From Desulforamulus putei DSM 12395 (GTDB lineage Bacteria; Bacillota; Desulfotomaculia; Desulfotomaculales; Desulfotomaculaceae), in NCBI RefSeq assembly GCF_900129195.1, contig NZ_FQUY01000012.1:1-64000 (forward strand): a stretch of 64,000 nt of DNA, given 5' to 3'. This document shows positions 1-64,000 of this stretch, piece by piece. The stretch's first letter is position 1; every line of letters starts with the position of its first letter. The notes below the pieces were generated by a model, which was given only the letters and a program-made list of their open reading frames with translations, did not search any database and was not told the origin of the DNA. Position numbers and translations under genes: made by a program.

Positions 1-43
1 AATGTGTTGAGCCGACTGGTACTAATCGATCGAGGTCTTGACC
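1..43 (+). rRNA. 23S ribosomal RNA, 3' end (partial)
   Basis: The first 43 bases match the conserved 3' terminus of bacterial 23S rRNA (CGACTGGTACTAATCGATCG followed by AGGTCTTGACC). The rest of the gene lies before the window. The 5S gene follows about 185 bases later, so this is the end of an rRNA operon. Confidence 0.93.
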
Positions 44-47
44 TGGA

Positions 48-84
48 GCAGCCGTCAGCTGTCAGCCATCCGCTGTCAGCACGG
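48..84. repeat. Dispersed intergenic repeat, GTCAGC-type part
   Basis: The 23S-5S spacer opens with short imperfect repeats of GCCGTCAGC / TGTCAGCCATC. Similar GTCAGCC-rich strings occur at about 30470, 35746 and 46445. No coding function is seen. Confidence 0.5.
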
Positions 85-160
85 TTAAAATATATACGAC
101 GATGTTACTTAAAGCTGTTCAGTTTTGAGGGAACACAAAAAGTTTGCTAAAGGGAAGACC

Positions 161-220
161 AAAAAGCCAACGGCCAACGGCTAATGGCCAAAGGCCGACC
201 CCAAAGAATTACCCAAAAGC
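161..220. repeat. Dispersed intergenic repeat copy inside the rRNA spacer
   Basis: This copy has GCC-AACGGCC-AACGGC-TAATGGCC-AAAGGCC strings followed by GACCCCAAAGAATTACCC. The latter is the reverse-orientation form of the GTATTCCTTTGGGGTC core seen at about 30449, 31361, 46431 and 50365. Its position between 23S and 5S means it is transcribed with the rRNA operon. Confidence 0.65.
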
Positions 221-228
221 ATAAAATT

Positions 229-345
229 TCTGGTGGCGATACCGGAGGGGGTACACCTGTTCCCATCCCGAACACAGCAGTTAAGCCCTCCAGGGCCGAT
301 GGTACTTGGGGCTCACGCCCCTGGGAGAGTAGGTCGCTGCCAGAG
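229..345 (+). rRNA. rrf: 5S ribosomal RNA
   Basis: The roughly 117-base segment has the 5S hallmarks: a 5' strand CTGGTGGCGAT pairing with the 3' strand GTCGCTGCCAG, the internal CCCATCCCGAACAC loop, and GGTACTTGGG. It lies downstream of the 23S tail and is followed at once by a terminator hairpin. The exact ends may vary by one or two bases. Confidence 0.95.
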
Positions 346-355
346 TAATTTTTAG

Positions 356-392
356 CACCCGCAGTCAATGGATTGCGGGTGTTGTGTTTTTC
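356..392 (+). terminator. Terminator of the rRNA operon
   Basis: CACCCGCA pairs with TGCGGGTG around a short loop and is followed by a T-rich run (GTTGTGTTTTTC). Confidence 0.8.
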
Positions 393-445
393 TTGCAATA
401 GATGGTAAATATAATAAGGGAATGTTTTTGCGAAGGGGATTGTTC

Positions 446-1267
446 ATGCAATCAATGGAATTTTTGGCGGTTTCGGTGGCTCAGGAATTAAATTTAAATC
501 TGATTGCCAGGCATTTTGGAATTGAAAAAAAATTTAAGTGGGAAGAAATTCTGATTCTTCAAGACAAGGATTTAAAGGGAATTCTGGAGAACCATTTCCA
601 CAAGACGGTCTACATGTTTCATTTTGGCTGTCTGGTGGCCGTTAATGCAACCCGGTATGATTTATCAGACCTATACAATTACCTTTGTAAAATTGAATCT
701 GCTTTATGCCAAAACGTCAATCATTTAGAGTACTCTGATTCCTACCGTCTGGATATTAAAAGCGACCGGGAACTGGAAGTCCATAACAATTACATGATCG
801 CTCCCAAATTACTGGATTACTACCCGCAAATCATTGCCATTGTCCTGGCCAGATCCGTTGCGTTAGATCGTATTGAAGATGATGTAGAAAGGGTTTCCGA
901 TGAAATTGAAAGGATCATTGAATATCTTGATAAAGGTAAACTAAACATTAATGATAACAGACTGGCCAAGTTATCGTCCAAGATCCTTCGCTATAAGTAC
1001 AATACTATCTCCTATGTTATGGTCCTGGATAAGCCCGATATCACCTGGTATCGGGAAGGTGCGGAGGATTTGTTTCTCAAATTGACAGATCTTTTTGATA
1101 TACAGGAAAGGTACGAGAATCTGAGACATAAAACGGAAAATATTATGGATATCACTGAGGTCTTTACCATTCTGGCCCACGCCAATAGGGGTACTAAACT
1201 TGAATGGATGATCATTATCTTAATCGCGCTGGAAATTATTATTTCGCTTTCGGAAAAAATCTTTTAG
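446..1267 (+). CDS. RMD1/DUF155 family membrane-anchored protein
   Basis: The 273-residue protein resembles the RMD1/DUF155 family. Features seen are the central HNNYMIAPKLL and IVLARSVALDRIE segments, a VLDKPDITWY motif, a predicted helical region after it, and a C-terminal LEWMIIILIALEII membrane helix (about 252-269) that is typical of the family tail anchor. Bacterial members have no assigned biochemical activity that I know of; yeast relatives act at mitochondrial or nuclear membranes. The ATG at 446 is chosen because GAAGGGGA lies 7 bases upstream; an upstream ATG at 368 lies inside the rRNA terminator. The HD-domain gene follows after a short gap and may be cotranscribed. Confidence 0.8.
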   Translation: MQSMEFLAVSVAQELNLNLIARHFGIEKKFKWEEILILQDKDLKGILENHFHKTVYMFHFGCLVAVNATRYDLSDLYNYLCKIESALCQNVNHLEYSDSYRLDIKSDRELEVHNNYMIAPKLLDYYPQIIAIVLARSVALDRIEDDVERVSDEIERIIEYLDKGKLNINDNRLAKLSSKILRYKYNTISYVMVLDKPDITWYREGAEDLFLKLTDLFDIQERYENLRHKTENIMDITEVFTILAHANRGTKLEWMIIILIALEIIISLSEKIF

Positions 1268-1357
1268 CAAGTGTTGGGATAGTATTTGTTAAAGGCAGGT
1301 ATTGGGCATCAATTGGTTGAATTTAATGAAGACCAAAATATTCCACAGGAGTCGTTT

Positions 1358-2605
1358 ATGGAACAGTTTATCACCAATTACTTTAAATTGTTAAGTTCAC
1401 TGAGCCTTGCCATGGACTTTGGTTCTCATGGATTAATGAGACACCACCAGAGAGTTGCCTTGATTGCTTTGCAAATTGGCAAGTTATACGGTCTTGATCA
1501 TCATCAATTAGAAAGGCTTTTTACTGCCGCTATCTTACATGATGCCGGTTCCAGTACCTGGGAAGAAAAGGGTCAGATTACTGAATATTTTACCACGGAA
1601 ACGCTAAAACACTGCAAAAAAGGATATGTACTCTTTAAGGATCACCTCTTATTCAGATCTATTGCTGACATTATTCTTTGCCATCATGACCGCTGGGACG
1701 GATTGCGAAACCCGTCCGGACTCAAAGGGGAGCAAATACCGGTGGAGAGCCGGATTATTCACCTGGCAGACAGAATTGATGTTTTAGTACGGGATGACAT
1801 ATATATACTGGAGCAAAAGAAGCACATCTGCCGAATTATCAATGAAAAGAGCGAGGGATTTTTTGATCCAAAGTTGGTGGATGCCTTTAACGATCTCAGT
1901 GAAAGAGAATGTTTTTGGCTGGATCTTCATTCGGAATTCACGACAGACATACTGGCCCACCATTGCCCGGTGGCCACTAAAAAGCTGGGTTTGCCTGAGG
2001 TAACCGCTGTTGCAGAGATCATGTCAAAGGTTATTGACTTTAAAAGCTCCTTTACCAACAGGCATTCCGCAGGAGTCGCTAGGGTAGCTCACCTGCTGGC
2101 AAGGAAAGCCGGTTTTACAGAGGATCACTGCAATATTGTTAAAGTTGCAGGATTATTACATGACCTGGGCAAACTTAACATCCCGGATCAGATTCTGGAT
2201 AAACCTGGTAAACTGACAGCCGATGAGTTTAATGTGATGAAGCGTCATACCTATTATACTTTTCACATTTTAAATATGATTGACGGTTTTGAAACCATCA
2301 ATCATTACGCCTCTTGCCACCATGAAACCCTGAACGGCAGGGGATATCCCTTTAAGTTGGACGAAGCGGAACTAAAAACAGGCGCCAGAATTATGGCGGT
2401 GGCGGATATTTTTACGGCCCTCACCGAAGAAAGGCCCTACCGTAAACCAATGGAAAAAGAAATGGTTCTTAAGATATTACATAAACAAGTAAAATCAGGA
2501 GCTATTGACCCGGATTTAACCGCTCTTTTACTAACTGACTACCAAGAAGCATTTTTAGCCGGGCAAGGAGAATCTGTGAGAATAATGAACCCTCCACCGA
2601 GATAA
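1358..2605 (+). CDS. Protein with two HD domains, the second HD-GYP-like
   Basis: The protein is 415 residues from the ATG at 1358. The N-terminal HD module has H29-H30, ILHDAG (H61-D62) and HHD at about 109-111. The C-terminal module has LLHDLGKL (about 267-273) and HHETLNGRGYP (about 321-331), which keeps the GYP of cyclic-di-GMP phosphodiesterases although the usual HHExxDG is altered to HHETLNG. HD-GYP proteins hydrolyse c-di-GMP; whether this one does is inference, and a general metal-dependent phosphohydrolase is the alternative. CAGGAG lies 7 bases before the chosen ATG; a TTG at 1286 would add 24 residues but has little Shine-Dalgarno. A terminator follows. Confidence 0.8.
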   Translation: MEQFITNYFKLLSSLSLAMDFGSHGLMRHHQRVALIALQIGKLYGLDHHQLERLFTAAILHDAGSSTWEEKGQITEYFTTETLKHCKKGYVLFKDHLLFRSIADIILCHHDRWDGLRNPSGLKGEQIPVESRIIHLADRIDVLVRDDIYILEQKKHICRIINEKSEGFFDPKLVDAFNDLSERECFWLDLHSEFTTDILAHHCPVATKKLGLPEVTAVAEIMSKVIDFKSSFTNRHSAGVARVAHLLARKAGFTEDHCNIVKVAGLLHDLGKLNIPDQILDKPGKLTADEFNVMKRHTYYTFHILNMIDGFETINHYASCHHETLNGRGYPFKLDEAELKTGARIMAVADIFTALTEERPYRKPMEKEMVLKILHKQVKSGAIDPDLTALLLTDYQEAFLAGQGESVRIMNPPPR

Positions 2606-2629
2606 CCTGTTAAGGTGGAGGGATTTTTT
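2591..2629 (+). terminator. Terminator after the HD-domain gene
   Basis: CCTCCACC pairs with GGTGGAGG and is followed by ATTTTTTG. Confidence 0.85.
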
Positions 2630-2677
2630 GCGCAAAAAACATTATTATTTCAAATTTAAGAGAATTAAAGTAAAAAC

Positions 2678-2706
2678 TTGTCAGGTGAGGTAGAATAAAT
2701 TAAAAT
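2678..2706 (+). promoter_or_regulatory. Promoter of pdxST
   Basis: TTGTCA and TAAAAT are separated by exactly 17 bases, 40-70 bases upstream of the pdxS start. The same TAAAAT -10 occurs in the promoters of both T-box leaders. Confidence 0.65.
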
Positions 2707-2747
2707 TAATTATCAGTGAGTAAAACATGATTTTGGAGGGAAATAAC

Positions 2748-3632
2748 GTGGCTGAAAAGGGAACATGGACCGTTAAGAAAGGCCTGGCAGAAATGCTCAA
2801 GGGCGGCGTTATAATGGATGTTACTACACCTGAGCAGGCGAAGATTGCTGAAGAGGCCGGCGCCTGCGCAGTGATGGCGCTGGAAAGGGTTCCTGCGGAC
2901 ATTCGGGCTGCCGGCGGCGTAGCCAGAATGGCAGATCCCAATGTTATTTTGCGCATTATGGACGCCGTCACCATTCCGGTGATGGCCAAGGCGCGTATCG
3001 GTCATTTTGTCGAAGCTCAAATTTTAGAGGCTCTGGGTGTAGATTATATTGATGAAAGTGAAGTACTGACACCCGCGGATGAGGTATTTCATATCAATAA
3101 ACATGAATTTAAGGTACCCTTTGTATGTGGCGCCAGAAACCTTGGGGAAGCCCTGCGCCGCATCGGCGAAGGCGCTGCCATGATCCGTACCAAAGGAGAA
3201 CCCGGCACCGGCAATGTGGTAGAGGCCGTACGCCACATGAGACAGGTTATGAGCGAAATTCGCATGGTACAGCATATGCCCAAGGACGAATTGATGACGG
3301 CCGCCAAAGAAATGGGCGCTCCCTATGATCTGGTGGTGCAGGTTCATGAATTGGGACGGCTGCCGGTGGTTAACTTTGCAGCCGGCGGCATCGCCACCCC
3401 GGCAGATGCTGCATTGATGATGCAGCTTGGCTGCGACGGCATCTTTGTGGGTTCCGGTATTTTTAAATCCAAAGATCCCGTCGCCCGGGCCAAAGCCATT
3501 GTTGCCGCCACCACCCACTTCAATGACCCCAAAATTTTAGCGGAGATTTCCAAGGACCTTGGAGAAGCCATGCCAGGCATTGAAATTGCTACCATTGCCG
3601 CTGAGCACCGCATGCAAGAAAGAGGATGGTAG
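2748..3632 (+). CDS. pdxS: Pyridoxal 5'-phosphate synthase, PdxS lyase subunit
   Basis: PdxS makes pyridoxal phosphate from ribose 5-phosphate, glyceraldehyde 3-phosphate and ammonia supplied by PdxT, in the cytoplasm. The 294-residue length matches the family exactly. Diagnostic strings include [33 protein letters not shown] and [10 protein letters not shown] (the last two carry the Schiff-base lysines), and the C-terminus RMQERGW. The GTG at 2748 is chosen because GGAGGG sits 7 bases upstream and it gives the standard N-terminus; an ATG at 2727 would precede the ribosome site. pdxT follows after 9 bases, so the two form an operon. PLP is the cofactor of the aminotransferase and decarboxylase-like enzymes nearby. 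Confidence 0.97.
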
Positions 3633-3641
3633 GGGGATAAA

Positions 3642-4208
3642 ATGGTTATAGGGGTATTGGCATTACAGGGAGCCTTTATCGAACACCAGAAATCACTGGC
3701 TGCCTGTGGTGTAGAAAGTATTCAAGTCCGTAAACCGGAACAATTAGATGGTATTCAGGGTTTGATTATTCCCGGCGGGGAAAGCACCACCATGGGGAAA
3801 CTAATGCACCGGTTTGATTTGTTTGAACCCATCAGGGAATTAGGGCGGCGGGGGGTGCCCATCTTCGGCACCTGTGCCGGGCTGATCATGCTGGCCAAAG
3901 AAATTGCAGGTTCTGACCAGCCCCGTTTGAGTTTAATGGATATCGAAGTGGAGAGAAATGCCTTCGGCAGACAGGTGGAAAGTTTTGAGACCGATCTCAT
4001 GGTACCGGACCTGGGAGAGGAACCACTGCGGGCTGTCTTTATCCGGGCGCCTTATATTAAAAGTACGGGGAACAATGTTCGGGTGATGGCCACATTTGAT
4101 GATAAAATCGTGCTGGCCCGCCAGGACAATTACCTGGTTGCGGCTTTTCACCCGGAATTAACCGATGATATCAGACTTCACCGGTATTTCTTAAACATGA
4201 TTAAGTAA
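3642..4208 (+). CDS. pdxT: Pyridoxal 5'-phosphate synthase, PdxT glutaminase subunit
   Basis: PdxT hydrolyses glutamine and channels ammonia to PdxS. The 188-residue protein is a class I glutamine amidotransferase: GGEST at 46-50, nucleophile Cys78 in FGTCAG, and His170/Glu172 in FHPEL complete the triad. The length is normal for the family. The ATG at 3642 has AGGGGG just upstream and lies 9 bases after the pdxS stop. A strong terminator ends the unit. Confidence 0.97.
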   Translation: MVIGVLALQGAFIEHQKSLAACGVESIQVRKPEQLDGIQGLIIPGGESTTMGKLMHRFDLFEPIRELGRRGVPIFGTCAGLIMLAKEIAGSDQPRLSLMDIEVERNAFGRQVESFETDLMVPDLGEEPLRAVFIRAPYIKSTGNNVRVMATFDDKIVLARQDNYLVAAFHPELTDDIRLHRYFLNMIK

Positions 4209-4210
4209 AA

Positions 4211-4241
4211 AAATAAGAGGCACAGGCCTCTTATTTTTTTA
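4211..4241 (+). terminator. Terminator after pdxT
   Basis: AATAAGAGGC pairs with GCCTCTTATT and is followed by TTTTTTATTC. Confidence 0.88.
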
Positions 4242-4460
4242 TTCTTTTTTCCAAGACCCGGGCGGCAACACTTTGGGCTTGTACGAAGAAACAGGAAGGA
4301 AATAAATGGAAATCAATGCAAGACCAATAAATTATCCTGTTATTGAACCAGACAAGTTTTACTGGCATAAACAGGATTAAAATGGAATTATATGGAATTT
4401 AATAGACTATGGTACACTTAGATTGACGCTAACTTGGCGGCGTTCAGGAGGTGAACTGCT

Positions 4461-4754
4461 ATGAAGTTTGTCAACCTGAACAAGCCGGGTAAGTGGCTCA
4501 TTACGTTGGCGGTACTGTTTTCCTTTCTGTTTGGCACCCTGCTAGAGAACAGATTACAGATGGTGCAGAATTTTCAAAATGCCGTTGAAAACGTAAATGC
4601 AGTCATATTACCCGCGGGCAACAAAATTAAGGAAAGGTTTGATGCCTACTACAAAAAAGCAGAGAAAACCTACGATGCCTTTAAAATTGGGACAGCCATC
4701 AGTATGGCCATCATTTTAAGTTCACTGCCGAAGGCAAATAACAGGGGGCCGTAA
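4461..4754 (+). CDS. Small membrane protein of unknown function
   Basis: The 97-residue protein was not recognised. It has a basic start, a hydrophobic helix at about 12-27 (WLITLAVLFSFLFGTLL), a charged middle with possible coiled-coil character (KERFDAYYKKAEKTYDAF), and a second weaker hydrophobic stretch at about 76-90. AGGAGGTG stands 8 bases before the ATG, so translation looks real. It sits alone between the pdxST terminator and the serine T-box promoter. The 250 bases upstream hold no other gene that I can see. Confidence 0.6.
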   Translation: MKFVNLNKPGKWLITLAVLFSFLFGTLLENRLQMVQNFQNAVENVNAVILPAGNKIKERFDAYYKKAEKTYDAFKIGTAISMAIILSSLPKANNRGP

Positions 4755-4802
4755 AGAGGAGGGTAGAAGAAGGTCCATTAAAAATTTTTAACATATCCAT
4801 TA

Positions 4803-4831
4803 TTGACAAACAAAAGTCTCCTGTGTAAAAT
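4803..4831 (+). promoter_or_regulatory. Promoter of the serine T-box operon
   Basis: TTGACA and TAAAAT are separated by exactly 17 bases. The predicted transcript begins near 4838, just before the T-box leader. Confidence 0.75.
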
Positions 4832-4837
4832 CAAGTA

Positions 4838-5135
4838 CATGACAGAGGACATCGAGAAACCCTGAGAAGGGGAAAAGTAATTTAGACCTGTTCTTTCAGA
4901 GAGCCGGTGGGTGGTGCGAACCGGTAGAGGGTTTAAGTGAATTCCTCCCCGGAGGGGATCCGCCGAAACACAGCGAGATAGACATAAGAGCTGCACAGTA
5001 GGTGGATACGGGAAGACACCCGTTATAACAAATGAGTGGGTCAGAATTTTTTCTGGCCAACAAGGGTGGCAACGCGGGAGAATAACCTCTCGTCCCTAAT
5101 GGACTGATCATCCGTTAGGGGCGGGAGGTTTTTTA
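4838..5135 (+). promoter_or_regulatory. T-box leader, probably tRNA-Ser responsive
   Basis: The leader has the T-box parts in order: the stem I segment AGAGAGCCGGTGG followed by TGGTGCGAACCGG, a specifier region GTGAATTCCTCCCCGGAG, the T-box itself AAGGGTGGCAACGCG (5062-5076), and a terminator whose long stem (5086-5128) ends in TTTTTT. Aligned with the Met T-box at 47038, where the specifier reads GAAC-ATG-G-CCCCGGAG, this one reads GAAT-TCC-T-CCCCGGAG, so the codon is UCC (serine). That fits the downstream serine biosynthesis genes. Uncharged tRNA-Ser should favour the antiterminator and switch the operon on. Confidence 0.92.
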
Positions 5136-5182
5136 TATTTCCCCCCCGGCGGGTAAGAAACATTTTACTGGAGGGATTGTTC

Positions 5183-6340
5183 ATGATGCAGGACAAAAAG
5201 TATCTCTTAATTCCGGGACCTACACCCATTCCCCCCCGGGTGGCTGAGGCCATGTCACGGCCCATCATCGGGCACCGCAGCGCCGAGTTTCAGGCTGTGA
5301 TGGAACGGGTAACGGGCAAGCTGAAGAAAGTGTTCCAGACCGAAAACCATGTCTTTATCCAGGGCAGTTCCGGTACCGGTGCTCTGGAGGCCGCTGTGGC
5401 AAACCTGGTCAACCCCGGCGATAAGGTGCTGGCTTTATCCTGCGGTAAGTTTGGCGAGCGCTTTGCGGAACTGGCCAGGATTTACGGCGGCGAAGTAGAT
5501 TTTGTGGATTTCGGTTGGGGTTATGATATTGACCTGGATGTGGTGAAGAAAAAGCTGGATGCCGATCCGGACATAAAAGTGGTGCTGGCCACCCAAAATG
5601 AAACCTCCACCGGCGTGCAAAATGACATTGAGGGCTTGGGCAAACTGGTGGCCCGGTATGATGCGGTACTGGCGGTAGACGCTGTTAGCGGCCTGGCTGC
5701 CATCGACTTAAAGACCGATGAATGGCATGTGGATGTGGTGGTCAGCGGTTCCCAAAAGGCCTTGATGCTGCCGCCGGGCCTGGCTTTCATCAGTGTCAGC
5801 GACAAAGCCTGGAGGAAGATAGAACAAAATACCTCTCCCAAATATTATTTCGATTTGTTAAAGGCCCGCAAATCCATAGCCAAGTGGAATACCGCCTATA
5901 CCACCCCGGTTTCCATGGTTTACGGCCTGGAAGCCGCCCTGGACATGATCCTGGAAGAGGGTTTGGATAACGTTTTTGCCCGCCACAAACTGCTGGCCAA
6001 AGCCACCCGGGCCGCCGTGCAGGGCCTGGGGCTGGAGCTGCTGGCCCCGGATGAATGTGCATCCCAGGCCGTCACCGCGGTGCAGTCCCCCATGGTGGTG
6101 GATGCCGATACCCTGCGCAAGGTGCTGTTGAGAGACTACGGCGTAGCCTTTGCCGGTGGCCAGGACATCATGAAGGGCAAGATTTTCCGCATCGCCCACA
6201 TGGGTTATGCCGATAAAATGGATGTGATCATTGCCATCGCCGCCCTGGAAATGGCCCTGGGCAAATGTGGATATAAGGCGGAATTGGGCGCCGGTGTCAG
6301 AGAAGCTCAAATGGTATTTGTAGGAGGAGAGCACGCATGA
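5183..6340 (+). CDS. Class V aminotransferase (alanine--glyoxylate / serine--pyruvate type)
   Basis: The protein is a 385-residue PLP-dependent small-subunit aminotransferase of the family that includes alanine-glyoxylate transaminases. The family N-terminus LLIPGPTPIPPRV, GSSGTGALEAA (cofactor phosphate), AVDAVSGLA and the PLP lysine in SGSQKALMLPPG (about K192) are visible. Here it sits under a serine T-box and overlaps serA by four bases, so it probably transaminates 3-phosphohydroxypyruvate or a related hydroxypyruvate in serine synthesis, replacing a classical SerC. That role is inference from context. The ATG at 5183 follows GAGGG by 7 bases; a TTG at 5177 and an ATG at 5186 are alternatives. 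Confidence 0.92.
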   Translation: MMQDKKYLLIPGPTPIPPRVAEAMSRPIIGHRSAEFQAVMERVTGKLKKVFQTENHVFIQGSSGTGALEAAVANLVNPGDKVLALSCGKFGERFAELARIYGGEVDFVDFGWGYDIDLDVVKKKLDADPDIKVVLATQNETSTGVQNDIEGLGKLVARYDAVLAVDAVSGLAAIDLKTDEWHVDVVVSGSQKALMLPPGLAFISVSDKAWRKIEQNTSPKYYFDLLKARKSIAKWNTAYTTPVSMVYGLEAALDMILEEGLDNVFARHKLLAKATRAAVQGLGLELLAPDECASQAVTAVQSPMVVDADTLRKVLLRDYGVAFAGGQDIMKGKIFRIAHMGYADKMDVIIAIAALEMALGKCGYKAELGAGVREAQMVFVGGEHA

Positions 6341-7920
6341 TGAAAGTTTTGGTAATGGACGGAGTATCGGAACAGGGACTGGCGCCTTTACGCCAGCAAC
6401 CGGATATTGAAGTGGTGATCGGGGAAAAAATGACTGAAGATCAACTGGTGGAAGTGATTGGCCAGTACGATGCGTTAATCGTCCGCAGCGCCACCAAGGT
6501 GACCGCCAGGGTGATTGAGGCAGCCCATAAATTAAAAGTTATCGGCCGGGCCGGTGTGGGGGTGGATAACATCGACCGCAACGCCGCCACCAACAAGGGT
6601 ATTGTGGTAGTGAACGCCCCGGACGGCAACACCATTGCCGCCGCCGAGCACACCATGGCCATGATGCTGGCCCTGGCCCGCAAGGTGCCTGCGGCCTGCT
6701 GCAAGCTCAAGAACGGCTGCTGGGATAAAAAGGCCTTCCTGGGTGTAGAGTTAAGGGGCAAAACCCTGGGGATTATCGGTCTTGGCCGGATCGGTTCCGC
6801 CGTGGCCAAGCGGGCACAGGCCATGGAAATGCATATCATCGCCTACGATCCCTATATTTCCGAAGATCATGCCAGAAAGATGGCCGTCGAAATTGTGACT
6901 CTGCAAGAACTTTTCAAGCGGGCAGATTTCATCACTGTTCACATGCCCAAAACCAAAGAAACCTATCACATGATCAACAAAGAAGCCTTTGAACAAATGA
7001 AAGACGGCGTCCGTATCATCAACTGCGCCCGGGGCGGCATTGTGGACGAAGCTGCCCTGTATGAATACATGGTAAAGGGCAAAGTGGCGGGAGCTGCCTT
7101 GGACGTTTTTGAAACCGAGCCCTGCACCGACAGCCCGTTGCTGCAGCTGGAAAACTTTATCGCCACTCCCCACTTGGGCGCTTCCACCCAGGAAGCCCAG
7201 ATCAACGTGGCGGTGGACGTGGCGGAGGAGATTGTGGCGGCCCTGCGGGGGGAACTGGTGAAAAATGCCGTCAACATGCCGTCCATGAGTCCTAAACTGC
7301 TGGCCAAAATCCGTCCCTTCCTGGACCTGGCCGAGAAACTGGGAACCTTCCAGGCCCAGATGCTAAACGGCCGCATCCAAAAGGTAGAGGTTATTTACAG
7401 CGGCGAGTTAGCTAAATACGATGTCAACCCCATTACCACAATTTTACTGAAGGGGTTACTGGACCCCATTCTTCAGGAAAACGTTAACTTTGTCAACGCC
7501 ACACTGGTGGCCCGCAACCGGGGTATTACGGTTGTCCAAACCACCAAAGAAAACGGCGAAGACTATCATAATCTGATTACCGTTCACGTCTATACAGACA
7601 AAGGCAAGAGGCTGCTGGCGGGCACCCTGTTCCAAGGCAATGACCCGAGGATCGTCAATATTGACGGGTTCCGCATCAACGCCGCCACCACCGGGCACAT
7701 GCTGGTGGTGCCGCACATCGACAAACCGGGTATCGTGGGCAAGGTCGGCACCATCGTCGGGGATAAAAACATCAACATCGGCGGCATGCAGGTGGGACGC
7801 GTCGAGCTGGGCGGCAAGGCCATTATGGTCATGATGGTGGACAACATTGTTCCCCAGGATGCCCTGGAAGAAATGACGAAGATCGATGGCGTGTTGGAAG
7901 TGAAAATGGTCAGCCTGTAA
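6337..7920 (+). CDS. serA: D-3-phosphoglycerate dehydrogenase
   Basis: SerA oxidises 3-phosphoglycerate to 3-phosphohydroxypyruvate with NAD, the first committed step of serine synthesis. The 527-residue length is that of the long SerA form. The order seen is substrate domain, NAD-binding LGIIGLGRIG (about 144-153), catalytic NCARGGIVDE (Arg about 233) and PHLGAST (His about 279), then an intervening ASB-like domain and a C-terminal ACT domain (about 455-527, HIDKPGIVGKVG) that usually binds serine for feedback inhibition. It overlaps the aminotransferase stop as ATGA, so the two genes are translationally coupled under the T-box. Confidence 0.96.
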   Translation: MMKVLVMDGVSEQGLAPLRQQPDIEVVIGEKMTEDQLVEVIGQYDALIVRSATKVTARVIEAAHKLKVIGRAGVGVDNIDRNAATNKGIVVVNAPDGNTIAAAEHTMAMMLALARKVPAACCKLKNGCWDKKAFLGVELRGKTLGIIGLGRIGSAVAKRAQAMEMHIIAYDPYISEDHARKMAVEIVTLQELFKRADFITVHMPKTKETYHMINKEAFEQMKDGVRIINCARGGIVDEAALYEYMVKGKVAGAALDVFETEPCTDSPLLQLENFIATPHLGASTQEAQINVAVDVAEEIVAALRGELVKNAVNMPSMSPKLLAKIRPFLDLAEKLGTFQAQMLNGRIQKVEVIYSGELAKYDVNPITTILLKGLLDPILQENVNFVNATLVARNRGITVVQTTKENGEDYHNLITVHVYTDKGKRLLAGTLFQGNDPRIVNIDGFRINAATTGHMLVVPHIDKPGIVGKVGTIVGDKNINIGGMQVGRVELGGKAIMVMMVDNIVPQDALEEMTKIDGVLEVKMVSL

Positions 7921-7929
7921 ATTTAGAAG

Positions 7930-7993
7930 TGAGAGGTTAGAGGTTAGAGGTGAGACAGAACAGTGTCTCATCCTAACCTTTCACTTTTTTCTA
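7930..7993 (+). terminator. Terminator after serA
   Basis: AGTGAGAGGTTAG pairs with CTAACCTTTCACT across a loop holding direct GAGGTTAG repeats, followed by TTTTTTC. Confidence 0.75.
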
Positions 7994-8016
7994 GAGCTTT
8001 AACATTAGCCCGTTGT

Positions 8017-9398
<1,382 letters not shown>

Positions 9399-9425
9399 AA
9401 CTATGAATAACTCTTAACAATTAAA

Positions 9426-9454
9426 TTGACAACATGTTTTGCCTGTGTTATACT
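9426..9454 (+). promoter_or_regulatory. Promoter of the tRNA-Ser pair
   Basis: TTGACA and TATACT are 17 bases apart, about 50 bases upstream of tRNA-Ser(TGA). The spacing and match are near consensus, as expected for stable RNA. Confidence 0.75.
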
Positions 9455-9504
9455 CTATCTTGCTTGGGGTTTCGAGCTGTTGGGGAGGAATCACCTCCGG
9501 GTTC

Positions 9505-9594
9505 GGAGGGATGTCCGAGCGGTTTAAGGAGGCGGTCTTGAAAACCGTTGAACTCTTACGGGTTCCGTGGGTTCGAATCCCACTCCCTCCGCCA
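9505..9594 (+). tRNA. tRNA-Ser (anticodon TGA)
   Basis: The acceptor GGAGGGA pairs with TCCCTCC, with encoded CCA. The anticodon loop CTTGAAA carries TGA, there is a long class II variable arm, and the T-loop is GGTTCGAATCC. It reads UCA and other UCN codons. Confidence 0.97.
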
Positions 9595-9610
9595 GGTAAG
9601 ATAGAACTAC

Positions 9611-9705
9611 GGAGAGCTGGCCGAGTAGGCTGAAGGCGCTCGCCTGCTAAGCGAGTATACGGGCTTAAACCTGTATCGAGGGTTCGAATCCCTCGCTCTC
9701 CGCCA
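9611..9705 (+). tRNA. tRNA-Ser (anticodon GCT)
   Basis: The acceptor GGAGAGC pairs with GCTCTCC and CCA is encoded. The anticodon stem-loop CTCGCCTGCTAAGCGAG carries GCT, and the variable arm is long. It reads AGC and AGU and lies 16 bases after tRNA-Ser(TGA). Confidence 0.97.
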
Positions 9706-9714
9706 TTATATAAT

Positions 9715-9750
9715 GAACCGTTAGTATTAAGCTAACGGTTCTTTGCTTTT
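9715..9750 (+). terminator. Terminator after the tRNA-Ser pair
   Basis: GAACCGTTAG pairs with CTAACGGTTC, followed by TTTGCTTTT. Confidence 0.82.
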
Positions 9751-9851
9751 CATCACCTCAATGCTTATAAACACTTTATCCTCTGAAGATCTTAAACGGA
9801 ACGCTTGCTGTCAGAGTGGGTAAAAATATAACAGGCGGCACATAATTACAG

Positions 9852-9881
9852 TTGATTTTTCTTTTCAACTTATTATATAAT
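9852..9881 (+). promoter_or_regulatory. Promoter before tRNA-Arg(ACG)
   Basis: TTGATT and TATAAT are 18 bases apart, about 70 bases upstream of the tRNA. Confidence 0.55.
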
Positions 9882-9952
9882 AGTTTTTGCGACAGGGATG
9901 ACCACACTGGTCCGGAGTTTGTTTCTATCGCAGCTGTTTAGTAACACAATAC

Positions 9953-10029
9953 GTGCCCGTAGCTCAATTGGATAGAGCATCTGACTACGGATCAGAAGGT
10001 TAGGGGTTCGAGTCCCTTCAGGCACGCCA
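9953..10029 (+). tRNA. tRNA-Arg (anticodon ACG)
   Basis: The 77-base cloverleaf has anticodon loop CTACGGA and encoded CCA. The acceptor has one C-A mismatch. A34 of this tRNA must be deaminated to inosine by TadA, whose gene starts about 165 bases downstream. Confidence 0.95.
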
Positions 10030-10037
10030 CTGTAAAA

Positions 10038-10082
10038 GTGTTGTTAGTTCTAAGTGAAAATTTGGAGCTAACAACTTCTTTA
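10038..10082 (+). terminator. Terminator between the tRNA-Arg genes
   Basis: GTTGTTAG pairs with CTAACAAC across a long loop, followed by TTCTTTATAT. Confidence 0.6.
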
Positions 10083-10089
10083 TATATAT

Positions 10090-10166
10090 GCGCCCGTAGC
10101 TCAGGCGGATAGAGCAGCGGTTTCCTAAACCGCGTGTCGGTGGTTCGAGTCCTCCCGGGCGCACCA
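10090..10166 (+). tRNA. tRNA-Arg (anticodon CCT)
   Basis: The 77-base cloverleaf has acceptor GCGCCCG pairing with CGGGCGC, anticodon stem-loop GCGGTTTCCTAAACCGC carrying CCT, and encoded CCA. It reads AGG. Confidence 0.96.
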
Positions 10167-10194
10167 CTTTTTTTATTTTAAGGGGTTTTCACAG

Positions 10195-10647
10195 TTGTCA
10201 CATGCTTTTTATATGCGTGAAGCGCTGTCAGAGGCCCGGCAAGCGGCTGCCAGGGGCGAAGTGCCCATTGGCGCCGTGGTGGTGGTTGAAGGAGAGATCG
10301 TAGGCCGGGGACACGATTTAAGAGAAAGTCTCTGCGACGCCTCCGCCCACGCCGAGATTCTTGCCATGCGCGAAGCGGCAAAGCGCCTGGGAGACTGGCG
10401 GTTAAACAACGCCACACTTTACGTCACGGTGGAACCCTGCGCCATGTGTGCCGGAGCCATTGTACAATTTCGGGTCAGGCGTTTGGTGTACGGCGCTCCC
10501 AATGCCAAGTCCGGCTCCGTTGATTCCATCCTTGATATCGTTCATCAAGCACGTTTTAACCACCGGGTGGAAGTGATCTCCGGCATCCTGGAAGACGAAT
10601 GCCGGGAAATACTGCAGAAATTTTTTCGTGAATTAAGAAATAAATAA
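10195..10647 (+). CDS. tadA: tRNA adenosine(34) deaminase
   Basis: TadA converts A34 to inosine in tRNA-Arg(ACG), which lets one tRNA read CGU, CGC and CGA. The 150-residue zinc deaminase has His52 and the proton-shuttle Glu54 in HAE, and Cys82/Cys85 in PCAMC. The TTG at 10195 gives the standard MSHAFYMREAL start with AAGGGG about 10 bases upstream; the first ATG (10213) would trim six residues. It is flanked by tRNA genes, as tadA (yaaJ) is close to ffs and dnaX in Bacillus. Confidence 0.95.
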   Translation: MSHAFYMREALSEARQAAARGEVPIGAVVVVEGEIVGRGHDLRESLCDASAHAEILAMREAAKRLGDWRLNNATLYVTVEPCAMCAGAIVQFRVRRLVYGAPNAKSGSVDSILDIVHQARFNHRVEVISGILEDECREILQKFFRELRNK

Positions 10648-10650
10648 TCC

Positions 10651-10744
10651 GGAGAGATGGCCGAGCTGGTCGAAGGCGCTCGACTCGAAATCGAGTAGGC
10701 CGTGATGAGCGGTCTCGTGGGTTCGAATCCCACTCTCTCCGCCA
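10651..10744 (+). tRNA. tRNA-Ser (anticodon CGA)
   Basis: The 94-base class II tRNA has acceptor GGAGAGA pairing with TCTCTCC, anticodon stem-loop GACTCGAAATC carrying CGA, a long variable arm and encoded CCA. It reads UCG and starts 3 bases after the tadA stop. Confidence 0.96.
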
Positions 10745-10753
10745 GATATTTAT

Positions 10754-10799
10754 AAAGCAAGGGATTCTCGCTGTTAAAGGTGAGGATCTCTTTGCTTTT
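10754..10799 (+). terminator. Terminator after tRNA-Ser(CGA)
   Basis: AAAGCAAGGGAT pairs imperfectly with ATCTCTTTGCTTT across an inner TCTC/GAGG helix, followed by TTTGG. Confidence 0.65.
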
Positions 10800-10866
10800 G
10801 GTTAGACTTTTGAAGCTGCAGCCGACGATGTGGCTGACGATGATCGCCATTGGGTCGCCTAAATAG

Positions 10867-11001
10867 ATGCAAGTTGTAGAAAACATTAGTTCTTTAATGA
10901 ATACGGGAAATTTGTATAAAAAAAGAAAAAGCCTGTATTTATCACCAAGAACGGCATTGCCCAAAGACATAATGCCGATATTGATTTTGCATCCGGAGTA
11001 G
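10867..11001 (+). pseudogene. Possible Phd/YefM-type antitoxin remnant
   Basis: A 44-codon frame starts MQVVENISSLMNTGNLYKK. The +1 frame then reads KPVFITKNG, a string typical of Phd/YefM antitoxin N-terminal domains (PVxITxNG). Joining the two frames would give a normal antitoxin N-terminus, so this may be a frameshifted relic. The match is short, no toxin gene is adjacent, and chance is possible. The rest of the 490-base gap between tRNA-Ser and the glucan synthase holds two terminator-like hairpins and AT-rich sequence only. Confidence 0.22.
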
Positions 11002-11060
11002 AGGGTACGACTTTTTATTTCAAATTTAGGACTAATAAATAGATTTCAATTCCGTATTAC

Positions 11061-11092
11061 AGGGCTGTCATTGGCAGCCCTTGTTGTTTTTT
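11061..11092 (+). terminator. Terminator-like hairpin upstream of the glucan synthase gene
   Basis: AGGGCTG pairs with CAGCCCT across a 7-base loop, followed by TGTTGTTTTTT. Confidence 0.7.
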
Positions 11093-11236
11093 GCAGGCGG
11101 ATTTGAGCCGTCGCTGGGGTGGGCAAATCATATTTATAATTCATACCTTATTTGGGAATATTTTAAATGTTTCCGCTTTTATTGTGCTGCATGGCAATAA
11201 ATTCCAAAATTTAATTTGTTTTGTCAAGGTGAACCT

Positions 11237-14200
11237 ATGATTCTAAATACTGAACAACTGAGACAAAAAGCTCATGAACTGGCGCTGACACACGAACCTT
11301 ACATGAGACGCCGGCCTGCCAGGCGCCTGTGGCGGGAGTTTTATGCAGACGTCCGCAATTTACGCGCCTTTATTCGCTCCCTGCGGGACAGCAGTACAAG
11401 TTGTTCCCAGCCTGCGGAAGAATGGCTGCTGGATCATGCCGAGTTTATCGAAGACCAGGTGTTGACGGTCCGGCAACAGCTTTCTCATGCCTTCCTGCGG
11501 GATTTGCCGATTCTGCACCAGACCGGCGATGCAAGGATCCTGTCTGTCTGTGCTGATTATCTCGAGCATGTGGATGGGAACCTGGACGAGGACTCCTTCG
11601 TTTCATACATCAATTTTTACCAGGAAGTATCGGTTTTAACCATTGCCGAGGCCTGGGCGGTGCCGCTTGTCCTGCGTATCGCTTTGATCCGGCGCCTGGC
11701 CGAAGTCATGGAAACGGTTCGCCAGCGCCGGGAGGTGTGTACGCTGGTGGAAGGGTTGCTGTCGCGCATCGGGCCGTCCAAGGTGAGCCCGGATGTGCTG
11801 AAGGCTGCCCTTGAGGAAGCGGGTCAAGAGATGCCGCTCTCCGGGCCGCTCATCGTCCAACTGGTCAGGCATCTGCGTGAATGGGCGGAGGATTCGGCAA
11901 CCGTACAGGAGTGGCTGCTGTGCAAACTGGAAAACGGCCCTGACAGCCTTGACCAGATCGTCTCCTACGAGTATCAATTGCAGGCCGCCTATCAAGTGAC
12001 GACAGGCAACCTCATTGGCAGCCTGCGCAAAGTTTCGCGCTGGGACTGGCGTGACCGGTTCGAGCAGATTTGCATAGTAGAGCAAACGCTGCGGCAAGAG
12101 AGCGCGGGGGTCTACCCGCTGCTTGATTTTACAAGCCGCGACCTGTTGCGGAAGCGCGTTGAACAATTGGCCCGCCGCCTGCGTGTACCGGAAAACCTGG
12201 TGGCGAAGCAAGCCGTCGAGCTGGCGGCGCAAGAACACCAGCAGGCCTGCGCAGAGTGGGCAGCAGCCGGCGAGGCCGCCGGCAGCGGGGCAGATCCCGC
12301 AGAACTGCCCCGCCGGGCCTTTGCTCCCTACTACCTGCTGGAGCCGGACGGTATCAAAAAACTGCGGCACGCCCTGCAAATGTGCGGTAAGCCCCGGCAT
12401 TTACCGGAAATAGGACTTTTGCGCCGGGCCGCCGGCGCCTATTTCACCCTCCTGATAGGGTTGTTGGCAGCTTTCCTGGCGGCATTCGCCCTGTGGATCG
12501 GCAGGGGCGCCGGCATCACCGGGATTCAGTGGGCGCCGGTGCTGCTTGCACTGGCGCTGCCCGCCAGCGAGTGGGCCGTCACCGCGGCACACTGGCTCAT
12601 CGAGTGCTGCAGGCCGCCGCGGCCGCTGTTGAGATACGATTTCTCCCGCGGCATTCCGCCGGAAGCCGCCACCATGGTGGTCATTCCGGTCATCTGGTCC
12701 ACAGTCAAAGAGGTGCAGGAATTGGCGGACCGGCTGGAAATGCATTACCTGGCCAACCGCCACGCCAATCTCCACTTCGCTCTGCTGGGTGATCTTGTTG
12801 ACGCCACTGCGGAAAGACTGCCGGAGGATGCTGCCGTCCTTGCCGCCGCCCGGGCCGCCATTGAGGAGTTAAACCGCAAGTACGCCCGGCCGGACGGCAG
12901 TACATTCCACCTTTTTCAGCGCCGCAGGTTGTGGAACCCGTCCCAGGGCGTATGGATGGGTTGGGAGCGCAAGCGGGGCGCCCTGGTGGAATTTGTGGAA
13001 CTGCTGAAAGGGCGGACGGATACAACCTATGACCTGGTGGTGGGGGATACAACCATTCTGCCGCGTATCCGTTATATCATCACCCTTGACGCGGATACGC
13101 AGCTGCCCATGGGAAGCGCTTGGCGGATGATCGGCACCCTGCATCTGCCCTACAACCGGCCGCGGTTGAACCCTGCGGGAACACGGGTTATCGAAGGATA
13201 CGGAGTACTGCAGCCGCGTATAGGCATCAGCCACGGGGCGGCCTTGCGTTCGCGCTTTGCATATTTATGGTCGGCGGATCCGGGTATTGATCCCTACGCC
13301 TTTGCCGTCTCCGACCCGTACCAGGACGGGTTGGGGCAGGGCATATTTACAGGTAAGGGTATCTTCGATGTTGGTTCATTTGCCCGGATCCTGTGTGAAC
13401 GAATTCCGGAAAACCGGGTGCTCAGTCACGACCTGTTGGAAGGAGGTTTTTTGCGTACCGGTCTGCTGACGGACATCGAATTAATAGATGAGCACCCGTC
13501 CACCTTCAGCGCCTATCAAAAGAGAATGCACCGCTGGGTGCGAGGCGACTGGCAACTGCTCCCTTGGCTGTTGCGCCGGGTCCCCGACCGGCGGGGAAGG
13601 CTGTTGCCGGTTGATTTGTCCCCCCTCAGCCGCTGGCAGATGATTGACAACCTGCGGCGCAGTTTGCTGCCGCCGGTGTTGTTTGCGGTCCTGCTGCTTG
13701 GCCTTACCGTTCTGCCCGGTTCCCCCGGGCGCTGGTTTGCCGTTGTTTTCGCTACATTGTTTTTGCCGTTGCTCCGCCAACTGGCGGCCCTTCGGCGGAC
13801 CATTTGGCGACCGCGCAGCATACTGGCCACAGTGGGTCAAGTTCTGGTCACCCTTATGACGCTGCCCTTTCAAAGCGTGCTGCTGCTTGACGCCATTGCC
13901 AGAACTCTCTATCGGTTACTGGTGTCCAAACGTCATTTGTTGGAATGGGTCAGCGCTGCCGAAGTTGAACGACGCAACCGGGGCGGGCGCTATCCTGCGC
14001 TGCTGGGTATGTACGGGGGTTACGCCCTGGTGTTCCTCTTTGGGTTGGCCGCGGCCGGCAGCGGCCCGGCGTTGCAGGGGACAGGCCTGGTACTTTGTGC
14101 TGTATGGGCCGCTGCCCCCCTTGCGGTGCGCTGGTTGGACCGGCCTGTGCAGCAGGCCGAACAGCCGCTTACGGCGGATGAAGAGGCAGAACTGCGAAGG

Positions 14201-17200
14201 TTGGCGGGACAGATCTGGGCATTTTTCGAGGACTACGTTACGGAAACAGATCACTGGCTGCCCCCGGATAACCTTCAAATGGACCCGCCCAACGGCATTG
14301 CGCACCGTACTTCGCCCACCAACATCGGGCTTTATCTTGCCTGTGTGCTGGCCGCCCGGGATTTCGGGTTTATCGATACGCCCGGCTTCATTGAGCGTTT
14401 GGAACGCACCGTCAGTACCGTTGAGCGCCTGGACAAATGGAACGGCCATCTCTACAACTGGTATGATACGGTGACCCTCGAACCACTGCCTCCCCTGTAT
14501 GTGTCAACGGTGGATTCCGGCAACCTGGTGGGCTGTTTGATGACGGTCAAAGAAGGGTTGGCGGAGTGGCTGGAGCAGGACAGCCAGGGGGACCGGCAGC
14601 CGGGCTCCGAGCCGTATCGGGAGGATTGGCCGGCACGGGGGCAAAAGCTGATAGCCCGCCTGGAGGCGCTGATTAACGAAACAGACTTTCGCCCCCTTTA
14701 CGATCAAAAGACGAACTTGTTCAACCTGGGCTACCACGCCGCCCTGCGCGAACGTGATCAGATCCTCTATGACCTGCTGGCATCAGAGGCCCGGCTGGCA
14801 AGCTTTATTGCCATCGCACTCGGTCACGTGCCTGTGGCGCACTGGCATGCACTGGGGCGGACAATGACCAGGGTTGGGCGGCGGGTCACCCTGCTGTCGT
14901 GGTCCGGGACAATGTTTGAATATTTGATGCCCTGGCTGTTTATGCGTACCTACCGGAATACCCTCTGGGACAGCACTTACCGTGCGGTTGTCAGCCGGCA
15001 AATCCAGTACGCCCGTGGGCGGGGGGTCCCCTTCGGGATCTCTGAATCCGGCTACTACGCCTTTGATTACCAGATGAACTATCAATACAGGGCCTTTGGT
15101 GTGCCCGGCCTCGGATTTAAGCGCGGTCTCGAACAAGATTTGGTTGTGGCGCCCTACGCCACAATCCTTGCTTTACCCTTTGCCAGGGGCGAGGGGCTGA
15201 CGGACTTGCGCAAAATGGAGGAGCTGGGCGCCCGTGGAAAATACGGCTACTACGAAGCCATCGATTTTACCTCCCAGCGGCTGCCAAAGGACCGGACCAG
15301 CATGGTCATCCGCAGTTTTATGGCCCATCATCAGGGGATGAGCCTGCTGGCCCTGGCCAACTTGCTATTGCCAAAGAAAATATACGAGCGTTTTCACCGT
15401 GACAAGCGGGTACGGGCGGTGGAACTGCTGCTGCAGGAACGTATTCCCGCGCGGCCTAAAATTATTAAACATCCCGCCTTGGCCTATGTGCCCCTGCCGG
15501 ATGCCGGGCCCGCAGAGACCGGCGCGCTGCGTGAATACCTCTCTGCGGATACGCCGACCCCCGAGGTGTGTATCCTTTCCAACGGGGCCTTGATGACCAT
15601 GGTCACCAACAGCGGCAGCGGCTTCAGCCGGTATCAGGGGCTGGCTGTCACCCGTTGGAGAGAGGACCCGGTGCTGGACAATTGGGGCAGTTACCTGTAT
15701 ATCCGTGACGTCACCCGGGATGTGGTATGGTCGCCCACCTTCCAACCCTGCCGCGTCCCGTCTTCTGAACAACGGGTACAATTCTCCCTTGACCGGGCTG
15801 TCTTTATGCGGGTGTACGGGGATATACAGACCAGCCTGGAAATATGCGTGTCTCCGGAATGGCATGCGGAAGTCCGCCGGTTGACTCTTACCAACGCCGG
15901 CGATGAAGAGCGGATTATCGAAATCACGACGTTTCTGGAGCCGGTCCTGGCGCCTCCCATGGCTGACGAGGCGCACCCGGCCTTCAGCAAATTATTCATT
16001 CATACCGAGTATGCAGAGGAGGCCCGGTGCCTGCTGGCCCGGCGAAGACCCCGCCAGGAAGACGAGAAACCGCTATGGGTAGCCCATTCGCTGCTGGTCA
16101 TGGGACAAAGCATTGGACCGGTGGAATACGAGACCGACCGGGCCGCTTTTATTGGCCGGGGCCATAACCTCTCTTTGCCCCAGGGAATCCGTTCCCGCCT
16201 GCGCGGTACGGTGGGCTCGGTGGCTGACCCCGCCCTGATCATGCGGCGGCGATTGAGCATCCGGCCCGGCGAACAAGTGCAGCTTTACGCTGTCACTGCT
16301 GTGGCAGACACGAAGGAAGAGGCCATCGACATTGTCAGCCGTTTTTCGGGGGACCTGGTGGTGGAACGGACCTTTCAACTGGCCTGGAACCGCAGTCAAA
16401 TCGAACTCCGGCATCTGCACATGACTGCCGCCGAGGCCATGGACTGGCAAACCTTTGCCGGCCAGGTGTTGTATACGCCGCCGCTGCGGCAGGAGCGGCA
16501 AAAAAGTATTGCTGCCAACAGAAAGGGGCAGTCCGGTCTCTGGGCCTACGGCATTTCCGGCGATATGCCGATGATCCTGGTGCGGATCAAAAACCGCGCC
16601 AATCTGCCCTTTGTGGTGAAAGTACTGACGGGGCACGAGTATTTACGCCGCTTGGGGTTGCTGTTCGACCTGGTCATTCTTAACGAATCGGCGGGGGGAT
16701 ACCAGCAGGATTTACAGGAGGCGTTGCGGCGGGCGGTGGAACAGGTTATACAGTGGCATGGCGCAGGGCCCGGCGGTGTCTTTATCCTAAATGACAATCA
16801 GCTGCCGGAGGAGGACCGGACACTGCTGTTGGCCACAGCCCGTGTTGCCCTGCGGGCAGACGGCCCCGGTTTCCAGGCGCAAACCAAACTGCCCCGGCGG
16901 CATACCGCCTGCCCGGCGCCCTTCATGCCCACAGCGCCCTTAAACAGGTTCGCTGCTCCGGCGCCGGCCAATATGCCCCTGCCGGTGTTCTTCAACGGTT
17001 GGGGAGGATTTTCACCGGATGGCCGGGAGTATCGGATGATGCTCAAAAACGGCAATCACCTGCCGGCGCCGTGGATTAATGTCATGGCCAACCCGCGCTT
17101 CGGCTGCCTTGTCTCCGAACTGGGCACCGGATACACCTGGTGGCGCAACAGCCGTGAGTGCAAATTGACCCCGTGGTCTAACGATCCGGTGCTGGACCCG

Positions 17201-19429
17201 CCCGGTGAAGTGTGTTATCTGAGGGACGAAGAGAGCGGCGAGCACTGGTCTGCCACCCGGTCCACCGCCCAGGCAGATCCGCCTTACACCGTTACGCACG
17301 GCCGGGGGTTCACATGTTTTCACCACGAGAGACACGGCATTGAGCAGGAAATGACCGTTTTTGTCCCGTTGGAGGACCCGGTCAAGGTGGTGCAACTGCG
17401 GTTGCAAAACAAAACCGCTGAGACGCGGCGCCTGTCCGCCACCTATTACACCGAATGGGTGCTGGGTGTACGGCGCCAGGCCAGTGCCCCTTTCATCATT
17501 ACCGAGTGGGATGAAGCTGCCCGCATCATGCTGGCACGCAACAGATATCAGGAGGCTTTTCGGGATGCCAATGCTTTTTTAGGCGTTTATGTGCAGCCGG
17601 AACCTTCCGGAGAAAATGCCGGGGCGGCGGATTTGTCCTGGACGGCCGACCGCAACGAATTTCTTGGCCGTAACGGCACACCGGAAAGTCCCGCTGCCCT
17701 GGGACGGGAGCGCCTGTCAGGCACAACAGGGCCTCTGTATGACCCTTGCGGTGCGGTGCAGGCGAAGTTCACACTGGAGCCGGGAGCTGAGCGAACCGTC
17801 TACATTCTGCTGGGTTGCGAACATTCCCGGGACGCCGCGGTGCAACTGGCGCAGAAATACTGCCAGGCCTCTGTCTGCGACCAGGCCTTGCAGCTGGTTC
17901 GGGAATTCTGGGAGGGTGTTTTGGAGCAGGTGTCGGTTGCCACGCCATCGCCGGAGATGGATGTCCTGCTGAACGGCTGGCTGCTTTACCAGGCCCTGGG
18001 CTGCAGAATGTGGGCGCGATCCGCTTTTTACCAGGCGGGAGGCGCCTACGGCTTTCGGGATCAACTGCAGGATTCCCTGGCCCTCCTGCACACCCGTCCC
18101 GACTTTACCCGGGCGCAAATTTTGCTGCACGCCGCCCATCAATACGAGGAAGGCGACGTGCAGCACTGGTGGCATGAAGAGACCCGGCGGGGCATTCGCA
18201 CGCACTTCTCCGACGACCTGCTCTGGCTGCCCTATGCCGTCGGGCGGTATGTGGAGCATACGGGGGACCACAGTATCCTGGACGAGACGGCGCCCTTTCT
18301 GCATAGTGAACCTTTGCGGGAGGGCGAACATGAACGGTACGAGCCGACCCAAATTTCTGACCGGAGCGGCACCGTTTTCGAGCACTGCCTGCGCGCCATC
18401 GACAGGGCTTTACAGCGCTTCGGCGAACACGGCCTGCCGCTGATCGGCATCGGCGACTGGAACGACGGTATGAGCCGTGTGGGCGCCGCAGGCCGCGGTG
18501 AGAGCGTGTGGCTGGGCTGGTTCCTCTGTGAAGTGCTGCACCGGTTCACCGAACTTTGCCGGCAGCGCGGCGATGTTGAGCGGGCGGCACGCTACCGGGC
18601 TGTAAGCAAACAATTGGCCTCCTCCCTTGATGAGCACGCCTGGGACGGGCAGTGGTACCGGCGGGCTTTCACCGACGCCGGGCAATGGCTGGGTTCTATT
18701 TACAATGAGGAATGCCGTATCGATGCCATCGCCCAGTCATGGTCGGTGATCTCCGGCGCGGCGCCGCCAGAGAAGGCGCAGCAGGCCATGCAGTCATTCG
18801 ACCGTGAACTGGTGGACAGGGACCTCTCCGTGGCGCGCCTCTTGACACCGCCCTTTGACCGTACGGAGCCCAGTCCCGGTTACATTCAGGGCTATCCGCC
18901 CGGTATTCGAGAGAATGGGGCCCAGTATACCCATGGCGTCATCTGGAGCATTGTGGCCTGGTGCCGACTGGGCAACGGAGAGAAGGCCTTTGAGTTGTTT
19001 GATATGTTAAATCCTCTGAATCACACGCGCACGCCCAATGAAGTGCGGCGGTACGCCGGTGAGCCCTACGTCATGGCGGCGGACGTTTACACGGCGGAGC
19101 CCCACCGGGGACGGGCCGGCTGGACGTGGTACACTGGCGCTGCGGGATGGATGTATCAGGCAGGACTTGAGTGGATCCTCGGCCTGCGCCGCCGTGGCAA
19201 ACGGCTGTACATTTGCCCGTGCATCCCTGGTGAATGGCCGGAGTTCTCCGTCAGCTACCGTTTTGGCAGCGCCCGCTACCTAATTTCGGTGAAAAACCCG
19301 TCGGGCAAGTCAAGCGGCGCCACCGCGTTGGAGGTTGACGGACGGCAAGTTGCCCTTAGGGAGCAAGAGGGGCCTTACGTTGCATTGTGCGACGACGGGC
19401 AGGTCCATCAGGTGGTCCTCACCTTGTAA
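11237..19429 (+). CDS. Cyclic beta-glucan synthase-like giant protein (GT84-GH94, NdvB/ChvB family)
   Basis: The 2730-residue protein matches the architecture of cyclic beta-1,2-glucan synthases. It has an N-terminal helical region, membrane helices near 400-460, then a GT84 glycosyltransferase domain with LDADTQ (about 616-621), and RMHRWVRGDWQ (QxxRW-like) before more membrane helices (about 805-940). A glycoamylase-like domain follows (about 1000-1420, SESGYYAFD). The C-terminal half has two GH94-type beta-sandwich modules (starting near 1440 and 1915) and an (alpha/alpha)6 phosphorylase-like domain with GIGDWNDGM (about 2404-2412). Such enzymes initiate, elongate, trim and cyclise the glucan at the inner membrane. 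The ATG at 11237 follows AAGGTGA. The gene is GC-rich with many CGG/CGC codons compared with neighbours, and stands alone. Confidence 0.88.
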   Translation: MILNTEQLRQKAHELALTHEPYMRRRPARRLWREFYADVRNLRAFIRSLRDSSTSCSQPAEEWLLDHAEFIEDQVLTVRQQLSHAFLRDLPILHQTGDARILSVCADYLEHVDGNLDEDSFVSYINFYQEVSVLTIAEAWAVPLVLRIALIRRLAEVMETVRQRREVCTLVEGLLSRIGPSKVSPDVLKAALEEAGQEMPLSGPLIVQLVRHLREWAEDSATVQEWLLCKLENGPDSLDQIVSYEYQLQAAYQVTTGNLIGSLRKVSRWDWRDRFEQICIVEQTLRQESAGVYPLLDFTSRDLLRKRVEQLARRLRVPENLVAKQAVELAAQEHQQACAEWAAAGEAAGSGADPAELPRRAFAPYYLLEPDGIKKLRHALQMCGKPRHLPEIGLLRRAAGAYFTLLIGLLAAFLAAFALWIGRGAGITGIQWAPVLLALALPASEWAVTAAHWLIECCRPPRPLLRYDFSRGIPPEAATMVVIPVIWSTVKEVQELADRLEMHYLANRHANLHFALLGDLVDATAERLPEDAAVLAAARAAIEELNRKYARPDGSTFHLFQRRRLWNPSQGVWMGWERKRGALVEFVELLKGRTDTTYDLVVGDTTILPRIRYIITLDADTQLPMGSAWRMIGTLHLPYNRPRLNPAGTRVIEGYGVLQPRIGISHGAALRSRFAYLWSADPGIDPYAFAVSDPYQDGLGQGIFTGKGIFDVGSFARILCERIPENRVLSHDLLEGGFLRTGLLTDIELIDEHPSTFSAYQKRMHRWVRGDWQLLPWLLRRVPDRRGRLLPVDLSPLSRWQMIDNLRRSLLPPVLFAVLLLGLTVLPGSPGRWFAVVFATLFLPLLRQLAALRRTIWRPRSILATVGQVLVTLMTLPFQSVLLLDAIARTLYRLLVSKRHLLEWVSAAEVERRNRGGRYPALLGMYGGYALVFLFGLAAAGSGPALQGTGLVLCAVWAAAPLAVRWLDRPVQQAEQPLTADEEAELRRLAGQIWAFFEDYVTETDHWLPPDNLQMDPPNGIAHRTSPTNIGLYLACVLAARDFGFIDTPGFIERLERTVSTVERLDKWNGHLYNWYDTVTLEPLPPLYVSTVDSGNLVGCLMTVKEGLAEWLEQDSQGDRQPGSEPYREDWPARGQKLIARLEALINETDFRPLYDQKTNLFNLGYHAALRERDQILYDLLASEARLASFIAIALGHVPVAHWHALGRTMTRVGRRVTLLSWSGTMFEYLMPWLFMRTYRNTLWDSTYRAVVSRQIQYARGRGVPFGISESGYYAFDYQMNYQYRAFGVPGLGFKRGLEQDLVVAPYATILALPFARGEGLTDLRKMEELGARGKYGYYEAIDFTSQRLPKDRTSMVIRSFMAHHQGMSLLALANLLLPKKIYERFHRDKRVRAVELLLQERIPARPKIIKHPALAYVPLPDAGPAETGALREYLSADTPTPEVCILSNGALMTMVTNSGSGFSRYQGLAVTRWREDPVLDNWGSYLYIRDVTRDVVWSPTFQPCRVPSSEQRVQFSLDRAVFMRVYGDIQTSLEICVSPEWHAEVRRLTLTNAGDEERIIEITTFLEPVLAPPMADEAHPAFSKLFIHTEYAEEARCLLARRRPRQEDEKPLWVAHSLLVMGQSIGPVEYETDRAAFIGRGHNLSLPQGIRSRLRGTVGSVADPALIMRRRLSIRPGEQVQLYAVTAVADTKEEAIDIVSRFSGDLVVERTFQLAWNRSQIELRHLHMTAAEAMDWQTFAGQVLYTPPLRQERQKSIAANRKGQSGLWAYGISGDMPMILVRIKNRANLPFVVKVLTGHEYLRRLGLLFDLVILNESAGGYQQDLQEALRRAVEQVIQWHGAGPGGVFILNDNQLPEEDRTLLLATARVALRADGPGFQAQTKLPRRHTACPAPFMPTAPLNRFAAPAPANMPLPVFFNGWGGFSPDGREYRMMLKNGNHLPAPWINVMANPRFGCLVSELGTGYTWWRNSRECKLTPWSNDPVLDPPGEVCYLRDEESGEHWSATRSTAQADPPYTVTHGRGFTCFHHERHGIEQEMTVFVPLEDPVKVVQLRLQNKTAETRRLSATYYTEWVLGVRRQASAPFIITEWDEAARIMLARNRYQEAFRDANAFLGVYVQPEPSGENAGAADLSWTADRNEFLGRNGTPESPAALGRERLSGTTGPLYDPCGAVQAKFTLEPGAERTVYILLGCEHSRDAAVQLAQKYCQASVCDQALQLVREFWEGVLEQVSVATPSPEMDVLLNGWLLYQALGCRMWARSAFYQAGGAYGFRDQLQDSLALLHTRPDFTRAQILLHAAHQYEEGDVQHWWHEETRRGIRTHFSDDLLWLPYAVGRYVEHTGDHSILDETAPFLHSEPLREGEHERYEPTQISDRSGTVFEHCLRAIDRALQRFGEHGLPLIGIGDWNDGMSRVGAAGRGESVWLGWFLCEVLHRFTELCRQRGDVERAARYRAVSKQLASSLDEHAWDGQWYRRAFTDAGQWLGSIYNEECRIDAIAQSWSVISGAAPPEKAQQAMQSFDRELVDRDLSVARLLTPPFDRTEPSPGYIQGYPPGIRENGAQYTHGVIWSIVAWCRLGNGEKAFELFDMLNPLNHTRTPNEVRRYAGEPYVMAADVYTAEPHRGRAGWTWYTGAAGWMYQAGLEWILGLRRRGKRLYICPCIPGEWPEFSVSYRFGSARYLISVKNPSGKSSGATALEVDGRQVALREQEGPYVALCDDGQVHQVVLTL

Positions 19430-19535
19430 ATTGTCTTATATTTTAAAGCGCTCTACGGATGCCTGCAACTGCTTTAATTATAAACCTGCAAGATTTAAAA
19501 AACACCAACATAAAGTTACAAAAATATGAATATTA

Positions 19536-19592
19536 GCGTAAAAAACAGAGAGATTCCGGCCCGGCAGGGCGGAAACTCTCTGTTTTTTACGC
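19536..19592. terminator. Bidirectional terminator between the glucan synthase gene and pflA
   Basis: GCGTAAAAAACAGAGAG pairs with CTCTCTGTTTTTTACGC across an inner TTCCG/CGGAA helix. It carries a U-tract in both directions and so serves both convergent genes. Confidence 0.85.
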
Positions 19593-20318
19593 CACAATAT
19601 TTGTTTGGTTTTGCTGCAGCGCCCGGGCCATAACCTCCAGGGAGCTGCGGGAAGGCGGCTGCAGGTGTTCCAGCGTATAGGTGAGCCCCAACCTGTTCCA
19701 CTTATGGATGCCTAGGGGGTGGTAGGGTAATAACTCGACTTTTTCCACCTGGCTGCCCAAGCTGCTCATAAGTTCCTTCAGTTTTTGTATATGCTGCGCC
19801 GAATCATTGATACCCGGCAAAACAACGTACCGGACCCAGATGGGGGTTTTTTCTTTCTTGATATAGTCCAGGGCGGCCAGGAACCGGTGCTCATGCCTGC
19901 CTGTCAGCCAGCGGTACTGGTCGTCCTGCACCGCCTTGACATCCAGGAGCAGCAGATCCGTATAGGGCAGCGCCCTTGCCAGGGCTGCCGGGTCAACCCA
20001 ACCGGAGGTATCCACCGCCGTATGGATGCCTGCTTCTTTGCACCCCTGCAGGATTGCAGCGGCAAACTCCGGCTGTAAAAGAGGTTCCCCGCCGGACAGG
20101 GTGACACCGCCCCTGTCGTTAAAATAGGGTTTGAAACGGAGGACCATTTTTATCAGGGCAGAGGCCTCGACTTCCTGCCCCCCTGTTGTCTGCCAGGTAT
20201 CCGGGTTGTGGCAGTAGCGGCAGCGCAGGGGACAACCCTGCAAGAAAATGACACAGCGCAGCCCCGGCCCGTCCACCGTGCCGCAGCTTTCAATGGAATG
20301 AATTCTTCCTGACACCAT
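19587..20318 (-). CDS. pflA: Pyruvate formate-lyase activating enzyme
   Basis: PflA is a radical SAM enzyme that installs the glycyl radical on PflB. The 243-residue protein has the 4Fe-4S CxxxCxxC at Cys29, Cys33, Cys36 (GCPLRCRYC), then LSGGEPLLQ. MVSGRIHSIESCGTVDGPGL is the normal family start. The ATG at 20318 follows GGAGGCGGGG, whereas the 32 codons upstream overlap the pflB end and have no family match. It lies 19 bases after pflB and is surely cotranscribed with it. Confidence 0.95.
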   Translation of the reverse strand: MVSGRIHSIESCGTVDGPGLRCVIFLQGCPLRCRYCHNPDTWQTTGGQEVEASALIKMVLRFKPYFNDRGGVTLSGGEPLLQPEFAAAILQGCKEAGIHTAVDTSGWVDPAALARALPYTDLLLLDVKAVQDDQYRWLTGRHEHRFLAALDYIKKEKTPIWVRYVVLPGINDSAQHIQKLKELMSSLGSQVEKVELLPYHPLGIHKWNRLGLTYTLEHLQPPSRSSLEVMARALQQNQTNIVA

Positions 20319-20337
20319 TTTCGTCCCCGCCTCCCCT

Positions 20338-22572
20338 CTAAAAACGTTCAAAGAAGGTTCTCTGCAGCACCTCCAGCTGGTGAGCCCGGGACAATTTGGT
20401 GAAATGGACGGCATAACCGGAAACCCTTACCGTTAACTGCGGGTAATTTTCCGGTTCCTCCATGGCCTTTTCCAGGGTTTGGCGGTCCAGGACATTGACG
20501 TTCAAGTGATGGGCCCGCTGGCCAAAGTACCCGTCCAGGATGCTTACCAAATTATTGACCCGGTCCTCGTGGCTCTTGCCAAGAGCCTTTGGAATAATGG
20601 AAAAAGTATTGCTGATACCGTCCAGGCAGGATGCATAGGGCAACTTGGCCACCGAATTTAAACTGGCTAGGGCGCCCTGGGTGTCCCTGCCGTGCATGGG
20701 ATTGGCCCCGGGAGCAAAGGCTGCGCCCTTTGGCCGACCGTCGGGTGTGGCGCCGGTTTTCTTGCCGTACATTACATTGGAGGTAATGGTCAGTATAGAC
20801 AACGTATGACGGGCATTCCGGTAGGCGGCATATTTTTGCAAGTTGTCATGGAAGCTTCGGACCAACTCAACGGCGATCTCATCCACCCGGTCGTCATCGT
20901 TACCGTACTTGGGAAATTCCCCTTCGATTTTAAAATCAACGGCAATCCCCTGCTGATTCCGAACGGGGTACACCCTGGCGTACTTCATGGCGCTGAAGGA
21001 ATCTGCCACCACCGACAGCCCGGCAGCGCCAAAGGCCATCAGCCTTTCCACGGCGCTGTCGTGCAGCGCCATTTGTATTCTTTCGTAGGCGTATTTGTCA
21101 TGCATATAGTGGATCACATTCATAGTGTTTACATAGAGTTTGCACAACCAGTCCTGCAGCTTGAGGTAATTCCTTTTTACTTTGTGATAATCCAGAATTT
21201 CATCCTCCAGCGGGGGGATGGCCGGGGCCAGTTGCTGGCCGGTCATCTCGTCCTTTCCCCCGTTGATGGCCAGCAGCAGCAGTTTGGCCAAATTGGCCCT
21301 GGCCCCGAAAAACTGCATTTGTTTGCCGATTTTCATGGCAGAGACGCAGCAGGCGATGCCGTAGTCGTCGCCGAAGGTTTCCCGCATCAAATCATCATTT
21401 TCATATTGAATGGAACTGGTCTGTATCGATATTTTGGCGCAAAAGTCTTTAAAGGGCCGGGGCAAATCCCCGGACCACAGTACCGTCAAATTGGGCTCGG
21501 GGGAGGGGCCCAGGTTGATTAAAGTTTGTAAAAAGCGATAGGAGTTTTTTGTTACCAGCGTTCTGCCGTCCAACCCCATGCCGCCGATGGCTTCAGTAAT
21601 CCACAGGGGGTCGCCGGCAAACAATTGATCATATTCCGGTGTTCTGAGCTGCCGGGCTAAACGTAGTTTGATCACCAACTGATCAACCAGTTCCTGGGCT
21701 TCTGTTTCCGTCAGCGTTCCGGCCTGCATATCCCTTGTAATGTAAATATCCAGAAAGGTGCTGACCCGCCCCAGGGACATGGCGGCGCCGTTTTGTTCTT
21801 TGATAGCTCCCAGGTAGGCAAAATACAGCCACTGAAAGGCCTCCCGGGCATTGGCGGCCGGGCGGCCGATGTCAAAGCCGTAGGAAAGGGCCATTTCTTT
21901 TAATTCCTGCAAAGATTTAATTTGTTCCCGGATTTCTTCTCTCAGTTGAATGGTTTCCGGGGTCATGGCCAGGGAGGACAACCGGTCCAGATCCTGCTCT
22001 TTTTCCAATATCAGCCTGTCTGCGCCATACAGGGCTACTCTCCGGTAATCGCCGATGATTCTGCCCCTGCCGTAGGCGTCCGGCAGCCCGGTAATAATAC
22101 CGAGACTTCTGGCCAGGCGCATTTCCCTGGTATAGGCATCAAAAACACCGTCATTGTGGGTCTTTTTATACTTAACAAAAAATGCTTCTAGCTGCCCGTC
22201 CAGGGTATAACCGTAGGCTTGGCAGGCCTGCCTGGCCATCCGCAGGCCGCCGAAGGGATTGACCGAACGCTCCAGGGGTTTTTCGGTTTGCAAGCCTACA
22301 ATCATTTCCAATGATTTATCCACATAGCCGGGGCCAAAGGCCGTCATGCTGGTTGCGCGGGAGGTATCGATGCTCAGCACGCCGCCCTTTGCCCGTTCTT
22401 CTTTAAAAAGGCGGAGGCACTTTTGCCATAGTTTCTTTGTTTTTTCGGTTTCCCGGCAAAGGAATTCAGCTCCGCCGGTATAGGGCGTGTAGTTGTTTTG
22501 TATAAAATCCCGCACATCCACCTCCTGCTGCCACCTTTGCCCCTTAAAGCCGGCCCACTCCTGTCTCATCAT
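20338..22572 (-). CDS. pflB: Formate C-acetyltransferase (pyruvate formate-lyase)
   Basis: PflB splits pyruvate with CoA into acetyl-CoA and formate, anaerobically. The 744-residue protein has the family start ([20 protein letters not shown]), the adjacent catalytic cysteines in [10 protein letters not shown] (about 407-408) and the C-terminal glycyl-radical loop RVSGYAVHF (Gly about 715). PFL is preferred over glycerol or choline lyases because of the CC pair and [17 protein letters not shown]. The ATG at 22572 follows AGGGAG by about 9 bases; a longer frame would run into the riboswitch terminator. Expression is probably set by the ZTP riboswitch just upstream, making formate for one-carbon metabolism rather than bulk fermentation (inference). 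Confidence 0.96.
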
Positions 22573-22590
22573 GTTCCCACACTCCCTGTT

Positions 22591-22718
22591 GAAAAATAAA
22601 TAACCGCCCGGGCCATCACACAATGGCAAAAGCATTGTGATGATTGCCCAGGCGGTCGGCGTTCGTACAGTTACAATCCCCTGTGGTGCTCCACAATTTT
22701 CCGCCGGTCATGTAACTG
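22591..22718 (-). promoter_or_regulatory. ZTP (ZMP) riboswitch, pfl motif, with terminator
   Basis: Read on the minus strand, CAGTTACA (22711-22718) pairs with TGTAACTG (22668-22675) to close P1. The enclosed part holds GGCGG, and the 3' domain reads GCCGACCGCCTGGGCA (22645-22660), the signature of the pfl RNA motif. GGCGG and CCGCC can form the known pseudoknot. The ACCGCCTGGGC stretch can instead pair with GCCCGGGCGGT in a long hairpin (22603-22656) followed by TTATTTATTTTTC, an intrinsic terminator. Ligand binding should therefore block termination and switch pflB on when 10-formyl-tetrahydrofolate is low. Confidence 0.9.
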
Positions 22719-22739
22719 CTTATTATGTTTACGGATAGA

Positions 22740-22768
22740 ATTATAAACGGGGATGCGGAGTTTGGCAA
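22740..22768 (-). promoter_or_regulatory. Promoter of the pflBA transcript
   Basis: On the minus strand TTGCCA and TATAAT are separated by 17 bases. The predicted start lies about 15 bases before the ZTP aptamer. Confidence 0.7.
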
Positions 22769-22991
22769 CAGTTTTTTGTCCCTCTCAGGATCTGCCAAAA
22801 CATTCGAATATTACAACTTTCGGTTTGCCCTCCGGTGACCTAAAATAGAAATGAGACAGACTGTCTATGTCGATGAACTCTGTTTATTTCCATTTGCATA
22901 GAAAGTGAAAAAGCCTGTATTGGAAAAGTATCTAAAAGCTGGAACAATTATGTTACCAAGCACGTCTACCGAATAGAAGGGGGGATGTTCC

Positions 22992-24062
22992 GTGCAATGC
23001 CAGGAAGCATTAGAGATGCTGTCACCGTACCTGGACGGAGTCCTTGATCCTGCCGAACATGCAGCAGTTCAAGACCATCTGGCCTGTTGTCCCTCATGCA
23101 GAGCTGAATGGGAAGAACTACGGTCATGTCTGTCCCTGCTGCAGGAACTTCCGGAAATAGCTCCACCAGCCGGTTTCCGGGCTGGGTTAATGGAAAAGAT
23201 TGATACATTGACTTTACCGGCACAGGCGCCCCGGCGCACAGACTGGTTTGAGCGTGTAAACGGGGTCACCCGCAAAGGGTGGTACCGTACCGCTGCTGTG
23301 GCAGCCGTTGTGGCCATGACCCTGGGGCTGACCGCCCTGTGGGAAAAGGAAGGTCGTCAATTGATTCCCGTTCAACCCGCCACCCAGGAAATGGCTACCA
23401 TTGAGCCGTTAACCGGCGGGCACAGACAAGAGTACCCGGCAGAGAACCAGGGTAAGCCTGCAGAAGGCAAACAGACCGGCGTGGAGGGCGAAAAAACTCC
23501 GGCTTCGGCCCAGGGAAGCAAGGCAACCAAACCGACAGACAAAGCGGCTGCTCCCGGGGCGGCCGGTCAGCCTGAAAGGAAGTTTGTTTCCGAGAGCTAC
23601 CATTCTCAGCCCAGTGAGGGGATGATTGCACGCACGGTGGTCTTAAAACTGGATGTCCAGGATGCCGGTACGGCCCTGAAGTCCATTGCTGCCATCAGCC
23701 AGAAGGTTGGCGGTTCCATCGTGGTGCCCTATACCGAGAGCAATGGAGCCGGTATGGTTGGCATTAAAGTGCCGGCCGGTCACTCCAGGATGGTAGAAAG
23801 CCAGATAAAGGCCCTTGGGGAAGTGGTTACAGACATGCCCTCGGAAAGAGACCTGAGCAGCCAACATAAACAGGCTGTAAATGCCCTGGAGCAGCTGCAG
23901 GCCCAGCAGACCGACCTGGCCAACCAGCTGGCAGAAAAAGAGGACCCGGCACTGGAAGACCGGCTGGCGAAAATAAATGCCGCCGTTAGCCAGCAAATTA
24001 AACTGATTCAGCAAATCGAAGAACAGTGCAGGGATTCAATGATCACCATTACCCTTCAGTAA
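22992..24062 (+). CDS. Anti-sigma factor-like zinc-finger membrane protein with DUF4349-like domain
   Basis: The 356-residue protein has an N-terminal zf-HC2/ZAS motif (His29-x3-Cys33-x2-Cys36), a single membrane helix (about 100-117), a low-complexity Pro/Gly/Lys linker (about 140-195) and an outer domain resembling DUF4349 (about 200-356) with a coiled-coil segment of Gln/Leu/Glu heptads. ZAS proteins bind ECF sigma factors, but no sigma gene is adjacent; the divergent neighbour is pflB. It may control a distant sigma factor or be a structural membrane protein. The GTG at 22992 follows GGGGGG by 7 bases. A terminator follows. Confidence 0.78.
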   Translation: MQCQEALEMLSPYLDGVLDPAEHAAVQDHLACCPSCRAEWEELRSCLSLLQELPEIAPPAGFRAGLMEKIDTLTLPAQAPRRTDWFERVNGVTRKGWYRTAAVAAVVAMTLGLTALWEKEGRQLIPVQPATQEMATIEPLTGGHRQEYPAENQGKPAEGKQTGVEGEKTPASAQGSKATKPTDKAAAPGAAGQPERKFVSESYHSQPSEGMIARTVVLKLDVQDAGTALKSIAAISQKVGGSIVVPYTESNGAGMVGIKVPAGHSRMVESQIKALGEVVTDMPSERDLSSQHKQAVNALEQLQAQQTDLANQLAEKEDPALEDRLAKINAAVSQQIKLIQQIEEQCRDSMITITLQ

Positions 24063-24067
24063 ATGCT

Positions 24068-24097
24068 GCCACCTCGTTGAGGTGGTTTTTGTTTTTT
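24068..24097 (+). terminator. Terminator after the anti-sigma-like gene
   Basis: CCACCTC pairs with GAGGTGG across a 3-base loop, followed by TTTTTGTTTTTT. Confidence 0.85.
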
Positions 24098-24121
24098 ATT
24101 CGGCTTGTCTATAATTGGTTC

Positions 24122-24150
24122 TTGACTTGCCTGAGAGAAATTAATATAAT
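24122..24150 (+). promoter_or_regulatory. Promoter of tRNA-Ser(GGA) and SRP RNA
   Basis: TTGACT and TATAAT are 17 bases apart, 40 bases before the tRNA. Confidence 0.72.
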
Positions 24151-24189
24151 CTAACATGTAGCCTGTTGGCAAAAACTTAATGTACCTTT

Positions 24190-24281
24190 GGAGAGGTGGC
24201 CGAGTCTGGTCGAAGGCGCATGACTGGAAATCATGTAATGGGGCAACTCATTCGCGGGTTCGAATCCCGCCCTCTCCGCCA
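24190..24281 (+). tRNA. tRNA-Ser (anticodon GGA)
   Basis: The acceptor GGAGAGG pairs with CCTCTCC, anticodon stem-loop ATGACTGGAAATCAT carries GGA, and it has a long variable arm and encoded CCA. It reads UCC and UCU. It is therefore the tRNA that would pair with the UCC specifier of the T-box at 4838. Confidence 0.97.
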
Positions 24282-24292
24282 TCAAAAATGTT

Positions 24293-24567
24293 AGTCTATG
24301 GCCGTGCTAGACGGGGAGGTAGCGGTGCCCTGTACCAGCAATCCGCTGTAGCTGGGTTGAATTCCTGCCATAGGGGTTGGCTTGTGAGGACTGGTCAGCG
24401 TAAGGGGCGTTGACGACCGGGTCTTGCGCAGCGTAGGCTCTCGAACCGTGTCAGGTCCTGACGGAAGCAGCACTAAGGGAATCCCTGCGGGTGCCGCGAG
24501 GTAGCCTGGTCTGAGCAACCTGCGTTGGTTCGCTCGGAAGCCATTTCTCGACGGTGGGTGCACGGTC
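24293..24567 (+). ncRNA. ffs: Signal recognition particle RNA (large, Alu-containing type)
   Basis: The 5' part GCCGTGCTAGACGGGGAGGT with AGCGGTGCCCTGTA matches the Alu domain of Bacillus-type scRNA. The domain IV hairpin GTCAGGTCCTGACGGAAGCAGCA, which binds Ffh, is at about 24450-24475. The 3' end reads GGTGCACGGT. Total length is about 270 bases, as in spore-forming Firmicutes. It lies 12-20 bases after tRNA-Ser(GGA) and probably shares its promoter. The ends are approximate. Confidence 0.93.
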
Positions 24568-24672
24568 TCTTAATTTTACTGGTGATAATGATGAACTGTC
24601 TGTGTTTCACGCAGGCAGTTTTTAATTTTTGGGTACAAAAAAGCAGCGGGCCTGCGCCCGGCTGCATAGATG

Positions 24673-25170
24673 TTATCGACAGTTCAACGTAAATAAATAA
24701 TTGTATTTGGAACCGTGCTTTAACTCATCCGTATAAATCTCGGTGATCATGTTCCTGTAAGGTAAAAATTCCAACCCGAATAATATTTTGCGATATCTTT
24801 CCACCGCAGCCAGTTCCCCAAAAAGGGCTGTTTTTATGCCTTCACAAAAATTTTTGGGTGGTTGAAAGGTCGTCTCAGGCGCCTGGGGAATATCCTGCCC
24901 GGTTAGCTCCCAATAGATTTGCCTGAGCATCTTGTTGTGTTTCATTTCGTCATCTCGAATGGAAGCAACAATTTCTTTTTGGTCAGGAGGAGCGATGCTG
25001 ACTAAATAATTGTAGAACAATTCATCTTCCCTTTCGTTGCTTACGGACTGTACGATCAACTGCAGGGACTGGGGATAGGCATAAACAGGAACGTACATGT
25101 AGGTTGGATAATACTTGTAGGTTGTATAGGGGTAGCCGGGGTAGGGGGTTCTCGGGTAAGATGTATTCAT
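24673..25170 (-). CDS. Ferritin-like protein with Tyr/Pro-rich N-terminus, possible spore coat protein
   Basis: The 165-residue protein has a ferritin-like four-helix region with putative diiron ligands in EREDE, DDEMKHN, GELAAVERY and TDELKHG. Before it lies an unusual N-terminus with 11 tyrosines and several prolines in the first 33 residues. Tyr-rich segments are typical of spore coat proteins that become cross-linked, and small ferritin-like proteins of this type occur in spore coats, so a coat role is plausible but inferred. The ATG at 25170 follows AGAAGGTG; the 22 codons upstream are not family-like. It stands alone on the minus strand between SRP RNA and a kinase gene. Confidence 0.75.
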   Translation of the reverse strand: MNTSYPRTPYPGYPYTTYKYYPTYMYVPVYAYPQSLQLIVQSVSNEREDELFYNYLVSIAPPDQKEIVASIRDDEMKHNKMLRQIYWELTGQDIPQAPETTFQPPKNFCEGIKTALFGELAAVERYRKILFGLEFLPYRNMITEIYTDELKHGSKYNYLFTLNCR

Positions 25171-25320
25171 CGGGCAACACCTTCTTTTTTCTACCATTTT
25201 ATGAATAATGGCCTTGAAATGGTTACGAAATAACACAAAATTCCCGAAACAGTAGCCTTATTTACCAAATCTCGATATAATATTTTTACTTGGTTAACTA
25301 ATTGTTTGGGAGGTGTACAA

Positions 25321-26991
25321 ATGGAAAACGTAATCAAGGTTCAGGTAGACGGAGAACACACCTACGAGGTTGCCCAGGGTACACCGGTGTTGGAGCTTTT
25401 GCAGATGCACAGGCAGCAACAGGAGATTCCTGTGGTTGCCGCCAGCATAAACAACATACTCAAGGACCTGAGGACACAATTGGAGGCGCCGTGCCAAGTT
25501 AAATTTGTGGATTTGGCGTCACCGGAAGGTATGCGGGTTTACCATCGCAGCGTAACCATGGTGTTAATGAGGGCCATTGCCGAAGTGCTGCCCGGCAGCA
25601 ATGCGGTGATCCAGCATACCCTAGGCAACGGGCTGTATGGAGAAATTCATTACGACCGGCCCCTGAGGGACCGGGATATTGCCAGAATCGAGCGGCAGAT
25701 GCGTTATATTATCGAGGCCGATGAACCGTTTCTGCACACCGTCCTGAACAAGGAAGATGCAGAGAGGTTGTTTACCGAAGTGGGGCAAACTGACAAGATT
25801 CAATTATTAAAATACGTGCCCGGTGAGGAAGTGGAACTCTATTCCTGCGGCGGATTTTACGACTTTTGCCACGGCCCCATGGTTCCCGGCACGGGGTATT
25901 TAAAGAAATTCCGCCTGCGTTTTTACCTGCCCGGCTTTATCCTGGAGCTGCCCAAGGCGGAAAGCCCGCTGGAAATCCCCCCCTATGTGGAGCAGGGGAA
26001 ACTGGCCAATATTCATTTTGAGGCCAAAAAATGGGCCAATATTTTAAAAGTGAACAACGTAGTGTCTCTGAATGATGTGATAACAAAAGGGGATGCTGCC
26101 AATTTAATCCGGGTTTCCGAGGCCTTCCATGAAAAGAAAATTGCCTATATCGCCGACGAGATTGCCGAGAACATTGACCGGATCAGAATTGTTTTAATTG
26201 CGGGTCCCTCTTCCTCCGGTAAGACGTCCTTTGCCCAGAGGCTGTCCATCCAGTTGCAGGTAAACGGCATCCGCCCGGTGGCCATTTCCCTGGACGATTA
26301 CTTTGTGGACAGAGAACATACCCCCCGTGATGAAAACGGCAACTATGATTTTGAGAGCATCAGGGCCATTGATATCCCCTTATTTAACGACCACCTGATC
26401 AAATTGATCCAGGGCGAAGAAATTAAACTTCCTTATTTTAACTTCAAGACCGGCAAGCGGGAATATCATGGCGAAAGATTAAAACTGGGCTCGGCTGACC
26501 TGCTGGTGGTGGAGGGAATACATGCCCTGAACGATCAACTAACCAGTTCCATTCCCAAAGGTAGGAAGTTTAAAATCTATGTCAGTGCCCTGACGCAAAT
26601 TAATCTGGATAACCAGAACCGCATCCCCACCACCGATGTAAGACTGTTGCGGCGGATTGCCCGGGACCAGCGCTGCCGGGGTCGTTCGGCCAGAGAAACC
26701 CTTGCCATGTGGCCGTCTGTGTGCCGGGGAGAGGAGAAAAATATCTTCCCCTTCCAGGAAAGCGCCGATGTCATGTTTAACTCTGCTTTGCCCTATGAAC
26801 TGGCCGTGTTAAAGCCCATTGTAGAACCGCATCTCAAGGAAATTACGCAGGAGTATCCGGAATACGCCGAGGCCCGGAGATTGTTGAACTTCCTCAGTTA
26901 TTTTGCCCCCTTAAAGCTGGATGACGTGCCGTTAAACTCCATTGTCAGGGAGTTTGCGGGCGACAGTTGCTTTGTTGGAACGGTGAGATAG
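25321..26991 (+). CDS. Nucleoside (uridine) kinase-like protein with TGS and ThrRS-like N-terminal domains
   Basis: The 556-residue protein joins a TGS domain (about 1-65), a threonyl-tRNA-synthetase-like second additional domain (about 70-240, HTLGNGLYGEI and CGGFYDFCHGP) and a C-terminal uridine kinase/phosphoribulokinase domain with Walker A GPSSSGKTSF (about 296-305), DDYFVDREHTPRDE and VVEGIHALND. The kinase would phosphorylate a nucleoside with ATP; the true substrate of this fused family is not established to my knowledge. The ATG at 25321 follows GGAGGTG by 6 bases. A terminator follows. Confidence 0.88.
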   Translation: MENVIKVQVDGEHTYEVAQGTPVLELLQMHRQQQEIPVVAASINNILKDLRTQLEAPCQVKFVDLASPEGMRVYHRSVTMVLMRAIAEVLPGSNAVIQHTLGNGLYGEIHYDRPLRDRDIARIERQMRYIIEADEPFLHTVLNKEDAERLFTEVGQTDKIQLLKYVPGEEVELYSCGGFYDFCHGPMVPGTGYLKKFRLRFYLPGFILELPKAESPLEIPPYVEQGKLANIHFEAKKWANILKVNNVVSLNDVITKGDAANLIRVSEAFHEKKIAYIADEIAENIDRIRIVLIAGPSSSGKTSFAQRLSIQLQVNGIRPVAISLDDYFVDREHTPRDENGNYDFESIRAIDIPLFNDHLIKLIQGEEIKLPYFNFKTGKREYHGERLKLGSADLLVVEGIHALNDQLTSSIPKGRKFKIYVSALTQINLDNQNRIPTTDVRLLRRIARDQRCRGRSARETLAMWPSVCRGEEKNIFPFQESADVMFNSALPYELAVLKPIVEPHLKEITQEYPEYAEARRLLNFLSYFAPLKLDDVPLNSIVREFAGDSCFVGTVR

Positions 26992-27024
26992 AGAAGTAAA
27001 GTCCGCAGATGGGAGATGAATGAC

Positions 27025-27058
27025 AAAACCCTCAGGAAGTCCTGGGGTTTTGTGCTTT
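27025..27058 (+). terminator. Terminator after the uridine-kinase-like gene
   Basis: ACCCTCAGGA pairs with TCCTGGGGT, followed by TTTGTGCTTTT. Confidence 0.75.
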
Positions 27059-27060
27059 TA

Positions 27061-27138
27061 CTGGCCATTGGCCATTGGCCATTGGCTGAAAAGGGCTAAT
27101 GGCCAACAGCCAATGGCCTGACCCCATAGGAATACTCC
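27061..27138. repeat. Dispersed intergenic repeat copy
   Basis: Three tandem GGCCATT units are followed by GGCTAATGGCCAACAGCC and then GACCCCATAGGAATACTCC, the reverse form of the GTATTCCTTTGGGGTC core. It fills the space between two convergent genes. Confidence 0.7.
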
Positions 27139-28275
27139 TTAGCGTAGAAGTCTTTTTCCCAGCCAGCTCTGGTACACGCTGACGGCCCGGTGGGGGCACA
27201 GTTCCTGGCAGCAGAAACAGCGAATACAGGAATTCAGCTTCACCCGGGGCAGGCCCTCCGCCATCTCAATGGCATTGGCCGGGCAGCAGCGGTGGCATTC
27301 CCCGCAGCCGATGCACAACTCCGGGCTGAACACGGGCCTGGGCTGCAGTTTACTGATCAAGCCCTTGAAAGGACCGGGAATATCAAAATCCACCTGCCGG
27401 TGGGCCGGCAGCCGGAAGGGCGGTGTTATTTCGGGAAGGGGGTCGCCGGTTAAGTGGATGCCGGAAGGTTCCGGGCAAAGTCCCCTTTCCATGGACAGGC
27501 GGATAAAAGGGAGACCTGTCGGGTTGATGCCAATTAAGTTGGCACAGACAACGTCCAGGGCATAGGGGCTTGGCGATGCCAGCAGCAGGCCCACTTCCCT
27601 GGGGGAACCGGCGGTGGGGCCGTCCCCCTCCATACCCACCACAGCATCCATGACGGTGAGGGAGGTGGGCAGCAGCGTATTGATGTCAATTAAAAGGTTG
27701 CTGAATTGTTCCAACCGCTGCATGTTAAAGTGGTACTGGGCCTTTTTCAGTCCGGGAATAGCGCCGTACATTAATTTAACGGCGCCGGTGTACCGGGTCA
27801 TGCAGTGGGTTTTTAATTTTGGCAGGCCAATGATCACGTCCGCCTCGGCCAGCGCCTTGAGGACGGTGAGCTGCTTCACCGCTTTTCCCCCGGGGTGGGC
27901 CAGCGTCATTTCCGTGGTATCAAGGCTGAGCCCGCAGCCTGTGCGCTCGGCCACCGCCGCCATGCCGGTGGCCCGGTAAACGGCATTGAGCAGCCCTTTG
28001 CTGCTGGGACCTCCCGGCGAGTCAACAATAAAGGGCTTGCCCCCGGCCTTTTGCACCAGCGTTACCACCGCCTCCACCACCGAGGGATGGGTGGTGGCAG
28101 CTTCCTCGGGCTTTTTTTTGGCAATCAGATTGGGTTTAACGGCCACAATTTGTCCGGGGCGGATGAAACTTTGCATACCTCCGAAATGTTGTAGAAGCCT
28201 GTCCAGCGAGGCAGCTACTTGCTGCTGGTCATAGTCGGCGCAACGGGATACGGCAACGGTGGGATTTTCCGGCAA
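27139..28275 (-). CDS. DUF362 domain protein with two 4Fe-4S ferredoxin motifs
   Basis: The 378-residue protein has a DUF362 region (about 1-300) with VKPNLIAKKKPEEAATTHP and LPKLKTHCMTRYTGAVKLMYG. A C-terminal bacterial ferredoxin domain follows, with clusters CIGCGECHRCCP (321-332) and CIRCFCCQELCP (350-361). DUF362 ferredoxins are common in anaerobes and are taken to be electron carriers, but no precise reaction is known to me. The TTG at 28275 follows AAGGAGA by about 8 bases. It is transcribed towards the uridine-kinase-like gene and shares the repeat-filled gap with it. Confidence 0.85.
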   Translation of the reverse strand: MPENPTVAVSRCADYDQQQVAASLDRLLQHFGGMQSFIRPGQIVAVKPNLIAKKKPEEAATTHPSVVEAVVTLVQKAGGKPFIVDSPGGPSSKGLLNAVYRATGMAAVAERTGCGLSLDTTEMTLAHPGGKAVKQLTVLKALAEADVIIGLPKLKTHCMTRYTGAVKLMYGAIPGLKKAQYHFNMQRLEQFSNLLIDINTLLPTSLTVMDAVVGMEGDGPTAGSPREVGLLLASPSPYALDVVCANLIGINPTGLPFIRLSMERGLCPEPSGIHLTGDPLPEITPPFRLPAHRQVDFDIPGPFKGLISKLQPRPVFSPELCIGCGECHRCCPANAIEMAEGLPRVKLNSCIRCFCCQELCPHRAVSVYQSWLGKRLLR

Positions 28276-28446
28276 CGGTTCAGTCTCCTTTCACAGGGTG
28301 GTCTCTGGCAGCAGTAAATATAGAAATACCATTTTCGTCAGTGTTCCATGATTTCCTGTTTTTTAAATTGGAAATGGCATCCCGAAAAGGAAAAGCGTAT
28401 TAAAGGGCGAAACAATATGGAAGAATATCTATGAGGTGGTTTTGTT

Positions 28447-30096
28447 TTGGCGTATAAAGCATTATACCGGACCTGGCGACCCCAAAATTTCAAAGATATT
28501 GTAGGGCAGCAGCACGTTACCCGGACACTGCAAAACGCCCTGCTGCAGGAAAAAGTGGCCCATGCTTACCTGTTCTGCGGCCCCAGGGGTACGGGGAAAA
28601 CCACAACTGCCAAGGTGCTGGCCAAAGCATTAAACTGCCTGGACCCGGACGGCGGGGAGCCCTGCAACCGGTGTGCCCATTGCACCGCGGTGAACGAGGG
28701 CAATTCCCTGGACGTGGTGGAAATTGACGCAGCCTCCAACCGGGGTATTGATGAAATACGGGATTTAAGAGAAAAAGTGAAATTTGCGCCTTCTGCAGGC
28801 AGCAGAAAAGTATATATTATAGATGAAGTTCACATGCTTACCGACCAGGCCTTTAACGCCCTGTTAAAGACCCTGGAGGAACCGCCGGCCCACGTGGTCT
28901 TTGTACTGGCCACCACCGAGGCCCACAAGGTCCCGTTGACCATCCTTTCCCGCTGCCAGCGCTTTGATTTTCGCCGGATCAAACCTGAGGAGATGGTGGT
29001 CCGGTTAAAGGAAGTGGCGGCAGGGGCGGGCATCCAGGCGGAGGAAGATGCCCTGCAGCTCATTGCCAGGGCTGCTGAAGGGGGTCTGCGGGATGCCCTG
29101 AGTATCCTGGATCAGGGCGCCGCCTTCGCGGAAAAAACGGTTACCGCGGAGGATATTCACAGTATTCTGGGCACCGTGCAGCAGGACATTCTGGCGGCCA
29201 TGACCCGCTGCCTGGCGGAGGGAAAAACCGGGGAGGCCCTGCAGCTGGTTGCCGAAATAGCCGACCGGGGGAAAGACCTGCGGCTGTTTACCCGGGAAAT
29301 GACTTCCTATTTAAGGGGACTGCTGGTGGAAGGTATTGAGGGACGAAACACCGGCCTGCAGATAGGGAACGAAACACTGTTTAACCTCCTGCAAGTCCTT
29401 GTCCAGGCAGAACAGGAGATGAAGTGGAGCTCCCAGCCGACCCTGGTTTTGGAACTGGCCCTGGTGAAGGCTTCCCGCCCGGAGATTGCCGGGTCGTGGG
29501 AAGGCTTGGCCAGGCGGGTGGCGGAACTGGAGCGGCGAATGGAACAGGGACCGGCGGCGCTGACCCCGCAGGGAGCCCCGCCCGCGCCGTGCCGGGAAAC
29601 AAAACCGGCCGTCCCTGAACAAGCCGCCGCAGAGAAACCAAAGGCCCCCGGGGTTTTGGAAAAGCCCCGGCAGGTGCCACCCCCCGCTGAAGGCAAGGCT
29701 GTTCCGGAGGGCGGCAACGTCAGTGCAGAACAGGTGCGTAAGGCCTGGCCGGCCCTGCTGATGGCCATCAAAGAAGGCAAAAAAATGCCCCTCTGGTCAT
29801 TGTTAAGCAATAACCGGCCGGCCATGGAAGTGCGGGACCATATTTTAACCCTTTATTTTGAAGAGGAGTTTGACCTGAAGACGGCCGACAAACCGGAATA
29901 CCGGAAGTATATGGAATGGCTGCTGGGCAAGCACCTTGGCGGGCAATGGGAGGTGCGCTGTGTGCACGCCAAAAAGCCGGCGGCCGGGCCGGTCCCCAGG
30001 CCTGAGGAGGACCCCATCTATACCGAGGCTGTCCGTATTTTCGGCAAGGACATCGTGGTTTTGGAAAAGGACCCCGACGAAACAACCCGGGGATGA
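28447..30096 (+). CDS. dnaX: DNA polymerase III subunit gamma/tau
   Basis: DnaX is the ATPase of the clamp loader. The 549-residue protein has Walker A GPRGTGKTT (45-53), a zinc module with Cys64, Cys73, Cys76 and Cys79, IDEVHML (Walker B) and LSRCQRFDF (SRC motif). A Pro/Ala/Lys-rich linker (about 370-425) leads to a tau-like C-terminal domain. The TTG at 28447 follows GAGGTGG by about 10 bases and gives the standard MAYKALYRTWRP. ybaB follows 24 bases later; dnaX-ybaB-recR is a conserved order. Confidence 0.97.
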   Translation: MAYKALYRTWRPQNFKDIVGQQHVTRTLQNALLQEKVAHAYLFCGPRGTGKTTTAKVLAKALNCLDPDGGEPCNRCAHCTAVNEGNSLDVVEIDAASNRGIDEIRDLREKVKFAPSAGSRKVYIIDEVHMLTDQAFNALLKTLEEPPAHVVFVLATTEAHKVPLTILSRCQRFDFRRIKPEEMVVRLKEVAAGAGIQAEEDALQLIARAAEGGLRDALSILDQGAAFAEKTVTAEDIHSILGTVQQDILAAMTRCLAEGKTGEALQLVAEIADRGKDLRLFTREMTSYLRGLLVEGIEGRNTGLQIGNETLFNLLQVLVQAEQEMKWSSQPTLVLELALVKASRPEIAGSWEGLARRVAELERRMEQGPAALTPQGAPPAPCRETKPAVPEQAAAEKPKAPGVLEKPRQVPPPAEGKAVPEGGNVSAEQVRKAWPALLMAIKEGKKMPLWSLLSNNRPAMEVRDHILTLYFEEEFDLKTADKPEYRKYMEWLLGKHLGGQWEVRCVHAKKPAAGPVPRPEEDPIYTEAVRIFGKDIVVLEKDPDETTRG

Positions 30097-30120
30097 ACAT
30101 AAAAGGAGGAACGTTGCGCT

Positions 30121-30438
30121 ATGATGGGTGGAAATATGAACAAAATGATGAAGCAAGTGCAAAAGATGCAGCAGGAAATGGCTAAAATGCAGGAGGAACT
30201 GGGCAACCGCACGGTGGAAGCCACGGCCGGCGGCGGTGTTGTGAAAGTGGTGGCCAGCGGCAGACAGGAAATTGTCAGCATTACCATCAAACCCGAAGCC
30301 GTCGACCCGGACGACGTGGAAATGTTACAAGACCTGCTGCTGGCCGCTGTCAATGATGCCCTGCGTCAGTCCCAGGAAATGGTGGCCAAAGAAATGAGCA
30401 AACTCACAGGCGGGCTGAATATTCCCGGATTATTCTAG
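30121..30438 (+). CDS. YbaB/EbfC family nucleoid-associated protein
   Basis: The 105-residue protein has the family pattern: an N-terminal Met-rich helix ([22 protein letters not shown]), the core [20 protein letters not shown], and [17 protein letters not shown]. Dimers bind DNA; the gene lies between dnaX and recR as yaaK does in Bacillus. AAAGGAGG lies about 12 bases upstream of the ATG at 30121, and the next ATG (30124) is equally possible. Confidence 0.95.
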
Positions 30439-30442
30439 GCTA

Positions 30443-30592
30443 GAGGGTATTCCCCTGGGGTCGGGCCTTCAGCCATCAGCCATCGGCTAAAAATAAAAGG
30501 CTGAAGGCAATATTTTATCATCTGGCCATTGGCCATTGGCTTCTCTTTTTTTGCCAATGGCCAATGGCTAAAGGCCAAGGGCCGGGTTTAGA
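30443..30592. repeat. Dispersed intergenic repeat, compound copy
   Basis: GGGTATTCCCCTGGGGTCGGGCC is followed by AGCCATCAGCCATCGGC, an inverted GCCTTCAGCC/GGCTGAAGGC pair, and then GGCCATTGGCCATTGGC facing GCCAATGGCCAATGGC across a T-run. The last pair could fold into a strong hairpin between ybaB and recR. Confidence 0.7.
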
Positions 30593-30657
30593 CAGCAGCC
30601 CGATTAAGAAAGATAAGCAAATGTGTTTTAGATATAACTGAGCTAGGAGGACACCCC

Positions 30658-31260
30658 ATGCTTTACTTCTCCGGACCGGTGGCCCGGCTGGTGGATGAGT
30701 TTGCCAAATTGCCGGGCATTGGGCCGAAGACGGCCCAGAGGCTGGCCTTTCATATCCTGAACTCCCCGCCGGAGTTGGCCCAGAGCCTGGCCCGGGCGCT
30801 GGTGGAGGTCCGGCAGTCTATCAGGCGCTGTTCCCGGTGCTGCAACCTGACCGATGAAGATCCCTGTGCCATTTGCCGGGATCCGGCCCGGAACACCAGG
30901 CTGCTGTGTGTGGTGGAAGAACCCCGGGATGTGATTGCCATGGAAAAGGCCCGGGGATACCGGGGCTTATACCATGTGCTGCACGGCGCCATTTCTCCCA
31001 TGGAAGGCATCGGGCCGGACGACTTGACCATTAAAGAATTACTGAGCCGTCTCCAAAACAACGAGGTGGAAGAGGTGATCCTGGCGGCCAATTCCGATGT
31101 GGAGGGAGAGACCACCGCCCTTTATCTGGCCCGGCTGTTAAAACCCCTGGGCATTAAGGTCACCCGCATTGCTCACGGCATTCCCGTGGGTTCGGATCTG
31201 GAATATGCCGATGCCATGACGCTGAACAAAGCCCTGGAGGGCCGCGGGGAATTTGGCTAG
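30658..31260 (+). CDS. recR: Recombination mediator protein RecR
   Basis: RecR acts with RecO (and RecF) in loading RecA at gaps. The 200-residue protein has the N-terminal helix-hairpin-helix ([15 protein letters not shown]), a zinc finger (Cys58, Cys61, Cys70, Cys73) and a Toprim domain ([30 protein letters not shown]) followed by the C-terminal [16 protein letters not shown]. The length is normal. AGGAGG lies 9 bases before the ATG. Confidence 0.97.
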
Positions 31261-31304
31261 AAAATATTTTCAGGAATTATGGATACCTGTCATAAAGTTT
31301 GTCC

Positions 31305-31335
31305 AAGCCCCCTATATTTAGCCTAGGGGGCTTTT
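31305..31335 (+). terminator. Terminator after recR
   Basis: AAGCCCCCTA pairs with TAGGGGGCTT, followed by TTCTAT. Confidence 0.82.
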
Positions 31336-31339
31336 CTAT

Positions 31340-31546
31340 GGAGTCTGGTCTGGTCTAATGGGTATTCCTTTGGGGTCTTGTCTGGGCCAGGAAGCACTTC
31401 TTTGGGGTCAAGGCTAGGCTAATAAGAATTCCTCTTGGGTCTAATGTATTGTAGACAAGACCCCAAAGAATTGCTCATAAGCCCAGACAAGACCCAGTAA
31501 TAGTACCCGTAAGCCCAGACAAAGAAGCTACGCCAGAAAAATACCA
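31340..31546. repeat. Dispersed intergenic repeats in opposite orientations
   Basis: GGGTATTCCTTTGGGGTCTT with GTCTGGGC (from about 31360) faces GCCCAGACAAGACCC (about 31480-31495), and AAGACCCCAAAGAATTGCTC (from 31460) is another reversed core. A second forward core reads TTCTTTGGGGTCAAGG. The pair can form a long imperfect hairpin that fills the recR-bofA gap. Confidence 0.68.
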
Positions 31547-31568
31547 CCATGTACGAGGAGGTCTTATT

Positions 31569-31832
31569 ATGGAATGGAAAACAATCATACTTAGCTTGCT
31601 GGGCCTGTTCGGCCTGTATCTGTTTGGGACAATCTTTGCCCGTCCGCTGGTATTGATCGGCAAATTGGGCTTGTCCCTGGTGGTGGGAGGAATTTTGCTG
31701 GTCCTGGTCAACGTCATCTGCGGCGGGTTGGGGATTCATATTGCCATCAACCCCTTTACCCTTCTTACTGCGGGCATACTGCAGGTCCCGGGGGTGGTGC
31801 TGCTGGTGCTGGCCAATTATATCCTCCTGTAA
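31569..31832 (+). CDS. bofA: Pro-sigma-K processing inhibitor BofA
   Basis: The 87-residue, very hydrophobic protein matches BofA. It has membrane helices at about 6-24, 33-50 and 65-85, and the conserved NVICGGLGIHIAINPFT stretch. In Bacillus BofA holds the SpoIVFB protease inactive in the mother-cell membrane until a forespore signal arrives. Its place after recR matches Bacillus. GAGGAGG lies before the ATG. Confidence 0.93.
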   Translation: MEWKTIILSLLGLFGLYLFGTIFARPLVLIGKLGLSLVVGGILLVLVNVICGGLGIHIAINPFTLLTAGILQVPGVVLLVLANYILL

Positions 31833-31894
31833 CCCTGCAAGATCCTATTTTCCTCACTAATTGAAAAAGATTTAACATTCTTAGAATTAGAATT

Positions 31895-31950
31895 TTAAGC
31901 CGTTGGGGGCGCCAATTTACCTGTTGGGGCGCTCAAATTTGCTTTTCGCC
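31895..31950. repeat. Short direct repeat in the bofA-VOR gap
   Basis: GTTGGGGGCGCCAATTT and GTTGGGGCGCTCAAATTT stand about 23 bases apart. The rest of the 330-base gap after bofA is AT-rich apart from the promoter at 32064. I see no gene in it. Confidence 0.35.
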
Positions 31951-32063
31951 AAAGGCAAAATCCTTTTATTTAGCCGTTCGGGAGGCGCAGGCAACCTTTT
32001 AACGAAATGTCAAAAAAATGACTTTAACGGTTGGAAGGGCCTGTTAAATTGGTTAACAAATTG

Positions 32064-32092
32064 TTGACTTAATAAAAATTTCAGCTTATACT
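32064..32092 (+). promoter_or_regulatory. Promoter of the 2-oxoacid oxidoreductase locus
   Basis: TTGACT and TATACT are exactly 17 bases apart. The predicted transcript opens with a hairpin in which GAACTCGGG pairs with CCCGGTTC (32101-32131). Confidence 0.72.
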
Positions 32093-32165
32093 GAGTAAAG
32101 GAACTCGGGGTGTGTCTTAATATCCCGGTTCTTGCTATTTATAGACCTTTTAGGAATTTTCTGAA

Positions 32166-32873
32166 ATGGGCAAACTAAAGCCACAAAAGGACTGGAGGTG
32201 GTTTACCATCTCGAAAAGAATTGTTGAAGCCTACGTTGGCGAATATGCCAGCGGCAAAAGCGAAGTGGCGGTAAACCGGGCCTTGGAACTGGCCAGGGCT
32301 GGCAGAAAGGTAAATCTGGTAGACCTGGACATTGTAGAGCCCTGTTATACACTGCGACCCATTAAAAAAGAATTGGAAGAAACCGGCATGACGGTGCTTG
32401 CCTGGGAAACCCGGGATACCGTCGGGTTAGGTGAGGCGGGTAATATTATTAAACCGGAATGCAGGTGGGCATTATACCGTGAGGGGGATGTGATTCTCGA
32501 TATCGGGTACGGTGTGGAAGGAGCCAAAACCCTGAACCTGTTGGAAGGTGTCGAGGAAACCCCGGAATTACAGGTCTTGGCAGTCATCAATGCGAAAAGG
32601 CCCATGACATCCACTGTAGAAGAGATTTTGGACTACATAAAGGAACTGGGCCCTGTTCACGGGCTGATCAACAACACCCATTTGGGTGATGAAACAACAC
32701 CGGACATTGTGCAAGAGGGTGCCCGGGTTGTCAGCGAAGTTTCCAACATTCTGGGAATCCCCGTGGTGGCCACCACCGCAGACCAGAAAGTGACGAAACA
32801 AATCGGTCCGCAAGATTGTATGGGTAATACCGTACGTCCCCTGGTTCGATACATGCCGCGCACATTCTGGTAG
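32166..32873 (+). CDS. P-loop ATPase-like protein encoded ahead of the 2-oxoacid oxidoreductase
   Basis: The protein is up to 235 residues and resembles CobQ/MinD-type P-loop proteins. It has a glycine-rich GEYASGKSEVAVNRAL nucleotide site, NLVDLDIVEP, and a late TTADQKVTKQIG. Its function is unknown; its location 87 bases before a 2-oxoacid:ferredoxin oxidoreductase suggests a maturation or regulatory role for that enzyme (inference). The start is uncertain. The ATG at 32166 has only a weak AGGA upstream. A perfect GGAGGTGG (32194-32201) precedes an in-frame ATC at 32208 and no canonical start codon lies near it, so a 221-residue protein starting at AUC is likely. Confidence 0.75.
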   Translation: MGKLKPQKDWRWFTISKRIVEAYVGEYASGKSEVAVNRALELARAGRKVNLVDLDIVEPCYTLRPIKKELEETGMTVLAWETRDTVGLGEAGNIIKPECRWALYREGDVILDIGYGVEGAKTLNLLEGVEETPELQVLAVINAKRPMTSTVEEILDYIKELGPVHGLINNTHLGDETTPDIVQEGARVVSEVSNILGIPVVATTADQKVTKQIGPQDCMGNTVRPLVRYMPRTFW

Positions 32874-32959
32874 GACAACCAGACCATCATACTAAAAATT
32901 TCACAAGCTTCCAAAGTCCCTTAAGGATCTTTATTAATTCAGGAGGTGTGGTATCTCTC

Positions 32960-34045
32960 ATGTCCGAAAAACCCATTACCGGAGAAAAGCGGGCGTTCAT
33001 GACTGGTAACGAGGTAGTTGCCTGGGCAGCCCTGGCAGCAGGCGCTGACATCATGTATGGCTATCCCATTACCCCTCAGAACGAAATCATGCACTACTGG
33101 ACCCGTCAAATCCCCAAGTATGGCCGTAAATTCCTGCAAACCGAAGACGAACTGTCTGCCGGCTTTACCACAGTGGGTGGCGTTTTAGCCGGCCTCAGAG
33201 CCTTCACAGCCACTGCCGGCCCCGGCAACACCCTGATGCAGGAACCCATGTCCATGGCTGAAATGATGAGACTTCCTACCGTTACCATCGTTCAGCAGCG
33301 TGGCGGCCCGTCCACCGCTACCGTTATCTACTCCCAGCAAGAAGTTACCCTGACCACCATGGGCGGTAACGGCGAAGGACTGCGCATCGTTTACTCCCCC
33401 AGCAACCACCAGGAACTCTTTGACTATACCATCAAAGCATTTAACACTGCCTGGAAATATCGTTTCCCCACCTTCGTACTGGGTGACGGTTACCAGGCCA
33501 AAATGCGTGAATCTGTAACCCTGTATGATCCTGCTGAAAGAGGCATCGAAATGGTGCCCACCGAGAAATATGTCGGTAAGCCCGGCACCCCCGGTGTAGA
33601 CCGTGATCCCGGACATTACCGCAATACCTACAACACCGAAGAAGAATTGTTTGAAGTATTACAGAAGCACTTTGCCGACTATGAGAAAATGGCTCCGGAA
33701 GTGGTGGAATACGCCCAGGAAGCTGTAGAGGACGCTGATCTTGTAATCGTCGCCCATGGCGTTGTGTTCCGTGGTGTCCGTGATGCCGTTAAAGAATTAA
33801 GAGCAGAAGGGCTGAAGGTAGGTTATTTCCGTCCCATTACCCTCCGTCCCTTCCCGGCTGAGCAGCTCAAGGCCGTGGCCAACAAGGCCAAGAAACTGTT
33901 AATTGCGGAATCTGCTCAAGGCCAGCTGGCCAGACTGATAAAAGACGCCATTTACGGCGCTTCTGCGGAGATTGTACCCATGTTCCGCCCCGGTGTAGGT
34001 ATCACCACTGAGCAAATTGTGGCTAAAGTTAAAGAGGCGCTTTAG
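32960..34045 (+). CDS. 2-oxoacid:ferredoxin oxidoreductase, alpha subunit
   Basis: The 361-residue protein combines the pyrimidine-binding domain of TPP enzymes (GADIMYGYPITPQNEIMHYW, TEDELSAGFTTVGG, TATAGPGNTLMQEPMSM) with a C-terminal transketolase-like domain (GYFRPITLRPFPAEQL). With the beta, gamma and delta subunits downstream it forms a CoA-dependent oxidative decarboxylase of a 2-oxoacid (2-oxoglutarate, branched-chain or aryl; the substrate cannot be told by eye). AGGAGGTG precedes the ATG at 32960. Codon choice (CGT, GGT, ACC, AAC) is more biased than in neighbours and suggests high expression. Confidence 0.93.
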   Translation: MSEKPITGEKRAFMTGNEVVAWAALAAGADIMYGYPITPQNEIMHYWTRQIPKYGRKFLQTEDELSAGFTTVGGVLAGLRAFTATAGPGNTLMQEPMSMAEMMRLPTVTIVQQRGGPSTATVIYSQQEVTLTTMGGNGEGLRIVYSPSNHQELFDYTIKAFNTAWKYRFPTFVLGDGYQAKMRESVTLYDPAERGIEMVPTEKYVGKPGTPGVDRDPGHYRNTYNTEEELFEVLQKHFADYEKMAPEVVEYAQEAVEDADLVIVAHGVVFRGVRDAVKELRAEGLKVGYFRPITLRPFPAEQLKAVANKAKKLLIAESAQGQLARLIKDAIYGASAEIVPMFRPGVGITTEQIVAKVKEAL

Positions 34046-34080
34046 AAAATTTTCTTCTAAATAAGGAGGGAGGTTCCAAC

Positions 34081-34854
34081 ATGTCTGTGTCTCCACAACC
34101 TGCCATGCCCAAAAGCTGGCGTGTAGAAAGCAAACCCCATAAATTCTGCCCCGGTTGCGGCCACGGTCTGGTGCTGAAGTGCTTGGGCGAGGCCATCGAT
34201 GAACTGGGTATTCAGGATAGAGTTGTTTTTGGCTGTGACATCGGCTGTTCCCTGCTGTCCTGGGATTTCTTCAACTGTGACAGCGTACAAACCCACCACG
34301 GTCGCACCACCCCGGTCATGACCGGTATCAAGCGTGCCAACCCAGATCTTATCTGCATTGCCTATATGGGCGACGGCGGCGGTTATGCCATCGGTGTAGG
34401 CGGTATCGTCAACGCCGCTGCCCGTAACGAAAAAGTTACCGTCATTCTGGCTAACAACACCGTTTATGCCATGACCGGCGGTCAAATGTCCCCCTGTACC
34501 ATGCCCGGACAAAAGGTTGAAACCGCTCCCTACGGACGTGACCCCGAAGCAACCGGTATGCCCACCCAGGGTCCGGAAATGATTGCTGCCATCACCGGCG
34601 ATGGCGCCTATGTGGCCCGCGGCACCACTGCCAACTTAAAACAACTGAAGAGCTATATTAAAAAGGCTCTGCAAACCCAAATGGAAGGCAAAGGTTTCTC
34701 CTTTGTGGAAGCGCTGGCTGCTTGCCCCACCAACTGGCGAACCAATGCCGAGAAGACCTGGGCCTTTGTCGAAAAAGAAATGCCTCAGTATTACAAAGTA
34801 GGGGAAAAGAAAAATCCCTTCGAGGCAAAAAAGGAGGCTCAGCAGAATGGCTAA
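34081..34854 (+). CDS. 2-oxoacid:ferredoxin oxidoreductase, beta (TPP-binding) subunit
   Basis: The 257-residue protein holds the TPP diphosphate/Mg site GDGGGYAIGVGG with ANNTVYAMTGGQ, and the N-terminal KFCPGCGHG cysteine pair. GCDIGCSLLSWD lies between them. The C-terminus lacks extra ferredoxin clusters, which are on the delta subunit. GGAGGGAGG precedes the ATG. Its stop overlaps the gamma start by 8 bases. Confidence 0.94.
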   Translation: MSVSPQPAMPKSWRVESKPHKFCPGCGHGLVLKCLGEAIDELGIQDRVVFGCDIGCSLLSWDFFNCDSVQTHHGRTTPVMTGIKRANPDLICIAYMGDGGGYAIGVGGIVNAAARNEKVTVILANNTVYAMTGGQMSPCTMPGQKVETAPYGRDPEATGMPTQGPEMIAAITGDGAYVARGTTANLKQLKSYIKKALQTQMEGKGFSFVEALAACPTNWRTNAEKTWAFVEKEMPQYYKVGEKKNPFEAKKEAQQNG

Positions 34855-35410
34855 AGCTGTAAAAATCTGCTTGGCCGGCGAAGGTGGCCAGGGTGTTCAA
34901 TCGGTAGCGGAAATTATCGCCGATGCAGCCAACGCAGAGGGCCGCGAGGCGCTCTATATCCCCAACTTCGGCGTGGAACAGCGGGGCGGCGTGTCCATTG
35001 CCTACCTGCAGATTGCCGATCAACCCATCGGCGCACCCAAGTTTGATAAGGCAGACATCCTGGTGGCCCTGAGCGACCGTGCTGTACGCCGCTGCAAGCA
35101 GTATGTGGATGAGAACACCGTCTACGTCTACGACGCCAGCATCGAAGGCGTGGAAGACGATTTACCCAAGGAAGGCGAGGCCAAAAAGGTGTTGGCCATT
35201 CCCGCCCTGGAAATCTCCAAGAACGAACTGCACCCCCGGGTGTTTAACATCTTAATTATGGGCGCCGTCATCGGAGCCACCGGTGTGATTCCTGTGGATG
35301 CCGCCAAGGCAGCCATTGAAAAGAAACTGGGTTATAAGTTTGAGCAAAATCCTCAGCTGCGTGAACTGAACTTCAAGGCCATTGACCGCGGCATTGAATT
35401 GATGAAATAG
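34847..35410 (+). CDS. 2-oxoacid:acceptor oxidoreductase, gamma subunit
   Basis: The 187-residue protein is the gamma domain of POR/VOR/KOR enzymes: CLAGEGGQGVQSVAEIIADA at the start, FGVEQRGGVSIAYLQI, and NILIMGAVIGATGVIPVDAAKAAIEKKL. It overlaps the beta gene by 8 bases (AAGGAGG within the beta coding end serves as ribosome site), so the subunits are translationally coupled. Confidence 0.93.
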   Translation: MAKAVKICLAGEGGQGVQSVAEIIADAANAEGREALYIPNFGVEQRGGVSIAYLQIADQPIGAPKFDKADILVALSDRAVRRCKQYVDENTVYVYDASIEGVEDDLPKEGEAKKVLAIPALEISKNELHPRVFNILIMGAVIGATGVIPVDAAKAAIEKKLGYKFEQNPQLRELNFKAIDRGIELMK

Positions 35411-35422
35411 GGGGGGGAAATC

Positions 35423-35674
35423 ATGGAATTCAAAGGTCGTACCCTGGAACTCACCAAAGGTGATTGGACTCTTTTCCCCGGTCTGTGCAAGGGCTGTGGA
35501 CTGTGCATTCAAAAGTGCCCCAAAAAGTGCATCTCCTGGTCCAAGGTGCTTGGCGTATACGGTACCCCCTCGGTAGAGGCCAACGACGAGTGCATCGCCT
35601 GCGGCATCTGCCAGATGGTCTGCCCCGATACCGCCATCCGGGTGGATAAGAAGAAAGCAGCGAAAGAAGCGTAA
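35423..35674 (+). CDS. 2-oxoacid:ferredoxin oxidoreductase, delta (2x 4Fe-4S) subunit
   Basis: The 83-residue ferredoxin-like subunit carries CKGCGLCIQKCPKKC and CIACGICQMVCPDTA, which bind two 4Fe-4S clusters that pass electrons to soluble ferredoxin. GGGGGGG lies just before the ATG, 12 bases after the gamma stop. The operon ends in a strong terminator. Confidence 0.94.
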   Translation: MEFKGRTLELTKGDWTLFPGLCKGCGLCIQKCPKKCISWSKVLGVYGTPSVEANDECIACGICQMVCPDTAIRVDKKKAAKEA

Positions 35675-35694
35675 GCATAAGGTATAGCAGAAAG

Positions 35695-35731
35695 GAAAGA
35701 AGCGCTTCCCTTGATGGGAGCGCTTCTTTCA
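35695..35731. terminator. Terminator between the oxidoreductase operon and the ger operon
   Basis: GAAAGAAGCGCTTCCC pairs with GGGAGCGCTTCTTTC. The A-rich 5' arm and T-rich 3' arm let it work in both directions for the convergent operons. Confidence 0.82.
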
Positions 35732-35745
35732 CTGTGAGAGTTTTG

Positions 35746-35783
35746 CTACAGCCGGCAGCCGTCGGCCGTCAGCCTTCAGCTTT
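35746..35783. repeat. Short GTCAGCC/GTCGGCC repeat
   Basis: GCCGGCAGCCGTCGGCCGTCAGC followed by CTTCAGC resembles the repeat string in the 23S-5S spacer. It touches the last codons of the germination permease gene. Confidence 0.45.
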
Positions 35784-36876
35784 TTGTTTTGTTTTTGCCG
35801 GGCGCCAGGGTCTTTCTCAATAAAGCTCCTATCCATAACAAAAGAGGAATCCCATACTCCAGGGGGATGGCGTAGACCGGCCAGATGGATTTGGCGAAAA
35901 ACAATTCATCGATGGCGCTCTCATAAACATATATACTAAAAACCGCCATCAAGGCGCCGGCCGGCAGCACCAGGGGGCGGAAGTCGGAAACCCCGGCCCA
36001 GTGGGACGCTCCCTGCACAAAGGCGTAATAACAAATCATAAATTTAATGATTGAAAAAAAGTACCATATGATGGCCATCAAGGTGACCAGGATTTGCCCC
36101 CCCGGAATGGAGTTAATGGTAACCAAAGGGGTATAGACGGCACGGGCTGCCACAGCGGGGCTCAGGACAGTGATGGAACGTTCAATGGACAAGAACAGCA
36201 TGAACAGCCCCGCTACCAGACCAGCCAGAGGATACCAGGCAACGCCTCGGGATTCTTTTACATGATAAAGGACCATGCCGAAGACCACGATTTCTCCCGC
36301 CGGAAAAGAAGTGATCCCGATGACGGACCTTGCCACAGGCATGATGCCGTGTTCCAGTACCGGGGTCAGGTTATCATATTGGGCAAAAAGCATGGCGGTG
36401 GCCTGGATGATCGTAAAGAAAACAAGGATAAATATAAGAGCAATGCCAAGGGCCCGGGCCATGACCTCTATCCCCAGCCGCACAGCAAAGGCAGACAGAG
36501 CTGTTATTGTAACGTACAGAACGGCGGCGGGAGTATCCACCAAAAAAATGACGTCAATAAAGTTAACAATATTGCGCAGCACCAGCGCTCCCAGGTGAAA
36601 GGCAAACCAGATGATCAGCAGGCCCACCGCTTTTCCCGGCAAGCCCAGGATCCTTTCGCTATATTGGACGATGGAGTTTCCCGGGTACATTTTGTGTAAT
36701 GACAACAGCAAAGACAGCAGTATGATGCCGGGCAGCATGGCAATGAAGGGCGCCAGCCACGCATCCTGCCCGGCCATCTCTATGACGGCGGACGGCACCA
36801 GAAATAATGCCGTACCCACAACAAAACCAAGCATTAAGAAGAAAAATTGCCTGTCAGAAATGTACGCCTTTCCCAA
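35776..36876 (-). CDS. Spore germination permease, GerAB family
   Basis: The 366-residue protein with about ten hydrophobic helices belongs to the GerAB/APC superfamily, the subunit that senses the germinant in the spore inner membrane. The start ISDRQFFFLMLGFVVGTALFLVPS and the PGNSIVQYSERILG segment are typical. The TTG at 36876 follows AAAGGAAGA by about 7 bases. It is the last gene of a minus-strand operon with GerAA, GerAC and a small membrane protein. Such operons are read in the forespore by sigma-G; I did not find a clear sigma-G box. Confidence 0.92.
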   Translation of the reverse strand: MGKAYISDRQFFFLMLGFVVGTALFLVPSAVIEMAGQDAWLAPFIAMLPGIILLSLLLSLHKMYPGNSIVQYSERILGLPGKAVGLLIIWFAFHLGALVLRNIVNFIDVIFLVDTPAAVLYVTITALSAFAVRLGIEVMARALGIALIFILVFFTIIQATAMLFAQYDNLTPVLEHGIMPVARSVIGITSFPAGEIVVFGMVLYHVKESRGVAWYPLAGLVAGLFMLFLSIERSITVLSPAVAARAVYTPLVTINSIPGGQILVTLMAIIWYFFSIIKFMICYYAFVQGASHWAGVSDFRPLVLPAGALMAVFSIYVYESAIDELFFAKSIWPVYAIPLEYGIPLLLWIGALLRKTLAPGKNKTKS

Positions 36877-36897
36877 GATAATCTTCCTTTATAAAAC

Positions 36898-37143
36898 TTA
36901 TTTGGCAGTACCAAAGAAACTCTCCATTTTCATGGCAGCGGGTTTGAAGACGGCCTCCAAAAAATCAGTGGGATTGGGTAGTTTAAGGTCAAACACCATC
37001 CCGTAACCATAGATCATGGCCGGCGCCAGCAGCAGCCAAAAGGCCCCGAGGTCCTTCCATCGTTTTTGTGCCACAAGGCGGGGTACCTCTAGAATAATAA
37101 TAATGGCGTAGGCAAGGGTAATAAGAAGAAACTTTGTGACCAA
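36898..37143 (-). CDS. Small two-helix membrane protein in the germination operon
   Basis: The 81-residue protein has a helix at about 4-20 (FLLITLAYAIIIILEVP) and one at about 33-50 (AFWLLLAPAMIYGYGMVF). It lies between gerAC and gerAB with AGGAGGT before a TTG start. Small two-helix D-subunit proteins accompany some GerA-type receptors and modulate germination; this may be one, but the sequence match is by topology and context only. Confidence 0.72.
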   Translation of the reverse strand: MVTKFLLITLAYAIIIILEVPRLVAQKRWKDLGAFWLLLAPAMIYGYGMVFDLKLPNPTDFLEAVFKPAAMKMESFFGTAK

Positions 37144-37155
37144 ATATACGACCTC

Positions 37156-38367
37156 CTATTTTTGGTTCTTTCTGGGATTGATAGAGGTGGTTATCAGTCC
37201 AAGGCCTTTAAGCTTAGGTTTTACTGCAATCTGTACCTCCAAGTCAGGAAAAATGTCCGGCCACTGCTTGGACAGCTCTTTGTTCCAGGCTTCCGGAAAA
37301 GTTCTGTGGACTGCTCCGGCAAAACCCAGCACGTCGGAATTAAGCTCCTGACAGCGGGTGACGCCCGCCATCATTTCCTCCTGAATTTTTTTGGCGATCA
37401 CCTGTTCCAGTTGCTTTCTAACATCTGCATCAATCTTGAAAATACCGGGGCTGGCCTCGGCTAGGTTACATTCTGTTTTCACATCAAGTTTTATGATCAG
37501 CCTGCCGTCCATCACCCGGGGTTCAATTTTAGCGGAACTCTTAAGAATTTCAAAAACCACTTTCTTCTTCTCATAGTCAGTAACAAGCAACCCCTGCTGG
37601 ACTTCGCCTCTCACCCACAAAAGGCCCCTGCTCTCGGTGGGATTCAGCCAGCCCACCATGCGGTCTTCCCTGAAAACAGCGGTATCGGTGACCCGCAATT
37701 CAAAAGTTTTTTTTGCTTTTTCCACCGTTTTCACCGCTTCTTCCTTGGGTTTCATAATGCCTTCGAAGAAGGTTACACCGGCTGTAAAGGGTTCCTGGTC
37801 AGGACTGTCCAGCATCTGAAAAAAGTCCCCCAGGTTTAAAACCGCGTATTTGGAAGTACGCTCCCGCAGATCAATTATATCGGCCAGAGCTCTGGCGGGG
37901 GGCTGCTGGCCCGTTTCGCCGGCCTCTAAAATATCTTTGATTTGTTCATCCCTGGCAATCAGGACCCAGTTGCTTTGCTTAAATTCAGGATCCCTTTCCA
38001 GAAAGTCCATAACATCCAGTACACCTTGTCTGGCTAACTTTTCGGAGATTAAAATCACCTGGTTATGGGACCAGAAGAACTGGTTGGGCGATTGGAGCGC
38101 CAGGTTTCTCACCGCATCAAACACGGTCTCGCCGGTGGAGTACCAGTTGTGGTAGGGCGGCTTATCATTTCCGGCGCCGTCCCCCACTGCTCCGGTAGGC
38201 TGAGGGCGAACCGTTTGGACAACCAGTTCTATGGCGCCGTCCTCTTTCCGGTCAATGCCAAAGCCTACCACGATGGCCGTTTTTTCAGCCTCCCGCAAGT
38301 CCCAACAGCCGGTCAGTGTAGATAATAAAAACAAGAGAATCGCGATACGGAGAAGTCGAACCGCCAT
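37156..38367 (-). CDS. Spore germination lipoprotein, Ger(x)C family
   Basis: The 403-residue protein has a lipoprotein signal with lipobox LTGC (Cys21), followed by WDLREAEK, the usual GerAC mature start, and family blocks such as VVGFGIDRK and the FWSHNQVILISEKLARQG segment. It forms the C subunit of the germinant receptor on the outer face of the spore inner membrane. It starts 12 bases after the gerAA stop; the small membrane gene follows 12 bases later. Confidence 0.93.
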   Translation of the reverse strand: MAVRLLRIAILLFLLSTLTGCWDLREAEKTAIVVGFGIDRKEDGAIELVVQTVRPQPTGAVGDGAGNDKPPYHNWYSTGETVFDAVRNLALQSPNQFFWSHNQVILISEKLARQGVLDVMDFLERDPEFKQSNWVLIARDEQIKDILEAGETGQQPPARALADIIDLRERTSKYAVLNLGDFFQMLDSPDQEPFTAGVTFFEGIMKPKEEAVKTVEKAKKTFELRVTDTAVFREDRMVGWLNPTESRGLLWVRGEVQQGLLVTDYEKKKVVFEILKSSAKIEPRVMDGRLIIKLDVKTECNLAEASPGIFKIDADVRKQLEQVIAKKIQEEMMAGVTRCQELNSDVLGFAGAVHRTFPEAWNKELSKQWPDIFPDLEVQIAVKPKLKGLGLITTSINPRKNQK

Positions 38368-38379
38368 GGCTGTTCCTTT

Positions 38380-39996
38380 CTAACCTTTGTTTGGACCGGG
38401 CTTCAGGTTTTTGCTCATACGGTTTACATTTCTCTGCACCATTTCAGCGGGCCGGTTCCTTCTGGTCCAGTGGGGCGCCACGATGAGGGTGTCTTTAAAA
38501 GACTGCCAATTAAAGGGTGACAGGGGGCTTAAGTAGGGTACGCCGAAGCTTCTCAGCGAACACAGGTGCAGCAGTATGGCCAGCAGCCCCGTCATTAATC
38601 CAAATAATCCCAGGAAAGCCGAAGCCAGCATTAAGGGAAAACGCAGCAAACGGACAGACTGACCCAGGTTGTACTGTGGTATGGTAAAGGTGGCAATGCC
38701 GGTTGTAGCCACCACAATAATCATGGCCGGGGAGACGATATTGGCCTGCACCGCTGCCTGGCCGATGACCAGAGCGCCCACAATGCTGATGGTCTGGGCC
38801 AGGGTGGTGGGCAAACGGATACTGGCTTCCCGCAGGGCCTCAAAGAGAATTTCCATAATCAAGGCCTCAATAACGGCCGGGAAGGGCACGCCCTGGCGGT
38901 TGGCTGCAATACTGATAAACAGGGTGGTGGGGATCATCTCCTGGTGAAAATTTGTCACGGCAATATACAGAGACGGTAAGGTTAACGCTAAAAAGAAGGA
39001 AAAAAGCCTGATCCACCTGACAAAGGTGGCAAAGTAAAATTCTGTGTAATAGTCCTCGGAACTTTGTATCAGCGAAAAAAACTGTCCCGGGACTACCAGT
39101 GCAAAGGGGGTGTTGTCCGTCAATATGGCGACCCTGCCCTCAAGCAAATCCGCTGCCACCTTGTCCGGGCGTTCGGTGGCAATCACCAGGGGGAAGGGCG
39201 AGTACGGGCTGTCCTTGAGGAAGTGCTCAAGGTAACCGCTTTCCAGCACCGCGTCAATGTCAATACGGTTCAGCCTTTGCCTCACTTCGGCCACCAGGTC
39301 CTCGGAGACCAAACCCTTCAGGTAAAGGACGGACACGTTGGTGGCGCTTATTCTTCCGATCTGATAGTTTTCCACCACCAAATTGGGTGTTACCAACCTC
39401 TTCCGAATCAAACTGATATTGACAGAAAGCAGTTCAACAAAGGCTTCCCTGGGACCGCGGATGGCGTTTTCCTGGATAGGTTCCGGAATCCCCCGACCAT
39501 TGTATCCCTTGCAGCTAATGATGAAAGCCCGGGCAAAGCCGTCTATGAATAAAACAACTTCTCCCACCAGTACATGGGAGACGATGGTTTGAAAATTTTC
39601 TCCCTTTTGAATCTCTGCCTTGGCAATAAGACCTCCCTGCGTTAATAATTTCAGTAACTTTTGGCCGGACTTTTCTCTGGCATTTGCCTCCAGGAGGGGT
39701 CTCATGATATCAGAGCCCAGGATCTCGGAATTAATCAGGCCGTCCATATAACAAATGGCTGCCTTAATCGGTTCCTCCAGCCCCAGTACAAAATCCCTCT
39801 TGACAAAGTCAACGTTATGACCCAGGATGTTGATAATATGCTCCAGGTTCCGGGCAAGGGAGCGGTCCACGGGAAGTTCCATAAGTTCCTGCCTGGTATA
39901 GACCTGGTTCAGGTTCAGTTCTTGTTGTCTATAGGGCATCTCTTTTTTTTCGGCGTGTCTGAAAAACAATTTTATAAAATTACTCAGGATACTCAA
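38380..39996 (-). CDS. Spore germination protein, GerAA family
   Basis: The 538-residue A subunit of a GerA-type receptor has a large N-terminal soluble region (about 40-310) and 4-5 membrane helices after about 315 (LFSFFLALTLPSLYIAV, then the conserved RQGVPFPAVIEALIMEILFEALREAS block and GALVIGQAAVQANIVSPAMIIVVA). The TTG at 39996 follows AAGGAGGG by about 8 bases. It is the first intact gene of the operon. Confidence 0.94.
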   Translation of the reverse strand: MSILSNFIKLFFRHAEKKEMPYRQQELNLNQVYTRQELMELPVDRSLARNLEHIINILGHNVDFVKRDFVLGLEEPIKAAICYMDGLINSEILGSDIMRPLLEANAREKSGQKLLKLLTQGGLIAKAEIQKGENFQTIVSHVLVGEVVLFIDGFARAFIISCKGYNGRGIPEPIQENAIRGPREAFVELLSVNISLIRKRLVTPNLVVENYQIGRISATNVSVLYLKGLVSEDLVAEVRQRLNRIDIDAVLESGYLEHFLKDSPYSPFPLVIATERPDKVAADLLEGRVAILTDNTPFALVVPGQFFSLIQSSEDYYTEFYFATFVRWIRLFSFFLALTLPSLYIAVTNFHQEMIPTTLFISIAANRQGVPFPAVIEALIMEILFEALREASIRLPTTLAQTISIVGALVIGQAAVQANIVSPAMIIVVATTGIATFTIPQYNLGQSVRLLRFPLMLASAFLGLFGLMTGLLAILLHLCSLRSFGVPYLSPLSPFNWQSFKDTLIVAPHWTRRNRPAEMVQRNVNRMSKNLKPGPNKG

Positions 39997-40126
39997 TTTG
40001 TCCGCCCTCCTTGGGGGAGTTCCTTGCCATGTCTGAACAAAGATACTGAATATAAGAACAAAGTTAATCCCAAATTAACAAAGGTGATGGAAGCCGGAAA
40101 GGTGTACTGGGAAAAATCTAACTGTT

Positions 40127-40327
40127 TTATCGGGATACCTTTAACCCCAGGGAACTGGAAAGTACCGCAACCAGCAAACCAAAGGCCAGAGCAATGAACA
40201 GTGACATCCAGGAACTCATGCCGGCTCCTTTGGCCACAATTCCCGATACAAACAAAATGGATGTGGCATAGACAATCATGACCATAGCCGTGGCCTGCCA
40301 GTGTGAAATGCGCCAGGGTTCCAACAT
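40127..40327 (-). CDS. GerAB-like N-terminal fragment, probable decayed gene
   Basis: The 66-residue frame has two hydrophobic helices and reads like the first 60 residues of GerAB permeases (ISHWQATAMVMIVYATSILF, then SSWMSLFIALAFGLLVA). Right after its stop, shifted frames continue with YPDKTV and QLDFSQY then a hydrophobic stretch (to about 40020), as GerAB does (PxKTLVEYSE). I therefore think this is a frameshifted, truncated gerAB rather than an independent small protein. A GTGGTGA site precedes the ATG. A two-helix germination D subunit is the alternative. Confidence 0.5.
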   Translation of the reverse strand: MLEPWRISHWQATAMVMIVYATSILFVSGIVAKGAGMSSWMSLFIALAFGLLVAVLSSSLGLKVSR

Positions 40328-40497
40328 TTAAGTCACCACTTTTTTGCCGTCTGTGATTAGTATTTATATCTTTGACAAAAAAGATGTACAATAATAGCAA
40401 AAAACTACTTTGTTGCTTGTTAAAACCATGATTGGAAAAAATATTCAACGGAGATATTTAAACCTGTTGCAGAGGAAAAGAGCGGTTGGCCCAAATT

Positions 40498-40524
40498 AAT
40501 ATACCGGTTTTACAACCGGTATTA
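40498..40524. repeat. Perfect 9-bp inverted repeat before gin
   Basis: ATACCGGTT and AACCGGTAT flank a 4-base loop TTAC. It has no T-run on the plus strand and could be a binding site or a weak minus-strand terminator. The rest of the 310-base gap between the gerAB fragment and gin is AT-rich with no gene seen. Confidence 0.4.
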
Positions 40525-40636
40525 AAGAGAAGGTTTGCCAGCACCAAAACCTTTGCAGGAGCATAAATTAAAATAACGAAGTTTTAAACTAACGTTTTTT
40601 GACGAAAATAGAAGCAGCGGGGGCGAGGGGGGTTCG

Positions 40637-40831
40637 GTGATTGTGAAAGAAATGCCAGAGTGCATATTATGTCGGTCAGTCCTGCATGAAAAAAACGCAG
40701 GCATTATCATTCTGGGCAAGGGTATTTGTTCTGTTTGTGAGCAAAAAATCACCGACCTGGCCTGGGATGACCCGGATTATGACACTTATATAAGCGGTCT
40801 TAAGAAAATTTGGCGCTGCAAGGAGGCCTGA
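40637..40831 (+). CDS. gin: Sigma-G inhibitor Gin (CsfB) family protein
   Basis: The 64-residue protein has the two cysteine pairs of Gin (Cys9/Cys12 in PECILC and Cys31/Cys34 in GICSVC) that bind zinc. In Bacillus, Gin binds and inhibits sigma-G (and sigma-E) to keep forespore and mother-cell programmes apart. Its place between bofA and the yaaO-tmk-holB block matches Bacillus csfB. The GTG at 40637 follows a run of G. Its 3' end overlaps the convergent gene at 40786 by 46 bases. Confidence 0.85.
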   Translation: MIVKEMPECILCRSVLHEKNAGIIILGKGICSVCEQKITDLAWDDPDYDTYISGLKKIWRCKEA

Positions 40832-41058
40832 GTTTTTGCAAGGGCCTCTTTCTTTTTTTCCAACCGCAACCTGCGGTGGGCCAGTTCAATGTCCGATTTT
40901 ATCTGGCGCAATGTCATTAAATCAACGCCGGTTTGGGTGGCCACTTCCACATCGCTTCTGCCCTCTTTCCACAATTTTATCAGCCTGGAAACACTGGTCC
41001 TGTATTTTTTTGATAAAGCCTTTTCATCAATCTGCGGGGACTTCGCTTGCCGCATCAT
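40786..41058 (-). CDS. Small basic protein with HTH-like pattern, unknown function
   Basis: The 90-residue protein was not recognised. It has a helix-turn-helix-like middle (SKKYRTSVSRLIKLW, then EVATQTGVDLMTLRQIKSDI) and a basic C-terminal helix (HRRLRLEKKKEALAK). AAGGAG precedes tandem ATGs. It is convergent with gin and overlaps its last 15 codons, which is unusual and raises the question whether its C-terminus is real. DNA binding is a guess from pattern only. Confidence 0.55.
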   Translation of the reverse strand: MMRQAKSPQIDEKALSKKYRTSVSRLIKLWKEGRSDVEVATQTGVDLMTLRQIKSDIELAHRRLRLEKKKEALAKTQASLQRQIFLRPLI

Positions 41059-41081
41059 GGTGCTCCTTTCTGCTTATGCTG

Positions 41082-41181
41082 CATTTCTTTGGGGTCAGGC
41101 CTTTAGCCATTAGCTGTTGGCCGTTAGCTTTTGGGGTTTATTTTTAAAAAAGCCAGTGGCCAATGGCCAAAGGCCATTTCT
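41082..41181. repeat. Dispersed intergenic repeat copy
   Basis: TTTCTTTGGGGTCAGGCC with TTTAGCCATTAGCTGTTGGCC and GTTAGC is followed by a T/A run and GCCAGTGGCCAATGGCCAAAGGCC. It is a forward-orientation copy lying before the yaaO-like gene. Confidence 0.68.
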
Positions 41182-41324
41182 TAAACAAGTCTTCAAAGTT
41201 AGCTTTCCCTTACGGATTTGAGCTATAAGGCTTAAGTTATTCCAAAGAAATCAGAAACTAAATTAGCAGTTAAAAAGTGTATATGATAAAATAAATTGTT
41301 AAGATATTTTCAGAGGTTGTTAAG

Positions 41325-42773
41325 ATGACACAGCAGCGAGCCCCTCTCTGGGAGGCCCTGGTAAAACATTTGACCGCGCCGGGGGCGCAGTTTCATATTC
41401 CCGGTCACAGGAGCGGGGAAGCCATTCCGCCTGAATTTTTACAATTGGCAGGCCCGGGTATGTTCCGAATGGATTTAACGGAAATCCCCGGTCTGGATGA
41501 TTTACACAACCCGCAGGGGGCCATTGCCGAAGCGATGGAACTGGCAGCCGGGGCCTACGGAGCCGACAAAAGTTTTTTTCTGGTAAACGGCACCAGTTGT
41601 GGGCTGATGGCTTTAATACTGGCCTGTTGCGGCCCGGGAGATAAAATTATCGTTCCCCGAAACGCGCACCGTTCTGTGGTCTCCGGGTTGATATTATCCG
41701 GGGCAATACCCGTTTATTACCAACCGGCGGTTCTCGATGATTTTGCCTGTTTAGCCGGCCCGGATGTTTTACAAATTAAAAAATTATTGAGTGAAAACCG
41801 CGACGTTAAAGCCGTGCTGGCCGTAAATCCTACCTACTACGGCGTGGCAGGGGATATCGCTTCTTTGTCCGCTGTTTGCCACGGGGCCGGGGTACCCCTG
41901 CTGGTAGACGAAGCTCACGGGGCCCACCTGCGATTTCACCCGGAGCTGCCGCCGGACGCCCTGAGCTGTGGAGCAGATGCGGTGGTGCAAAGCACCCATA
42001 AAACCGGCGGGTCCCTCACCCAGTCCTCCATGCTTCATTTAAAAGGAAAACGGGTTGACCACGGGCGGGTGGCGGAAGCCCTGCGTATGCTTCAGAGCAC
42101 CAGCCCCTCTTATCTCCTGATGGTGTCCCTGGATGTGGCTCGCCGGCAGCTGGCCCTGAAGGGGAGGGAACTGCTGGATAAATCCCTCCGGCTGGCCGGC
42201 TGGTGCAGGGACAAGCTGTCTAAAATGCAAGGGGTAAGGGTTTTAAGCCGGGAGCGCCTGGGGGCGGCCGGCGCCGCTTTTCTGGACCCCACCCGTTTAA
42301 CCATATCGTTGCTCCCTTCGGGTCTCACCGGTTATAGAACAGCCGAACTCCTCCACCACAGATACCATGTCCATGTGGAAATGGCCGATGCCGCCGGTGT
42401 GGTGGCAGTGATCTCCCTGGGCGCCAATGAGGAGGACTGCCGGCGGCTGTTTCGGGCCATTGAGGAGCTGGTGGTCACCGAGGCAGGGGCCCCCCTGCAC
42501 TTGCCGGAGCCCCCAAGGTTACCCCCCCCGGTGGTGGCATTAGCCCCCCGGGAAGCCTGGCAAAAACCCGGTCAATATGTATCGCTGGAGAATTCCCTGG
42601 GCATGATCTGTGGGGAAACCGTTGCCGTGTACCCGCCCGGCATCCCGGTCATTTGCCCTGGGGAAGTCATAGAACAACCGGTCCTGGACTATCTCCTGGA
42701 AGTCAGGCAGCGGGGCCTGCATGTGCAGGGACCCGGGGATGGAAAATTGCGGAAGTTGAGGGTACTGGTGTAG
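41325..42773 (+). CDS. Orn/Lys/Arg decarboxylase-family PLP enzyme (YaaO-like)
   Basis: The 482-residue fold-type I PLP enzyme resembles lysine/arginine/ornithine decarboxylases of the short YaaO type. It has FHIPGHRSGEAIPPEF, LFLVNGTSCG-like phosphate site, VDEAHGAHLRFHP and the PLP lysine in STHKTGGSL (about K226), plus a C-terminal domain with PPGIPVICPGEVI. It probably decarboxylates a basic amino acid for polyamine synthesis; the exact substrate is not visible. As in Bacillus it precedes tmk. The ATG at 41325 has AGAGG upstream. Confidence 0.9.
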   Translation: MTQQRAPLWEALVKHLTAPGAQFHIPGHRSGEAIPPEFLQLAGPGMFRMDLTEIPGLDDLHNPQGAIAEAMELAAGAYGADKSFFLVNGTSCGLMALILACCGPGDKIIVPRNAHRSVVSGLILSGAIPVYYQPAVLDDFACLAGPDVLQIKKLLSENRDVKAVLAVNPTYYGVAGDIASLSAVCHGAGVPLLVDEAHGAHLRFHPELPPDALSCGADAVVQSTHKTGGSLTQSSMLHLKGKRVDHGRVAEALRMLQSTSPSYLLMVSLDVARRQLALKGRELLDKSLRLAGWCRDKLSKMQGVRVLSRERLGAAGAAFLDPTRLTISLLPSGLTGYRTAELLHHRYHVHVEMADAAGVVAVISLGANEEDCRRLFRAIEELVVTEAGAPLHLPEPPRLPPPVVALAPREAWQKPGQYVSLENSLGMICGETVAVYPPGIPVICPGEVIEQPVLDYLLEVRQRGLHVQGPGDGKLRKLRVLV

Positions 42774-42790
42774 AGGATACAGCCCTTTAA

Positions 42791-42822
42791 AAGCGGGCCG
42801 TTGGCCATTGGCCTTCAGCAAA
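42791..42822. repeat. Short repeat overlapping the tmk upstream region
   Basis: GGGCCGTTGGCCATTGGCC followed by TTCAGC is a partial copy of the dispersed family, just before tmk. Confidence 0.5.
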
Positions 42823-42833
42823 AACCATTGGAG

Positions 42834-43457
42834 GTGGGCAGCATATTCATCGTATTCGAAGGCGTGGATGGGTCGGGAAAAACCACCCAGCTCAACCTGT
42901 TAAATAAATATTTAATTCAAAAACAAATCCCCACTTATACCACCCGGGAACCGGGAGGCACTCCGGTGGGGGAGAAAATCCGGGAACTGCTGCTGGATCC
43001 AAACTTTTCCGAAATGCAGGGACGCACCGAGGCGTTGCTTTATGCCGCGGCCCGGGCCCAGTTGGTGGCTCAGGTGATCCGGCCCCGGTTGGAACAGGGC
43101 AGGGTGGTGCTGTGCGACCGCTACATTGACTCCAGCCTGGCCTACCAGGGTTATGGCAGAGGGATGGATACCGGTTTTTTGGCGAGCATTAATGAATTAG
43201 CCACGGGAGGTCTGTGGCCCAACCTGACCATCCTGTTGGATATACCTCCTCGGGAGGGTTTGGTTCGGTCCAGAAAGGACCGGCCGGCGGACAGGCTGGA
43301 AAATGAATCCCTGGAGTTTTATCAAAGGGTCCGCAACGGGTACCTGGCGTTAGCCCGACGGAACCCGGAGGCTTATCTGGTGCTGGACGCCCGGCGGTCC
43401 ATAGAGGAGCTCCATACCGTCATTTGCGGAGTGGTGGGTGGTTTAATCTGTGTATAA
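42834..43457 (+). CDS. tmk: Thymidylate kinase
   Basis: Tmk phosphorylates dTMP to dTDP. Visible motifs are the P-loop [12 protein letters not shown], the [16 protein letters not shown] (DRY) block and the lid RKDRPADR. The start is ambiguous. A strong GGAGGTGG (42830-42837) is 5 bases before an in-frame ATA at 42843, which would give the exact family start (M)FIVFEG. The GTG at 42834, used here as the conservative call, lies inside that ribosome site, and TTG codons at 42828 and 42801 have none. holB overlaps the stop by 8 bases. The gene order matches Bacillus. Confidence 0.95.
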
Positions 43458-44478
43458 ATTAAATAATATTATCGGGCATCAGGAAGTGATCCGGACCCTG
43501 AGAAATTCCCTGCAGAGAAACCGGGTGGCCCATGCCTACCTCTTTATGGGGCCGCCGGGGGTTGGCAAACAAACAGTGGCGCAGGCCTATGCCGGAGCGC
43601 TGTTATGCGATCAACCCAGTGAGGGCGATGCCTGCGGCTGCTGCCGTTCCTGCCGGCAGATAGAAGGAGGAAACCATCCCGACTTGCATCGCTTGGAGCC
43701 CACCGGGACCACCATCAAAATTGAACAGGTCAGGGAGATGCAAAGTCAGGTGCAATATAAGCCCTACCAGGCCGGTCGGCAGGTCTTCGTGGTGGAACGG
43801 GCGGAAGCCATGACCCAGGAAGCAGCCAATTGTTTTTTAAAAACATTGGAAGAGCCCGCCGGTCAAACGGTCTTTATTTTGTTAAGCGACCAGCCCTATG
43901 CCCTGTTGCCCACCATTTTGTCCCGTTGTCAGCAGTTCCAGTTTCGGCCCTTGAGCAACCGGGAAGTGGCGGCAGGGTTGGTCAGCCTTTGTGCCATGAA
44001 CAAAGAAGATGCAACTAAACTGGCCCCTTTGGCAGGGGGGAGTTTGGGCAGGGCGGTTCGGCTGGCTAAGGGCGATGACCAATGGCCCTTACGGGCCAAG
44101 GCCTTGGAGTTGGCGCAGTGGTTACCTCAAACGAATAAAATCCGGGCCCTGGAATTGGCGGAACAGCTTTCCGGCGACAGAAATGAAGCGGCAGAGTATT
44201 TGGAGATCATGTTATTATGGTTTCGTGATTTACTGGTCTATCAGTACACAGGCAAAAAAGAGATTTTAATAAACCAGGATAAGCCGGAGAAAATTGTGGA
44301 ACAGTCAAACCGGTATGATCCCTCTGTTCTTACGGAAATACTTGAAGAAATAAAACTGGCCCGGGAGAGAATTCTGGCTAATGCCAATACACGAATGACC
44401 TTGGAGGTTCTCATGTTGAAAATACACTCCCATGGAGGAAACTGGAATGGCAGTAAAAGTAGTTGGGGTTCGCTTTAA
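43450..44478 (+). CDS. holB: DNA polymerase III subunit delta'
   Basis: The 342-residue clamp-loader protein has [16 protein letters not shown] (P-loop), a zinc module ([13 protein letters not shown]), [23 protein letters not shown] and LSRCQQF (SRC). It starts with GTG overlapping tmk and its end overlaps ricT by 32 bases, so the three genes form a tight operon. Unlike many delta' subunits it keeps an apparently intact Walker A. Confidence 0.95.
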
Positions 44479-45295
44479 AAAAGCGGGCAAGGTATATTAT
44501 TTTGACCCCGCAGACATTCCTTTGGACAAGGGTGATCACGTGGTGGTGGAAACCACCCGGGGTATTGAATACGGAGAAGTGGTGGTGGCCCCCCGGGAAG
44601 TGCCCGATGAAGAGGTGGTGGCGCCCTTAAAGCAGGTACTGCGCAAGGCCGCCGGGGAAGATGACCGGCAGGTGGAAGCCAACCGGGAAAAGGAAAAGAA
44701 AGCATTTCAGGTGGCCCTGGAGAAAATTGCCGCCCATCAACTGCCCATGAAGCTGATCGGTGTGGAGCAAACCTTTGACGGCAACAAGATCATCTTCTAT
44801 TTTACCGCTGACGGCAGGATAGACTTCCGGGAACTGGTCAAGGACTTGGCGGCGGTCTTCCGAACCCGTATTGAACTTCGCCAGATTGGGGTGCGGGATG
44901 AGGCCAAGATGGTAGGCGGTCTGGGTTGCTGTGGCCGGGAATTGTGCTGTGCTTCCTGGCTGGCGGATTTTGCGCCGGTTTCCATCCGGATGGCCAAGGA
45001 ACAGAATTTATCCTTAAACCCCACCAAAATTTCCGGTATTTGCGGGCGGCTGATGTGCTGTCTCAAATATGAAAACGATGTTTACGAAGAGGCCAAGGCA
45101 GGATACCCCGAGGTCGGTACCCACGTACTGGCACCGGAAGGAGAAGGAAAAATCGTTGCCATCAATATCTTCCGCAAGACCGTTAGTGTAGAATTGCAGG
45201 AGAGCAAAGCTGTCCGGGAATATCCTTTAAATGAATTAAAAATCAAGAAAGGCCGAGGTGAATGCAACTGTGGCTGCCCTGCCCGGCAGGATTAA
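44447..45295 (+). CDS. ricT: PSP1 domain iron-sulfur protein RicT (YaaT)
   Basis: RicT is a subunit of the RicA-RicF-RicT (Y-complex) that with RNase Y matures mRNAs and helps control Spo0A activation in Bacillus. The 282-residue protein has the PSP1 core with clustered cysteines GCCGRELCC and CGRLMCC, which in Bacillus ligate Fe-S clusters, and a C-terminal CNCGCPARQD. The ATG at 44447 follows GGAGGAA within the holB end. The order tmk-holB-ricT-yabA-rsmI matches Bacillus. Confidence 0.94.
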   Translation: MAVKVVGVRFKKAGKVYYFDPADIPLDKGDHVVVETTRGIEYGEVVVAPREVPDEEVVAPLKQVLRKAAGEDDRQVEANREKEKKAFQVALEKIAAHQLPMKLIGVEQTFDGNKIIFYFTADGRIDFRELVKDLAAVFRTRIELRQIGVRDEAKMVGGLGCCGRELCCASWLADFAPVSIRMAKEQNLSLNPTKISGICGRLMCCLKYENDVYEEAKAGYPEVGTHVLAPEGEGKIVAINIFRKTVSVELQESKAVREYPLNELKIKKGRGECNCGCPARQD

Positions 45296-45584
45296 TCGTT
45301 TGGAACAGGCCCTGCGTCAAATTTGTGACGAAGTGGATCGACTGAAGCAAGAAGTGAAAGAATTGGAAGACGAAAACGCCCGGCTGAGGCGGGAAGTGGC
45401 GGGCCTTTATTTGGAAGACGGCGGGGGAGGCGACATTCAGAATAAGCCCGGCGCAAGGAATTTATGGAATTTATACGACAAAGGATTTCACATCTGTAAC
45501 CTGTATTTTGGCAAGGGGCGAGAGGGAGAATGCATCTTCTGTTATGCCCTGATGAATAGAGGAGAACAGTGTGATGGAGCGTAA
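45258..45584 (+). CDS. yabA: Replication initiation control protein YabA
   Basis: The 108-residue protein has an N-terminal coiled coil (about 10-55, RLEQALRQICDEVDRLKQEV) and a C-terminal zinc module (FHICNLYFGKG, then GECIFC). In Bacillus YabA binds DnaA and the sliding clamp DnaN and limits re-initiation. The GTG at 45258 lies inside the ricT end with GGCCGAGG upstream; a TTG at 45300 is an alternative. It overlaps rsmI by about 11 bases. Confidence 0.88.
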   Translation: MNATVAALPGRINRLEQALRQICDEVDRLKQEVKELEDENARLRREVAGLYLEDGGGGDIQNKPGARNLWNLYDKGFHICNLYFGKGREGECIFCYALMNRGEQCDGA

Positions 45585-46428
45585 GGCCCCAGGTGTCCTG
45601 TATCTCTGCGCCACCCCCATTGGCAATTTGGAAGATATCACCCTCCGGGCGTTACGGGTCCTGAAAGAAGCAGATTGTATCGCAGCAGAGGATACCCGCC
45701 ACACCAGAAAGCTGTTAAGCCATTACGAAATTCACACGCCCTTGGTCAGCTACCACTCCCACAGCAGCGAGAGTAAAGAAGAACACCTGATCCACCGCTT
45801 GCTGCAGGGGGAAAACATCGCCCTGGTTTCGGATGCCGGCATGCCGGGGATTTCGGACCCGGGCGCTGATCTGGTACGCCAGGCCCTGCAGCATGGCATT
45901 GAAGTGATTCCCGTTCCCGGCCCCTCCGCCGCTATCGCGGCCCTGGTGGCTTCCGGGCTGCCCACCCATAAATTTGTTTTTGAAGGGTTCCTTTCCAACC
46001 AGCGTAAAACCCGGCGCAAGCAACTCCAGGCCCTGCGGTGGGAACAACGGACCATGGTGTTTTACGAATCCCCCCACCGGCTGGCGGATACCTTGAGGGA
46101 CATGCTGGCGGAATGGGGCGACCGGCCCTGCACGGTGGCCCGGGAACTGACCAAACTCCATGAAGAATTTAAACGGGGCACCCTCTCGGAACTGGTGGAA
46201 TATTACAACGAAAACCGCCCCAAAGGGGAGATCACCTTAATCGTGGGGGGGCTGCCTCAAGAAGAAGCAGCAGCCCGGCAGCAGGAAAAATGGGCAGACC
46301 TTTCTTTAACAGAACACGTGGCAGCCCTAGTGGCACAGGGAGTTGAAAAGAAAGAAGCCATCAAACAGGTGGCCCGGCTGAGGGGAATTTCCAAAAGAGA
46401 GGTTTACGCGGCGGTACATGAGGCTTAA
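45574..46428 (+). CDS. rsmI: 16S rRNA (cytidine(1402)-2'-O)-methyltransferase
   Basis: RsmI methylates C1402 of 16S rRNA at the ribose, in the decoding centre. The 284-residue SAM-dependent methyltransferase has LCATPIGNLEDITLRAL, AAEDTRHTRKLL, VSDAGMPGISDPG and PVPGPSA, as usual. AGAGGAG precedes ATG 45574 (or GTG 45571). The Bacillus genes between yabA and rsmI (trmN6 and the GIY-YIG gene) are absent here. Confidence 0.96.
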   Translation: MERKAPGVLYLCATPIGNLEDITLRALRVLKEADCIAAEDTRHTRKLLSHYEIHTPLVSYHSHSSESKEEHLIHRLLQGENIALVSDAGMPGISDPGADLVRQALQHGIEVIPVPGPSAAIAALVASGLPTHKFVFEGFLSNQRKTRRKQLQALRWEQRTMVFYESPHRLADTLRDMLAEWGDRPCTVARELTKLHEEFKRGTLSELVEYYNENRPKGEITLIVGGLPQEEAAARQQEKWADLSLTEHVAALVAQGVEKKEAIKQVARLRGISKREVYAAVHEA

Positions 46429-46535
46429 GGGTATTCCTTTGGGGTCTGGCTATCAGCCGTCAGCTTTTTAACTGTTAGAATCAAGCGATACTCGCTTGAC
46501 AAGAGCCATAACCCATAATTGGCTGATGGCTGGAA
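46429..46535. repeat. Dispersed intergenic repeat copy
   Basis: GGGTATTCCTTTGGGGTCTG followed by GCTATCAGCCGTCAGC runs into AT-rich sequence and ends with ATTGGCTGATGGCTGG, facing the first part. It lies between rsmI and abrB, which converge. Confidence 0.65.
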
Positions 46536-46550
46536 CCATGACTTTACAGA

Positions 46551-46594
46551 AAAATAAAAAGCGAGAGACCTTCCAGTCCCTCACTTTTATATAC
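46551..46594. terminator. Terminator between rsmI and abrB
   Basis: AAAAAGCGAGAGAC pairs imperfectly with GTCCCTCACTTTTA. It is A-rich before and T-rich after, so it can serve both convergent genes. Confidence 0.65.
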
Positions 46595-46597
46595 CCA

Positions 46598-46858
46598 CTA
46601 TACAACTTCTTTAGTTATATTTTCTGCCATGGCAGTGGCGCACTCGCGGCAGACCATTTTGCCTTTGTAATGCTGTACGTCCGAGGCGTTACCGCAGAAA
46701 ACACAAGCTGGTTCATATTTGCGCAAAATAATTTTTTCATTGTCAACGTAAATTTCCAGGGCGTCTTTCTCATCTATGCCCAGTGTGCGGCGCAACTCAA
46801 TCGGAATAACCACCCGACCCAGCTCGTCCACCTTGCGAACAATACCTGTGGATTTCAA
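46598..46858 (-). CDS. abrB: AbrB/SpoVT family transition-state regulator with C-terminal zinc ribbon-like end
   Basis: The 86-residue protein has the AbrB DNA-binding swapped-hairpin barrel (STGIVRKVDELGRVVIPIELRRTLGI, written here in part) followed by a C-terminal part with two CxxC pairs (CVFCGN and CREC) that probably bind zinc. AbrB represses post-exponential genes. The TTG at 46858 follows GGGGAGGG by 7 bases and gives the family start LKSTGIVRK; an ATG 18 bases upstream lacks a ribosome site. Its position between rsmI and metG matches Bacillus. Confidence 0.93.
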   Translation of the reverse strand: MKSTGIVRKVDELGRVVIPIELRRTLGIDEKDALEIYVDNEKIILRKYEPACVFCGNASDVQHYKGKMVCRECATAMAENITKEVV

Positions 46859-47002
46859 TCCGCTTTCCCTCCCCATCTTTTACATTCGACAATATACCAG
46901 AATTTACTACAACTAATCATACCAGTCATACCCGTTACAATCAATATTTTACTTTTATTTTTTGTAATAAAATGGTATAAATACCACAGGGACAGGGGAA
47001 AC

Positions 47003-47031
47003 TTGACATGGCAGTTTTTGTTGGTTAAAAT
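47003..47031 (+). promoter_or_regulatory. Promoter of the metG T-box transcript
   Basis: TTGACA and TAAAAT are 17 bases apart, identical in both boxes and spacing to the serine T-box promoter at 4803. Confidence 0.75.
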
Positions 47032-47037
47032 CGAGAT

Positions 47038-47300
47038 TGTTAAAGGCGATAATGGGGATGAGTAAGTCGGGGGACCCTTACAGAGAGCGGGGGGAGGTGC
47101 AAGCCCGCAGGGAAAACCGGTTGAACATGGCCCCGGAGCTGCCGGTTTGAAAGTCGCCAGTAGGGCCGGACGGTGGAGCACCGTTATTTGCTTGTTTAGT
47201 GCAGTTAATGCGCTACTGAGACTGCCCCCGTAAGGTGGCAGTGAATCAGGGTGGTACCGCGGGTTCATACCCCGCCCCTGCAAAGGGGCGGGGTTTTTGT
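47038..47300 (+). promoter_or_regulatory. T-box leader, tRNA-Met responsive
   Basis: The leader has stem I strings (AGAGAGCGGGGGGAGGTGCAA), the specifier region TTGAACATGGCCCCGGAG with codon AUG, the T-box AGGGTGGTACCGCG (47248-47261) and a GC-rich terminator (CCCCGCCCC pairing with GGGGCGGGG, 47270-47293, then TTTTT). Uncharged tRNA-Met should turn metG on. Confidence 0.94.
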
Positions 47301-47339
47301 TTATCTCTTTATATTATTTCATGAAGGGAAGGGAACGCT

Positions 47340-48890
47340 TTGACAAAACCTGGTTTTTACATCACCACACCCATTTATTATCCCAGCGACAACCTGCATA
47401 TCGGCCATGCCTATACCACCGTGGCAGCGGATGCCATCGCCCGCTACAAGCGGCTCACCGGACATGATGTCTGGTTTCTCACCGGCTCGGATGAACACGG
47501 GCAAAAAATTGAGCGGGCGGCCAGGGCCAAAAACCAAACCCCCAAGGAATACGTGGATCATATTGTGGCTGGCTTTAAAAGGCTGTGGGAGCGGCTGGAT
47601 GTCAGTTACAACGACTTTATCCGCACCACCGATGAACGTCACCGCAAGGTGGTACAACAGTTTTTCCAGCAGCTCTATAACCAGGGGGATATCTATAAGT
47701 CCGAGTACGAGGGCTGGTACTGCACTCCCTGCGAAACCTTCTTTACCGAATACCAGCTGGTGGAAGGCAAATGCCCGGACTGCCGGCGGGATGTGGAAAA
47801 GGTACGGGAGGAAAGTTACTTCTTCCGTATGTCCAAATATGCCGATCGCTGGTTGAAGTTCATCGAAGAAAACCCGGACTTTATTCAACCGGTTTCCCGC
47901 CGTAACGAGATGGTCAGCTTTGTCAAACAGGGACTGGAAGATCTCTGCGTTTCCAGAACCACCTTTGACTGGGGGATACCTGTTCCCTTTGACCCCAGGC
48001 ATGTGGTCTATGTCTGGGTGGACGCCTTGACCAACTATATTTCCGCCCTGGGCTACGGCACAGAGGATGACAGTCTCTACCGGAAATTCTGGCCCGCCGA
48101 TATCCACCTGGTTGGGAAGGACATTGTGCGCTTCCATACCATCATCTGGCCCATTATGCTGATGGCCTTGGGCCTGCCCCTGCCCAAAAAGGTGATCGGC
48201 CATGGCTGGCTGTTGCTGGACAGCGGCAAGATGTCCAAATCCAAGGGCAATGTGGTGGACCCCCATGTGCTGGTGGATAAATATGGGGTGGATGCCGTGC
48301 GGTATTTCCTGCTGCGGGAACTGCCCTTTGGCTCCGACGGCCTTTACTCCGAAGAGGCCCTGGTAAAGCGCATTAATATGGATCTGGCCAACGATTACGG
48401 CAACCTGCTGTCCCGCTCCGCCACCATGGTGGAAAAATACCGGCAGGGCGTCCTGCAGGCCCCCGGCGCCCCCGAAGGACCGGACGCCGAACTGATTGAT
48501 CTGGCCACTGAAACTCCCAGGCTGGTGGCAGAATACATGGACAGAAGCGAGATTTCCAACGCCCTGGCGGCCATCTGGCAAATGGTGGGCCGGGCCAACA
48601 AGTACCTGGAAGAAACCGCTCCCTGGACCCTGGCCAAAAACGGTCAGACCGAAAGACTAAACACCGTTCTATACAACGTGGCTGAAGTAATCCGTTTTGC
48701 CACCATCATGGCCTCTCCTTTTATGCCCAACCTGCCCGGTCGTGTCTGGCCCCAGCTGGGTATTGCAGACAAACCGGAACTGCACACCTGGGACAGTCTC
48801 CGCTGGGGCAAACTGCCTGCCGGAACCACCGTGAAACGGGGCGAAGTGCTGTTCCCCAGGATTGACCTGAAGTTGCTGGAGCAGGCCTAA
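47340..48890 (+). CDS. metG: Methionyl-tRNA synthetase (short form)
   Basis: MetG charges both initiator and elongator tRNA-Met. The 516-residue class I synthetase has HIGH at 20-23, a zinc knuckle (CTPCETFF and CPDC, about 127-147) and KMSKSKGNVVDP (about 297). It lacks the C-terminal EMAPII-like tRNA-binding domain found in longer forms of about 650 residues. The TTG at 47340 follows GAAGGGAAGGG. It is controlled by the T-box just upstream. Confidence 0.96.
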   Translation: MTKPGFYITTPIYYPSDNLHIGHAYTTVAADAIARYKRLTGHDVWFLTGSDEHGQKIERAARAKNQTPKEYVDHIVAGFKRLWERLDVSYNDFIRTTDERHRKVVQQFFQQLYNQGDIYKSEYEGWYCTPCETFFTEYQLVEGKCPDCRRDVEKVREESYFFRMSKYADRWLKFIEENPDFIQPVSRRNEMVSFVKQGLEDLCVSRTTFDWGIPVPFDPRHVVYVWVDALTNYISALGYGTEDDSLYRKFWPADIHLVGKDIVRFHTIIWPIMLMALGLPLPKKVIGHGWLLLDSGKMSKSKGNVVDPHVLVDKYGVDAVRYFLLRELPFGSDGLYSEEALVKRINMDLANDYGNLLSRSATMVEKYRQGVLQAPGAPEGPDAELIDLATETPRLVAEYMDRSEISNALAAIWQMVGRANKYLEETAPWTLAKNGQTERLNTVLYNVAEVIRFATIMASPFMPNLPGRVWPQLGIADKPELHTWDSLRWGKLPAGTTVKRGEVLFPRIDLKLLEQA

Positions 48891-48951
48891 AGGTGCTGCT
48901 TAGGAGTGCATATATGAAGAGTGCCACCACCGACCCAACAGGAGGTCTACC

Positions 48952-49725
48952 ATGCTGATTGACTCCCATGCCCACCTTAACAACGAACGTTTCAACGAAG
49001 ACCGCGCCGACGTCATTGCCCGCTGCGGCCGGGAACTGACTGCCCTCATCAACGTGGGCTATGACCTGGCGTCCTCCCGCCGGTCCATTGATCTAGCAGA
49101 AAAATACCCCTTCATTTATGCAGCCGTCGGCGTCCACCCCCACGACGCCAAGGATGTGCCGGAGGACTATTTACAGCAACTGAAGGAGATGGCTGCCCAC
49201 CCAAAAGTGGTGGCCGTCGGCGAAATCGGCCTGGACTACTACTACGACCTGTCACCCAGAGACGTTCAGCAGAAAGTCTTCCGGGAGCAACTGCTGCTGG
49301 CCAGGGAACTGAAGCTCCCCTTTATCATCCACAACCGGGACGCCCACGGGGATATCCTGCAGGTACTGCGGGAAGAGGCCCCCTACCCGGCCTCGGGGGT
49401 CATGCACTGTTTCTCCGGCAGTTGGGAAGTGGCCCGGGAATGTATCAAACTGGGACTGTACATTTCCCTGGCCGGACCTGTTACCTTTGCCAATGCCGGC
49501 AAGCTAAAGGACATAGCCGTTAAAATTCCCCTGGACCGACTGCTGGTGGAAACAGACTGCCCCTATTTAACCCCCGTACCGCACCGGGGCAAGCGTAACG
49601 AACCGGCCTACGTACGCCATGTGGTGGAACATATTGCCCAGCTACGAGAAATGAATCCCGAAGAACTGGCACACCTCACCGCCGCCAATACCATTACCTT
49701 GTTCCACCTACCCATCAAAAACTAG
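48952..49725 (+). CDS. tatD: TatD family metal-dependent hydrolase
   Basis: The 257-residue TIM-barrel DNase-like hydrolase has metal ligands in DSHAHLN, GEIGLDYYYD (Glu), IIHNRDAHGD, VMHCFSGS and ETDCPYLTPVPHRGKRNEP. TatD proteins show 3'-5' exonuclease or DNase activity. AGGAGG lies before the ATG. The gene follows metG after 61 bases, as yabD follows metS in Bacillus. Confidence 0.94.
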   Translation: MLIDSHAHLNNERFNEDRADVIARCGRELTALINVGYDLASSRRSIDLAEKYPFIYAAVGVHPHDAKDVPEDYLQQLKEMAAHPKVVAVGEIGLDYYYDLSPRDVQQKVFREQLLLARELKLPFIIHNRDAHGDILQVLREEAPYPASGVMHCFSGSWEVARECIKLGLYISLAGPVTFANAGKLKDIAVKIPLDRLLVETDCPYLTPVPHRGKRNEPAYVRHVVEHIAQLREMNPEELAHLTAANTITLFHLPIKN

Positions 49726-49727
49726 TC

Positions 49728-49806
49728 GAATTCAAGTCAGGGACGGTTCTTGACTTGAATTCAAAATTCTGGAATTCAAGTCAAGAACCGTCCCCGACTT
49801 GAATTG
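49728..49806. repeat. Long near-perfect inverted repeat with GGGACGGTTCT core
   Basis: The left arm reads GAATTCAAGTC-A-GGGACGGTTCT-TGACTTGAATTC and the right arm is its reverse complement with one change, around a 9-base AAAATTCTG centre. The arms are themselves built from the palindrome-like AATTCAAGTC...GACTTGAATT. It can fold into a very stable hairpin between tatD and cobO. The GGGACGGTTCT core recurs as GAACCGTCCCC at 50526 and 50552. Confidence 0.85.
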
Positions 49807-49827
49807 AGTGGAAATGGGGGAGTTTTT

Positions 49828-50358
49828 TTGGAGAAGGAAAAAGGATTGGTTCTGGTTTTTACCGGGAACGGCAAGGGGAAAACCACCGCCGCCCTGGGGC
49901 TGGCCCTGCGGTCTTGGGGCCATGGCAGGAATGTCTTGATGCTGCAGTTTATCAAGGGCCGGCAGTGCGGGGAGCACTTGGCGGCGCAGTGCATGCAGCC
50001 GGGATTTGAAATCCGGCCCCTGGGGCTGGGGTTTATCAACTTGCACAACCCGGTAGATGTGGCCCGTCAGCAGCAGGCTGCCCGGCAAGCGCTACAACAA
50101 GCGGAAGACGCCATGCTGTCCGGGCAATACCAACTGCTGATCCTGGATGAAATCCTGTACGCTCTTAAATATGGGCTTCTTGAACTACCGGCCGTGCTGA
50201 CATTGATGGACAAAAGACCGGAAGCCCTGCACCTGGTGCTCACCGGCCGGGACGCCCCACCGGAAATCATGAACCGGGCCCATCTGGTCACCGAAATGAA
50301 GGAAATCAAACACCCCTACCAACAGGGAATCCCTGCCCAGAAGGGGATTGAGTATTAG
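49828..50358 (+). CDS. cobO: Cob(I)yrinic acid a,c-diamide adenosyltransferase
   Basis: The 176-residue protein matches the CobA/CobO/BtuR type corrinoid adenosyltransferase: P-loop FTGNGKGKTTAALGLALR (about 11-28), MLQFIKG, LLILDEILYALKYGLL and LTGRDAPPEIMNRAHLVTEM. It transfers the adenosyl group of ATP to Co(I) corrinoids. No other cobalamin genes are nearby, so it may serve corrinoid salvage. The TTG at 49828 follows GGGGGAG by about 6 bases. Confidence 0.93.
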   Translation: MEKEKGLVLVFTGNGKGKTTAALGLALRSWGHGRNVLMLQFIKGRQCGEHLAAQCMQPGFEIRPLGLGFINLHNPVDVARQQQAARQALQQAEDAMLSGQYQLLILDEILYALKYGLLELPAVLTLMDKRPEALHLVLTGRDAPPEIMNRAHLVTEMKEIKHPYQQGIPAQKGIEY

Positions 50359-50359
50359 A

Positions 50360-50446
50360 CTTAAGGGGATTCCTTTGGGGTCTGGCTGTCGCCTGACGGG
50401 TCAAGCTTACGGGTCTAGTAGTTAGACTAACGGGAATTCCTTTGTA
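50360..50446. repeat. Dispersed intergenic repeat copy after cobO
   Basis: GGGGATTCCTTTGGGGTCTG with GCTGTCGCCTGACGGGTC is followed by GGTCTAGTAGTTAGACTAAC and GGGAATTCCTTTGTAGAGG, a second decayed core. Confidence 0.6.
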
Positions 50447-50471
50447 GAGGTGAAGTGCCAGGTACTTTTTA

Positions 50472-50505
50472 GAAATCCCTGGCAGTGGTTTTCTGCCAGG
50501 GATTT
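50472..50505 (+). terminator. Hairpin after cobO
   Basis: AAATCCCTGGCAG pairs perfectly with CTGCCAGGGATTT across a TGGTTTT loop. The T-run after it is short (CCTC), so termination is likely but not certain. Confidence 0.6.
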
Positions 50506-50518
50506 CCTCGAGCAAAAG

Positions 50519-50575
50519 ACTCAAGAGAACCGTCCCCCTGAGTCCCAAAGAGAACCGTCCCCCTGAGTCCCAAGA
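50519..50575. repeat. Tandem direct repeat of a GAACCGTCCCC unit
   Basis: Two consecutive copies of AGAGAACCGTCCCCCTGAG plus TCCCAA stand directly before the cyclase ribosome site. The core is the reverse complement of the GGGACGGTTCT in the inverted repeat at 49728. Confidence 0.8.
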
Positions 50576-50590
50576 ACAGGAGGTAAAGCC

Positions 50591-51232
50591 ATAAAGATCC
50601 TCGACCTTACCCGCACCATCACCCCGGATATGCCGGTCTATCCCGGCACCAGGCCGCCGGCACTGATTGACGCCTGTGCGTTGGAAAGGGAGGGCTTCCG
50701 GGAAACCGAATTGAGAATGTTTTCCCACACCGGCACTCACATGGACAGTCCTGCGCACCTGTTTGCCGATGGTAAGACCCTGGATCAGTTTCCGGCGGAT
50801 TCCTTTTACGGTCCGGCCTTGGCGGTGGATGTGTCTGCCGTTAAAGGGCGGATTCAGCCCGAGGACTTGCTTCCCCATCAACAGGCGTTGCAGGTCGTTC
50901 AGTTTCTCATCCTTTATACCGGCTGGGAACATTTTTGGGGTCAGCAGGAGTATTTTCAAGGGTTCCCGGTCCTATCCCCGGCGGCGGCCCGCTGGCTAAC
51001 TCAGTTTAATCTCAAGGCCGTAGGGGTGGATGCCATTTCCGTTGATCCTGTGGAAGCGGCCTCCCCGCTGTTCATCCATAAAATTTTCCTTGGCCAAGAG
51101 ATCTTGCTGATAGAAAATCTCTGCAATATCCAACCCTTGATTGGCCGAAACTTTACTCTTTGCTGCCTGCCGTTGAAGACCCGCCGGGCAGACGGCGCAC
51201 CGGCCAGGGCGGTTGCCATTGAACGCGTATAA
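50591..51232 (+). CDS. Cyclase / kynurenine formamidase-like hydrolase, apparent ATA start
   Basis: The 213-residue protein belongs to the metal-dependent cyclase family (PF04199 type) that includes arylformamidases. The metal motif His46-x-GTH(50)-x-Asp52-x-Pro-x-His56 is intact (HTGTHMDSPAH). The substrate is unknown. AGGAGGT (50579-50585) stands 5 bases before an in-frame ATA at 50591 that begins the family-typical KILDLTRTITPDMPVYPG. There is an in-frame stop at 50564 and no ATG, GTG or TTG between. The first canonical start (ATG 50630) lacks a ribosome site and would delete the conserved N-terminal strand. I therefore place the start at ATA. Confidence 0.82.
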   Translation: MKILDLTRTITPDMPVYPGTRPPALIDACALEREGFRETELRMFSHTGTHMDSPAHLFADGKTLDQFPADSFYGPALAVDVSAVKGRIQPEDLLPHQQALQVVQFLILYTGWEHFWGQQEYFQGFPVLSPAAARWLTQFNLKAVGVDAISVDPVEAASPLFIHKIFLGQEILLIENLCNIQPLIGRNFTLCCLPLKTRRADGAPARAVAIERV

Positions 51233-51278
51233 AAAGAGGAAGAACCTCAAGGCTTTTTCTGAGGTTCCTCCTCTTTTT
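51231..51278. terminator. Bidirectional terminator between the cyclase and SPOCS genes
   Basis: AAAAAGAGGAAGAACCTCA pairs with TGAGGTTCCTCCTCTTTTT. The A-rich and T-rich arms make it a terminator in both directions. Confidence 0.88.
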
Positions 51279-51284
51279 ATTTTA

Positions 51285-52313
51285 CTAAACACCCACCTGG
51301 CCGAAGGTGACGTCATCAAGCAAGGCGGCGCAGGTATTCCAGGGCTGTGGTGTAAAGGTAAAGCTTACAATGGCGGAAGCAGTGCCTTCGGGAGCGGGCG
51401 TGCCGTTGACCCGGAACTGCCGGTAAGTATCACTGAGCTGCTGGGATGTAATGGTTTGCTGGACGGTACCGGTGGGGTTGCCAGCGGCATCCAGAAACTG
51501 AATCTGCGCCACCAGGGTGAAGTCGCAGGGGTCCCTGGGCACTTCAACGGAGCGGGCCCAGAAGGTCAATTCATAGGCGGTTCCGGGCAGTACATCCGGT
51601 ACATTGCGGGACATGCCGGCAGGCAGGGTCGGGCAACAACCCAGCTGGGCGGCCTGGCCGGTACGGCCGTAAGGGTTGGGGCAGACGTTTACACATTGCC
51701 ACTGGGCGGGGCAGTTGCCAATCCAATCTTCAAAGGTTTCATCCTGAATTCCCAGGGTGGCGGTGGGCTCGCAGCCGTTGGGGAAAACGGAAACAAACAG
51801 TTGAGTCTGTTCAACAATTTTCAGTGTAAAGGATACATCCACCACCTGCTGGATCCTGGTGGGTCGGGGCAAATCAAAGCTGACGTTCACGTCGACATTG
51901 CGAAAATCAATTTCCACGTTCTGGGGTTCCAGCACGATCAGAGGCGGAGACAGGGTGATGGCTTTGGTAAAATCAATGTCTTCGCTCATGTGACGAACAT
52001 GATCATCTTTATCAACATAGAAAATTTGCTTGTGGACGGTGCCGTGAATATTTATTTTACGAATTTCCCTGGGTTGATTGCCGCACTGGGGATCGCCAAA
52101 GTGCACGGTGGCCTTGGGGCTGTTGCAGACCCCCTCCTTGGTAGGGGCGGTAAATACCGGGTCAGCTTCCAGGTCCCGAACCACCACATCGATGTGATCC
52201 ACTTTTTTTACTGCTTCAGGCGGGCAAGTGATGTTTTCAACGGTTACCGACCCAGCCGTTTCACCCACTACCACCGGCAGTTTAACCAGCTGGCAGACAG
52301 TGCCGTTAGGCAT
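51285..52313 (-). CDS. DUF3794 (SPOCS) domain protein with C-terminal lectin-like region
   Basis: The 342-residue protein has an N-terminal DUF3794/SPOCS domain (about 25-130, REIRKINIHGTVHKQIFYVD and HMSEDIDFTKAI are typical). A middle beta-rich part follows (about 130-190), then a C-terminal region (about 195-342) resembling carbohydrate-binding beta-sandwiches (FEDWIGNCPAQW, GTAYELTFWARSVE, LLDDVTFGQVGV). SPOCS domains occur in spore cortex and coat proteins, so a spore-surface role is likely. No signal peptide is seen. The ATG at 52313 follows GAGGAGGT by 8 bases. A long antisense frame on the plus strand here is a shadow. Confidence 0.83.
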   Translation of the reverse strand: MPNGTVCQLVKLPVVVGETAGSVTVENITCPPEAVKKVDHIDVVVRDLEADPVFTAPTKEGVCNSPKATVHFGDPQCGNQPREIRKINIHGTVHKQIFYVDKDDHVRHMSEDIDFTKAITLSPPLIVLEPQNVEIDFRNVDVNVSFDLPRPTRIQQVVDVSFTLKIVEQTQLFVSVFPNGCEPTATLGIQDETFEDWIGNCPAQWQCVNVCPNPYGRTGQAAQLGCCPTLPAGMSRNVPDVLPGTAYELTFWARSVEVPRDPCDFTLVAQIQFLDAAGNPTGTVQQTITSQQLSDTYRQFRVNGTPAPEGTASAIVSFTFTPQPWNTCAALLDDVTFGQVGV

Positions 52314-52535
52314 AAACCAATACCTCCTCATCCTTTGTTTATCCTTTATTTGTGGTCAAGCTCGGCGGGCAAGCATGACCGGGTGGTATATTATATTCAC
52401 TAATTGTCAAAATGAGGCGTGTCCCATTGAATGAATACAGGAATCATGGCCTGCCACTCTTAAAAATGGCATGATTTCCCGCAACCTGAATATATTTGAT
52501 GGTAAGGACTTGCCAAACCAGAGGGGGGAACTACC

Positions 52536-53372
52536 ATCGATATACGGATTTGTTTGATACGGCAGGACAAGGCGTGTCGGCTCCTCTTAGGGGTATTATT
52601 AAGTTTTGCGGCCCTTCTTTTTTACTGCCTCATCTGGGGCAAACACCTGGTGATCTCTGTGGACGGCAGGGAAATCCCACTGCTTCAATTCCGGGGCACG
52701 GTGGCGGATGCATTGGGGAAGGCCGGAGTAACTTTAAGAGAAGCAGATATTGTGGAGCCTTCCCCGGGCTCCCGGGTGGTTGATGACCAGAGGATTAAAA
52801 TATCCCGGGTGACCACCGAGGATATCACCGATCCGCAATTTATTCCCTTCCGGGTGGAGAGAAAAGCGGACCGTACACTGGCTCCCGGCCAACAAAAGGT
52901 AATCCGGTACGGGAGTTACGGATTAAGTCGTAATTATGTCCGGGTCACCTACCAGGATGGTAAGGAAGTAAAACGACAGGTCATGGGCAAAGAGGTGGTC
53001 AGGAAGCCGCAGCCCATGGTGGTGGCCTGTGGCCCCAACTTTGCGGTATCCCGGGGCGGCAAGCTCAGGGGAGCCGTCCGGACCAATTTTACATTGGAAA
53101 AGAGCGGCAAAGTTATGACCGCTGTGTCCACCGCTTATACCCACACCGGCCACCGTATGGCCACGGGGCTTTACCCCTATGAAGGCGTGGTATCCGTAGA
53201 CCCCCGGGTGATTCCCCTGGGTACAAAGCTATATGTCGAAAATTATGGTTATGCCGTTGCTGCGGATACGGGCGGCGGCATAAAAGGCAACCGTATCGAC
53301 GTTTTTTTCAACACCTACCAACAGGCCATAAGCTGGGGTAGGCGCACGGTCAAGGTCCATATCCTTGAATAA
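52536..53372 (+). CDS. YabE-like 3D domain cell-wall protein (DUF348-G5-3D)
   Basis: The 278-residue protein has a membrane anchor or signal helix (about 17-33), a DUF348 repeat (VISVDGREIPLLQFRGTVADAL), a G5 domain (about 95-160) and a C-terminal 3D domain (VSVDPRVIPLGTKLYVENYG, AADTGGGIKGNRIDVFF) with the three conserved aspartates of resuscitation-promoting-factor-like peptidoglycan lytic enzymes. It matches Bacillus YabE, which also follows the metS-tatD pair. GAGGGGG is 8 bases before an in-frame ATC at 52536, while the first canonical start (TTG 52554) has no ribosome site, so AUC initiation is likely here. Confidence 0.88.
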   Translation: MDIRICLIRQDKACRLLLGVLLSFAALLFYCLIWGKHLVISVDGREIPLLQFRGTVADALGKAGVTLREADIVEPSPGSRVVDDQRIKISRVTTEDITDPQFIPFRVERKADRTLAPGQQKVIRYGSYGLSRNYVRVTYQDGKEVKRQVMGKEVVRKPQPMVVACGPNFAVSRGGKLRGAVRTNFTLEKSGKVMTAVSTAYTHTGHRMATGLYPYEGVVSVDPRVIPLGTKLYVENYGYAVAADTGGGIKGNRIDVFFNTYQQAISWGRRTVKVHILE

Positions 53373-53521
53373 TTGTAAAAATCATATCTTCAAAACTGCC
53401 AAAAACCCTGACGTCCCCTGTTGCTCATGGGTGGAATTTGTATGAATTTTTGGGAAGGGTTGCCATGTCCCCTGGGAGAATATGGGTATAAAAGCAATAC
53501 CCTATCCACGAGAGGAGGTTT

Positions 53522-54457
53522 ATGATGGATTGGTGCCCGGTGGAATGGCCAACTAGATCCCATGCCAGCACAATGGCAAAATTGCAGGCTAGACAGTCCG
53601 GCAGAAAAGCAACCATGGCCGGTCTTTTGGGGATCCTCGTTTTATTCTTGATGGCGGCGGCGGCGCTGGGCTATGCCCTGTGGTCCGAAAAGATTGTTTT
53701 GCCGGAGGCCCTGACCCATGCAAAGGCTTTTCTGAAAGAAATTGTGTCCGGTGAAATCACCGTCACTTTAACCGTGGACGGTAAAACCACGGTCATTCAA
53801 ACAAAGGCGCACAATGTTCAGGAGCTGTTGGCGCAGCGGGGCATCACGCTGAAGCCGGCGGATCAAGTGCTGCCGGCTCTCACCGCTTTACTAAAAAAAG
53901 ACATGGCAATCAAGGTGATCCGGGTTGAAGTGAAGACCATTACCAAAGAGGTAGCCGTACCCTTTGTTACCGAGCGAATTGCCAACCCCGAGCTGCCCGG
54001 TGGATTCGCCAGGCTGGTAAAAAAGGGCCAACCGGGCCTGCAAAAGGAAACTTGGCGCATTCGCTATGAAGACGGCAAGGAAGTTTCCCGCACCTGTGTG
54101 GCCAGGGAAATGATCCGGGAGCCTGTAAACGGCCTGGTTCAATACGGCACCCTCAGCGCCATCAGCCGCGGCGGGCAGCCGTTACGGGTCTCCCGGGCCC
54201 TGGACATGCTGGCCACAGGGTATACTTACACCGGCTTCAACACCGCTTCCGGTATCGCGCCAGGGCCGGGGGTGGCAGCCGTTGACCCCAGGGTCATCCC
54301 CCTGGGCACCAAGCTGTATATTGACGGCTACGGAAAAGCTACGGCTTTGGATACCGGGGGAGACATTAAAGGGAACCGCATTGATTTGTTTTATGAAACC
54401 AAAAATGAAGCTCTCCGGTGGGGGGTAAGGAAAACAAAGGTATATGTGCTGGAATAG
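53522..54457 (+). CDS. Second 3D domain cell-wall protein (DUF348-G5-3D)
   Basis: The 311-residue paralogue of the preceding gene has a basic N-terminus, a membrane helix at about 33-52 (GLLGILVLFLMAAAALGYAL), a DUF348 repeat (VTLTVDGKTTVIQTKAHNVQELL), G5 (about 130-210) and 3D (AAVDPRVIPLGTKLYIDGYG, LDTGGDIKGNRIDLFY). It is probably a spore or vegetative cell-wall hydrolase exposed outside the membrane. GAGGAGG precedes the ATG. rnmV, which follows yabE in Bacillus, is missing here. Confidence 0.9.
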   Translation: MMDWCPVEWPTRSHASTMAKLQARQSGRKATMAGLLGILVLFLMAAAALGYALWSEKIVLPEALTHAKAFLKEIVSGEITVTLTVDGKTTVIQTKAHNVQELLAQRGITLKPADQVLPALTALLKKDMAIKVIRVEVKTITKEVAVPFVTERIANPELPGGFARLVKKGQPGLQKETWRIRYEDGKEVSRTCVAREMIREPVNGLVQYGTLSAISRGGQPLRVSRALDMLATGYTYTGFNTASGIAPGPGVAAVDPRVIPLGTKLYIDGYGKATALDTGGDIKGNRIDLFYETKNEALRWGVRKTKVYVLE

Positions 54458-54523
54458 TTGGGAGGAAGGCCTCCTTTTTTTGTGCCATTTCGGAGGGAAT
54501 TTTTACATATGCTGGATAACATC

Positions 54524-54551
54524 TTGCATTTCATTTAAAATGATGTATGAT
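54524..54551 (+). promoter_or_regulatory. Promoter of the thi operon
   Basis: TTGCAT and TATGAT are 16 bases apart, about 20 bases before the TPP aptamer. Confidence 0.55.
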
Positions 54552-54570
54552 AGGTATAACTTCATATATG

Positions 54571-54706
54571 CCACAGGGGAGCGAAAGCTGAGAAAGGTTA
54601 AGACCTGACCCTCAATACCTGATCTGGGTAATACCAGCGAAGGGAGTGATTCACGTTTTGATTCGGTGTGCTTTCCTGTGGGTTTGAAAGCACACCTTTT
54701 GTGCTT
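54571..54706 (+). promoter_or_regulatory. TPP riboswitch with terminator
   Basis: The aptamer shows ACAGGGGAGC, the conserved GCTGAGA, GACCTGACCC, and CCTGATCTGGGTAATACCAGCG-type P4/P5 ending in AAGGGA (54571-54649). The expression platform is a terminator at 54665-54706 (GGTGTGCTTTC pairing with GAAAGCACACC, then TTTTG). Thiamine pyrophosphate should repress the thiDSGHFE operon. Confidence 0.96.
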
Positions 54707-54743
54707 TGGATGGGTATTTAAAACTTTCAAGGGAGAGATGCCG

Positions 54744-55550
54744 ATGAAAAATGTGCTGACCATAGCGGGTTCTGATTCCTGTGGCGGAGCGGGCATCCAG
54801 GCCGACTTAAAAACCTTCAGTGCCCTGGGGACCTACGGTATGAGCGCCATCACAGCGGTTACCGCCCAAAATACCACCGGGGTGTTTATGGTGAAGGAAC
54901 TGGATGTGGAAACGGTGGCGGCCCAAATTAACTGTATTTATGATGATATTGAGGTGCATGCCGTAAAAATCGGTATGGTCTCCAGCAGCGAAATTATTGA
55001 AACCATCGGCAGATGTTTAATGGAGAAAGGGGCCCGCAACATCGTGGTGGACCCGGTGATGGTATCCAAAAGCAAGTATAAATTGCTGCGGCCCGAAGCC
55101 TGTGCAGCCCTGGTTAAGGTTTTATTGCCCCTGGCGGATGTGGTGACGCCCAACATTCCGGAAGCGGAGGAACTCATCAAGGGGTCTATTGGGACCGTGG
55201 AGGATATGAAGCAAGCAGCCAGGGAGATTTACGATATGGGACCGAAGAATGTGATCATCAAAGGGGGCCACCTGGCAGGCGATGCGGTGGATGTGCTGTA
55301 TGACGGCCGCCGGATGGTTTTATTTGAAGGCCCGCGGATTGCCACCCGAAACACCCATGGTACCGGTTGCACCTTTTCTTCCGCCATCGCGGCCTATCTG
55401 GCCCGGGGTTATGCCATGAAGGAAGCCGTCGGCGCGGCCAAAGAATATATCACCACAGCCATCGCCCATTCCCTGGCCCTGGGCCGCGGAGCAGGGCCTA
55501 CTCACCATTTTTATTCCTTATACAAGAAGGCGGGTCTGATCCATGAATAA
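54744..55550 (+). CDS. thiD: Hydroxymethylpyrimidine / phosphomethylpyrimidine kinase
   Basis: ThiD phosphorylates HMP and HMP-P in thiamine synthesis. The 268-residue ribokinase-fold protein has VLTIAGSDSCGGAGIQADLK, VVDPVMVSKS, VTPNIPEAEEL, VIIKGGHL and the anion-hole THGTGCTFSSAIAA. The ATG at 54744 follows GGGAG by 8 bases; upstream in-frame codons belong to the riboswitch terminator. It is the first gene of the thi operon. Confidence 0.96.
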   Translation: MKNVLTIAGSDSCGGAGIQADLKTFSALGTYGMSAITAVTAQNTTGVFMVKELDVETVAAQINCIYDDIEVHAVKIGMVSSSEIIETIGRCLMEKGARNIVVDPVMVSKSKYKLLRPEACAALVKVLLPLADVVTPNIPEAEELIKGSIGTVEDMKQAAREIYDMGPKNVIIKGGHLAGDAVDVLYDGRRMVLFEGPRIATRNTHGTGCTFSSAIAAYLARGYAMKEAVGAAKEYITTAIAHSLALGRGAGPTHHFYSLYKKAGLIHE

Positions 55551-55582
55551 AACCGGGCGACCTGCCAGGGAGGTGAATTTCT

Positions 55583-55783
55583 TTGAAGATTTTTTATAAC
55601 GGCAGGGAACTTATTGTGGAGGACGGCAGCACCATAGCCGGGCTGCTTGGCCGGCGGGGGCTGAACCCGGACACCGTCATCGTTGAATATAACTACCGGC
55701 TGGTGAAAAAGGAAGAGTGGTCAAGCATCACCTTGCAAGAAAACGACAGCATCGAAGTGCTGCGATTTGTGGGAGGAGGTTAA
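55583..55783 (+). CDS. thiS: Thiamine biosynthesis sulfur carrier protein ThiS
   Basis: The 66-residue ubiquitin-like protein ends in FVGGG, giving the C-terminal Gly-Gly that is adenylated by ThiF and thiocarboxylated for thiazole synthesis. An extra Gly follows the usual GG. The TTG at 55583 follows GGAGGTG by 8 bases. thiG begins at the next base after its stop. Confidence 0.92.
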   Translation: MKIFYNGRELIVEDGSTIAGLLGRRGLNPDTVIVEYNYRLVKKEEWSSITLQENDSIEVLRFVGGG

Positions 55784-56560
55784 ATGATGAAAGATGTTTT
55801 TCATATCGGGGGAAAAGAATTAACCAGCCGGTTGTTCCTGGGCACCGGCAAATATTCCTCCAATCAAATGATTCCCAGCATCATGGAGGCCTCGGGTGCA
55901 CAGGTGGTCACGGTGGCCATGCGGCGGGTGGATACGGATTTCGAGGAAGAAAACATTTTGAACCACATCCCTGCCCATTGCGTCATCATGCCCAACACCT
56001 CAGGGGCCAGAAATGCCAGGGAGGCCGTTCGTATCGCCCGGCTGGCCAGGGCGGCGGGCTGCGGGGACTGGATAAAAATTGAAGTGATTTCCGACAACCG
56101 GTACCTGCTGCCGGACAATTACGAAACCATCAAGGCCACCGAGACGCTGGCCGCCGAGGGGTTTAAGGTATTTCCCTACATGAGCCCGGATTTGATGGTG
56201 GCCAAGGAACTGGAAAAGGCCGGCGCTGCTGCCGTGATGCCCCTAGGGGCCCCCATTGGCAGCAACCGGGGTCTCAAGACTAAGGAACTGATTCGCATCC
56301 TGATCGAAGAAATCTCCCTGCCCATTATCGTGGATGCGGGCATCGGCAAACCCTCCGAGGCCGCCGAGGCCATGGAGATGGGCGCTGCGGCGGTCCTTGT
56401 CAACACCGCTGTGGCCACCGCCCGGGACCCCGTCGTGATGGCCAGGGCCTTCGGCCTGGCCGTGCAAGCGGGCCGGGCCGCTTTCCTGGCGGGCCCGGGG
56501 GCTACCCGCCGGTATGCCAGCGCATCCTCGCCGCTGACAGGATTTTTAAGAGAAGATTAA
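55784..56560 (+). CDS. thiG: Thiazole synthase ThiG
   Basis: ThiG builds the thiazole phosphate ring from DXP, dehydroglycine and ThiS thiocarboxylate. The 258-residue TIM barrel has [29 protein letters not shown] (Schiff-base Lys in IKIEV), [12 protein letters not shown] and [26 protein letters not shown] precedes the ATG inside the thiS end. Confidence 0.97.
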
Positions 56561-56572
56561 GGAGTTGGGGCT

Positions 56573-57679
56573 GTGAGCTTTTACCAGAAGTACCTGCGGT
56601 ACAGGGATTTTGATTTTAACGAGTTCTTTAACAGTGTAACCGTTGCAGAGGTTGGGAGGATTCTTGACAAACACCGGCTGTCAGAGTTGGACTACCTGGC
56701 GCTGCTGTCACCGGCTGCGGAGGACCTTTTGGAAGAGATAGCCCAGCGGGCCCACCGGTTGACAGTCCAACATTTTGGCCGGACCATCCTTTTATACACA
56801 CCCATGTACCTGGCCAATTACTGTGTGAATAGATGTGTTTACTGCGGTTTTGCTGCGCACAACCAAATTAAGCGGGAAAAGTTGACCCTGGAAGAAGTGG
56901 AGGCGGAAGCCAGGGTCATTGCTGCCACCGGCCTCAAGCACATCCTGATCCTGACCGGCGAGTCCCGGCATCATTCCCCGGTATCCTATATCCGGGACTG
57001 TGTGAAGGTGCTGAAAAAGTATTTTACTTCCATCAGCATCGAAATTTATCCCCTGGAGGAAGCGGAGTACGGGGAACTGATTGCCGCCGGGGTGGATGGG
57101 TTAACCCTCTACCAGGAAGTTTACAATGAGGAAGTTTACGGGCAGTTACACCTGGCCGGCCCCAAGCGGGATTATCTGTGGCGCCTGGAAGCCCCGGAGC
57201 GGGCCTGCCGGGCCGGCATAAGGACCGTTAACGTGGGAGCCTTGCTGGGCCTGCATGACTGGCGTTCCGAGGCCTTTTTCACCGGCCTGCATGCCAATTA
57301 TCTGCAAAACCGGTACACCGATGTGGAGGTCAGCATATCGCCGCCCCGCATGCGCCCCCATGTGGGGGGATTCCCGCCCAGGGTGGTTGTCAGTGACAAA
57401 AACCTGGTGCAATATATCCTGGCCTTCCGTTTATTTATGCCCCGGGGGGGCATCACCCTTTCCACCCGGGAATCCGCAACCCTCAGGGACCGGCTGCTGC
57501 CGTTGGGGATTACCAAAATGTCCGCCGGGTCCTGCACGGCGGTGGGGGGCCGGGTCAAAGGGGAGGAGCCCGTGGGTCAGTTCGATATTTCCGATGACCG
57601 GGATGTCCGGGCCATGGTCAGCATGCTTTACAAACAGGGCTACCAGCCGGTCTTTAAGGACTGGCAGACGTTGGATTGA
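56573..57679 (+). CDS. thiH: 2-iminoacetate synthase ThiH
   Basis: ThiH is a radical SAM tyrosine lyase that makes dehydroglycine for ThiG under anaerobic conditions; its use instead of the oxygen-dependent ThiO fits an anaerobe. The 368-residue protein has the cluster motif [10 protein letters not shown], then LTGESRHH and PRMRPHVGG. The GTG at 56573 follows AAGGAG by 9 bases. Confidence 0.96.
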
Positions 57680-57690
57680 GGGTTGGTGCC

Positions 57691-58323
57691 ATGAACGAGT
57701 TTGTAAAAGCTTTAAGCATGATCTTCGGGCCGGAGGATCTGGCCAAAATCCAGCGGGTCCGGGTGGGAATCGCGGGGGCCGGGGGGTTGGGCTCCAACTG
57801 CGCCCAGTTCCTGGCCCGCAGTGGTTTCCAAAATTTTAAAATCGTGGACTTTGACAGGGTGGAATACAGCAACCTGAACCGGCAGTTTTTCTTTTACCAC
57901 CAGGTGGGCGAAGCAAAGGTGGAGGCTTTAAAAAGGAACCTGCTGCAAATTAACCCCGATATCAAACTGGATGTACTGCAGGTTCAAATTCATCCGGACA
58001 ATATCGGCTCCCTGTTTGAGGATTGCCATGCGGTGGTGGAGGCCCTGGACCGGCCGGAGTACAAAAAACTGGTGGTAGAGTCCTATCTGCCATCCGGCAA
58101 GCTTTTGGTGGCAGCTTCCGGGTTGGCCGGCTGGGGGAACACGGATCAAATTAAGGTTCACAGGGTAAAGGAACATTTTTTCCTGGTGGGGGATCTGGTG
58201 TCGGAGGTGCAGCCCCATTGCCCGCCGGTGGCCCCCGGGGTGGTTATCACGGCGGCCAAACAGGCGGATGTGGTGCTCAGATACTTTTTAGGAAAGTGCG
58301 GGGTGAAAAACATTGACAGTTAA
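57691..58323 (+). CDS. thiF: Sulfur carrier protein ThiS adenylyltransferase ThiF
   Basis: ThiF adenylates the C-terminus of ThiS. The 210-residue E1-like protein has the nucleotide loop GIAGAGGLGSN, the arginine-containing SNLNRQFF and EALDRPEYK. It is a short form without the extra C-terminal part of E. coli ThiF, and zinc cysteine pairs are not obvious. The ATG at 57691 follows GAGGGTTGGTG. thiE overlaps its end by 11 bases. Confidence 0.93.
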   Translation: MNEFVKALSMIFGPEDLAKIQRVRVGIAGAGGLGSNCAQFLARSGFQNFKIVDFDRVEYSNLNRQFFFYHQVGEAKVEALKRNLLQINPDIKLDVLQVQIHPDNIGSLFEDCHAVVEALDRPEYKKLVVESYLPSGKLLVAASGLAGWGNTDQIKVHRVKEHFFLVGDLVSEVQPHCPPVAPGVVITAAKQADVVLRYFLGKCGVKNIDS

Positions 58324-58969
58324 ACGGGGTTTGGCGGAGTTTTTAAAACCGGGTATCTATGGTATTACCGCCGAAGAATATTCGCGGGGCAGGGATAACA
58401 TCCAGGTGGTGCAGGACATGCTTGCCGCCGGGATAAGAATCATACAGTACCGGGAAAAAGAAAAAAAGGCCCGGGAAAAATACTTGGAGTGCATCAAAAT
58501 CAGGGAACTGACCCGCCAGGCCGGCGCCACCTTTATTGTCAATGACAATATCGACCTGGCCTTGATTGTGGATGCTGACGGTGTTCACATCGGGCAGGAC
58601 GATCTGCCACCAGAAAAGGTTCGTGAACTGGTGGGGGAAGAGCGGATTATCGGCCTGTCCACCCATTCGCCGGCCCAGGCCAGGGCAGCCCTGGCGGCAG
58701 GCGTGGATTATATCGGCGTTGGTCCGATTTTTGCCACCCGTACCAAAAAAGACGTTTGTGACCCGGTGGGGCTGGCATACCTGGAATATGTGGTGAAAAA
58801 TATAGACTTGCCCTTCGTTGCCATCGGCGGCATCAAGGAGCATAACATCCGCCAGGTAACCGCCAGGGGCGCCCGTTGCGTCGCCCTGGTGACAGAAATT
58901 GTGGGGGCGGCAGACATCGTGGCCAAGGTAGCGGCTTTACGACAAGAAATGACAAAGGGGCAGCCTTAG
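58313..58969 (+). CDS. thiE: Thiamine-phosphate synthase
   Basis: ThiE joins HMP-PP and thiazole phosphate. The 218-residue TIM barrel has IIQYREKEK, FIVNDNIDLALIVDADGVHIGQDDLP, IGLSTHSPAQA, DYIGVGPIFATRTKKD and VAIGGI. The TTG at 58313 overlaps the thiF end, with GGGGTG upstream. It is the last gene of the operon. No thiC is present in this window. Confidence 0.95.
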   Translation: MTVKRGLAEFLKPGIYGITAEEYSRGRDNIQVVQDMLAAGIRIIQYREKEKKAREKYLECIKIRELTRQAGATFIVNDNIDLALIVDADGVHIGQDDLPPEKVRELVGEERIIGLSTHSPAQARAALAAGVDYIGVGPIFATRTKKDVCDPVGLAYLEYVVKNIDLPFVAIGGIKEHNIRQVTARGARCVALVTEIVGAADIVAKVAALRQEMTKGQP

Positions 58970-59012
58970 CCACAAAAACATTAATCTAACTTGAATTTAA
59001 TTGGTAGTAGGA

Positions 59013-59042
59013 TTGACATACAGGATATAATAAAATTATAGA
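59013..59042 (+). promoter_or_regulatory. Promoter of rsmA
   Basis: TTGACA and TATAGA are 18 bases apart, about 30 bases before the rsmA start. Confidence 0.6.
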
Positions 59043-59072
59043 ATAAAGTATTAGGAAGGATCGGAACCTACA

Positions 59073-59957
59073 TTGCGGGAATTGACTTCGCCCTCAGCCG
59101 TCAGAGAAATTATCCGGGCGCACGGTTTTAAGGTGCGCAAGGCTCTGGGGCAAAATTTTTTAATGGATGCCAATATTATTGAGAAAATTATACAATCCGC
59201 TCATCTAACGGACCGGGATCTGGTCTTTGAAATCGGGCCGGGCCTGGGGGCGCTGACCCGCAGGTTAGCCCGTTCTGCCGGAACAGTAATTGCCATTGAA
59301 CTGGACGTGAACCTGCTGCCTATTCTGCAGGAGACCCTGGCCGATTTTCCCAACGCCCGGGTGGTGCACGGAGATGCCTTGAAGGTCGATTTTGACCGTC
59401 TGGCCCGGGAACAAACAGGCGGGGCCTTCGGACAACAGGGAAAGAGATATAAACTGGTAGCCAATTTACCCTATTATATTACCACACCTATTTTAATGCA
59501 CCTGTTAACCGGCGGTTTCAACCTGGAGCGTCTGGTGGTAATGATACAAAAGGAGGTTGCGGACCGGCTGCAAGCATCCCCGGGAGGGAAGGACTACGGC
59601 AGCCTCAGCGTGGCGGTCCAGTATTATACTGTGCCGGAGATGGTGGCCAGAGTTCCGAAAACCGTCTTTTACCCGGCGCCCGATGTGGATTCCGCGGTGA
59701 TCCGGTTAACCCGCAGAGAGGTACCTCCGGTCAAGGTGACCAGTGAAGAATTGTTTTTTAAGGTGGTCAGGGCTGCCTTCGGGCAGCGGCGGAAGACCTT
59801 GCTCAATTCCTTAACCGGCTCGGGATTGGCTGACAGGGAGACCTGGCTTGAGGTGCTTGCGGAAGCGGGCATCGAACCGGCCCGCAGGGGCGAAACCTTG
59901 TCGTTGCAGGAGTTTGCTCATTTAGCCAATGTGTTTCATCTACGGGTTCATTCTTAG
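59073..59957 (+). CDS. rsmA: 16S rRNA (adenine(1518)-N6/adenine(1519)-N6)-dimethyltransferase
   Basis: RsmA (KsgA) dimethylates two adenines in the 3' hairpin of 16S rRNA. The 294-residue protein has KALGQNFLMDANI, the SAM site VFEIGPGLGALTRRLA, VVHGDALK and the catalytic NLPYYITTPI. The TTG at 59073 is used; AGGAAGGA is about 12 bases upstream. In Bacillus the gene precedes yabG, as it nearly does here. Confidence 0.96.
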   Translation: MRELTSPSAVREIIRAHGFKVRKALGQNFLMDANIIEKIIQSAHLTDRDLVFEIGPGLGALTRRLARSAGTVIAIELDVNLLPILQETLADFPNARVVHGDALKVDFDRLAREQTGGAFGQQGKRYKLVANLPYYITTPILMHLLTGGFNLERLVVMIQKEVADRLQASPGGKDYGSLSVAVQYYTVPEMVARVPKTVFYPAPDVDSAVIRLTRREVPPVKVTSEELFFKVVRAAFGQRRKTLLNSLTGSGLADRETWLEVLAEAGIEPARRGETLSLQEFAHLANVFHLRVHS

Positions 59958-60058
59958 ACTTGAGGGCATTTCTTTTGCGTTCCGTTATTAGACCTATAAG
60001 GCTAAAGGCCGATGGCCAACAGTCAACGGCCGAACCCGAGAGGAATACCCATTAGCAT
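59958..60058. repeat. Dispersed intergenic repeat copy after rsmA
   Basis: GAGGGCATTTCTTTTGCGTTC is a decayed forward core. GGCTAAAGGCCGATGGCCAAC and CGGCCGAACCCGAGAGGAATACCC form a reversed one, so the copy is an inverted pair. Confidence 0.62.
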
Positions 60059-60075
60059 TTGCACCGGAGGCAGCC

Positions 60076-60546
60076 ATGATTTTTATCAGCCCTTCCAAAG
60101 GGAAAATGAGTTTTGAAGAGATGATGGAGGACATTCTGGCCTATATTAAAGGCCTCCCCTGCTCTTCTTATAAAATCGTAGTGGGGACCGATTCCCAGGT
60201 GCGGGGTGAAACTTGCTTTGTCACTGCGGTTATTGTTCATCGCAAAGGAAAGGGCGCCCGGTTTTATTACCGGAAAAATACGCAACGTAAGATTAAGAGC
60301 CTGCGTCAAAAGATTTTTTACGAAACCAGCATGAGCCTTGAACTGGGGGCGAAAATTACTTCTTTCCTGGCGCAGGGCGGCGTTGAAGGGATCAATGTGG
60401 AAATTCATATCGATGTGGGTCACCACGGCGAGACCAAAGAGTTAATCAGAGAAGTGGTGGGCATGGTCACTGGCAGCGGTTTTGAGGCCAAAATAAAACC
60501 TGATTCCTTTGCCGCTTCCAGCGTGGCGGACCGGTACACCAAGTAA
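60076..60546 (+). CDS. Ribonuclease H-like YkuK family protein
   Basis: The 156-residue protein matches DUF458/YkuK, which has an RNase H-like fold. VGTDSQVRG (about 37-45), EIHIDVG and KPDSFAASSVAD near the C-terminus supply conserved acidic residues. In Bacillus ykuK is expressed in sporulation or stress and its activity is not known to me. GGAGGC lies 5 bases before the ATG. A terminator follows. Confidence 0.88.
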   Translation: MIFISPSKGKMSFEEMMEDILAYIKGLPCSSYKIVVGTDSQVRGETCFVTAVIVHRKGKGARFYYRKNTQRKIKSLRQKIFYETSMSLELGAKITSFLAQGGVEGINVEIHIDVGHHGETKELIREVVGMVTGSGFEAKIKPDSFAASSVADRYTK

Positions 60547-60580
60547 CAAATCCCCTTACTTTTAAGTAAGGGGATTTTTT
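60547..60580 (+). terminator. Terminator after the YkuK-like gene
   Basis: AAATCCCCTTACTT pairs with AAGTAAGGGGATTT, followed by TTTTC. Confidence 0.88.
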
Positions 60581-60637
60581 CGCGGAAAGAGATTTTTCAG
60601 TCACCTTTTGCTATTCTCTGCCATATCGTATAGTATC

Positions 60638-61087
60638 TTAAGACAAATATCCTTCCTCCGGGAACCTCTTCCCGTTTACCTCATAGGCAAACACAATTTT
60701 ACTCACCCTGTTCAGGTTATTGGCAATGGAGCAGTATTTTTCCTGGGAGAGCCGGATGGCCCGTTCCACCTTTTCCGGAGTTAACGCCTCGCCCTTAAGG
60801 GAATAGAGTAAACGTATCTCTGTAAAAAATTTTGGCTCCGTTTCTGCCCGGTCCCCTTCCACCGAAACAGAGAAGGCATCAATGGATAAGTGCATCTTTT
60901 GCAAAATATGAACCACATCAATGCCGCTGCAGCCGGCCAGCGACATCAGCAGGATTTCCGTGGGCCTGGCTCCCCGGTCGGCGCCGCCCATATCTTTTCC
61001 TGTATCCATGATTATTGTATGATGGGAACCGCTGGTTCCCTCAAAGCACATGCCCCCCTGCCAGGTTACCTTGCCTGAAAACATCAT
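60638..61087 (-). CDS. OsmC family protein
   Basis: The 149-residue protein has the OsmC/Ohr layout with the two redox cysteines (GCSGIDVVHIL and KYCSIANNL) and GARPTEILLMSLAGC. Family members reduce organic hydroperoxides; this YhfA-like branch is less well characterised. The ATG at 61087 follows GGGGG by 6 bases; the upstream codons are not family-like. It is divergent from yabG. Confidence 0.9.
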   Translation of the reverse strand: MMFSGKVTWQGGMCFEGTSGSHHTIIMDTGKDMGGADRGARPTEILLMSLAGCSGIDVVHILQKMHLSIDAFSVSVEGDRAETEPKFFTEIRLLYSLKGEALTPEKVERAIRLSQEKYCSIANNLNRVSKIVFAYEVNGKRFPEEGYLS

Positions 61088-61205
61088 GGATTTCCCCCTT
61101 ATCAAAGTTTTTTCGGTTCTATTATATCCCAATGAACCACCGCCGTCATTCACAACCCCACAAAAAGATACATAAGATGGAGCAAACATGAAAGGGGGTA
61201 GAACC

Positions 61206-62120
61206 GTGTCTAAAATACAGGAGGGGGATATTGTTGCCCGAAAATCTTACGGGAATGACGTTTTTTTTAAAGTTACCAGTATCCGCCGGGGCGATGACGG
61301 CCTGGATTATGCCGTTCTCAAGGGTTTGGACATCAGGTTGTTTGCCAGTTCACTGGTTGACGACCTGGTAAAAATCGATCCTAAAGAAGTGGCCGAATAT
61401 TGGACCAAAACCCTAAAAAATAATGCAGAAGTGATGGACCGGGTGATGAAAAGACGCATGGAAGAAAGAAAAGACCGGCTCAAAAGGTGCACCGACGGCC
61501 TTTGCTCGATGGGCCGGTCCAAAGATGGAGACAGGTCGGAAGGAAGTGAAATCGAGGGTTTTGATGTGCCCGGTTCAGTACTGCACCTGGACGGGGATAA
61601 GGATTACCTGGACTTATGCATGACCACCTACCGCAACCTTTCCATCCCCGCCTTCGGTTATGCAGTGGACGAAAAAGAGCAGCCGAAAAAAGTGCTGGCG
61701 CTGCTGGAAAAACACTACCCGGATATCCTGGTACTGACCGGGCACGACGGCTTAATAAAGGGAGCTAAAGATTTAAAAGATGTCAATAACTATCATAACA
61801 GCAAGTATTTTATTGAAGCTGTGAAGATTGCCCGTTCCTTTGAAAAGAGCAGGGACGATCTGGTGATTTTTGCCGGGGCCTGCCAATCCTGCTATGAGGC
61901 CATATTAAGCGCCGGCGCCAATTTCGCCAGTTCTCCCAAAAGGGTTTTAATTCATGCCTTTGACCCGGTATTTGTAGTGGAAAAAATTTCCTACACCTCC
62001 ATTCATGATCCCATTGCCATTCGAGATATCATTAAAAGCACCATTACGGGCTTTGACGGCATCGGCGGCATCGAGACCAGGGGTAAACACCGCCTGGGTG
62101 TGCCAAGAACGGAATATTAA
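61206..62120 (+). CDS. yabG: Sporulation-specific peptidase YabG
   Basis: YabG is a cysteine protease that processes spore coat proteins in Bacillus and pre-forms of germination proteins in Clostridioides. The 304-residue protein has the N-terminal EGDIVARKSYGNDVFFKV domain, LVLTGHDGLIKG (catalytic His region) and FAGACQSCYEAILSAGANFAS (catalytic Cys region). The GTG at 61206 follows AAGGGGG by 8 bases. The order rsmA-yabG is as in Bacillus, with two genes inserted. Confidence 0.95.
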   Translation: MSKIQEGDIVARKSYGNDVFFKVTSIRRGDDGLDYAVLKGLDIRLFASSLVDDLVKIDPKEVAEYWTKTLKNNAEVMDRVMKRRMEERKDRLKRCTDGLCSMGRSKDGDRSEGSEIEGFDVPGSVLHLDGDKDYLDLCMTTYRNLSIPAFGYAVDEKEQPKKVLALLEKHYPDILVLTGHDGLIKGAKDLKDVNNYHNSKYFIEAVKIARSFEKSRDDLVIFAGACQSCYEAILSAGANFASSPKRVLIHAFDPVFVVEKISYTSIHDPIAIRDIIKSTITGFDGIGGIETRGKHRLGVPRTEY

Positions 62121-62188
62121 AACCATAGTACCCCTTCCTAAAAACCAGCATATGATGGTCTAGGATATTTTAGGGAGGGATTTCCTTT

Positions 62189-63196
62189 ATGGATAAGTTT
62201 TTCAAGACCCTGGAAAAGGCCAGGTGGCGCCTGCTTGGCATGAAAAACGTGGTTGGCGTGGGGGTCGGTCACAAACAAGTGGGTAGGGAGCGCACCGAGC
62301 AGCCGGCTATTATTGTCTTTGTAAAAAAGAAAGAAGCTCCCGAAAACCTCAGCAGGGAGCACCTTGTTCCTTTTAAGATCAACGGTCTGGATACCGACGT
62401 CATTGAAGTGGGCGAAGTTCGCTTGCTGGATGAAGAAAGAACCAAGCACGTCAGGCCGGCTCAACCGGGCCTCAGCATTGGCCATTACCGGGTGACGGCG
62501 GGCACCTTCGGGGCGGTGGTGCGGGACCGCAACACCGGGGAATTGCTGATTTTATCCAATAATCACATTTTGGCCAATGCCACCAACGGCAAGGACGGCC
62601 GTGCCGTCATCGGAGACCCCGTCCTGCAGCCCGGCGAGTATGACGGCGGCACCCGGGAAGACCGCATCGCCACTCTTTTGCGCTACATTCCCTTGCAAAA
62701 GGGAGAAGCCCCTGCCACCTGCCCGGTTGCCAAGGGCGTGGCCCGCCTTGCCAATATTTTAGTGCGTACCATCCGTCCCAATTACGAGCTTAAATTTGTA
62801 AAGCGCGGCGGCACACCCAACATTGTGGACTGCGCGGTGGCCCGGCCCATCAGGCCGGACCTCATCACCGACGAAATTGTGGGCATCGGTAAGGTGCAGG
62901 GAACAGCCCAGGCAAAGCCGGGTATGAAGGTGGTAAAAAGCGGCAGGACCACAGGGGTCACCCGGGGGGTTGTCACTGCGGTGGGAGCCACCATGGAAGT
63001 GAAGCTGGATGATGAGAGCTCCGCTTATTTCGCTGATCAGGTGGTTACAGATATGAAATCCCAGGGAGGCGACAGCGGTTCCCTGGTACTGAATGAGGAA
63101 AATAAAGCTGTGGGGCTGTTGTTCGCAGGGTCCGACAAGGTGACTGTTTTTAATCATATTCAAAACGTGCTGGATAAATTAAACATAGAATTTTAA
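62189..63196 (+). CDS. Trypsin-like serine protease without signal peptide
   Basis: The 335-residue protein has a short N-terminal domain (about 15-80, NVVGVGVGHKQVG, IIVFVKKKEAP, LDTDVIEVGEV) seen in a family of bacterial trypsin-like proteins, then a chymotrypsin-fold domain with a putative triad His126 (SNNHIL), Asp214 (IVDCAVA) and Ser296 (GGDSGSLV). No signal peptide or membrane helix is seen, so it is probably cytosolic or spore-associated. GGGAGGGA precedes the ATG. It follows the protease gene yabG and may share its sporulation context. Confidence 0.85.
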   Translation: MDKFFKTLEKARWRLLGMKNVVGVGVGHKQVGRERTEQPAIIVFVKKKEAPENLSREHLVPFKINGLDTDVIEVGEVRLLDEERTKHVRPAQPGLSIGHYRVTAGTFGAVVRDRNTGELLILSNNHILANATNGKDGRAVIGDPVLQPGEYDGGTREDRIATLLRYIPLQKGEAPATCPVAKGVARLANILVRTIRPNYELKFVKRGGTPNIVDCAVARPIRPDLITDEIVGIGKVQGTAQAKPGMKVVKSGRTTGVTRGVVTAVGATMEVKLDDESSAYFADQVVTDMKSQGGDSGSLVLNEENKAVGLLFAGSDKVTVFNHIQNVLDKLNIEF

Positions 63197-63204
63197 AATA
63201 TGAC

Positions 63205-63236
63205 AAGACCCCGGGACGAAGATCCCGGTTTTTTGT
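63205..63236 (+). terminator. Terminator after the trypsin-like gene
   Basis: ACCCCGGGA pairs with TCCCGGTTT around CGAAGA, followed by TTTTTTG. Confidence 0.8.
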
Positions 63237-63404
63237 TCCATGGCAATAGTTGGTATGTATGACGAAAAATAAGATTTTCACCAGGAAATTCGACAATATC
63301 CTGAACCAGTTAAACAGTTCAATAAATGACAGGCATTACGGCTTTTGTAAGATCAACCATTTTTTTGTATATTTAGGACAGACTCAGGCTGAAAAGCCAA
63401 GAAA

Positions 63405-63520
63405 CACAAAAAATGCCGAATCCCGGCAGGCCGGGTACGGAGGAACCAATTTGGGGGTGAATCCTGGCTCGTCAGGTAGGGATATCCTTGCCCGAACCCG
63501 TCAGCTAACTCCGGAGGCAA
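63405..63520 (+). promoter_or_regulatory. Cyclic di-AMP riboswitch (ydaO/yuaA motif)
   Basis: The leader holds the conserved strings in order: GCCGAATCCCGGCAGG, CCGGGTACGGAGGAACC, CAATTTGGGGGTGAATCC, a variable stem AGGTAGGGATATCCTTGCCC and GAACCCGTCAGCTAACTCCG. These define the ydaO motif, an OFF switch for c-di-AMP often found before cell-wall hydrolase and secreted-protein genes. It ends about 20 bases before the CAP-domain gene. No gene was found in the 160 bases before it. Confidence 0.92.
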
Positions 63521-63539
63521 AAAGGAGAGGAGAAAAGAA

Positions 63540-64000
63540 ATGCAGTACCGACTCAAAAAGATGTCCGTGTTCCTGGCAACCCTGTTTCTGTTCACCGTTT
63601 TGTTACCCTTCATGACTCCCCAGGCGGCCCTAGCGGCAGCCGGCGACGACCAGGATATGGTCACCCTGGTAAACCAGGCGAGAGCCAGGGCAGGCCTTGC
63701 CCCGCTTACCTACGACTATGAATTGTCCGTACAAGCTGCCAACAACCTGGATTATTACCAAAAAACAGGTCAAATCCCCGGTTCCGGCATGTTATTACAA
63801 ATAGCTAAGGACGGCGGTTATACTTCCCTGGGTCAAACCATTGTTCGCGGCAGCGAGGTTAAATCCATGGTTGATAAGCAGTTGAAGTACTATGGCAGCC
63901 GTTCCGTTCTCAACGCCAAATACAACCGCATCGGCCTGGTGATTGCAGATACCGATGCCGGCAAGCTTTGTGTGCAACTGCTGGCCACCAAGCAAGAGGG
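63540..64000 (+). CDS. Secreted CAP (SCP)-domain protein, partial
   Basis: The frame is open to the window end, with 153 codons visible. It has a signal peptide (basic start, hydrophobic 9-25, ALAA cleavage near 33) followed by a CAP/SCP-like domain (MVTLVNQARARAGLAPLTYDYEL, SVQAANNLDYYQKTGQ, and YNRIGLVIADTDAG). AAGGAGAGGAG precedes the ATG at 63540. A c-di-AMP riboswitch controls it, which suits a secreted wall-associated protein. The C-terminal part is not in the window. Confidence 0.88.
   Translation, partial: MQYRLKKMSVFLATLFLFTVLLPFMTPQAALAAAGDDQDMVTLVNQARARAGLAPLTYDYELSVQAANNLDYYQKTGQIPGSGMLLQIAKDGGYTSLGQTIVRGSEVKSMVDKQLKYYGSRSVLNAKYNRIGLVIADTDAGKLCVQLLATKQE

Follow-up and report, generated by a model that had tools for sequence, protein, structure and literature searches.

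The AUU start codon of infC serves the feedback control of IF3 (autoregulation), and we know of no such IF3-type feedback for the cyclase gene described here. What this gene has in common with infC of E. coli and other bacteria is a near-cognate start codon, mismatched at the third base and placed behind a good Shine-Dalgarno (SD) sequence. In S. aureus, AUA starts in infC, ccpN and citZ and an AUU start in cvfC1 have been mapped by Ribo-Ret, with ccpN, citZ (AUA) and cvfC1 (AUU) giving about 10% of the yield from AUG and ccpN up to 30% in rich medium; extended SD sequences were noted at the conserved sites (PMC13009471). The cyclase likewise has AUA behind a strong, extended SD in a Gram-positive, but the S. 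aureus starts were shown by experiment whereas that of the cyclase is predicted here from sequence, and the non-canonical start of ccpN is conserved to B. subtilis whereas the cyclase codon varies (ATA, TTG, CTG). The cyclase is moreover a metabolic hydrolase and not a known regulator.

In L. monocytogenes, infC starts with ATT, rnhC with ATC, and rsbW has ATA and ATT variants; translation of a reporter follows the order ATG > ATA > ATT, and a non-canonical start is fixed in six of 2265 core genes (PMC13068326). This is again AUA/AUC/AUU initiation in the Bacillota, but the variants of rsbW were products of selection in the laboratory. In vitro, the third is the only codon base at which IF3 tolerates non-Watson–Crick pairing, and even there the weaker pairs are disfavoured (PMC10158994). 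The original prediction described AUA starts as very rarely documented. AUA is a rare start codon, but AUA and AUU starts have been demonstrated experimentally in S. aureus (PMC13009471) and Listeria (PMC13068326), and in all nine of nine Desulforamulus genomes infC starts with ATT behind a strong SD (in this genome at G000:C23:173710). An apparently intact gene with AUA as its only sensible start adds a good new example to a class that experiments have demonstrated in other bacteria. We believe, with a probability of roughly 85%, that the locus is best explained by translation of the cyclase from AUA 50591 with the ordinary initiator tRNA (fMet), helped by the strong SD.

The cyclase gene and the position of its start

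The window, by which we mean the whole stretch of DNA analysed (64,000 nucleotides), belongs to a 3.1 Mb draft assembly, in 65 contigs, of a genome of the genus Desulforamulus; its features are collected in Table 1. Read directly, the AGGAGGT is followed by AAAGCC, that is by six bases and not by the five originally counted, then by the ATA and by KILDLTRTITPDMPVYPG. Two other parts of the prediction were borne out: the in-frame TGA is found at 50564, with the codons GTC CCA AGA ACA GGA GGT AAA GCC between it and the ATA, and a scan of 50501–50640 showed all three frames to be free of ATG, GTG and TTG from 50501 to 50629, in agreement with the claim that none precedes 50630. The TGA is carried by the second copy of the 25-nt repeat AAGAGAACCGTCCCCCTGAGTCCCA, which lies just 5′ of the SD, and the stretch 50523–50572 has 24 more matches elsewhere in the genome.

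Table 1. Features of the cyclase locus and of the other putative near-cognate starts in the window.
Feature	Position	Strand	Remarks
P-loop (ParA/CbiA-like) ATPase gene, putative ATC start	32208..32873	+	Pfam matches weak, below cut-off
Thymidylate kinase gene (tmk), putative ATA start	42843..43457	+	G002 orthologue also ATA
Dispersed 25-nt genomic repeat (AAGAGAACCGTCCCCCTGAGTCCCA), two copies in tandem	50523..50572	.	Copies identical
In-frame TGA stop	50564..50566	+	Shuts the frame upstream of ATA; 221-aa open frame from stop to stop
Shine-Dalgarno AGGAGGT	50578..50584	+	Start codon 7 bases after last G of GGAGG; score −14.8
ATA, putative start codon	50591..50593	+	Aligns with ATG/GTG/TTG/CTG of orthologues and with Met1 of PDB 8hmo
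Cyclase-family (PF04199) metal-dependent hydrolase gene, 213 aa	50591..51232	+	Metal-site motif HTGTHMDSPAH
First downstream canonical codon, ATG (codon 14)	50630..50632	+	Without Shine-Dalgarno (SD score 0)
G5/3D-domain protein gene, putative ATC start	52536..53372	+	ATG in G004; in G002 an ATA close to this position, preceded by an SD

The gene had been named a cyclase, and the match to Pfam PF04199 confirms this (E = 6.4e-32; 111.2 bits against a curated cut-off of 23.1). It has the family profile and the conserved metal-site motif in common with PDB 8hmo, 1r61 and 4cz1, which are PF04199 cyclase/kynurenine formamidase-like hydrolases, but falls below the NCBIfam cut-off of the arylformamidase equivalog TIGR03035 (87.4 against 223.05 bits). 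Alignment shows that the motif is retained, and the frame is intact over 213 codons. Comparison with both syntenic orthologues (G002 and G004) gave a dN of about 0.30, a dS of 1.4–2.1 and a dN/dS of about 0.14–0.23, the exact value of which is soft because dS is near saturation. The three-way identities are 62.7, 61.2 and 61.7%, so the divergence of this copy from its two orthologues does not exceed that between the two. Judged by these substitutions, the gene is under purifying selection. No viral homologues were found. After the gene, 51229–51280 holds a long inverted repeat, recognised by the match of this stretch to its reverse complement; it is probably a terminator that serves the converging gene as well.

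The position of the start is set by the homologues, as the alignment proposed with the original prediction now makes clear: ATG, GTG, TTG or CTG stands at exactly the codon of the ATA. Of the 80 homologues taken from other genomes, 67 have ATG at the aligned codon, three GTG and two TTG, which makes 72/80 with a canonical start; among the other eight are matches that do not have the start in their first column. In the syntenic Desulforamulus orthologues, which are 61–63% identical, it is TTG (G002) and CTG (G004). In both 8hmo and 1r61 the alignment begins with position 1 of the family profile, which in 8hmo falls on Met1. Codons 2–13 differ from those of the relatives by synonymous and conservative changes, among others. 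In the AlphaFold model (mean pLDDT 87.6, and 91 over residues 1–10 at the N-terminus) the first strand is formed by residues 2–5. A start at ATG 50630 would remove this strand, and with no other start available, the proposal that AUA alone keeps the conserved first strand stands.

The ATA itself is not kept between species. The three Desulforamulus orthologues group together and start with ATA, TTG and CTG, none of them with ATG. Low expression may have been selected for, or the strength of the start may be under little constraint; the pattern agrees with both. The cyclase, whose counterparts in sister species start at a canonical codon or at CTG, provides a natural experiment in which the codon shifts to AUA and the SD stays strong.

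On a simple stacking scale, the SD pairing score at ATA 50591 is −14.8, a value equalled or bettered at 0.14% of random positions and near the strong end of the ordinary genes of the same genome (5th percentile −15.4, median −10.2). The genome-wide count of SD sites followed by ATA that had been suggested as a check gave no excess in this genome: the motif GGAGGT N5–8 ATAAA has 10 matches, against 14 for a reversed control. Since the motif alone is not enriched, the case rests on the coincidence of the SD with the homology-defined start. When orthologous start positions were compared in 231 cases, an SD-supported canonical start of a relative faced AUA, AUC or AUU in this genome in the cyclase alone; the 15 other non-canonical codons among the 231 mostly reflect small shifts of the alignment, with a canonical start close by.

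Proposed initiation at AUA and the alternatives

How the cyclase would be initiated can be proposed in some detail. The near-perfect SD, at good spacing and with no competing start codon, would position the 30S subunit at the AUA, where the first two bases would pair normally with the CAU anticodon of the fMet initiator tRNA and the third would be mismatched. The first residue of the protein should then still be formyl-methionine, and the yield would probably be several-fold below that from AUG. A search with one anticodon-stem pattern found two initiator tRNA genes; in both the anticodon is CAU, its stem has three G-C pairs, and C1/A72 is present. As these initiator tRNAs are ordinary, the simplest account is standard fMet-tRNA with a third-base mismatch, enabled by strong SD pairing. 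That AUA is read by a special initiator tRNA of altered anticodon is barely credible: such a tRNA might have escaped a search limited to a single pattern, but both tRNAs found are CAU, and the non-canonical starts of the genome vary (ATA, ATC, ATT), which one altered anticodon would not explain.

The main alternative to an AUA start is a one-base sequencing or assembly error in an ordinary gene whose true codon is ATG. The codon is known from a single draft assembly of 65 contigs, in which one wrong base would make ATG into ATA, and it lies about 20 bases 3′ of the tandem dispersed repeat, where assembly is harder. We nevertheless consider such an error unlikely, as the frame is intact through all 213 codons, the syntenic orthologues also lack an ATG start (TTG, CTG), and comparable AUA and AUC starts occur in G002, which is a one-contig assembly. 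Also improbable, and slightly more so, is that the start codon was recently lost, leaving the gene silent or making from the ATG at codon 14 only a truncated and probably non-functional protein. This lineage shows no acceleration of its evolution, the metal-site motif has been kept, and the SD is intact at the proper distance from the ATA; the ATG at 50630 is in frame and expression of the cyclase is only predicted, but that ATG is without an SD and a start there deletes the first strand. Initiation at ATC 50597, two codons 3′ of the ATA, is very improbable. This codon is in frame and could be a near-cognate start, but it lies 13 bases past the last G of GGAGG, scores −6.2 at allowed spacing against −14.8, and is not where the homologues start, which is at codon 50591.

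Putative near-cognate starts in the window and in the genus

The three further cases originally predicted in the window (32208, 42843 and 52536) exist as described and stand up to a comparison of their start codons in three species (this genome, G002 and G004). At 32208, the ATPase gene has ATC also in G002, where no canonical start is left after an upstream in-frame TAA; in G004 the corresponding codon is ATT, and an ATG stands two codons before it; in this genome an in-frame ATG with a weaker SD lies upstream at 32166. In tmk, the in-frame GTG at 42834 falls inside the SD, and G004 starts at an ATG four codons upstream. The N-termini of the gene at 52536 are divergent in G002 and G004. The cyclase had been ranked as the clearest of the four, which is correct in that it has no in-frame canonical codon between the upstream stop and codon 14, but in comparative support it is surpassed by tmk and the ATPase because these have AUA or AUC in a second species as well. 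Four of the six clear AUA/AUC/AUU starts in 464 kb of the genome lie within the 64-kb window, in one 20-kb stretch (32208–52536), a clustering that was noticed post hoc (binomial p = 0.004). ATA candidates at 5108–6340 of the window, C23:87232 and C23:23098 were rejected, each being followed by an ATG that either has an SD or coincides with the start aligned in orthologues.

In our survey of such starts, a codon qualified if it had a strong SD and a stop no more than 25 codons upstream, and if no canonical codon had SD support. With this genome (G000), G002 and G004 pooled, AUA/AUC/AUU qualify in 17/168 cases and other codons in 51/1684 (Fisher p = 6e-5; p = 0.001 without the three infC genes). 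The corresponding counts are 4/97 and 31/1135 in four outgroup samples (p = 0.29), and 2/48 and 8/408 in G006 of the same genus (p = 0.28). AUA/AUC/AUU starts may thus be unusually common in this genus, but the excess is suggestive only, because the pooled genomes have a common ancestry, the hits include false ones and the outgroups are represented by small samples. An apparent excess of ATC/ATT/ATA in a blind scan of 400 kb consisted mostly of ordinary ATG starts adjoining ATA or ATC at slightly different spacing, and that count was therefore discarded; a lax test for "no canonical start" was dropped for too low power.

It is conceivable, though we hold it to be somewhat doubtful, that part of Desulforamulus uses AUA/AUC/AUU as ordinary starts in about 1–2% of its genes, the third base drifting between species with the start position kept, as though the third position were less strictly discriminated. 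This would be several-fold more than the six fixed non-canonical starts in 2265 core genes of Listeria, and a genus with 1–2% of such starts, if it truly carries them, would be a useful place to study IF3 proofreading. Common gene finders accept only ATG, GTG and TTG, so that genes of this kind are annotated without their true N-terminus or missed; even thymidylate kinase would get a wrong start in the annotation of this genome.

Further candidates for such starts were seen outside the window, in genes named here from reading their protein sequences rather than from a profile search. A MerR-like regulator (G000:C23:107728) opens with ATT directly after a stop (TAA), behind GGGGAGGTGATTAA. A probable riboflavin synthase (G002:C1 near 912000) has an ATC start, and hypE (G004:C1 near 2393000) an ATT start, in each case two codons after an in-frame stop.
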